Translations under genes and position numbers: made by a program | Source of the DNA: Candidatus Altimarinota bacterium | GTDB lineage: Bacteria; Patescibacteriota; Gracilibacteria; BD1-5; UBA6164 | Reading direction: 5' to 3' | Assembly (NCBI GenBank): GCA_027066455.1 | Contig: JAMONT010000053.1 | Coordinates: 1-34,178 of the forward strand | DNA length: 34,178 bases | The notes under the pieces: generated by a model | The model's database searches: none | The model's input: the letters and a program-made list of their open reading frames with translations, nothing else | Told to the model about the DNA's origin: nothing | Shown: one piece after another, positions 1 to 34,178 of the stretch | Position numbering within the stretch: the first letter of the stretch is position 1 | Layout: each line of letters begins with the position of its first letter

Positions 1-458
1 TATTGAAAAATGAAATTTTATCAAAATGAAAAATTGCTGTTTTTAGTGCAAATGTTTTTGAGCCTTTTGGCTATGTTGAAAAAAATTTATTAAAAGATTT
101 TAGTATTCCTTCTGTTATTTGGTGAATTGATGGTGATTGGATGGTAAATTATATCAAAAAAGATTTTGAATTTTATCCAACTGATCATTGTGGAATTTTA
201 AGAGTTAAAAATTGAGAAATTGAAGAAAAGTTTTTAGAATATTTTTTGAATAAAAAATGATTAGAAATAGGTTTTTCAAGAACTAAGAGAGCTTCAATAG
301 ATAGAATTGAATGAATTAAAATAGAATTACCAAATTTAGATATTCAAAAGGAAATAGTTAAAAAAGTAGAAGTTTTAGAAGAAAATATTAAAAAATTAAA
401 GCAGGAAAATAAAAATATTCCTGAAAAGAAAAAAGAAATTTTAGAAAAATATTTATAA
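1..458 (+). CDS. hsdS: Type I restriction-modification specificity subunit (HsdS), C-terminal part
   Basis: Cut by the left window edge; codons run from base 3 to the TAA at 456-458, leaving about 151 residues. HsdS recognises the DNA target and positions the HsdM and HsdR subunits of a type I restriction-modification enzyme. What is seen is the end of a target-recognition domain (FSRTKRASIDRIEGIKIELP), then the LPNLDIQKEIVKKVEVLEEN segment and a Lys/Glu-rich helix, which is the usual IPLPPLEEQKEIV-type conserved helix closing an S-subunit repeat. Several Gly residues are TGA. The methylase and nuclease genes would lie to the left. A lone or orphan S subunit cannot be excluded. Confidence 0.7.
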
Positions 459-467
459 AAATAATAA

Positions 468-986
468 ATGTCACAATCACTATTAAACAACTCAAATTTT
501 AAAAACAATAATAATTATATTTTTTGAAAAAGAGAAAAACAAAAAGTTTTTTTTCTTTTTAAATTTTATAAAAATAAAAAGTTTTTAAGAAATTTTGTAC
601 AAGCTAAAGCTTTTTTTTATTTTCTATCTGTTATTTCTTGAATATTTCCATACTCTATTTTTATTAGTTTTTTAATAAGAATAATAGAAAATAATGATTT
701 TTATTTTCAAGAAATACCAACTTATTTTATGTTATTTGCTTATATTTTTTATTTTTTAATTTCTTATTTTTTATATAAACTTTTCATAAAAAATAAATTA
801 TCTAAAAAAAATTGAACATATATTTTGAAAAAAGGTATTAAAAAAATAAATATAGATAAATATTTTGAACCAAAAAAAATAAACTATCCTTTAAAAAATA
901 GAGTTTTGAATTTGATAGAAAAACATTATATGATTTTAACTATTATTAATTTTGGAGATAAAAAATCTTTTATAAAAGAAAAATAA
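468..986 (+). CDS. Hypothetical membrane protein, 172 aa
   Basis: ATG at 468, nine bases after the hsdS stop, TAA at 984-986. Not recognised. The N-terminal 50 residues are basic and Asn-rich. Two hydrophobic stretches (about residues 48-70 and 83-105) are likely membrane helices separated by a short acidic turn. A basic C-terminal half of about 65 residues follows and would be cytoplasmic. Three Gly are TGA. The tight spacing suggests co-transcription with hsdS. There is no motif that would place it in the restriction system. Confidence 0.65.
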
Positions 987-1155
987 ACCCAAAAATACTT
1001 AATTTGAAATGTTAATTTAGTTTGTGAAGTTTATAATATTGAAATATAATATCTTATACTCCTTAAAGCTAATTTAGTGGTTGAAAAAGTTAATGATATA
1101 ATCAAGTTAAATACTCTAAAAATCTGTGTAAATAGAAATTTTTGCAAAATAATAT

Positions 1156-1190
1156 ATAGTAATTATAAGAATTTTTCTTATAATTACTAT
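1156..1190. terminator. Bidirectional intrinsic terminator
   Basis: A perfect 16-bp stem (1156-1171 with 1175-1190) with a TTT loop, followed by a T-rich tract on the plus strand. It sits between the plus-strand membrane-protein gene and the convergent CHAP hydrolase gene. The rest of 987-1242 is featureless AT-rich sequence. Confidence 0.75.
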
Positions 1191-1242
1191 TTTTATTTTA
1201 TTTATTTTTTTGAATTTATGTTAAATAACAATTTTTTTAAAA

Positions 1243-2400
1243 TTATGGAATATCAATATATCCAGTAATTGCTCTATGATTTAATTTTACAGTTCTATAA
1301 GTTATTCTCCATAAAGCTTGATAATTCATATCTGATACAACCATTGTTCTTGCTTTGAGATTCACGCTCATAACAATTCAAACATGTCAATATCTAGGAT
1401 TATAACCATAACCATTAAAAGCAACAATAAATCAAGGACGAGGTGTAACTGAATTTCTTCCCCAGTGAACTTTTCTTCATTTTGCAGCTGCATTTCTAAG
1501 CCATCTGTTTGCATTTCATCTCCAATTTACAGTTTTATATTGAGCAACATACCAAGTACAATTCCCTGGAGCTCCAGAAAAAGGTCTTCTTTTTACTAAT
1601 CTATAATAACCTCAAACAGGTTTTACATAATTAGCTTTTTTATATGCTGGCTTTTTTTTGTAAACTGATTTTTTCTTGACTTTTGGTTTTGGTTTTTTAT
1701 ATTCAGGTTTTTTATATTCAGGTTTTTTTATAACTTCTGGTTTTACATAGGTTTTAGCTCAAGGAATAATTATTTTTTGTCATACTTTTAAAGACATACT
1801 TTGTCCTGAACCAAAATTTTGTTTATTAATTTTTTCAGCACTTACATTATATTTTTTAGCTATATGAGATATAGTTTCTCATGATTTTACTGTATGTAAT
1901 ATTCAAGAAACTGGAAGAATTTTTAATTCCATTCAAGCTTTTAAGGTATTATTTTTTAATTTATTTAAAGAAATAATACTAGTAGTTGTAACTTGATATT
2001 TATTTGCAATACTTCAAATACTATCTCAATCTTCTACTTTATAATCAATAATTTCTGAAACTCAGCTAGTGTCTCTTTCATCTTCTAAAGGAGTATTTAT
2101 AGAAATATAATCATCTCAAGAACTAAACAATTCCAAATCTTCTTTTGAATCTGTTTCATAATCATAAGCTTCTAAAATAGAATCTTTATCAATATTTCAT
2201 CTATAAAATTCATATTTTGAATTTCAATTCAAAAATGATGCTATAGAAGGATATACTGGAAATAAAATAACTAAAAATAGAAAAATAATAGTAAAAATAG
2301 AATTAGTATGTAATGCAGATTTTTTTATTCAAAAACCTCTGTTTTCTTTTACTATTCTAGATTGTCTTTTAAATCTTGCTTTTAAGTTTATTTTTGTCAA
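1243..2400 (-). CDS. Membrane-anchored LysM + CHAP peptidoglycan hydrolase
   Basis: 385 residues. A TTG start at 2398-2400 is chosen because the frame is closed by a TAA just upstream and no ATG occurs before the membrane helix. Order: basic N-terminus, one membrane helix (about 31-52), two LysM domains (about 119-163 and 169-213; the second reads HTVKSGETISHIAKKYNV), a Lys/Pro linker with KPEYK repeats (about 216-262), then a CHAP domain to the end. CHAP enzymes are cysteine amidases or endopeptidases; the triad candidates are Cys281 (GNCTWYV), His339 (RYGHVGIV) and Asn359 (SDMNYQ). LysM binds glycan strands, so this is probably a wall-cleaving enzyme for division or remodelling acting outside the membrane. 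Many conserved Gly are TGA, while CHAP Trp positions are TGG. Confidence 0.88.
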
Positions 2401-2476
2401 AATTTTATTTTATAATATAAATGAGATTTAATTTTTTCTTTACAAAAAGATTAAAAATTTTTTCTAAGTTCGATAA

Positions 2477-2531
2477 AAAAAAAGTAGTATTTATGATAAT
2501 TTTAAAATTATCATAAATCTACTACTTTTTT
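2477..2531. terminator. Long hairpin terminator after rplU
   Basis: A stem of about 26 bp with a single two-base bulge, flanked by an A-run on the left and a T-run on the right. It closes the L21 transcript on the minus strand and separates it from the CHAP gene. The symmetrical A/T runs let it work in both directions. Confidence 0.75.
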
Positions 2532-2568
2532 AAAAAAAATCAAGTTTTTCAATTTTTTTTCCTTAAAT

Positions 2569-2880
2569 TTAGGCTATAGAAAGTATTTCTAATTTAGTAA
2601 CACTTGCCCTAAAACCTCTATTTTTCATATGTCTTTTTTTAGATTTCATTTTAAAAACTCTAACTTTTGTATCTAAAAGTTGTTCTGTAGCTTTTAATTC
2701 AACCTTAGAACCTGAAACTGTAGGAGTTCCAATTTTTGTATCTTTACCTTCTTCATCAGAAATAAGTAAAGCTTCTGTAGTAATAGTTTTTCATACTTCT
2801 ACATCTTGTTTTTTAACATCAATAATATCACCTTTTCTTACGATAAATTGATTTCCTCATAATTCAATTACTGCTATCAT
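2569..2880 (-). CDS. rplU: 50S ribosomal protein L21
   Basis: 103 residues, ATG at 2878-2880, TAA at 2569-2571; the normal length for bL21. The N-terminus MIAVIELGGNQF matches the family's (M)YAVIxxGGKQY opening, and the basic block KMKSKKRHMKNRGFR matches the conserved rRNA-binding loop (K...KRRK..RR..GHRQ). The first Gly of the GG pair is TGA. Only two of eight Gly codons are TGA, fitting a highly expressed gene in this genome. L27 (rpmA), its usual partner, is not adjacent; tRNA-Gln lies upstream on the same strand. Confidence 0.93.
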
Positions 2881-2981
2881 AATAATAACTTTTTAAATAA
2901 AAAATAAAAATTCAAAAATACAAAATTATATAAAATCCCAAATATTTTATATTCTTTATTTGTACTTTTTATTGTCTTAAA

Positions 2982-3056
2982 TGGTTGGGATGGTAGGATT
3001 CGAACCTACGCATAATGGAGTCAAAGTCCATTGCCTTACCACTTGGCGACATCCCA
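2982..3056 (-). tRNA. tRNA-Gln (anticodon TTG), CCA encoded
   Basis: The minus strand folds into a cloverleaf: acceptor TGGGATG pairs with CATCCCA, the D-arm is CGCCAAGTGGTAAGGC, and the anticodon stem-loop carries CTTTGAC with TTG at the anticodon position. The T-arm is GTAGG-TTCGAAT-CCTAC. The discriminator A and CCA end are encoded (2982-2985). About 72 nt plus CCA. Confidence 0.95.
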
Positions 3057-3110
3057 ATAATATTTTTTTTACTTTAAAGCCAAAATTTTTCTTCACTTTA
3101 AAGCTAAAAC

Positions 3111-3137
3111 ATTATATGAAAAATTAAAAAAAGTCAA
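3111..3137 (-). promoter_or_regulatory. Possible tRNA-Gln promoter
   Basis: On the minus strand a TTGACT (rc of 3132-3137) and a perfect TATAAT (rc of 3111-3116) are 15 nt apart, upstream of the tRNA. The spacer is shorter than ideal and the -35 overlaps a terminator hairpin, so confidence is modest. Confidence 0.4.
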
Positions 3138-3157
3138 AATTAAGTTTGACTTTTTTT
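3126..3157. terminator. Bidirectional intrinsic terminator
   Basis: A perfect 13-bp stem, A7-GTCAAA against TTTGAC-T7, with a six-base loop. It terminates the GGDEF-like gene on the minus strand and sits just upstream of tRNA-Gln. Confidence 0.8.
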
Positions 3158-3250
3158 ATAACTTATTCAAAAGCTTGTAAAAATTTAGTAAATTTTTAAA
3201 ATATTTTACAGAAATATTTTTATTTAAACTGAATTTTTCAATACTTTTTT

Positions 3251-5263
3251 TTAATTAAAATATCAATTTATTTTCAAATATTTCTCTGTTTTATCTAAAT
3301 TTTCAATAGTAAAATTAGTATAAATTTTACTATTAAAATTTACTTTTAATTTATAAATATCTTCTGTTAATTTAACTATTCTCTCACTATAACTTTTTTC
3401 AGAAAATCTTTTAACATTTTTAGTTATTTTTCTCAATTCTAAAATATATTTTTCAAAAACTAAATATTTTTCTATTTCTAAATTATATCTTTCTTTTTTA
3501 TTTAAATTTTCATTAAATAAATAACTAGATTTATCTCCAACAATAGACACAATTTTATTTCATATATCTTCTTTAAGTTTATCTAATTCCTCTAAATCAA
3601 TTTCATAAAAATTTATTGCTTCTTTATCTTTATTTTTTAAATTTTGTTCAAATCAAAATATATTTATAGTTTTTCTTTTTTCTTTTTTCAATTTTTCGAA
3701 TTCTTTATTTTTAGAAGAAATATCATCTAATTTATCATAATATTTAAAAACTTCATCTTGATTTATTCAATCTTTTACTTTAAAATAAGTTGACCTAGCT
3801 TTTATATTACTTTCTTCAAAAATATCTGTAATTATATTTTTAGAAAGTTGTTCTTCTTTTTCTTCTGGAATAAACATAAAAAGTTCATCTCAACCTAAAG
3901 AAATTTCTGCTCATAAATTTTTTAATTTTTCTACTATTTCAATAAGACTATTAGTCATATTTAATCAAGCTGAAAGTAATTTTTTTTCTTTTTCTTCTTT
4001 ACTTATTTTAGAATTTAAAATATCTTCAACTATTAATCTATTTTCCTTAATATTACTCATTCACATTCAAGCAATATCAATAAACATCAAAGTTCATTTT
4101 TGTCAATCTATTTTTTTAGCTAAAGCTTCTCTTGTCAAACTTCATTTATATGTTTTTTCTTTTAATTCTTTTATTTTTTCTGAAACTTCTTTTTGTTTTT
4201 CTTCTGATAATTCTGATTTTTCTTCTAATATTTTTTTATGTTCTCTTACTGTTTCATCAATTCCTTTATACTTTTCTTCTAATTTTTTAAAATCAATTTC
4301 TCAAACTGTAGTAATTATAATATCAAAAGCACTTATAACTTCTTTATAATTTTTAAATAATTCAGCCACATTTTCATTTCAAACAAAATTTCAATTTTTT
4401 ACTTTTTCTAAAACATCAAAAAAACTTTCAGGATTTTTAGAATATGAAAGTTCTGGATTTATAGCTTTTATTTCTTTTTCTATTTTTTTTATTTTTCTTG
4501 CTATAAATCTGGCTTTTTTAAGTAAACTATTTTCCTTGTTTTCTATTTTTTTTATTAAAACTTTATTATCTTTTATTACATCTAAAAAATTAGAAGATTT
4601 CAATGTAGAACTAAATTCTGTTTCATAAAAAAACAATATCTTTTTCTTAAAATCTTCATCCTTATTTTCTTTTATCTCCTCTTTAAAGCCTAATTCATCA
4701 ATGATTTTTTTTATTCTTTCTAAATCAGTTTTTTCTACATCTCAACTTTCTCATATTTCTTCAAAATATTCACCTACATATTTTTCAATATTATCTTTAG
4801 TAATTTTTTTTATATTTTTTTCTGAAAAAGTACTTTTGAAAAATAATTCAAAAATATCTATTTTTAAATATTGTAAACTTTTAATTTCATTATTTGTTAT
4901 ATATTCATAATTTAAAATTTTTTTTAAATTATGAATATAATCATCTAAATTTTCAGACTTTAATCAAAAAGTTATACCTTTATAAGGATTTTTTATAACT
5001 CTATTTTTATTATTATTTCCTTCTTTCTTTTTAAAAAAGTTTTTATAAATATTTTTTATAACTTCTATAGCTATATCAGCCTCTTGCTTAGAATATTTTC
5101 TATTTACTTCTTTTAAATTAGAAAACAAAATACTAGTAATAATATCTCACTTTTTAAATCTTAAAGTGTTCAGTAAAGGATAGTTTGCACTTATTATTTT
5201 TATATCCTTATCAAAATTTTCTGGACTTTTCTCACTAGATTCTATAAATTTTATTTTATCCAT
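3251..5263 (-). CDS. Large coiled-coil protein with a degenerate GGDEF-like palm motif
   Basis: 670 residues, ATG at 5261-5263, TAA at 3251-3253. The first about 380 residues are charged and predicted helical or coiled coil (blocks such as KKIEKEIKAIN and EKQKEVSEKIKELKEK). From about residue 390 a segment reads TLMFIDIAGMGMSN, and about 60 residues later comes ISLGGDELFMFIPEE. This pairing (acidic residue on beta-1, GGDE on a beta-hairpin) is the signature layout of GGDEF/cyclase-like palm domains. The intervening N...GH..GD signature of active diguanylate cyclases is not visible (LLSAGLNMTNSLIEI instead). A helical C-terminal 170 residues follow. No signal peptide or membrane helix is seen, so it is probably cytosolic. 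It could be a degenerate cyclase, a nucleotide-binding palm or a structural protein; function unknown. Confidence 0.6.
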
Positions 5264-5512
5264 AAAATTGTTATTATTTTTTAATATTTTTTATATACTA
5301 TACTATTTTAAAAAAAAAAGCAAAATTTATTTTTTACTTACTATGAATTTCTTTAAAAAATAACTTGAAATTTTTATTTTCTTTGTATGATTACAGTATG
5401 AAAATTTTATATTCCAAAACAATACTAAATTAATTTGAGTAATTATTTTAAAATATTAAACCTAAAATTAAAATAATTAGAATTAAAATATAATAAAAAT
5501 TAATTAAAAAAA

Positions 5513-6739
5513 ATGACAAAAATAATAAAATCTGAAAGAGAATTAGAAAGTTTGCAAAAAAATTTGGAATATACTAATAAAAATTTAAAAGTTTTTATTG
5601 CTGATATTTTGCCTCAAAAATGTTGCACAAGAGAAAATATGGAAGATAGAATGCTTGAAATGGAAAGTTTGGTGAAAACTTTTGGTTGAGTCGTAATTCT
5701 TGAACATGTACAAAAAAGATCATTGCCTGATTATAATACTTATATTGGAGAATGAAAATTGGATGAAATGATTAAAGAAATGGAAAATTTAGGAGCTAAC
5801 TTACTTATTTTTTGAAATATTTTAAAATCTCATCAAATCTATAAAGTTAATGAAAAATTGAAAAAAATATGAGCAAAAGCTTGGGATAGAGTAGATTTAA
5901 TTTTAAAAATTTTTGAGAAAAATGCTAAAACTAAAGAATCAAAATTGCAAATAGAATTAGCATCAATAAAACATATGTGACCAAGAATTTTTGGTATGTG
6001 AATGGAATTATCTAAACAATGAGCCTGAACTTGAACAAGATGAAAATGAGAAACAAATACTGAAATAATGAAAAGGCATTTGAGAAAAAAGCAGGAAAAT
6101 ATAAAATCTCAGCTAGAAAATTTTAAAAAAGTGAGAAAGTTACATAGGGAAAGTAGACAAAAAAAATGATTAAAAACAGTATGAATAGTTGGTTACACAA
6201 ATGCTTGAAAATCAACTCTTACAAATATTTTAACAAAAAAATGAGTTTTAGTAGAAGATAAACTTTTTGCAACTTTATGAACAAGTGTTTGAAAAATGTT
6301 TATTTCATCAGAAGAATTGTCTGAAAAATTTAGAAAAAAATTTAGAATTTCAGAATATAGGTGACTTGAAATTTTGGTAAATGATACAATTTGATTTATT
6401 AGGGATTTACCTCCAGAGCTAATTAAGGCCTTTGCTTCAACTTTGGAAGATTCTATAGAATCAGATATTTTAGTGCATGTAATTGATTCTTCTGACCCAA
6501 AAATAGAGGAAAAAATAGAAGTTGTAGAAAATATTTTAGAAAAAATTTGAGCAAACAAGAAAAGAATTTATGTTTTTAATAAGATAGATTCCCTATCTTC
6601 TGGAGAGGGGGATTTAGAGATTGAAAACTTTATAGAAGATTTAAAAGAAAAATATTCTTCACTAAATCCTATTTTTATTTCAGCTTGAAAAAAATTAAAT
6701 ATAGAAGAATTAAAACAAAGAATTTTGGAAGAGTTATAA
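5513..6739 (+). CDS. hflX: GTPase HflX
   Basis: 408 residues, ATG at 5513, TAA at 6737-6739; typical length. HflX binds ribosomes and 50S subunits and rescues or splits stalled ribosomes under stress. Seen: the N-terminal HflX domain (LPDYNTYIGEGKLDEM), the Gly-rich linker GAGTGTRGKGET before a coiled coil, then a G domain. The G domain has G1 GYTNAGKST (about 231-239), G3 DTIGFIRDLP (about 291-300) and G4 NKID (about 356). I count 21 of its 28 Gly codons as TGA, including the G1 loop Gly preceding Lys; this gene alone demonstrates the UGA=Gly reading. A short gap leads to a lipoprotein gene. Confidence 0.95.
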
Positions 6740-6810
6740 AAATTTCTTGACTTTTTCCAAAAAAAGAGTAAAAATTAGATAATAAAAATTTATTATTTAA
6801 TTTTTTTATT

Positions 6811-7296
6811 ATGAGAAACTCAACAACAATATCAACTAAAAATATTTTAGATACTATTAACTCAACAAAAGAAATTTGAAAAAATTTTTTAGCTAGTTTG
6901 GCTTTGTCTACAAAATTATTGACAGCAACAGTAGCAACTTCTGTAATTTGAGTTACAACAACTTGATGTTGAACAGTTGAAACAGTAAATAAAGATTATT
7001 TTAGATTAAAACCTTGAGAAATAAATATATATAATACTACTTTAGAACCTTGAACATATGAAATAGAAGTTTCTACAAATAATGAATATTGAGATGCAGC
7101 TATGGAAATATCTGTATGAAATAGTTATTATGAAATAGAAAATTATTATATTAATAATTGATTTAATTGAAAAACAGAAACTTTTAGATTAACTATAAAT
7201 AAAACTACAAAAATAAAAATTTGAGTTAAGAATGTTTGAAATGATAATTCTTGATTTTATCTAAGAATTAATAAAGAAAATACTTCAAAATATTAA
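6811..7296 (+). CDS. Small secreted lipoprotein-like protein, 161 aa
   Basis: ATG at 6811, TAA at 7294-7296. The N-terminus has a long hydrophilic part, then a hydrophobic segment (about 29-50) ending in VTTTGCGT, which resembles a lipobox Cys (about residue 53). The rest (about 55-161) is Tyr/Asn/Thr-rich with alternating polar-hydrophobic pattern, likely a beta-sandwich: EPGTYEIEVSTNNEYGDAAM resembles the carbohydrate-binding or PPC-type pre-peptidase fold. Probably an outer-face membrane-anchored protein; no enzyme motif. The last codons lie inside a terminator hairpin, and the stop codon is in its apex. Confidence 0.65.
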
Positions 7297-7319
7297 TATT
7301 TTGAAGTATTTTCTTTATT
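7270..7319. terminator. 50-bp perfect palindrome acting as bidirectional terminator
   Basis: A perfect 25-bp inverted repeat centred between 7294 and 7295. It lies between convergent genes (lipoprotein plus, CtpA minus) and encodes the last eight sense codons and the stop of the lipoprotein gene. Confidence 0.75.
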
Positions 7320-7346
7320 GTATTAGAATTTATTTTTATTAATGAA

Positions 7347-8705
7347 TTATTCTTTCTCTTTTTTCACTGGATTTTCTTCTAAATATTCATCTATGGTATT
7401 TTGAATAAATCAATTTTTTATAAATTTTTTCAAAACAACTTTTGCAACTTCTAATTGTCTATCATAAAATTCAAAATCAATTTCTTTCATATTTTTATCA
7501 CATTTTCATAATTTTTTACATTCCTCAAAATCATAATCTTGTTTTTCAAAATCAATTTCAATGTCTGGTTTAATTCCCTTTTCATCAATATTTATTCATT
7601 TTGAAGTATACCACTTTGCTATAGTTAATTTCAAAGTTGCTCCATCTGAAAAAGCTGGAAACTGCTCTTGAACTGAACCTTTTCAATAAGATTTTTTTCA
7701 AATAATAATTCATTTATTATATTCTTTTAATCAAAGAGCTGTTATTTCTGAAGCTGATGCTGAACTTTCATTTATTAAAACTACTATTTTAAATTTTTCT
7801 TTTTTTATTTGCTTATCAGAAAAATATTTTTCCTCATCATTATTATCTCTGTATTTTATAGAAACAATTAATTTTTTTTCTTCTATAAAATGTGAAAGAA
7901 TTTCTACAGCTGAAGTTAAATATCAACCTCAATTATCTCTTAAATCCAAAATTAATCATTTTATATTTTCTTTTTTTATTTTTTCTAATTCTTTTGCAAA
8001 ATCTTTTGCAGTAGTTACTCAAAAAGAATTTATTGCAATATATCAAATATCTCAAAAAATTTCTGATTCAACTGAAGGAATTTCAACTTTTTCTCTAATT
8101 ACCTCTTTTGTTATAAAATCTTTTTCTCCAGACCTTAAAATAATTAACTCAACTTTTGTTCAAGCAGGTCATTTAATAAGCTCAACAGCATCAGCTAAAT
8201 CTAAATCTATAAGTTCTTCTCCTCAAGCTTTTATAATTATATCTTTTGCTCTTAATCAATTTTTTTGTGCTGGAGCTCATTTTAGAACTTGTTCTATTTC
8301 TACTCAAAGTTCATTTTTTCTAACAACAGCTCCAATTCATTGAAATTCTCAACCTAAAACTTCTCAAAATCTTTTTGTTTCTTTTGGTGTCATAAAAAGA
8401 CTATGTTTATCTTTTGTAGCTTCAACTAATCATTTTATAGTTCAATAAACTAATTCTTGCTTTTCTAATTTATCAATATCATAATAATTTTTTTCTATAA
8501 GATTATAAACATTCCAAAATTCTTCTAAATCTAAATCTTTTTTACTTTTGTTAAAAACTTCTTTAATATTTTGTGTATTGCTATTTTTTAATAAGTTTTT
8601 AACAAGTGTTTCCTTTACTTCATCAGAAAAAACAACTCATATTAGAAAACTTGTTAAAAATAGTAAACTTATTAACAATATTTTAATTATTTTATTTTTT
8701 TGCAT
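7347..8705 (-). CDS. ctpA: S41 carboxyl-terminal processing peptidase (CtpA/Prc family)
   Basis: 452 residues, ATG at 8703-8705, TAA at 7347-7349. An N-terminal membrane anchor or signal (about 5-25) is followed by a helical region, a PDZ domain (about 105-190; EFQGIGAVVRKN, then a LRAKDIIIKAGGEELID core) and the S41 catalytic domain. Signature pieces: LILDLRDNGGGYL, NESSASASEIT carrying the catalytic Ser (about 314), and GKGSVQEQFPA carrying the catalytic Lys (about 340). It would cleave C-terminal tails of envelope proteins outside the membrane. The Gly of DNGGGYL and of GKGSVQ are partly TGA. Convergent with the lipoprotein gene. Confidence 0.92.
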
Positions 8706-9059
8706 ATTTTATTTTTTAAGAACTTTTTAACAAACTATTTTTATATCATTTAAAAAAATATAAGTCAAGCAAATTTTAAATTATATGTTTAAAAAATGTT
8801 AAAACTTTTATTTTTTAGCTTATTTAATATAAATATTTTTTCTTTTTTTACAAAAGTTTTTTTTTCTTTTTTTTTTAGTTAGCTTATTTTGGTAAAAATA
8901 TTTTTTAACAATTTTTATTAATACTATTACTATATAAATAAATTTATATAAATATATAACTATAGATAAAAAAGTTAATAAATAAAAAATAATAAAAAAT
9001 TTGTTTTTTATTATAAAATATGATAAACTTTATTTAAGATAAAATTTAATTATGAAAAT
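8706..9059. other. AT-rich divergent intergenic region
   Basis: About 354 bases between the divergent ctpA (minus) and the 9060 gene (plus), rich in T-runs and A-runs. It must hold promoters for both directions, but I see no convincing -35/-10 pair, no hairpin and no open frame. Confidence 0.4.
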
Positions 9060-9365
9060 ATGATAAAAAAATATTTAAGCAAACAAAAAAATTTGGATAA
9101 AAAAATAAAAATTTTATCAGGTATTATTAAGTCTTTAAAAATTTCTAATACAGATAAAGAACTTTATTTAAAATCTTTAGATGTTTTAGATGAAGATTCT
9201 TTTAATACTTTATATAATTCTTTTATGAACTTTATAGAAGAATTGGAAAATGAAGATTCAAAAAAAATAGTTGATTCTAATTTTTCTGAATTTAATCTGC
9301 AAAATATTAAGGCAGAAAAAAAACAAAATTCTAATTCTTTTTCTTTGCTTTTAAAAAATATTTAG
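9060..9365 (+). CDS. Small hypothetical protein, 101 aa
   Basis: ATG at 9060; an ATG seven bases upstream is closed by a TAA after two codons. Unrecognised: Lys/Asn/Ser-rich, no Gly at all, helical, with a Leu-rich centre (DTDKELYLKSLDVLDED-like pattern) and a polar C-terminus ending LLLKNI. It has no membrane helix. It begins a co-directional run of seven genes (9060-14699). Confidence 0.55.
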   Translation: MIKKYLSKQKNLDKKIKILSGIIKSLKISNTDKELYLKSLDVLDEDSFNTLYNSFMNFIEELENEDSKKIVDSNFSEFNLQNIKAEKKQNSNSFSLLLKNI

Positions 9366-9412
9366 TAAAAAATATTAATATATATAAAAAAATTATTTAA
9401 TAAAAAAAAATT

Positions 9413-9706
9413 ATGGAAATAGAAAATATAAATACTTGATTTTTAGAAAAATCAGATTCTAAAGTTGATAATGAATTTGAAAGCTTTTTATGGAAAAGAG
9501 CTAAAAATATTTCTAAAAAATCTACAAAAATAACTGATAAAAATTCTTTAGTTTATAAAAAAAACTTAATAGTTAATGAAACTGTTAAAAGTATTTCTGA
9601 TGAAATAGAAGAATATATGGTAGATTATTTGAAATTGATGGAATTTTCTAAAGATCATTCTAAAGAAATTTCTAGTTTTTTTGCCAAAAATTTAAAAACA
9701 GTTTAA
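9413..9706 (+). CDS. Small hypothetical protein, 97 aa
   Basis: ATG at 9413, 47 bases after the previous stop; TAA at 9704-9706. Unrecognised. Acidic N-terminus (MEIENINTGFLEKSD, the Gly being TGA), basic middle (KRAKNISKKSTK) and a helical C-terminus with EEYMVDYLKLMEF. Probably cytosolic. Like its upstream neighbour it may be a partner of the membrane protein that follows 30 bases later. Confidence 0.6.
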
Positions 9707-9736
9707 GGAAAATAAAAATAATACTTAAAATTGATT

Positions 9737-11179
9737 ATGCAAATATTTAAAGCATTTGTTAGTTTATGAACAAATAAATATCATTATATAGTAAAGGCAA
9801 ATACTGAAATTGAGGCCAAGGATAAACTTCATAAAGAAGGTTATTCTATTTTGAGTATAAAAAAAGTTGATAATATTCAAGATTCAGGAAAAAAATTTAT
9901 TTTTAAAGCTAGTTTAAATTGAATTGATAAGTCGGGAGCAGTTATTGCAAAAGATATTTTTAAGGTGTATTATAAGCTTACAAATTGATTGAAATATAAA
10001 ATATTAGAGATATATCCTGAGGAGGAAAAAAATTCTACTAGGGAAGAAAAAAATGCTATTTTGAAAAATTTAGAAGAACAGTATAAAATTTTTAAAGAAT
10101 TTAACACAGAAGAAAAAAATATAAAAAAAATTGTAAAGAAGTATGAAAAGAAAGATAATCTTGATTCAAAAACTCACAAAACTTTTTATATGTATAAACA
10201 ATTAAATAAAACTCATGAAATTGTTGAATTAGTTTTAGATAAATTAAGAGAATTTATTGATAAAAAAATTATTTTAGATTTAAATAATGAAAACTTAGAC
10301 TCACTTTGAGGAATTTATAATAATTTTGTAAAAGTTAAAAAATCAACAAATATAATTAAATTAAAGCAGATTTGAGAACTTGCACTTATGAAAATTGGAA
10401 ATATTATACTTTTTGAAATAGAAAAATATAAGGATTTGAAAAATGAAGAAAAAGTAGAAAAATATAGGAAAGAATTGAAAAATATTAATATTTTATTAAA
10501 GAAAATAGAGTCAAAAAAATATTTGAGAGAAAAAAGAGTAGATTTTTTGAAATTGATAAAAGATTTTTTTGATTCTGAAAAAAACAAACAAAAAGATAAA
10601 GATATTTTTCTTGATAAATCTACAAGTTCTTATTTAAAAACATTAGTCTTAATAAGAAAATATAAAGAAAAAAAGATGGAAAATAATAAAAATATTTTGA
10701 AAAATATATATTTATTTTTGTTTCCAGAATTTATTTTAAAATATTTTTATAATTCTAAAGAAAAATTAGAACAAAAGGAAAATCTGCTTTTGAGAAAAGA
10801 AGTTATTAATCAAAATTTGATTATTTTACAAAATAAAGCTAATAATACTTTTCAAATAAAAGCAAAATTTAAAAAAATACAATCTTATATTTTTTGACCA
10901 ATTAAGCATTTACTTGTAATTATTAATATAAGTTGATTTTATATAATTTTATTTTATTCTATATTTTTTACTTTTTTGAACATAAAAAATTATGTTTTTG
11001 AATATGAATTTAGAATAAATTATTTATGATTATTTTATTTTTTACTTTTCTTTTTGTTTTTATATTGTTTGAAATTTTCTCAAAAATACATAAGTGTATG
11101 ATTTAAATGACTTTTTGTAAGTATTATGAATTTTTTTATTTTTTGATTAATTTTTGTTTTTTGATTAATTAATTTTTAA
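9737..11179 (+). CDS. Membrane protein with a GspF/PilC-like N-terminal motif and coiled coil
   Basis: 480 residues, ATG at 9737, TAA at 11177-11179. The first about 45 residues (HYIVKANTEIEAKDKLHKEG followed by YSILSIKK) match the pattern that opens GspF/PilC type II secretion or type IV pilus inner-membrane proteins (Y...G..EA.....A...L...G..VLSI). About 300 Lys/Glu-rich helical residues follow rather than a T2SF domain, with a short hydrophobic stretch (about 325-345). Three strongly hydrophobic helices occupy about 390-480. This could be a divergent secretion platform protein or an unrelated CPR membrane protein; the N-terminal likeness is an inference from pattern only. Confidence 0.6.
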
Positions 11180-11242
11180 AATTTGAAAAATAATAAAAAA
11201 TCTTTATAATTTGAGTAATTAATATTTAATTACTCTTTTTTT

Positions 11243-12643
11243 ATGAGAGCATTGCTTTTTATTTTATCCTTTGTTTATAGTGCTATATTCTATATATTTT
11301 ATAGACTTTCAGAGAATAAAGATATTTTTTGAGAATATTTTGTAAACCAAAATTATTTACAAAATTATTCTGTTTTACAAATAGATACTTTTTTTCCAAT
11401 AAAAAATTATTTTATTTCTATAAGTTGATGATTATTTATAGAAAGTATTTGATTTTTATTCTTATGAATAATATTTATTTATTACTTTTCTTTCTCAAGT
11501 GGAAGCCAAAAAGTAGAAAGTAGACAACTAGACAATTTTGAGGAAACACAAGATTTTCAAGATTTAGAATTTTATGAAGAAAAAAGAAAAAATATTTTTA
11601 AAGATGTATTATCTTTAGAATTTTTTAAGGAAAAAATTATGTATTTTTTAAGAGAGTTTTCAAAACATATTTGAATAATTTTATTTTATTTTTCTTTATT
11701 TTTATTTTCTATTTATTTTGAAATAACTTTTGCTTATTTTCAGTTTATAATTGGGTTAATAGTATTTTTATTATATTTTGGTTTTAAGAAAAATGATTTT
11801 TTTGTAGAATTTTTTCATATCAATTCTTCCCTTTTTTCAATTTATTATATTATAAGTTATTTAATTATTTTTTTTACAGATATTAATTTTTTATGATTTA
11901 TAGATTTTTTGAATTGTCTACTTATAGTTTTTTCATTTATAATTTTATTTATTCATTATAAAAATTTAAAAGCTACAAAAATAAAAAATTATATATTTGT
12001 CCACTTTAGTGTCTACTTGTTTCTTTCCTTTATATTCTACATTAGCTGGTATTTTATTTCTTTAAATATTTTATTTTGGTTGTCTATATTGTCTACTTTG
12101 TTTTCAATATTTTTCTTTGATATTTTTCCAAAAATTTCTTATTTTTCTATTAATATTTATTTAAGTAGATTACTTTCTATATGATTTTTATATTTTTGAA
12201 TTTTGACTGGAATTTTGTATTTAATGTTTTCTTGATATTCTAGTTTTATTTTTATTTGTTTGATAATTTCTTATTTTTTTAATTTATATATTCATTATAA
12301 ATTTCAAAATTATGTTTCATTTATTATCAGTTTATTTGTCTGAACTTTTTTAATTTATTACACTTTTTATCCAAATATTATTTATGTAGAAGATATTAGT
12401 TTTCTGATATTTTCAATATTTTTTTCTTCATTTTTGATTTTTACAACTTATATTTATAAGTTTAAATATATTTATGATTTTTATGTAATTCACACTTATG
12501 CTTTTTTAATAAATTTAATTTCTGTAATAATTTACTTTATTTTTAATGATTTTTTATTATTATATGTTTCATTACTTTTATTTGTTGAATCTATTTTCTT
12601 TTTTGCAAGTTTTAATAGGTTGAAAAATATAGGAAAAAAATAG
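11243..12643 (+). CDS. Polytopic membrane protein, 466 aa, unknown
   Basis: ATG at 11243, TAG at 12641-12643. Two N-terminal hydrophobic helices and an acidic cytoplasmic loop (about 90-130, with EFYEEKRKN) precede about ten further hydrophobic segments rich in Phe, Ile and Tyr. No transporter, polymerase or flippase motif stands out; O-antigen-ligase-like or sensor-like roles are possible but unsupported. The gene contains three closely spaced TAGACAA/TTGTCTA pairs (11521, 11999, 12082), an unusually high density. Several TGA Gly codons lie inside the helices. Confidence 0.65.
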
Positions 12644-12671
12644 TTTATTTTTAGTTTTTTAAAAAATATTT

Positions 12672-12896
12672 ATGAAATTTTATGCTCTTTTATTTATAAT
12701 TGTTTGAATATTAATGATAGTTTATCCTGATTTAGTTGGGATTATTTTAGGTGGTTTTTTGATTTTTATAGGTTTAAATATGCTTTTTCTTTCTAAAATA
12801 ACTTCTAACTTTAGGTCTTGATTTTGATCTAAAACTGGAGAAAAAAAGTGAAGTTGAGATTATGTAAAATTTGGGTCTTATAAAATTTTTAAATAA
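12672..12896 (+). CDS. Small two-helix membrane protein, 74 aa
   Basis: ATG at 12672, TAA at 12894-12896. Residues 2-42 form two hydrophobic helices with a short YPDLVG turn (ILMIVYPDLVGIILGGFLIF), a pattern seen in DUF3096-like and HdeD-like small membrane proteins. A basic Gly/Ser tail (about 48-74) follows. The PrsW-type protease gene starts only six bases later, so the two are almost certainly co-translated. Confidence 0.6.
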
Positions 12897-12902
12897 AAAT
12901 TT

Positions 12903-13889
12903 ATGCAAAATATATTAATTATTTTATTTATTGTAATAATCACATTTATTCCAATTTTATTGTGGTGATATGTTTTTTCAACTTTTTGAAATCAGGATTT
13001 GAATAAAAAGAGGTTTTTGGCTTGAATAATAGGTTGAATAGTTTCGGTTTTGCCGATTTTGTATTTGGAAAAATTTATATATAAATTAAATTTGGATTTT
13101 TTAAATGTTTTTTCTTTTGTAGAAAATATTGGCTCTAACCCTTTTTCCTTTGCTTTTTCACTTATAGTATTAATTTTATTTATATTATTTTTATCAATTA
13201 TTATATGATTTTTATTTAAATGATTTTGGAGATGATTTAATATTTTTTTTAAAAATTTTTGAATTATAATTTTATTTTCAGCTATAGTTTCAGTTTTTAT
13301 TTATTTATTTAATTATATAGATTTTTTTAATAAACCACTTTTGGAAAGTTCTAATATTTCTTTTTGAAATACTATTTTTAATAGTATAAAATTGATGATT
13401 TTTTATTATATTTTGGTATGAATTTTGGAAGAATTATCAAAACATTTTAACTTTTTACAAACAAGTTTTTTACATATTACAAACATAAAGCAAGGAATTT
13501 TATATTCAGTTTTTGTAGCACTTTGATTTTCATTTATAGAAAATATTTTGTATTTTTACAATATTTATCAAAATTTATGAATTGGTTTAGAATTAGTTAC
13601 AACATACTTTTTAAGGTCAATTTTTTCAGTTTTTATACATATTTTTGCATCTTTTATAATTTGATATTATTTTTCAAAGGCTTATTTAGATTTCAAAAAA
13701 GATAAAAAACATTTTGCATATATAAAAATGTTTTTATTCTGAATTTTTTTCTGAATTATAGTTCATTCTATATTTAATATTTCTTTATTTTTATGATTTA
13801 CTTCAATGATTTTTTTATATTTTATTTTATGATATTTTTATATGTGAAAAGTTTTACTAAAAGATGATATTGATTTTCCAGAAAAATAA
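12903..13889 (+). CDS. prsW: PrsW-family intramembrane protease
   Basis: 328 residues, ATG at 12903, TAA at 13887-13889. About nine hydrophobic helices carry the PrsW signature blocks in order: EELSKHFNF (Glu176-Glu177), LGFSFIENILYF (Glu213), a helix with FIHIFASFIIGYY, and GIIVHSIFN. These Glu and His residues are the proposed catalytic or metal-binding set of this CAAX-protease-related superfamily; in Bacillus PrsW starts cleavage of an anti-sigma factor. It acts within the membrane. The substrate is unknown, but the 74-residue two-helix protein directly upstream is a reasonable candidate partner. TGA encodes Gly in GFSF. Confidence 0.82.
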
Positions 13890-13928
13890 TTATAATGAGT
13901 TAAATATTTTAAAAATTAAAAAAAAATT

Positions 13929-14699
13929 ATGTGAAGATGACCAGTTGTACAACAAAGAAAAAATGTAGTAAATGCAGCTAAATGAAAAGTTTTTGCTGTT
14001 CATTCAAAACTTATAGCCCTAGCAGCACAATCTAATCCAGATCCAGAAACAAATGCTAAATTGGAAGCTTTGATTAGTAAGGCAAAAAAAGCTTGAGTTC
14101 CAAATGATAATATTGATAGAGCAATAAAAAGAGGTTCTTGAGCAGATAAAGATGCTACACAAATTCAAGAAATTGTTTATGAATGATATGCTCCAGGTTG
14201 AGTTGCAATTATTGTAAATACTTTGACAGACAATAAAAATAGAACAGTTTCTAGTATTAGACATATTTTTTCAAAATATTGATGAAATATGTGAGAAAGT
14301 TGAGCTGTTTCTTGGATGTTTAAGCATAAATGAGTTATATTAATTGATGTAGAAAAACACAATTATGATAAAATAGAAGAATTAGTTTTTGAAACAAATG
14401 CTGAATATATTTCCTTAGAAGGAAGTGAAATAAAAATAATTACTAGTGTTGAAGATTTTAATGAAATTGAAAAATTTTTTGAGCAAAAAGGTTATGAAAT
14501 AAAAAAAGCAGAACTTGAATATATTCCTGATAATACAACTGAAATTACAGAATTTGATAAGGCTCTTAAATTCATAAAAATGATAGATGCTTTTGAAGAA
14601 GATGAAGATGTGCAATTCACTGCAACAAATGAAACAATGGATGATGAATTAGTGAATGAAGTGTTGGAGTTTATAGAAAAAAATAGTTTTAAAACTTAA
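13929..14699 (+). CDS. yebC: YebC/PmpR family protein (TACO1-like)
   Basis: 256 residues, ATG at 13929, TAA at 14697-14699; family length about 240-250. The N-terminus MGRGPVVQQRK is close to the family's MAGHSKWxxIKxRK, followed by NPDPETNAKLEALISKAKKA, GVPNDNIDRAIKRGSG, EIVYEGYAPGGVAIIV and TLTDNKNRTVSSIRHIFSKY, then GNMGESGAVSWMF: all hallmark blocks. Once described as transcription regulators, these proteins are now also implicated in translation of difficult (for example polyproline) stretches. It ends the plus-strand run and is followed by a strong terminator. Many of the conserved Gly are TGA. Confidence 0.95.
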
Positions 14700-14710
14700 A
14701 AAAAATAATA

Positions 14711-14746
14711 AAAAAAGTTTAGATTTTTATAAATCTAAACTTTTTT
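14711..14746. terminator. Intrinsic terminator after yebC
   Basis: A perfect 16-bp stem (14711-14726 with 14731-14746), A6-GTTTAGATTT against its complement ending T6, with a four-base loop. Confidence 0.82.
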
Positions 14747-14767
14747 AGTAGATAAAAAATAAATTTA

Positions 14768-14899
14768 TGTAGACAAGGGGCTAAAGACCCTTGTTGTTTT
14801 TTGTCTATATTGTCTAGTTTAATTTTTACCTTATTTGAAAGAAAAACTAAATATTTATTAAATCATAAAAATATTTTTATAATTTAACTTTATCTAGAT
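14768..14899. repeat. Direct repeat copy A (TGTAGACAAGGG... element)
   Basis: Starts with TGTAGACAAGGGG, holds a CAAGGG/CCCTTG hairpin (14774-14793), then TTGTCTATATTGTCTAG, a TTTAATTTTTAC tract and an ATTTATTAAA...TAAAAATATTTTT block. The same blocks in the same order occur at 15411-15563. Together they flank the 108-residue gene. No frame crosses it. Confidence 0.6.
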
Positions 14900-14980
14900 A
14901 TTTTTAATTAATTTTTTAAAATAAGGTAACCTTTGTTAATATTTAGAAATATTATAATCATCATTTTTTATTATATAAAT

Positions 14981-15307
14981 TTATCAATGTTCAGAAAAAT
15001 AAGTATTTATAAAAGTGTCATTATCCATATTTCAAATATCAATATCCATTTGATCTATTTCAGATTCATTCATTAAGTTTAATTTATTTATAATAATTTC
15101 ATAATCTATGTTAGTTTTTGCATAAACTTTATCTGCTATTTTAGTTAAAATAACTTCATTACTTCCTTTCTGTTCATTTTTAAGATTATTTAAAGCTAAT
15201 TTAGTACTATTTTTAATATCAGGAAAAGAATCTCATTCAATTCAATCTGTTAATATAGTTTTATTTTTATTTGATATTTCTAATTTTGGATTTTTTCAAA
15301 GTTCCAT
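14981..15307 (-). CDS. Small hypothetical protein, 108 aa, between direct repeats
   Basis: ATG at 15305-15307, TAA at 14981-14983, preceded by a TGA-Gly as the last residue. Unrecognised: acidic C-terminal half (MDIDIGNMDNDTF), Asn/Lys-rich N-terminus, no membrane helix, no DNA-binding motif I can see. Its start lies about 24 bases from a good promoter that overlaps an operator-like palindrome, so it is probably regulated on its own. Flanked on both sides by copies of a 130-150 bp direct repeat. Confidence 0.6.
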
Positions 15308-15330
15308 AATTTTAAAAAATTAATTATTAA

Positions 15331-15358
15331 ATTATCTTGACAAATTAATTATTGTCAA
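15331..15358 (-). promoter_or_regulatory. Promoter with overlapping palindromic operator
   Basis: Minus strand: TTGACA (rc of 15353-15358), a 16-nt spacer, then GATAAT (rc of 15331-15336). A TTGACAA-N8-TTGTCAA palindrome (15337-15358) covers the -35 and most of the spacer, the usual place for a repressor. It is positioned to drive the 108-residue gene with a short leader. Confidence 0.6.
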
Positions 15359-15410
15359 CAATATCATACCATATAATATCAGACTAGTCAAACTTTTTGT
15401 TTTGTAGAAA

Positions 15411-15563
15411 ATGTAGACAAGGGAATAATTTTTTGTAGATAAAATTGAATACCTTTTGTTGTTTTTTTGTCTACATGTCTAGTTTAATTTTTACTTTAAA
15501 TAAAGGAATAATTATATATTTACTAAAACATGTAAATATTTTTTAATTTAGTTTTGTCTATAT
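15411..15563. repeat. Direct repeat copy B
   Basis: Same orientation as copy A: TGTAGACAAGGG at its left end, TTGTCTACATGTCTAG in the middle (15468-15482), the TTTAATTTTTAC tract, an ATATTTACTAAAACATG block and TAATTTAGTTTTGTCTATA at its right end. The inner hairpin of copy A is degraded here. The remaining sequence of 15308-15653 holds only the promoter described above and AT-rich filler. Confidence 0.55.
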
Positions 15564-15653
15564 TGAAAATTAATAAAATAATAAAAATCTTGTAAAAAAC
15601 TATTTTTTTAATATTATAAATTTTTAAAATTTAAGCTTTTTATATATTAAAAA

Positions 15654-18600
15654 CTACCACTTCTCCCCTATCCATTTTTCCAAATTTTCTAGAGAATTTA
15701 AAGAAAATTTTGTATCAATTTTTTGTCATTTTAAATTTATAAAGATTTGAATTTGTCCACTTGTATGTCCACTTAGAAAAGTCTTTAAATCCAGTAAATC
15801 TGCCTTTTTTGCTTTTTGTGGAATTTGTATTATAAATTCTTTTATGTCTAGTTGTCTATTATCTATTATTTTAGAATTTTCAATTTTTTCTTCTAATTTT
15901 TTACTAAAATTTTCTTTATAAATTTCACATTTATTTTCTTGAGCTACTTCCCTCTCCTGTAGGGGAGGGACTGAGGGAGGGGTTATTTCATTTAACTTCA
16001 AATTCAAAAATCTTTTATTGTTATCAAATAATCATAAATCGAAAGATTGTTGTCTAACTTGAGAAATACTAGCAACTTTTATATCTCTTGCTTGAATTGA
16101 TTTTCTATTATATTCAAAATTTATAGACAAATTTCAGTTAATAATTATTACTTTATCTATTTCTAAACTATCAACATATTTTTCTATATCTCTTGGAAAA
16201 ATAACTACCTCAAAATCATAATCAAATCATTCACATTTCAAAAACATCATAGTTTTTCCTGTTTTTGTTATTATTTTTCTAATGTCTTCTATAACTCAAA
16301 CAGCTGAAATAACTTCTTCTTTTTCCTTTTTCTTAGGCTTTTTTTCTTTTTTTTCTTCTTTTTTGTCTAGTCACATTTTTTCTATTTCTTCTACTTTTTC
16401 TTCATATTTTTCAGGATTTTCTTTTTTATCTAATTCTAATAATTCTTCCATTGACATTTTTAATTTTTTTGTGTTGTTTGATCTTCTAGCACAATATTTT
16501 CATAATCAATCTAGAGGGTGTCCTGAAATTCTAAAACCAAGCATTTCCTTTTCTCAAGCTAGTTTTTCTTCAAAAGTAAAATCAGAAACTTGCTTTAATT
16601 TTAATTTATCATCTTCTATTTCTACTCACATCATTTCAAAAAGTCAAATTTGAGTAGTTTGAGATTCTTTTTCTTGTCTTTTTACAAAATTAATCATATC
16701 AGGAATTGAAGCAGAAAGTTGTCCTCTTTCTCAAAGTCAGTCCATTGCTCCTGCTTTTATAAGAGCTTCTAGAGATTTTTTATTAATTACTTCTTTTCAT
16801 ACTCTTTTTATAAAATCTTCTAAATCAATATATTCATTTTTTTCTTTTTTTGTAGCCCCTTTCTCCCTATCAGGGAGAGAGGATTCAGGAGAGAGGGAAT
16901 TTTTCCTTGCTTCTATAATTTTTTCTATTGGTCAGTCCCCTATTCATTTTATTGCTTTTAATCAAAATCTAATATTTTCATCATTAATATAAGTAAAATG
17001 TTTCAAAGATTCATTAATATTTGGAGCTAAAACATTTATTCATTTTTCTTCTGCTTCTGCTACTTCCATAACAATCCTTTCCATATTATCTTCATCAGAA
17101 GTCATTACAGCACTTAAAAATTCTGTTACATAATAAGCTTTTAAAAATGCTGTTTGATAGGCAATAAGTGCATAACAAGCTGCATGGGATTTATTGAATG
17201 AATAGTTTGCTGCTGGTTGAATCATTTCTTCATAAATATATTTTGTTACTTCTGGTTTATATCATCTATGTTTTTCTCCTTTTTCAATAAATTCTTTTTT
17301 CAAAGCTTCAATAACTTCTATTTTTTTCTTTCAAATTCACCTTCTAAGTAAATCAGCTTCTCAAAGAGAAAAACCTGCCATATATTGAACTATAAACATT
17401 AATTGTTCTTGATAAACTGCAATTCAATAAGTTACATCTAAAATTTGTTTCAAATCTTTTTCAAGTAAATTTTTTTGCTCTTCTATAACTTTATTATCAT
17501 ATCAAGCTTTATTCATTATTTCTATTAAATCAGAAGTCATATATTGTACTGCTTCCCTACCATATTTTCTATCAATATAAGCTGGAATATAAGCTAAAGG
17601 TCCTGGTCTATAAAGAGAAACCATTGCAATTAAATCTTCAAAAGAGTCAGGAGCAAGGTCTATCAGATATTTTCTCATTCATTCAGATTCAAACTGAAAA
17701 ACTCATGTTGTATCTCAAGCAGCAAAAATTTTGAAAACTTTTTTATCTTCTAAATTTATTTTTAAAATATCTAATTCAATATTTTTTTCTTTTTTAATAA
17801 TATTTTGTGTTTTTTTGATAATAGTCAGATTTCTAAGTCATAAAAAATCCATTTTTAAAAGCCCTAAATCCTCTAAAGGATAAGCAGAATATTGTGTAAT
17901 TATAGAAGTATTATCTTTTGGAGGATTTTGCAGAGCTGTAAAATTGGTCATTGGTTCAGGAGCAATTATTACAGCACAAGCATGAACTCAAATTTGTCTA
18001 ACATTTCCTTCTATTTTTAAGGCTGAATCAATAATTTCTTTATATTTGATAATTTTTCCAGTTTGTTCATCTTTATAAAATCAGCTGTCATAAGCTTCAC
18101 CAAATTCTACAGAATCTTGTAAAGCTCATTTTAATTTTGTTCAAGGTTTTTCAGGAATTAAAGAAACTAAGCTATTCATTATAGAGAAGGGAACAGCATG
18201 TACTCTTCAAACATCTTTAACAGCAGCTCTAGCAGCAAAAGTACCAAAAGTACAAATTTGTGCAACTTTGTCAGCTCAATATTTATTTCTACAATATTCT
18301 ATAACTCTATCACGAGAATCATCAGCAAAATCAGTATCTATATCAGGCATAGATACTCTGGCAGGATTTAAAAATCTTTCAAAAAGTAATTTGTAGGGAA
18401 GTGGGTCTATATCAGTTATACCAGACAAAAAAGCCATTAGGCTTCAAGCAGCAGATCATCTTCAAGGTCAAACTGGAATATCTTGAGTTCTTGCCCAATT
18501 TATATAATCTGCAACAATTAAAAAATATGCATTAAATCACATTTCGTGAACAACAACTAATTCATACTCAAGTCTGTCTACTTTGTCTACTATCTCTTTG

Positions 18601-19736
18601 TCTAGTCAAGACAAGATTTCCTTTTTCTCATCAGAATAATAGGTTATAGACAAATCTTTTAATTCCTCTGGAGAAGTATCTGTTAATTTTTTTTCAAGTC
18701 AAGGTTTGTCTAATTTTTCTACTAATTTAAAAATAGTTTTCTTCTCAATTTTATAATCATATCTCCAATTTAATCATTCAAAAGATAAGTATCTCAAATA
18801 CCATTCATCACTTGATAATTTTTGTATTGTTTTTTTATCTTTTTCCAATTCTTGAGCTTCTTTAAAAATTTTTTCATCTTTTTCTGGTAGTTCAAATGTT
18901 GGAATTAAAACTCATCAAGTTTCTATTTTTATATTTATCATATCAGCAATTTTTTTTGTATTTTCAAGTGCTTCTGGAATAAATCAAAATAAAGTTTGCA
19001 TTTCTTCTTCGGTTAAAAAAGAATAATCTCAGTTAATTAAAGTTGGTCTATCTGGATTTTCTATTTCATGACCTGTTCAAAGAGCTTGAATAACATCTTG
19101 TGTTTTTTTATCAGTTTTTTCAACATAAAAACAATTATTTGTTGCAACTACAGTAATATTATTTGCTTTAGAAATTCTAATTAATTCATCTGTTATAAAA
19201 TTTTGTTTTGGAATATCATTATGATAAAGTAGTTCTAAAAAATAATTTTCTCTACCAAAAATTTCTATATATTCTCCTATTCTGTCTACTATGTCTACAT
19301 CTGATTTTCCTGATAGAATAAAGAAAGGTATCTCTCAGTCTTTATCTCAACTTAGACATACAATATCTGAGTTTTTGTCTACATTCAATTTTAAAGTTTC
19401 AAAAGAAATTTTTGATCATTTTTCACTTTCTAAAGAAGATTTTGTAGTTAAACGAATTATATTCTGATATCATTTTAGAGACTTTGCTAGTAAAACTAAT
19501 TTGTGAGAAATTTTTGGATCTATAATAGATTCTATAAAAATTTCTGTTCATAAAATAGGAGTGATTCATTCTTCAATACATCATTTATAAAATTCGTGAC
19601 ATCAATGCAGATTTCAAGTATCAGTTATAGCAACAGCACTCATTTTTAGTTCTTTTGCTTTTTTTATATAATCTTTTGGTTTTGCAAGTCATTTTAAAAT
19701 AGAAAAATGTGTGTGGTTATGTAAATGTATAAACAT
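15654..19736 (-). CDS. dnaE: DNA polymerase III alpha subunit
   Basis: 1360 residues, ATG at 19734-19736, TAG at 15654-15656. The replicative polymerase. Order: N-terminal PHP domain ([13 protein letters not shown], then AVAITDTGNLHG); polymerase core with [14 protein letters not shown] (Asp465 and Asp467 region) and a third Asp in MDFLGLRNLT (about 630); [42 protein letters not shown]; then a helix-hairpin-helix region and an OB fold ([12 protein letters not shown]). It is about 200 residues longer than E. coli DnaE. Part of the excess is two in-frame GC-rich palindromic elements at about 947-966 and 1252-1263, both between core domains. VD or LD dipeptides from TAGACAA motifs occur several times. 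Many catalytic-core Gly are TGA. Confidence 0.96.
15755..15858. repeat. TAGACAA-type motif pairs inside dnaE
   Basis: GTCCAC at 15755 and 15767 (12 nt apart), and GTCTA at 15846 and 15854 (8 nt apart), within the 3' part of dnaE. They are read as ordinary codons. Confidence 0.5.
15947..15983. repeat. GC-rich palindromic element inside dnaE (copy 2)
   Basis: A CTTCCCTCTCCTG...CAGTCCCTCC-type GC-rich tract in a region otherwise about 80% AT, read by dnaE as [14 protein letters not shown] (about residues 1250-1263). It lacks any frame disruption. Related in style to the other CCCTCTC elements but more diverged. Confidence 0.6.
16837..16898. repeat. GC-rich palindromic element inside dnaE (copy 1)
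   Basis: On the gene strand: CCCTCTCTCCTGAATCC, then CTCTCCCTGATAGGGAG and AAAGGGGCTACAAAA. The CTCCCT...AGGGAG arms form a hairpin. Read in-frame as [19 protein letters not shown] (about 947-966). The same core recurs in the intergenic array at 25656-25960, and the 3' arm with its A-rich tail recurs in the murL-like gene in the same frame. Confidence 0.75.
18576..18605. repeat. Triple GTCTAC/G motif in dnaE
   Basis: GTCTAC at 18576, GTCTAC at 18585 (9 nt later) and GTCTAG at 18600 (15 nt later). On the gene strand the tract is read as [11 protein letters not shown]. Another pair with a 9-nt period lies at 19284-19298. Confidence 0.55.
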
Positions 19737-19816
19737 AAAATAAATTTAAAGAGATAATTTTTTTATATAATAATTATTTTTTTTTAAAATACTAATAAAA
19801 ATTTAAAAAAAAGAAA

Positions 19817-19834
19817 TGCGAAGATTGTGCGAAG
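19817..19834. repeat. TGCGAAG pair, 11-nt period
   Basis: TGCGAAG at 19817-19823 and 19828-19834. The same pair with exactly the same 11-nt period occurs at 28556-28573 and 29856-29873, and a TGTGAAG variant at 20013-20030. Confidence 0.55.
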
Positions 19835-20165
19835 AAATTTGGAAAAACTTTAAAAAATGTTTTATAATATATTTTAAAATGATAATATTTTTTTTTGTCT
19901 ATATAAAAAAACATTTTAGGCTTTTTTGTATTTTTTATGTATAATTTATTTAAATATATAAACTTTATTGATAAATAAGCTAAAATAGAAATGTGGAGAC
20001 TTCGTGAAGAAATGTGAAGATTTTGTGAAAAATAGCCCTGTAAGGTTGCAAAAACTATATTTTTAATTAAACTGCTAGGGTTAAATATTTGCTCGTTAAC
20101 ATTATTTGGAAAAATTAATATATAATAATTATATATTAAAGTTAAGGTTTTTAATTTTTTTGTTC

Positions 20166-20223
20166 TACAAAACAGGGAAGAAGAGGATAATAGAAATATT
20201 ATTTTTTGCTTCCCTGGGTTGTA
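20166..20223 (+). ncRNA. Three-tier hairpin, possible structured leader or small RNA
   Basis: Outer stem TACAA/TTGTA, a 2x2 internal loop (AA/GG), middle stem CAGGGAAG/CTTCCCTG, a larger internal loop, and an inner stem ATAATA/TATTAT capped by a GAAA tetraloop. GC-rich pairing of this kind is rare outside genes here. It lies about 60 bases before the glycosyltransferase start, so it could be a leader structure or simply another palindromic repeat. No known riboswitch class is recognised. Confidence 0.35.
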
Positions 20224-20280
20224 AAAAACTTAAGGGTTAAAGCTTTAGCCTTTTGTATACTTTATTCTAATCCAATAAAT

Positions 20281-21369
20281 ATGATTCCAACAAATAAAAA
20301 AATCTCAATATTACATCCCTTTATAAGGGAAATGTGATGAGCAATAAAGATGATGATATATTTATCAAATTTATTGAAATCTAAAAAAAATAATCTAAAC
20401 TTTTATTGTTTTTCATATGAAAAACAAGCTTTTGAAGATATTGAAATTAATTTTAAAATTAATTCTTTTTCTTCTTGAAAAATATCTAAAATTATAAGTC
20501 TATTTTTAATAGCTTATAAAATAAGAAAAAGTGATTATATAATTGTTTGAAACTCACCTATGCATTTTGCAAGTGTTATTTCTAAAGTTTTATTTTTTTC
20601 AAGAGCAAAAATAATTTGGTGGAATCATCATTATCCTTGGTTTTATAATAAAGATACAAAAATTATTAAGTTAAAAAGATTTTTTGAAAAATTGATTTTA
20701 AAAAAAATAGATATTATTATTTCTAATAGTAAATATTTAAAAAGTGAATTAGAAAATATTTTTGAATGACAGGTTTTAGTTTTAAATCCTGTTTTAGATA
20801 AAGAATTTCTTTTATATAAAGGAAAAAGGGAAGTGGACAAGTTAGACAATATTATATTCTCATATTCTAGATGGGTTAAGTGAAAAAATATTTCACTTAT
20901 TTTTGAAACTTATGAAAATTTGAAAGATAAGATTAATAATCTTAAATTAATAATTTGATGAAGTGGGGAAGAATTAAAACCTTTTCTAAAAAAATATAAG
21001 TCTAATAAAAATATAATTTTTTTAGGAATTATTAATAAAAAACAAATTATTGATAATCTTGAAAAATCAAAAGTATTTTTATTTCCATCAATTATTGATT
21101 CTTTTTGAATTGTTATTGTTGAATCTATGTCTATTTGAACTCCAGTTATAAGTTTTTCTGCTCCTTGAGCTAAAGAAATTATTAGTAATAAACAAAATTC
21201 TTTTATTACAAATAATAAGAAAGATTTTTTTTCTTATACCTATAATATATTAAAAAGTAATTCTTTAAATGAAAAAATTTCTAATTGTGCTAAAAATATT
21301 TCTTTAGAATATAGTATTAAAAATTTTGAAAAAAGTTTAGATAAAATTTTCTTAAAACTTAATAAGTAA
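20281..21369 (+). CDS. GT4-type glycosyltransferase
   Basis: 362 residues, ATG at 20281, TAA at 21367-21369. N-terminal half: ILHPFIRGMGGAIKMMIYLS is the sugar-nucleotide-binding loop opening typical of GT-B enzymes, and SNSKYLKSELE is the usual linker-region block. C-terminal half: YSRWVKGKNISLIFETYENL, KLIIGGSGEELK, NIIFLGIINKKQIIDNLEKSKVFLFPS, then DSFGIVIVESMSIGTPVI and SAPGAKEII, the E-x7-E-like nucleotide-binding region. It should transfer a sugar from a nucleotide donor to an envelope glycan, lipid or the neighbouring S-layer-like protein. A TGGACAA/TAGACAA pair (20834-20849) is read as VDKLDN. Confidence 0.88.
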
Positions 21370-21410
21370 AAAATATTAAATATTTTATTAACTTAAAATT
21401 AATATTTTTT
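21368..21410 (+). terminator. Terminator after the glycosyltransferase gene
   Basis: AAAAAATATTAA (21368-21379) pairs with TTAATATTTTTT (21399-21410) across a 19-base loop. All-A/T stem, so weaker than the other terminators. Confidence 0.5.
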
Positions 21411-21445
21411 AGTCTCTTATTTTATTTTCTTACTTAATTAAAAGT

Positions 21446-24400
21446 ATGAATGTATTAAAAAAAGTTGTTGCTACTACAGCATTGGTTGTATTAGCTTCAA
21501 GTGTGGTTGTTTCTGGAGCTAATGCTTCAACTCAAGCACAAGTTGCTGCTGCTAATGAATTAGCTGCTGAAAAAATAATTAATGATAACTCAGCTAATCC
21601 TGCTGGATATAAATTAGATCAATTTGTATTAAGACAAGAAATAGGTGCTGTTGTTAGAGGTATTGCAAAGATAGATAAAAAAGCTACTTGTGATAACTTA
21701 TTTTCAGATGTTTCTGCTACAAATCCAAATACTTGGGCTTGTTATACAGTAGAAGCTCTTAGAGATAGTAACATAATTGCTGCTAACCCTATGTTTAGAC
21801 CAGAAGCAAAAATAACTCAAGCTGAATCTGTTGGTATGGTTGTTAAGGCTGTTTATGGTGATAAATATTCTTATGATGCTGCAAAAGGAACAACTTGGCA
21901 AGAACAAGTAGTTGCATTTGCTGTTGAAAAATCTATTGTAAATAGTTTTACTGATTATAATGCTTTAGCTACTAGAGGTTTTGTATTTGAAATTGGTGCT
22001 TCTGCATTAAAATGAGGTTCAGTTACTACTGCTCCTGTTAATGATAGTAAAGATGATGATTTTCAAAAATTATTATGTCAATTAGATCCTTCTAGTTGTA
22101 CTACTGATACTCCTGAAACTCCTGTAGAAACTTCAGAAACTCCTGAAACTTCAGAAACTCCTGAAGCTTCAGAAACTCCAGTTTCTTCTTCAGAAGCTAA
22201 AATTGTAGTAAATTCTGAAACTCCAGAAGCTTCAACTATTCCTGGTTGAGTTGATGGTTTACCAGTATTAAAATTTGATATTACTGCTGGAAGTGAAGAT
22301 TTAACTGTTAAAAGTGTTACTCTTAAAAGAAATGGTATTTCTGATAAAGATACTTTAAGTGGTTTAGCTTTATTTACTGATGAAGGTAGAGTATCTAAAT
22401 CTAAAAATGATTCTCAAGGGAATGATAATGAAGCTGATGTTACTTTAGATAATGGTGGTACAGTTGTTAAAGCTGGTGAAACTACTACATTTACAGTTGT
22501 TGTTGATGTTAATTCTATAGCTTCTTATTCTGATGTTGAAGCTGATGAATTTGCTATTGAAGTAAAAGATATTAATACTTCAGGTGATCTTACAGCTACT
22601 AATATTGTAGGTGAAACATTTAGAGTTGGTTCTAGAGATGCTGCTTCAGTAACTATTAGTGCTGATTGAACTGTTTCTAATCCTAAAATTGGTGAAAAAG
22701 ATGTTGATATTTTCAAATTTAAAGTTGAAGGTGCTGATGATGAAGATGTAGTATTAAAAACTATAACTTTCAAATCTGATTCTTCTGATGCTGAAGATAA
22801 TTTAGAAAATGTTACATTAAACTTTAATAACAAAGTTGTTTCTAATGGTGTAATTAATGGTAAATATATTACTTTTGATTTATGAGATGGTGTTGTTGTT
22901 AAAGAAGGAAATAATGAAAGTTTTGTTGTTTCTGCTGATATTGTTTCTGGTGCTACTGATATTTTAAGATTTTATGTTGATAAAAACTTAGATGTTACTG
23001 GTATTGGTCAAAAATATGGTTACGGTTTATCTGTTACTATAACTGCTGCTGATGATGCAGGTGAATTAGGTGCTATTACTATTCAAGCTTGAGAATTATC
23101 TCTAGTTTCTACAGATGCTCCTTATGATAAAATTAGATCTGATAAAAATGATGTTGAATTAGGTTCTATTACAGTTTCTAATAAATCAGGAAATGATTTA
23201 GAATTACAAAAATTTGCTATTAATATTACTACTACTCAATCAGGTGTTACTGAAGTATTAGAAAATGTTAAAGCTGTTATTGATGGTTCTAGTTATGATT
23301 TAGAAACAAATGCTGCTTCTACTGCTATGACTGCAAGTTTTGCAGATGATGATTTAAACATTGCTTTAAATTCAGGAGATGTAGTAATTAAAATAATTGC
23401 TGATACTAAAAAGAATTTAACTGCTGGTACAGATGTTACTATCTCTCTAGCAATTAATAATACTACTTTTTATGTTGAAGAAACTGATGATGATAAAGCG
23501 GTTAGTGATATAACTCCTTCTTCACTAAGTTTTAAAAAATCAACTGTTATTGCTGCTAGTGCTTCTGTTTCTAGAACTCCACTTGCTAACACTACTGTTG
23601 TTAGAGGTGCTCTTGATTTAGAGGCTATGAAATTTGAAGTTACTGCTGATGAAGCTTCTGTTGTAGTTATTGATGAAGTTGTTGCTAGATTAAACACAGT
23701 TAATTCTGCTGTTATAACTACAACTCCTGCTATTTCTACTACTTCTACTACTTATACAATAGCTTCTGTAAGTGCAGGTATAGGTGATTTTATTAATGTA
23801 AAAAAATGAGCAACTGATTTAGCTGCTTATAATATTACAAATATTACTGATTTAGCTAGTGATGAATTAGCTACAAAAATTACTGGTGCTACAGATGGTG
23901 CTGGTGTAGTTACTTTAGTTAGTAATGATGGTGTTATTACTGCTACTATTGCTGATGGTCCAGATACTAATAATAGTCAAGCTATAAATGTTACTTCTAC
24001 TCCTACTATTACTAACACTTCAACAGCTACTTTAGCTGGAAATGCTGTACCTGGTCTATATTCAATAACTGTTGGTGGTACTTTAAGAAGTTATACTTTT
24101 GTTACTAATGATACATTAGAAAACATAGCTACTGGTTTGGTTTCTGCTGAGCCTTTATGTTCTGCTTCAGGAAAAGTAATTACTTGTACTAATACTGGTT
24201 TACTTGCTGCTGTAACACTTACACTTCCTGTTGTTCCAGCTTCTACAAATACTGGAGTTGCTACTAATAGTGAAATTTCAAAAATTGCTTTATATCAAGG
24301 TACTACTTTATTAGATGAAGTTTCAGGTTCTGATCTTTCTAATGGTACAGTTACATTTAATGATTTTGATGATATTAATATTGCTGCTAATGCTACAGAA

Positions 24401-25549
24401 GCTTTTAGTATTAAAATAGATGTTGTTGATAGTGTTGATGCTGTTGCTAACTCTCCAATTACTGCTTCTTTAATTAGTATTTCTGCTAAAGATGATGATA
24501 ATGATGATGTTATTGTTGTTAACGATGATGGAATTAATAATAATGGTAATGATGAATTAGGTTCTACTCCAATTATTGCTCCATTTGTAGTAAATATTTT
24601 AACTTCTAATAAAGCTATTGCAGTTACTAATGCTGGTGTATTAGCTGTTATTTATGATACTAATAATGATGATAATGAAGATCCTAAAACAGTTTTAGCT
24701 GGTTCTTCTCAAGTTGTTGGTTCAGTTGATGTTCAAGCTACAAATGAAGAAATTGATGTTGAAACTGTTATTTTTACAGTTAATACAGATTTAACTTCTG
24801 CTATAACTTCTGCTTCTCTATATTTAGATGATTCATTAGTTGCTACTAACTCTAGCTCAGATATTTCTTCTACTCAAATTAAATTTGATAATTTAACTAA
24901 CTTAGTAATTCCTGAAGAAACTGCTGAATTAAGATTAGAACTTAATACTGCAAATATAGGTTACCAAGAAGTTGGTAAAACTATTATAAATGCTCAAATT
25001 ACTAATGTTGCATTATCTGATTTAGATGGTGTACAATCTGGAAAAACTGTTGCTAATGTTAATGCTGGTACATTTACAGGTGAATTCTTTTCTATAGTTC
25101 CAGCTACAGTTACTCCTTCTATTGTTTCTACTTTTGGAGGTGAATCTAAAGTTAAAATTACAGTTGATACTGGAACTAATAAACAACAAAATTCTAATAG
25201 TACTCCTGTTGCTTCAATTGCTACATTAACATTTTCTGAATTAGGTAATACTCTTGCTGCTGACTATGCTACTGCATATGTTATCTATAAAGATGGTGAT
25301 TCAGCTAATCAAGGAGCTTGTACTAATGATGGAACTACTGTTGTTTGTACTTTATTAAGTGCTGTTTCTATTAATAATGATGAAACTTTTGTTGTTAAAG
25401 CTCAAGGATCTGTAAATATAACTTATGCTCTTAAATTACAAAAAGATGGTGTAAGCTATACTACTTCTAATACAGATGTTAATAATGGTGGTCTTACATT
25501 TACTTCTAATATGACTGATGAATTAGACCTTGGTTCTAAAACTTATTAA
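21446..25549 (+). CDS. Large secreted S-layer-like surface protein
   Basis: 1367 residues, ATG at 21446, TAA at 25547-25549. Signal peptide 1-27 (LKKVVATTALVVLASSVVVS, then GANAS). Residues about 50-185 form an SLH-like region (CDNLFSDVS, ALRDSNIIAANPMFRPEAKI, TQAESVGMVVKAVYG) that would bind the wall. A low-complexity Thr/Pro/Glu/Ser linker follows (about 218-256). The rest is repeated beta-sandwich modules rich in Thr, Val, Asp, Ala and Ser. Alternating VKAGETTTFTVVVDV-, VVKEGNNESFVVSADI- and ANATEAFSIKIDVVDS-type blocks mark repeated domains. No catalytic motif. Codon use differs from other genes: Gly is nearly always GGT or GGA, with about six TGA among 91. It is probably the main cell-surface protein and highly expressed. 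Confidence 0.85.
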
Positions 25550-25593
25550 TCATATTTTAGTAAATTAATAATCATTAATTTATTATTGAATTT

Positions 25594-25627
25594 AAAAAAG
25601 ACTTATCCTTTTGGATAGGTCTTTTTT
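25594..25627 (+). terminator. Intrinsic terminator after the S-layer gene
   Basis: A6-GACTTATCC, TTTT loop, GGATAGGTC-T9: a 15-bp stem with one G-T pair and a long T-run. Confidence 0.85.
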
Positions 25628-25655
25628 TTTGTGTTTTGTTTTTTTCTGTATTTTT

Positions 25656-25960
25656 TTAATTCTCTCTCCCTTTTATCACCCTCTCACCTGAATCCTCTCT
25701 CCCCGATGGGGAGAAAGGGGCTGCATTGTAATAAGTTTTGCTTTTTAGTGGAAAACTATTATTATTGTTGTTGTAATTAACTATGAGCCTCTTTCTCTTT
25801 CCCCTCTCACCTGAATCCTCTCTCCCCGTTGGGGAGAAAGGGGAACAGTAATTAATTTTACTTTTTAATGGAAAACTATTATTGTTGTAATTAATTTTGC
25901 AGCCTCTTTCTCCCTGCAAGGGAGAGAGAATTCAAGAGAGAGGGAAAACTTAGGGAAGAA
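25656..25960. repeat. Array of three GC-rich palindromic elements
   Basis: Two direct copies (from about 25678 and 25800) share CCCTCTCACCTGAATCC, CTCTCTCCCCG(A/T)TGGGGAG and AAAGGGG, each followed by an AT spacer with TTTT(A)GTGGAAAACTATTATT. A third, inverted copy (CCCTGCAAGGGAGAGAG, then AATTCAAGAGAGAGGG) lies at about 25913-25947. The direct copies are about 122 bp apart and their spacers are also conserved, so element plus spacer was duplicated as a unit. No convincing gene; the open minus-strand frame merely reads the repeats. Confidence 0.8.
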
Positions 25961-25993
25961 AAAAACATTCAAATGAGAGGGAAAAAATAGGGA

Positions 25994-26036
25994 AAAAAAA
26001 GTATAAATTTAATTTTATTAAATTTATACTTTTTTT
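25994..26036. terminator. 20-bp perfect hairpin, terminator of the fur-like gene
   Basis: A7-GTATAAATTTAAT, TTT loop and the exact complement ending T7. It overlaps the last two bases of the Fur-like gene's stop codon and ends that minus-strand transcript; symmetrical runs make it bidirectional. Confidence 0.78.
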
Positions 26037-26376
26037 AATTAAATCTTCCAAAGATTTTTATATCTATATTAGAAGTTTTAAAATTTTTTGGTAAATTTTT
26101 TATTTCAATATTTTCTTCTAAATCAAAAATTTTTCAAGTTTTTTCATCTATTAAATGAATATGATTTCAGTTATTTTTTTCAAAATATGCTTTTTTTCAT
26201 ATTCAAATAACTTTTTTTAAATCTCAGTTTTTAGCTAACTCTTCAACATTTCTATAAATAGAACTTTTTCCTGCTTCAGGGAATTTTTTAGAAATTTGTT
26301 CAAAAATTTGTTCTACAGTAAGATGTTTCATATCACAAATATTTATAATATCTTCTGTATAATAATGTCTTTTCAT
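26035..26376 (-). CDS. Fur/PerR-family metal-dependent regulator (short)
   Basis: 113 residues, ATG at 26374-26376, TAA at 26035-26037. Winged helix with HLTVEQIFEQISKKFPEAGK then SSIYRNVEELAKNGDLKK, which is the Fur recognition helix pattern (s.aTVYR.L..L...Gli). The metal region NHIHLIDEKTGKIFDL keeps the HxHL of Fur but has replaced the structural CxxCG by DEKTG, and no C-terminal CxxC follows. It is shorter than typical Fur (about 140). It probably binds the two Fur boxes just upstream and represses itself and the divergent Dps-like gene in response to iron or peroxide. Confidence 0.85.
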
Positions 26377-26438
26377 AAATAAAAATTAATTTTAATATAA
26401 AATATATTAACTAAAAAAATAAAAAATGCAAATCTTTT

Positions 26439-26453
26439 TGAGAACTATTCTCA
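26439..26453. promoter_or_regulatory. Fur/PerR box 1
   Basis: TGAGAACTATTCTCA, a 7-1-7 inverted repeat with one mismatched pair. It lies about 63 bases upstream of the fur-like start. Confidence 0.75.
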
Positions 26454-26461
26454 TTTTAAAT

Positions 26462-26489
26462 TTGACTTAAATATGTTTTTGAATAATAT
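26462..26489 (+). promoter_or_regulatory. Promoter of the Dps-like gene
   Basis: TTGACT (26462-26467), a 16-base spacer and TAATAT (26484-26489). Fur box 2 starts seven bases after the -10, over the likely transcription start, so bound Fur would block initiation. Confidence 0.6.
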
Positions 26490-26495
26490 AGTCTT

Positions 26496-26512
26496 ATGAG
26501 AATAATTCTCAT
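26496..26512. promoter_or_regulatory. Fur/PerR box 2 (perfect palindrome)
   Basis: ATGAGAATAATTCTCAT, a perfect inverted repeat around a central A, very close to the canonical Fur/PerR 7-1-7 operator. Confidence 0.85.
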
Positions 26513-26537
26513 TACTTAATTTTTAATAAAAAATATT

Positions 26538-26891
26538 ATGAAAAATTTATATAAAAAAGCATTGGAAGCACATAATGCTATGTTAGAATTACATATTGAT
26601 ACTAAAACTACAGATGCATTATTTCATAAATCAAGTGAATCATTTTATGAAACTTTGTTTGAAGTAGCTCATAGGTTATGAGAAAAAAATGTTGATTTAG
26701 GGTGAAATTTAACTGAATTATCTTTACAAGAAAAGAAAAATAAAGCTAATAAAATAATAAAAGATTTTAGAAAGGAATTAGAAAATTATAAAGAAAATAA
26801 TGAAATTTCTTTATGAACAGAAGATTTACTTGGAAGTTTAGCAAATGATTTAGAAAATATAGAATGAGATTCTAAAGGATTTGTAAAATAA
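26538..26891 (+). CDS. Dps/ferritin-like small helical protein, Fur-controlled
   Basis: 117 residues, ATG at 26538, TAA at 26889-26891. An all-helical, acidic protein. LEAHNAMLELHIDTKTTDAL followed by FHKSSESFYETLFEVAHRLG resembles the first two helices of Dps (LH..HW.v.G..F..lH..fe.ly.el.e..D.iaER), including His and Glu residues spaced like a ferroxidase site. It is shorter than Dps (about 150-170). Two Fur boxes and a promoter directly upstream support an iron-storage or oxidative-stress role. It may instead be a novel iron-binding helical bundle; the family call is moderate. Confidence 0.6.
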
Positions 26892-26907
26892 AGAAGTACC
26901 CAAAAAT

Positions 26908-26946
26908 AAAAAAAAGACTTATTTCTCTAAGGATAAGTTTTTTTTT
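26908..26946. terminator. Terminator between convergent Dps-like and dprA genes
   Basis: AAAAAGACTTAT pairs with ATAAGTTTTTTT (one G-T pair) over a 10-base loop, with A-run and T-run flanks. Confidence 0.7.
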
Positions 26947-26953
26947 AATAAAA

Positions 26954-28033
26954 TTATTTTAATTCAAATTTTCATCACATAGTTTTTTTGATAATTCAGT
27001 TTATTTCCATCATAGATAGTCTAAAACTTAAGGCACTTATGTCAATATTTAATTTTTCTATTAACTCATCACTATTAAGTCATTCAAGTAATAATAAGTT
27101 ATAGATTTTTTTATCAACTTCATTATCAAAACTAATTTCTTTTTTTTCTTCTAGATTTTTATTTTTTGTAGAAATATTATATTCTTCCAAAATATCTATA
27201 GAATTTGTAACCATTTTTGCCATTCAGTTTTTTACCAAATTATTACATCAAATACTATTTGTTTTGAAAACATCTCAAACAATTGCAAATAAATCTTTTC
27301 ATAAATCAAGAGCTAAATTGGCTGTAATTAAACTTCCAGATTTTTTCTGAGCTTCAATAACCAAAGTTCAAACAGAAATTCAAGCAACTATTTCATTTCT
27401 TATTGGAAAATTATAAGGATTTCAAACTTCTCAAACTGGAAAAATAGAAATTACTGCTCAGTCAAATTTTACTATTTCATCATAAAGTTTTTTGTTTTCT
27501 ATAGGATAATCAAAATCTATTCAAGTTCAAATAATAGAAATAGTTTTTTTATTATTTTTCAAACTTATTTTATGAGCAAAACTATCAGTTCAAGCAGCTC
27601 ATCAACTTACAATTGTAAAATAGGAGCTTATTTCAGGTACTATTTTTTCCATTACTTTGATTCCATAGCTAGAAATTTTTCTAGCTCATACAATGGAAAA
27701 TTTTGGAGAATTGTCTATTTTTCATCTTAAATAGAATAAAAATGGGGGATTAGGGATATTTTTTAAAGCTTCAGGATAAGATTTATTAAAAAATGTAATA
27801 ATTTTTACATTTCTATTTTTTAATTTTTTTTCTATATTTTCTAAAATTACTTTTTGTTTTCTTTCTAAAATATTTTGTATTAAATCCTGTCTAATTCAAA
27901 ATTGTCTTAAATTATTAAAATTTAAATTTTCAAAAAATTCTTTATAATTTTGTTTTGCTTCAAATATTAAATGTAATTTTTTTTGACTAATTCAAGACTG
28001 GTGAAGTCAAGCTAAATATAAAAGATTATTCAT
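26954..28033 (-). CDS. dprA: DNA-processing protein DprA (Smf)
   Basis: 359 residues, ATG at 28031-28033, TAA at 26954-26956. DprA protects incoming single-stranded DNA and loads RecA during natural transformation. Seen: an N-terminal helical region (LAGLHQSGISQKKL), then the extended Rossmann fold with PPFLFYLRGK, SIVGARKISSYG (about 112-123), VSGGAAGTDSFAHK (about 139-152), GTGIDFDYP, FPIRNEIVAGIS and EAQKKSGSLITANLALDLGKD, and a C-terminal winged helix (LLLLEGLNSDELIEKLNID). Almost every signature Gly is TGA. With the dispersed TAGACAA motif this makes natural competence in the host plausible. Confidence 0.95.
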
Positions 28034-28435
28034 AAATTTTTTTTAGTAAAATATTTCTTTTATAATACTTATTTTTTAGTAAATTCAAAAAAACTTTTGA
28101 CTTTTTATGTATTTTTGTATATAATCTTTGTAACTTTCATATAAATGAAGTTATAAAATAAAGTATATTATAAAAAGAGAGGTTATGACCCTCTCTTTTT
28201 ATGTTGTCTTTTTCTTTTTATAGAAGTTTTTTTTCTAATTGAAAAAGATACAACATAACCTTTCCATATAGGAAAAGTTATATATACTCTCATAAAATAT
28301 ATTGTTATAAAAATAAAGTATATTACTTTATAAAAAATTATAAAGCTACTAAAATATAATATTAAAAATTATATTTGCAAATATTTATTATTGATATATT
28401 ATATAACAAGTAATAATTAATATTTAAAAAAATAT
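28034..28435. other. Intergenic region between dprA and the murL-like gene
   Basis: 402 bases between divergent genes without a coding frame. Its middle (28150-28325) holds a repeat-flanked, hairpin-rich segment described separately. The rest is AT-rich; promoters must be present but are not distinct. Confidence 0.4.
28150..28325. repeat. Hairpin-rich segment flanked by 21-nt direct repeats
   Basis: GTTATAAAATAAAGTATATTA (28150-28170) recurs with one extra A at 28304-28325. Between them are a terminator-like hairpin AAAAAGAGAGG/CCTCTCTTTTT (28172-28200), a long stem ATGTTGT/ACAACAT (28201-28256) and a third stem TAAC-TTTCC/GGAAA-GTTA (28256-28280). GGTTATG at 28181 can also pair with CATAACC at 28254, so alternative folds are possible. 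It might be an attenuator-type leader of the murL-like gene or a small insertion. Confidence 0.4.
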
Positions 28436-29995
28436 ATGCAGGAATTTAAAAACTTTTATTTTGAAAATTATGAATTTGACTTAAAAACTTTTGTAGCAAA
28501 ATTTTATTATAGTTTTGATAAAAAAGAAATTTTTGTTGAAGAAATAAATTTTGAATGCGAAGATTTTGCGAAGAGAAAAAATTTGAATTTTAAAATAATA
28601 GAAAATTTATTATTTCATCTTTTTATTTCTCTTTGAATAAGTTACTATAAATTATTTCCTAAAAGTAAAATAATTTTAGAAAAATGAAATTTTGATGAAG
28701 AGCAAATAAAATTTTGGAAAAAATTTTATCTTAATTGACTTTGAGAATTTTTATATGTAAATAAATTGGAACCGAAAATAATTTTTACCCTCTCTCCTGC
28801 ACTTAACAGTATGACCCATAAAGGGCTGAAATCCTTTTTATCTATTAATGAGAAAGGGGCTATAAAAAAAGAAAAAAATCAAGTAGACAATGTAGACAAA
28901 ATAAAAAAATGAGTTGTCTACTGAAATATCTGAGAAAAATTTTTAGTTCCTATTTGATGAGGAAAAGACTCTATTGTGTCTATAGAATTATTAAGACAAG
29001 CTTGAAAAAATTTTGATACTTTTGTGTTTTGAAAAATGGATAAAATAAAAAGGAATTGTATAAAAATTTCAGGAAAAAAAAATTTGTTTGTGTCTAGAAA
29101 ATTGTCCAAAAATTTATTTGAATTAAATAAAAAAGGATATTATAATTGACATGTTCCAATAACTGGAATTATAACTTTTGTTTTAGAAGTTGTTGCATAT
29201 TTATATGATTATAAATATTTAGTTTTATCTAATGAAAAATCTGCAAATTTTTGAAATACTGTTTACAGATGAATAAAAATAAATCATCAATATTCAAAAA
29301 GTTTGGAATTTGAAAAAGATTTAAAAGATTATGTATGAAAATATATGAATCCTGAAGTTAAATATTTTTCACTTTTAAGATGAATGTATGAATATAAAAT
29401 TGCAGAATTATTTGCAAAATTATGAAAAAAATATTTTAAAGTTTTTTCTAGTTGTAATGGTAATTTTAAGATTTTAAATCCCCCTATCCCTAACCCTTTC
29501 CCCCCAAGGGAGAAAGGGGATAATAAATATGAAATAATAAAAAAAGAAAATAAAATTTGGTGTAATGATTGTTCAAAATGTGCTTTTGTTTATTCTATTT
29601 TGTCTAGTTTTTTGTCTAGACAAGAGTTGTCTACTATCTTTGGGGAAGACCTATATAATAAGAAAAGCTTAGTAGACATTTTTGAAGAACTTGCTGGAAT
29701 TTCTTGACATAAACCACTTGAATGTGTTGGAGAATCAAGTGAAATAATTGTTTCAAATTATAAATATTTAAAAAATTTGAAATCTGAAAATTTGAAAATT
29801 CCAGAATATTTAAAAATTTTTGAAGAAAAAGTTATTTGAAAAATTTATAAGCAAATGCGAAGGAAGTGCGAAGAAAAAAAAATAGAAGGAAATTTAGAAA
29901 AATATTTTGAAAATTTGGAAAAAGAGTTATTAAAAGTTTCTGATAATGATTTGATACCAGAAGAAGTAAAAAGGGAAGTTTTGGGGAATATTTAG
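28436..29995 (+). CDS. MurL-like UDP-MurNAc-L-Ala-L-Glu epimerase
   Basis: 519 residues, ATG at 28436, TAG at 29993-29995. Signature pieces: a PP-loop VPIGGGKDSIVSIELLRQ (about 170-188), the central SNEKSANFGNT block, YFSLLRGMYEYKIAELFAKL, FSSCN, IWCNDCSKCAFVYSIL and GHKPLECVGESSE. This set matches MurL, the ATP-dependent enzyme described from Xanthomonas that epimerises the terminal L-Glu of UDP-MurNAc-L-Ala-L-Glu to D-Glu for peptidoglycan. That gives D-Glu without MurI. It is longer than MurL (about 450). The excess maps to in-frame repeat insertions: TGCGAAG pairs at both ends, palindromic elements at about 118-148 and 349-361, and TAGACAA pairs. Alternative: another PP-loop ATPase of unknown substrate. 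Confidence 0.75.
28556..28573. repeat. TGCGAAG pair inside the murL-like gene (5')
   Basis: TGCGAAG at 28556 and 28567, 11-nt period, read as ECEDFAKR. Confidence 0.55.
28788..28879. repeat. Composite palindromic element inside the murL-like gene
   Basis: The left arm CCCTCTCTCCTG and right arm GAGAAAGGGGCTATAAAA match the dnaE copy, but the middle is replaced by about 50 bases containing AAAGGGCTGAAATCCTTTT, a different hairpin. Read in-frame as TLSPALNSMTHKGL, then KSFLSINEKGAIKKEKN. The EKGA(I/T)KKEKN end is shared with DnaE. Confidence 0.7.
28884..28899. repeat. TAGACAA tandem pair
   Basis: TAGACAA at 28884-28890 and 28893-28899 (9-nt period), read as VDNVDK directly after the palindromic element. 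An inverted TTGTCTAC follows at about 28914. Confidence 0.55.
29480..29519. repeat. GC-rich palindromic element inside the murL-like gene (second)
   Basis: CCCCCTATCCCTAACCC, TTTCCCCCC and AAGGGAGAAAGGGG, read in-frame as PPIPNPFPPREKGDNK (about 349-364). The REKG part is in the same frame as the REKG of the dnaE element. Confidence 0.7.
29602..29634. repeat. Triple GTCTAG/C motif
   Basis: GTCTAG at 29602 and 29614 (12-nt period) and GTCTAC at 29629 (15 nt later), read as LSSFLSRQELST in the murL-like gene. Confidence 0.55.
29856..29873. repeat. TGCGAAG pair inside the murL-like gene (3')
   Basis: TGCGAAG at 29856 and 29867, 11-nt period, read as MRRKCEE, a different frame from the 5' copy. 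Confidence 0.55.
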
Positions 29996-30021
29996 AAAAT
30001 ACAGAAGATTTAAACTCTCTG

Positions 30022-30050
30022 TTGACAAAAAAATAAAAAAATTTTAATTT
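30022..30050 (+). promoter_or_regulatory. Promoter of the 244-aa membrane protein
   Basis: TTGACA (30022-30027), a 17-base spacer and TAATTT (30045-30050), 15 bases before the ATG. Perfect -35, weak -10. Confidence 0.45.
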
Positions 30051-30064
30051 TTAAAAAAAATATT

Positions 30065-30799
30065 ATGAATACATTTATAGAAGAGTTAAAGAAATTTTCT
30101 AAGGAAAACTGGTGGATTTATTTACTGTTTATTTTTGCTTTAGTTTTTGTTATTTATAGCTGAAAATGAAATATTTTAGAAATAATTCTTTTGTTTTTTG
30201 CTAATTTTGTTGCAAATATTGCAATAATGGCTATGCAATCTAATTATACAGAAAAAAAGAATAAAATTTGAGCAATTTTTCAAGTTTCAGCAACTTTGAT
30301 TTTTATTGTTTTATGAGTTTATTGAATGATTTATTTAGATAGATTTCAATATATTATTTGGCAAGTTGCTTATACTATCTCAGCAATAAAAGCATTTTCT
30401 TATTATAATTTTTGAAAAGATTTAAAGTTTTTTAATTCATATTTTTTAATTTTTATAAATATAGTTTTTTTGATTATTTTTTATAAATACTTTTTTTCTT
30501 GAAATTTGGTTTGAATTATTTCTTGAACAGATTTAACAGCTAAGAATTTTTCTAGTTTATCAGATTTATTACTTTGAATTTGATTTAGTTTTTCTTCAAC
30601 TTGATTTGTAATGTTAAATGACAGAAAAAGATATTTTACAATATTATCTTGAACTTGGTTAATAGTTATTTGAGCTTTAGTTTGAGTAGTTTCTAGTTAC
30701 TTTTTATGAGCAATTGATGGAATTGCTTTATGATATTTTATTTTAACTTCAACTGTATGAATATTTTATTTAAAATTACTTAAAAAATATTTTGGATAA
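30065..30799 (+). CDS. Polytopic membrane protein, 244 aa
   Basis: ATG at 30065, TAA at 30797-30799. Seven or eight hydrophobic helices begin after a short amphipathic start (MNTFIEELKKFSKENWWIYL). Size, helix number and aromatic-rich pattern (WQVAYTISAIKAFSYYNFGK, WLIVIGALVGVVSSYFLWAI) recall PnuC-like vitamin-precursor transporters, but the diagnostic PnuC motifs are not clear, so this is a weak analogy. TGA Gly codons are frequent in the helices. It is preceded by its own promoter and followed by a tandem repeat. Confidence 0.6.
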
Positions 30800-30800
30800 A

Positions 30801-30883
30801 GTTTCCAAAATTTGGAATAAAAATAGAAAAAGTTTCCAAAATTTGGAATAAAAATAGAAAAAGTTTTGAAAATTTATAAAAAA
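30801..30883. repeat. 31-bp tandem repeat, two full copies plus a degenerate third
   Basis: Identical 31-base units start at 30801 and 30832, each holding the palindrome TTCCAAAATTTGGAA; a diverged third copy begins at 30863 and merges into the promoter of the next gene. Confidence 0.8.
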
Positions 30884-30893
30884 TTGTTATAAT
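30866..30893 (+). promoter_or_regulatory. Promoter of the DUF4143-type ATPase gene
   Basis: TTGAAA (30866-30871), a 16-base spacer and a perfect TATAAT (30888-30893). The repeated TTCCAAAATTTGGAA palindromes directly upstream could be activator or repressor sites. Confidence 0.55.
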
Positions 30894-30923
30894 ATATATT
30901 ATATATTTTTTTATAAAAAAATT

Positions 30924-32150
30924 ATGTTAGAGAATATTTTAAATTATTCAGAGAACTTATTAAAATCAGTTAATTTTTCTTTTAAAAGAAAATATTATAA
31001 AAAAATTAAAAATCTTTTAAATAATGATGAAAAAATTATTTGAATTTTTTGAAAAAGATGAGTTTGAAAAACTTATTTAAGTTTGCAATTATTAAAAGAA
31101 AAAGGTGGAGTTTATCTACTTGCTCATTCAAATGAAGTAATAAAAAATTCTATTTTTAATATTGTTAAATCTTTAAAAGATAATTTTTGATATAATTTTT
31201 TTGTTATAGATGAAATTCATAAATATCCAAATTGGCAACTTGAACTGAAAAATATTTATGATTTAATACCAGATATTAATTTAATTATCTCAGGAAGTTC
31301 AAAAGTAAGTATTGAAAAATCTAAAGTGGATTTATCTAGAAGAATTTATTTTGAATATTTTGATGTTTTAGATTTTGCAGAATTTTTAGAATTTAATTCT
31401 TTAAAATCAAAAAGAATTGAAATTGAAAAAGTTTTTGATCCAGTTTATGTAAATAATTTAATTAAATCTTTTGATTTTGATATTTTAAAATATTGGGATA
31501 TTTATAAAAATTATGGAGCTTATCCTTTTTGAAAAAAGCTATCTAATAAAGTTATTTTTCAAAAAATTCAATCAATCATAGATATTTCTATTTATGAAGA
31601 TTTACCTGTTGTTTTAGATATTGATAATGAATTATTAAAAAAATTAAAAAAATTTTTGATAATTATTTCAGATTCTCCTGTTTTTGAACTGAATGCAAAA
31701 AATATTATAGAAGAATTAGCTATTGATAAAAATGATTATTATGCTATTTTAGAAGCTTTAGAAAGAATTTGATTAATAAATATTATTAAAAATTTTTCAA
31801 GTAAATCTTTTAATCATAATAGAGTTTTTAAAAAAATTTTATTTTCAGATTGAAACCTAAGAGCAAGTTTTTCTTCTTTATTTGAAGAAAGAATTGTTTG
31901 ATGAATTAGAGAAGATTTTTTTGTAAATTTTATCATAAATAATTATTTAGAACTTTTTTGGTCACCAAATTCTGATTTTAAAGTAAAAATAAATAATATA
32001 TTTTATACTTTTGAAATTTGAGGAAAAAATAAAAAAATAAAAACTAAATATTTAGAAGAAAATAATTTATATTTGGTTTTAGATAATATAAAATTTATGG
32101 AAAATAAAAAAATTCCTTTATTTATTTTTTGAATGCTAAAAAATTCTTAA
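30924..32150 (+). CDS. AAA_14/DUF4143-type P-loop ATPase
   Basis: 408 residues, ATG at 30924, TAA at 32148-32150. Walker A GKRGVGKT (about 43-50, its Gly partly TGA), Walker B FFVIDEIHKYPNWQLELKNI, and the IISGSSKVSIEK sensor block, then YFEYFDVLDFAEFLEF, the LRPLSFxEFL-like segment of this family. The C-terminal DUF4143 part (about 280-408) has LEALERIGLINII and FEERIVGGIREDFF. These ATPases are widespread in archaea and CPR bacteria; function is unknown, with toxin-like or mobile-element links proposed for relatives. It keeps a promoter of its own and lies ten bases before dnaG. Confidence 0.85.
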
Positions 32151-32160
32151 CAAAAAAAAT

Positions 32161-33819
32161 ATGTCTATAGTAGAAGAATTAGAAGCAAATATTGATATTG
32201 TAGAACTGGTTTCTAGATATACAAGTTTAAAAAAAGCTGGAGTTAATCATAAAGCACTTTGTCCTTTTTCTGGGCATAATGAAAAAACTCCTAGTTTTAT
32301 GGTGTCTCCAACAAAACAACTTGCATATTGTTTCTGATGTCATAGAGGTTGAGGGCCTGTAAAATTTGTTATGGATATTGAAAATTGTGAATTTAGAGAA
32401 GCAATTGAAATATTGTCAAATATTACTTGAGTGAAATTAAAATGATATGATATTAAGGCTGAAACTTTCAAAAAAAATCTTTATTCTCTTTATAAAGATG
32501 CAACAAAATATTATAGTGAAAGTTTGAAAAAATACCCAAAAATAATGGAATATCTTACAAATAGAGCTATAACTGAACAATCAATAAAAGATTTTTCTAT
32601 TTGATTTTCTGATTCAGGATTAGAACTTTATAATTATTTGAAATGAAAATGATATACAGATGAACAAATGGAAGAATCAACAATTTTTTTGAATGTTAAG
32701 CAGAGAAAAGATAAATTTTTAAATAGAGTAATTTTTCCAATTAAAAATAATAGATGAGATATTATTGCTTTTACTGGGAGAATTGTTGGAGCTTGAGAAC
32801 CAAAATATTTGAATTCTCCAGCTTCTAAAATTTATGATAAATCTACAATTTTATATTGACTTTTTGAAGCAAAAAGATCTATTGCAAAGCAAGATTTTAT
32901 TATAGTTTGTGAAGGTCAAGTTGATGTAATTTCTCTTCATAGAGCAGGTTTTAATAATTCTGTAGCCATTTCAGGAACAGCTTTAACAGAAAAACATATA
33001 AGATTTATAAAAAGATTAACTCATAAAATTTATCTTTGTTTTGATAATGATGGGGCTTGAGAAAAAGCTACAAAATTAAGTCTTGATTTACTTAAAAATT
33101 CTTGATTTGAAATAAAAATAATTGATTTATGAAAATATGATGATCCTGATGATTTTATTATTTCTAAATCTGATTTTAATGAAAATATAAAAAATGCTTT
33201 AACACCGATTTGATATTACATAAAAAAATCAAAATTTGACTTGAATTCTATAGATGAAAAGAAAAAATTATTAGAAATTTTACTTCAAATTTTGAAAAAT
33301 TATTCTGATAAAATAGTTGTTGATTTTTATTTAAAAGAAATTTCTAAAAAACTTGATATTAGTTTAGATTTGGTTTATTTGGAATATAATAAGACAAAAA
33401 TAAAAAGATGATTAGAAGAAAGAAATTCTATAAAAAAATCAAAATATGAAGCAGAAGATTTTTTAATTGCCTATATTTTGAATGATTTTAAATTTTTAAA
33501 TTATTTAGGAGAAAAATTAATTTTAAAAGAAAAAATTTGAATTAATTTAGGAAAGTTATTTGAATTTAAGGAAATTTTTTTAGAAAAAATTGATTTGGAA
33601 AATAAAGAAAAATATAGAGCTTTAGCTTTTAAAATTTGAGAAGAACAAGAACATGAAACAGAAGAAAAAATAAAAATTAATTTTGAAAAATTAACTGAAA
33701 AATATAATAAAAATTTAGTAAAAGTAGAAGAAAAAATATTGAAAAATAAAATAAAATTATGAGATAATGAGGCTTTTTTAGAATATAATGAGTTGCAAAA
33801 GAAGTTGAAAAGTATGTAA
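32161..33819 (+). CDS. dnaG: DNA primase DnaG
   Basis: 552 residues, ATG at 32161, TAA at 33817-33819. It makes RNA primers for replication. N-terminal CHC2 zinc finger: ALCPFSGHNEKTPSFMVSP and AYCFGCHRGGGPVKFV, the Gly after CF and one of the GG being TGA. The ligands Cys-His-Cys-Cys are present, but two extra residues (SG) separate CPF from His. Catalytic core: RVIFPIKNNRGDIIAFTGRI and KYLNSPASKIYDKSTILYGL, and the TOPRIM blocks VCEGQVDVISLHRAG (Glu about 251) and LCFDNDGAGEKA (about 292-303). The C-terminal helicase-interaction region is helical and Lys-rich. dnaE is also in this window. Confidence 0.95.
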
Positions 33820-33835
33820 ATTTACAAGGAAATAT

Positions 33836-33857
33836 ACAAGGGGCTAAAGCCCCTTGT
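33836..33857. repeat. CAAGGGGCTAAAGCCCCTTG hairpin after dnaG
   Basis: A perfect nine-bp GC-rich stem (33836-33844 with 33849-33857) and a TAAA loop. The same hairpin, slightly degraded, is in direct repeat copy A (14774-14793), and a relative (AAAGGGCTGAAATCC) sits in the murL-like gene. It may terminate dnaG but has no T-run. Confidence 0.65.
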
Positions 33858-33903
33858 TGATGAACTAATTTTATGAAAATAATAATATAAAAATGAATAT
33901 TAT

Positions 33904-33930
33904 AAACAAAGGTTTTATATTTCTTTGTTT
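33904..33930. terminator. Weak terminator between dnaG and the methyltransferase-like gene
   Basis: AAACAAAG/CTTTGTTT stem with an 11-base loop and a following T-rich tract. It ends two bases before the stop of the minus-strand gene, so it could serve both convergent genes. Confidence 0.5.
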
Positions 33931-33931
33931 T

Positions 33932-34178
33932 TTATTTTTTTATAAAATTTTCACATCTAAAAATATAGGCTCTAGGAAAATTTAAAAAGCAAGATTTTAT
34001 TATTATTTTTGAGAAATTATCTAAAAGCATTTTTTCAAAATTTTTAAAATATGAAAACTGGATAAATAGGGAATCTTTGTGAAAAAAATCAGGTAAAAAT
34101 TCTTTTGTTACATAATAAAAAATATCTAGTGGAAGGGATTTGAAAGGTAAACCAGAAATAATTAAATCTACTTTTTTT
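33932..34178 (-). CDS. SAM-dependent methyltransferase-like protein (PmtA/KsgA-related), 3' part
   Basis: Only the C-terminal 82 residues are in the window; the gene enters from the right edge and ends at the TAA 33932-33934. DLIISGLPFKSLPLDIFYYV, then LFIQFSYFKNFEKMLLDNFS and NFPRAYIFRCENF, match the second half of phospholipid N-methyltransferase/rRNA-adenine-methyltransferase-like proteins (motif IV (S/N)GLP or NLP, then the FVQFTY strand). Substrate cannot be decided without the N-terminal SAM-binding motif. Confidence 0.65.
   Translation of the reverse strand, partial: KKVDLIISGLPFKSLPLDIFYYVTKEFLPDFFHKDSLFIQFSYFKNFEKMLLDNFSKIIIKSCFLNFPRAYIFRCENFIKK

Follow-up and report, generated by a model that had tools for sequence, protein, structure and literature searches.

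Avoidance of the reassigned glycine codon UGA in an S-layer-like gene and in translation genes of a bacterium in which UGA is the majority glycine codon

In ordinary bacterial codon bias, GGT, GCT, ACT, and GTT are concentrated in the genes of elongation factors and ribosomal proteins. A related phenomenon, concerning former stop codons, has been described in the eukaryote Blastocrithidia, in which UAR encodes Glu and UGA encodes Trp. There, the reassigned stops are depleted in the genes of cytosolic ribosomal proteins and become scarcer as protein abundance and codon adaptation increase, with support from mass spectrometry (PMC12153298). In the ciliate Oligohymenophorea sp. PL0344, the reassigned UAA and UAG codons are likewise used less in highly expressed genes; in this case transcripts were measured, other codons and amino acids are concerned, and the highly expressed genes are also GC-richer (PMC10553269). 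Among bacteria, code 25, with UGA read as Gly, is known for Absconditabacteria and Gracilibacteria (PMC8629427; PMC4032931), and the genome considered here is of the same kind, with tRNA-Gly(UCA), no RF2 found, and TGA at glycines. The searched parts of these two papers contain no discussion of UGA use in relation to expression, and no report of expression-linked UGA avoidance in UGA-Gly bacteria was found in the literature within reach, most subscription papers being outside its scope. The avoidance described below is therefore of a known kind, but it is a new instance with a twist: here, in contrast to Blastocrithidia, the organism is a bacterium, UGA encodes Gly, most glycines of the genome are encoded by the very codon that is avoided, and the evidence consists of codon counts. 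When compared to ordinary bacterial codon bias, the preferred codons are the same, whereas the most disfavoured one is a former stop codon favoured by mutation.

The source assembly (1.49 Mb in 102 contigs, 20.8% GC, estimated completeness 97.7%) contains the window, i.e., the whole 34,178-nt stretch analysed, as contig 53. A simple dicodon caller gave 1,303 genes genome-wide, missing a few (e.g., window positions 11243-12643). Code 25 applies to this genome, as indicated by TGA at glycine positions, the presence of tRNA-Gly(UCA), and the failure to find RF2. At glycines conserved with E. coli orthologues, TGA is used in 710 of 1,269 cases. The search for RF2 with the model TIGR00020, which was positive in 10 control genomes, returned only RF1, below the curated cut-off, from this 97.7% complete assembly. 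Across the 1,303 genes, TGA makes up 18,557 of 26,296 Gly codons (70.6%), GGA and GGT accounting for 13% each; it is the ordinary glycine codon of the genome. The features of the window discussed below are collected in Table 1.

Table 1. Features of the window, with positions counted from its first nucleotide.
Feature	Position	Strand	Observation
rplU (ribosomal protein L21)	2569..2880	-	TGA 2/8 Gly
hflX	5513..6739	+	TGA 21/28 Gly, the genome average
dnaE, low-expression comparator	15654..19736	-	TGA 57/81 Gly
S-layer-like gene, 1,367-residue secreted protein	21446..25549	+	Codon counts (see text), weak SLH match, signal-peptide-like N-terminus
In-frame TGA, codon 190	22013..22015	+	Column poorly conserved, Gly in two relatives
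In-frame TGA, codon 268	22247..22249	+	GGN Gly in about half of relatives
In-frame TGA, codon 408	22667..22669	+	Most relatives with Gly
In-frame TGA, codon 480	22883..22885	+	About half of relatives with Gly
In-frame TGA, codon 549	23090..23092	+	All relatives except one with Gly
In-frame TGA, codon 788	23807..23809	+	Most relatives with Gly
Strong intrinsic-terminator-like hairpin, 3' of the S-layer-like gene	25594..25627	+	15-pair stem with a T run behind it

The gene that drew attention to the phenomenon encodes a secreted protein named S-layer-like on account of its signal-peptide-like start and of a single match to the SLH domain (residues 86-127), which at 19.9 bits lies below the cut-off of 20.8. 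A paralogue of its N-terminal domain passes this cut-off with 25.4 bits; no PDB relative of the protein was found. By exact count, its 91 Gly codons comprise 6 TGA, 17 GGA, 67 GGT, and 1 GGG. This TGA share is the seventh lowest among the 871 genes that have 10 Gly or more, where the 1% quantile is 0.10. The binomial probability of at most 6 TGA in 91 Gly at 70.6% is 5e-38, a value that is too optimistic because TGA shares differ among genes (overdispersion 2.3). Opposite five of the six TGA codons, between several and most of the relatives have a GGN glycine; these five therefore truly encode glycine. On a codon index that leaves out glycine and was trained on ribosomal genes, the gene ranks 6th of 1,241; the codon bias therefore extends past glycine. 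From this codon use the gene is probably highly expressed, and the strong terminator-like hairpin behind it is in line with such expression. Past the hairpin, window positions 25655-25700 are pyrimidine-rich, with repeated CTCTC/CCTCTC.

Relatives of parts of this protein within the same genome show a different glycine codon use. Sequences related to the C-terminal domain (residues 937-1367) lie within C15_9668_14743, and in the aligned parts TGA is found at 29 of 49 glycines of the latter vs none of 28 in the S-layer-like C-terminus (P 2e-8). This second gene (L016:9668-14743, plus strand) encodes 1,691 residues, carries two copies of the S-layer-like C-terminal region, and has a normal TGA count (79/118 Gly). 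Nor is TGA avoided in short paralogues of the N-terminal domain, whether in this genome or in relatives.

The avoidance of TGA is not restricted to one gene, and it is tied to translation genes. The lowest shares include those of S2 (0/12), L7/L12 (1/13), L10 (2/12), EF-Tu (4/36), a type IV pilin identified by its N-methylation motif (1/17), EF-Ts (4/14), EF-G (17/57), and S1 (13/33). When pooled, elongation factors use TGA for 23% of Gly and ribosomal proteins for 47% (227/484). Among 20,000 random draws of 45 genes each, taken from genes of 60-300 residues, none came down to the latter value, the lowest having 58.5%. Shares are near the genome mean for RNA polymerase (0.60), chaperones (0.62), tRNA synthetases (0.65), replication and repair (0.69), and ATP synthase (0.72), the expression classes being assumed from gene identity and these genome-wide tests concerning one genome. 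When codons with at least 5% share were ranked by z score, TGA came out as the most strongly avoided codon and GGT as the most strongly preferred one in all three sets considered: the S-layer-like gene, the ribosomal genes, which form an independent set, and a set of elongation factors with L12, L10, and S2, which was picked from genes already low in TGA and is not independent. GCT, ACT, and GTT are raised together with GGT, i.e., there is a general preference for NNT.

These data bear on the sequence-only reading of the window, which had proposed that UGA is a slow or error-prone codon avoided in highly expressed genes and usable as an internal expression index. Its counts for the S-layer-like gene, rplU, and hflX (6/91, 2/8, and 21/28) proved exact on recount; as contrast genes, however, hflX is merely the genome average and the eight codons of rplU overstate the ribosomal effect, given the pooled 47%. 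Its expectation that the TGA share, computed for all genes, should go with the ribosomal or translation class is confirmed (47% vs 70.6%), and codon counts genome-wide and across the order strongly support avoidance in genes for which high expression is expected. The proposed index holds at the extreme top and fades elsewhere. Among 848 non-ribosomal genes the rank correlation of TGA share with the non-glycine codon index is -0.10, real but weak; only the top decile of this index clearly deviates (TGA 0.58, GGT 0.25), and neither chaperones nor ATP synthase stand out. The TGA share is thus a top-end flag for expression, not a scale. A bactofilin-like gene (L037:12298-13422, contig C34, minus strand), possibly a recent transfer, has 2 TGA and 21 GGA among 35 Gly and differs from the highly expressed genes in showing no preference for GGT; therefore, a low TGA share does not by itself imply high expression. 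The combination of high GGT and low TGA marks expression better.

The same avoidance recurs across the order, over families with widely differing baselines. The comparison covered 77 genomes from three families and 34 genera, each relative being represented by few genes. In ObgE of these genomes, UGA use ranges from none to nearly all glycines. With at least five TGA required in ObgE, and with EF-Tu and ObgE taken to have constant totals of 36 and 44 glycines, the TGA share of EF-Tu was lower than that of ObgE in 45 of 45 informative genomes (Wilcoxon P 5e-9), which are akin to one another and so are not independent trials. The gap between both genes on the logit scale, obtained for the 39 of these genomes that have enough UGA, has a median of 2.25 and is independent of the baseline, even where the latter reaches 98%. 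Homologues of the S-layer-like gene, counted exactly, have TGA shares of 0.00-0.16, compared to 0.12-0.82 for DnaE and ObgE of the same genome, and are lower in 17 of 17 cases. A contig scan with EF-Tu yielded one named genome clearly using code 25, a Candidatus Gracilibacteria (L262, JAQUEK010000001.1), which has TGA at 17 of 41 glycines in EF-Tu and at 56 of 67 in the longest neighbouring frame. At the other end, four genomes of one family (G003, G004, G013, and G029 of family f3) have ObgE without TGA, and each carries a tRNA-Gly(UCA) homologue; these are lineages that barely use the reassigned codon.

UGA is decoded in this genome by a tRNA-Gly(UCA) at L004/C3:12686-12764 (plus strand). 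According to the glycine identity criteria taken from PMC8629427, its G1:C72, C2:G71, G3:C70, and U73 qualify, and the CCA end is encoded. This tRNA has no normal D arm, the loop being without GG, and contains a U-G pair in the anticodon stem; it was missed here by the general tRNA model of Infernal and is the lowest-scoring tRNA in one relative (G064, 45 bits). Most relatives yielded a single copy, and the sequence is nearly invariant across the family. Over 79 bases it is identical in 12 of 30 loci and differs in the rest at two or four sites, the variable sites falling in three pairing positions (4/72, 54/66, and 31/45) with compensating changes. These features suggest a poor but constrained decoder, perhaps since its U34 must not read UGG. 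tRNA-Gly(UCA) and tRNA-Gly(UCC) are present in one copy each, and the difference between UGA and GGN is therefore not a matter of gene dosage. No tRNA-Gly(GCC) was found among the 31 tRNAs of Infernal, all of them also given by ARAGORN, an absence that is provisional with 31 kb of the assembly masked. The Ala, Pro, Thr, and Val boxes are also served by single U34 tRNAs, the Val tRNA being in two copies. In Mycoplasma, tRNA-Gly(UCC) reads all four GGN codons and favours A and U endings (PMC10853795), which fits the use of GGT and GGA here but not that of GGT over GGA. GGT is nonetheless strongly favoured over GGA in the presumed highly expressed genes, although the sole ordinary tRNA-Gly found is UCC.

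We propose, with a probability of about 0.75, that translational selection acts against a mutationally favoured UGA in a mutation-selection-drift balance, and that the cost of UGA is one of efficiency. AT mutation pressure at 20.8% GC would make UGA the default glycine codon, and translational selection would strip it from the few genes that hold most ribosomes, where GGU above all, and after it GGA, would take its place. UGA is read by the single-copy tRNA-Gly(UCA) with its unusual D arm, and GGN by one ordinary tRNA-Gly(UCC). The cost would most likely arise from slow or supply-limited decoding, not from mis-incorporation or drop-off; that UGA is decoded more slowly, with the tRNA as cause, is what we infer. 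Against this proposal stand the weak link outside the top genes (rho -0.10), the ordinary shares of chaperones and ATP synthase, and the fact that a UCC anticodon does not predict GGT over GGA. A further step is tentative: if U34 of tRNA-Gly(UCA) could misread UGG, the clade might keep one aberrant, near-invariant tRNA, leaving UGA slow and abundant proteins rewritten to GGU. Were such a trade-off real, a finished code change would still bear a lasting cost that could be read off throughout the clade.

Several other explanations have to be considered. Base composition, or a local mutation bias toward G at first positions, might lower TGA, and the GC content of positions 1 and 2 of non-glycine codons does account for more of the ordinary variation in TGA share, which falls as this GC rises (rho -0.42); moreover, the S-layer-like gene is at or near the top of the genome in this GC content. 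However, the share predicted from the GC of its non-glycine codons is 0.55 vs 0.066 observed, and in a joint model with composition the translation-gene term keeps a z of -5.2. A bias from T to G should also not lower third-position G, which in this gene drops (GTG 0.01 vs 0.04), and the near-minimal GC3 of the gene likewise speaks against such a bias. Composition as the cause was therefore rejected and is very improbable. A recent origin of the gene in a standard-code donor, with UGA yet to be acquired, is even harder to credit. Low TGA would be expected of such a gene, but this one contains six in-frame TGA, has a GC3 of 3% (about the 0.3 percentile, near the genome minimum), and shows native, extremely optimised codon use; its homologues in the genomes of the family are equally low in TGA, and EF-Tu and ribosomal genes behave likewise. 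A limited contig scan with the protein gave no match at all, and in particular no close standard-code homologue. Foreign origin, which according to the sequence-only reading would have undone its claim, is thus rejected.

The remaining alternatives concern the kind of selection. UGA might be avoided for accuracy and not for speed, if it is mis-decoded (e.g., with tRNA-Trp(CCA) inserting Trp) or leads to drop-off. Proteomics of a related BD1-5 bacterium reportedly gave rare non-glycine peptides at UGA (PMC4032931), and confusion of UGA with UGG through wobble is a known hazard (PMC8629427). However, conserved glycines are encoded by TGA about as often as variable ones (0.559 vs 0.578; Mantel-Haenszel OR 1.03, Z 0.25), and the result is also null within the DnaE, ObgE, EF-Tu, and S-layer sets. 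No trend of TGA along genes was seen, so that drop-off was rejected as well. The TIGR00020 search, in which RF2 was not found, and the anticodon stem of tRNA-Trp(CCA), apparently normal with five pairs, also speak against accuracy, which we set aside as the cause and regard as unlikely; the "error-prone" part of the sequence-only reading is accordingly not borne out. With accuracy and along-gene costs unsupported, elongation efficiency remains. It could also be argued that highly expressed genes are selected for GGU alone, a situation met with in many bacteria, and that UGA is a passive loser without cost relative to GGA. GGT is indeed the most preferred codon, and the rise of GCT, ACT, and GTT fits such a preference. 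However, the ratio of TGA to GGA also falls, from 5.3:1 in the genome to 0.35:1 in the S-layer-like gene and 0.67:1 in EF-Tu. In 24 genomes of the order the TGA:GGA ratio is lower in EF-Tu in 22, while GGT:GGA is higher in 23, and the shift of TGA is far larger than that of GCA, ACA, or ATA. Selection of GGU alone is thus somewhat less plausible still than selection for accuracy.

The data suggest that a completed bacterial stop-to-sense reassignment, in which the new codon is the commonest for its amino acid, still costs translation. The clade, with its ObgE baseline ranging from none to nearly all, offers a graded natural set in which selection on a reassigned codon could be measured. Where uncultured bacteria have no proteome, genes low in UGA and high in GGU flag likely abundant proteins, such as the S-layer-like protein, the pilin, and secreted proteins of unknown function. 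Two secreted proteins without a Pfam match (L094:11965-12633 and L006:8970-9692) combine low TGA (2/23 and 2/15) with high GGT and are candidates for abundant surface proteins.
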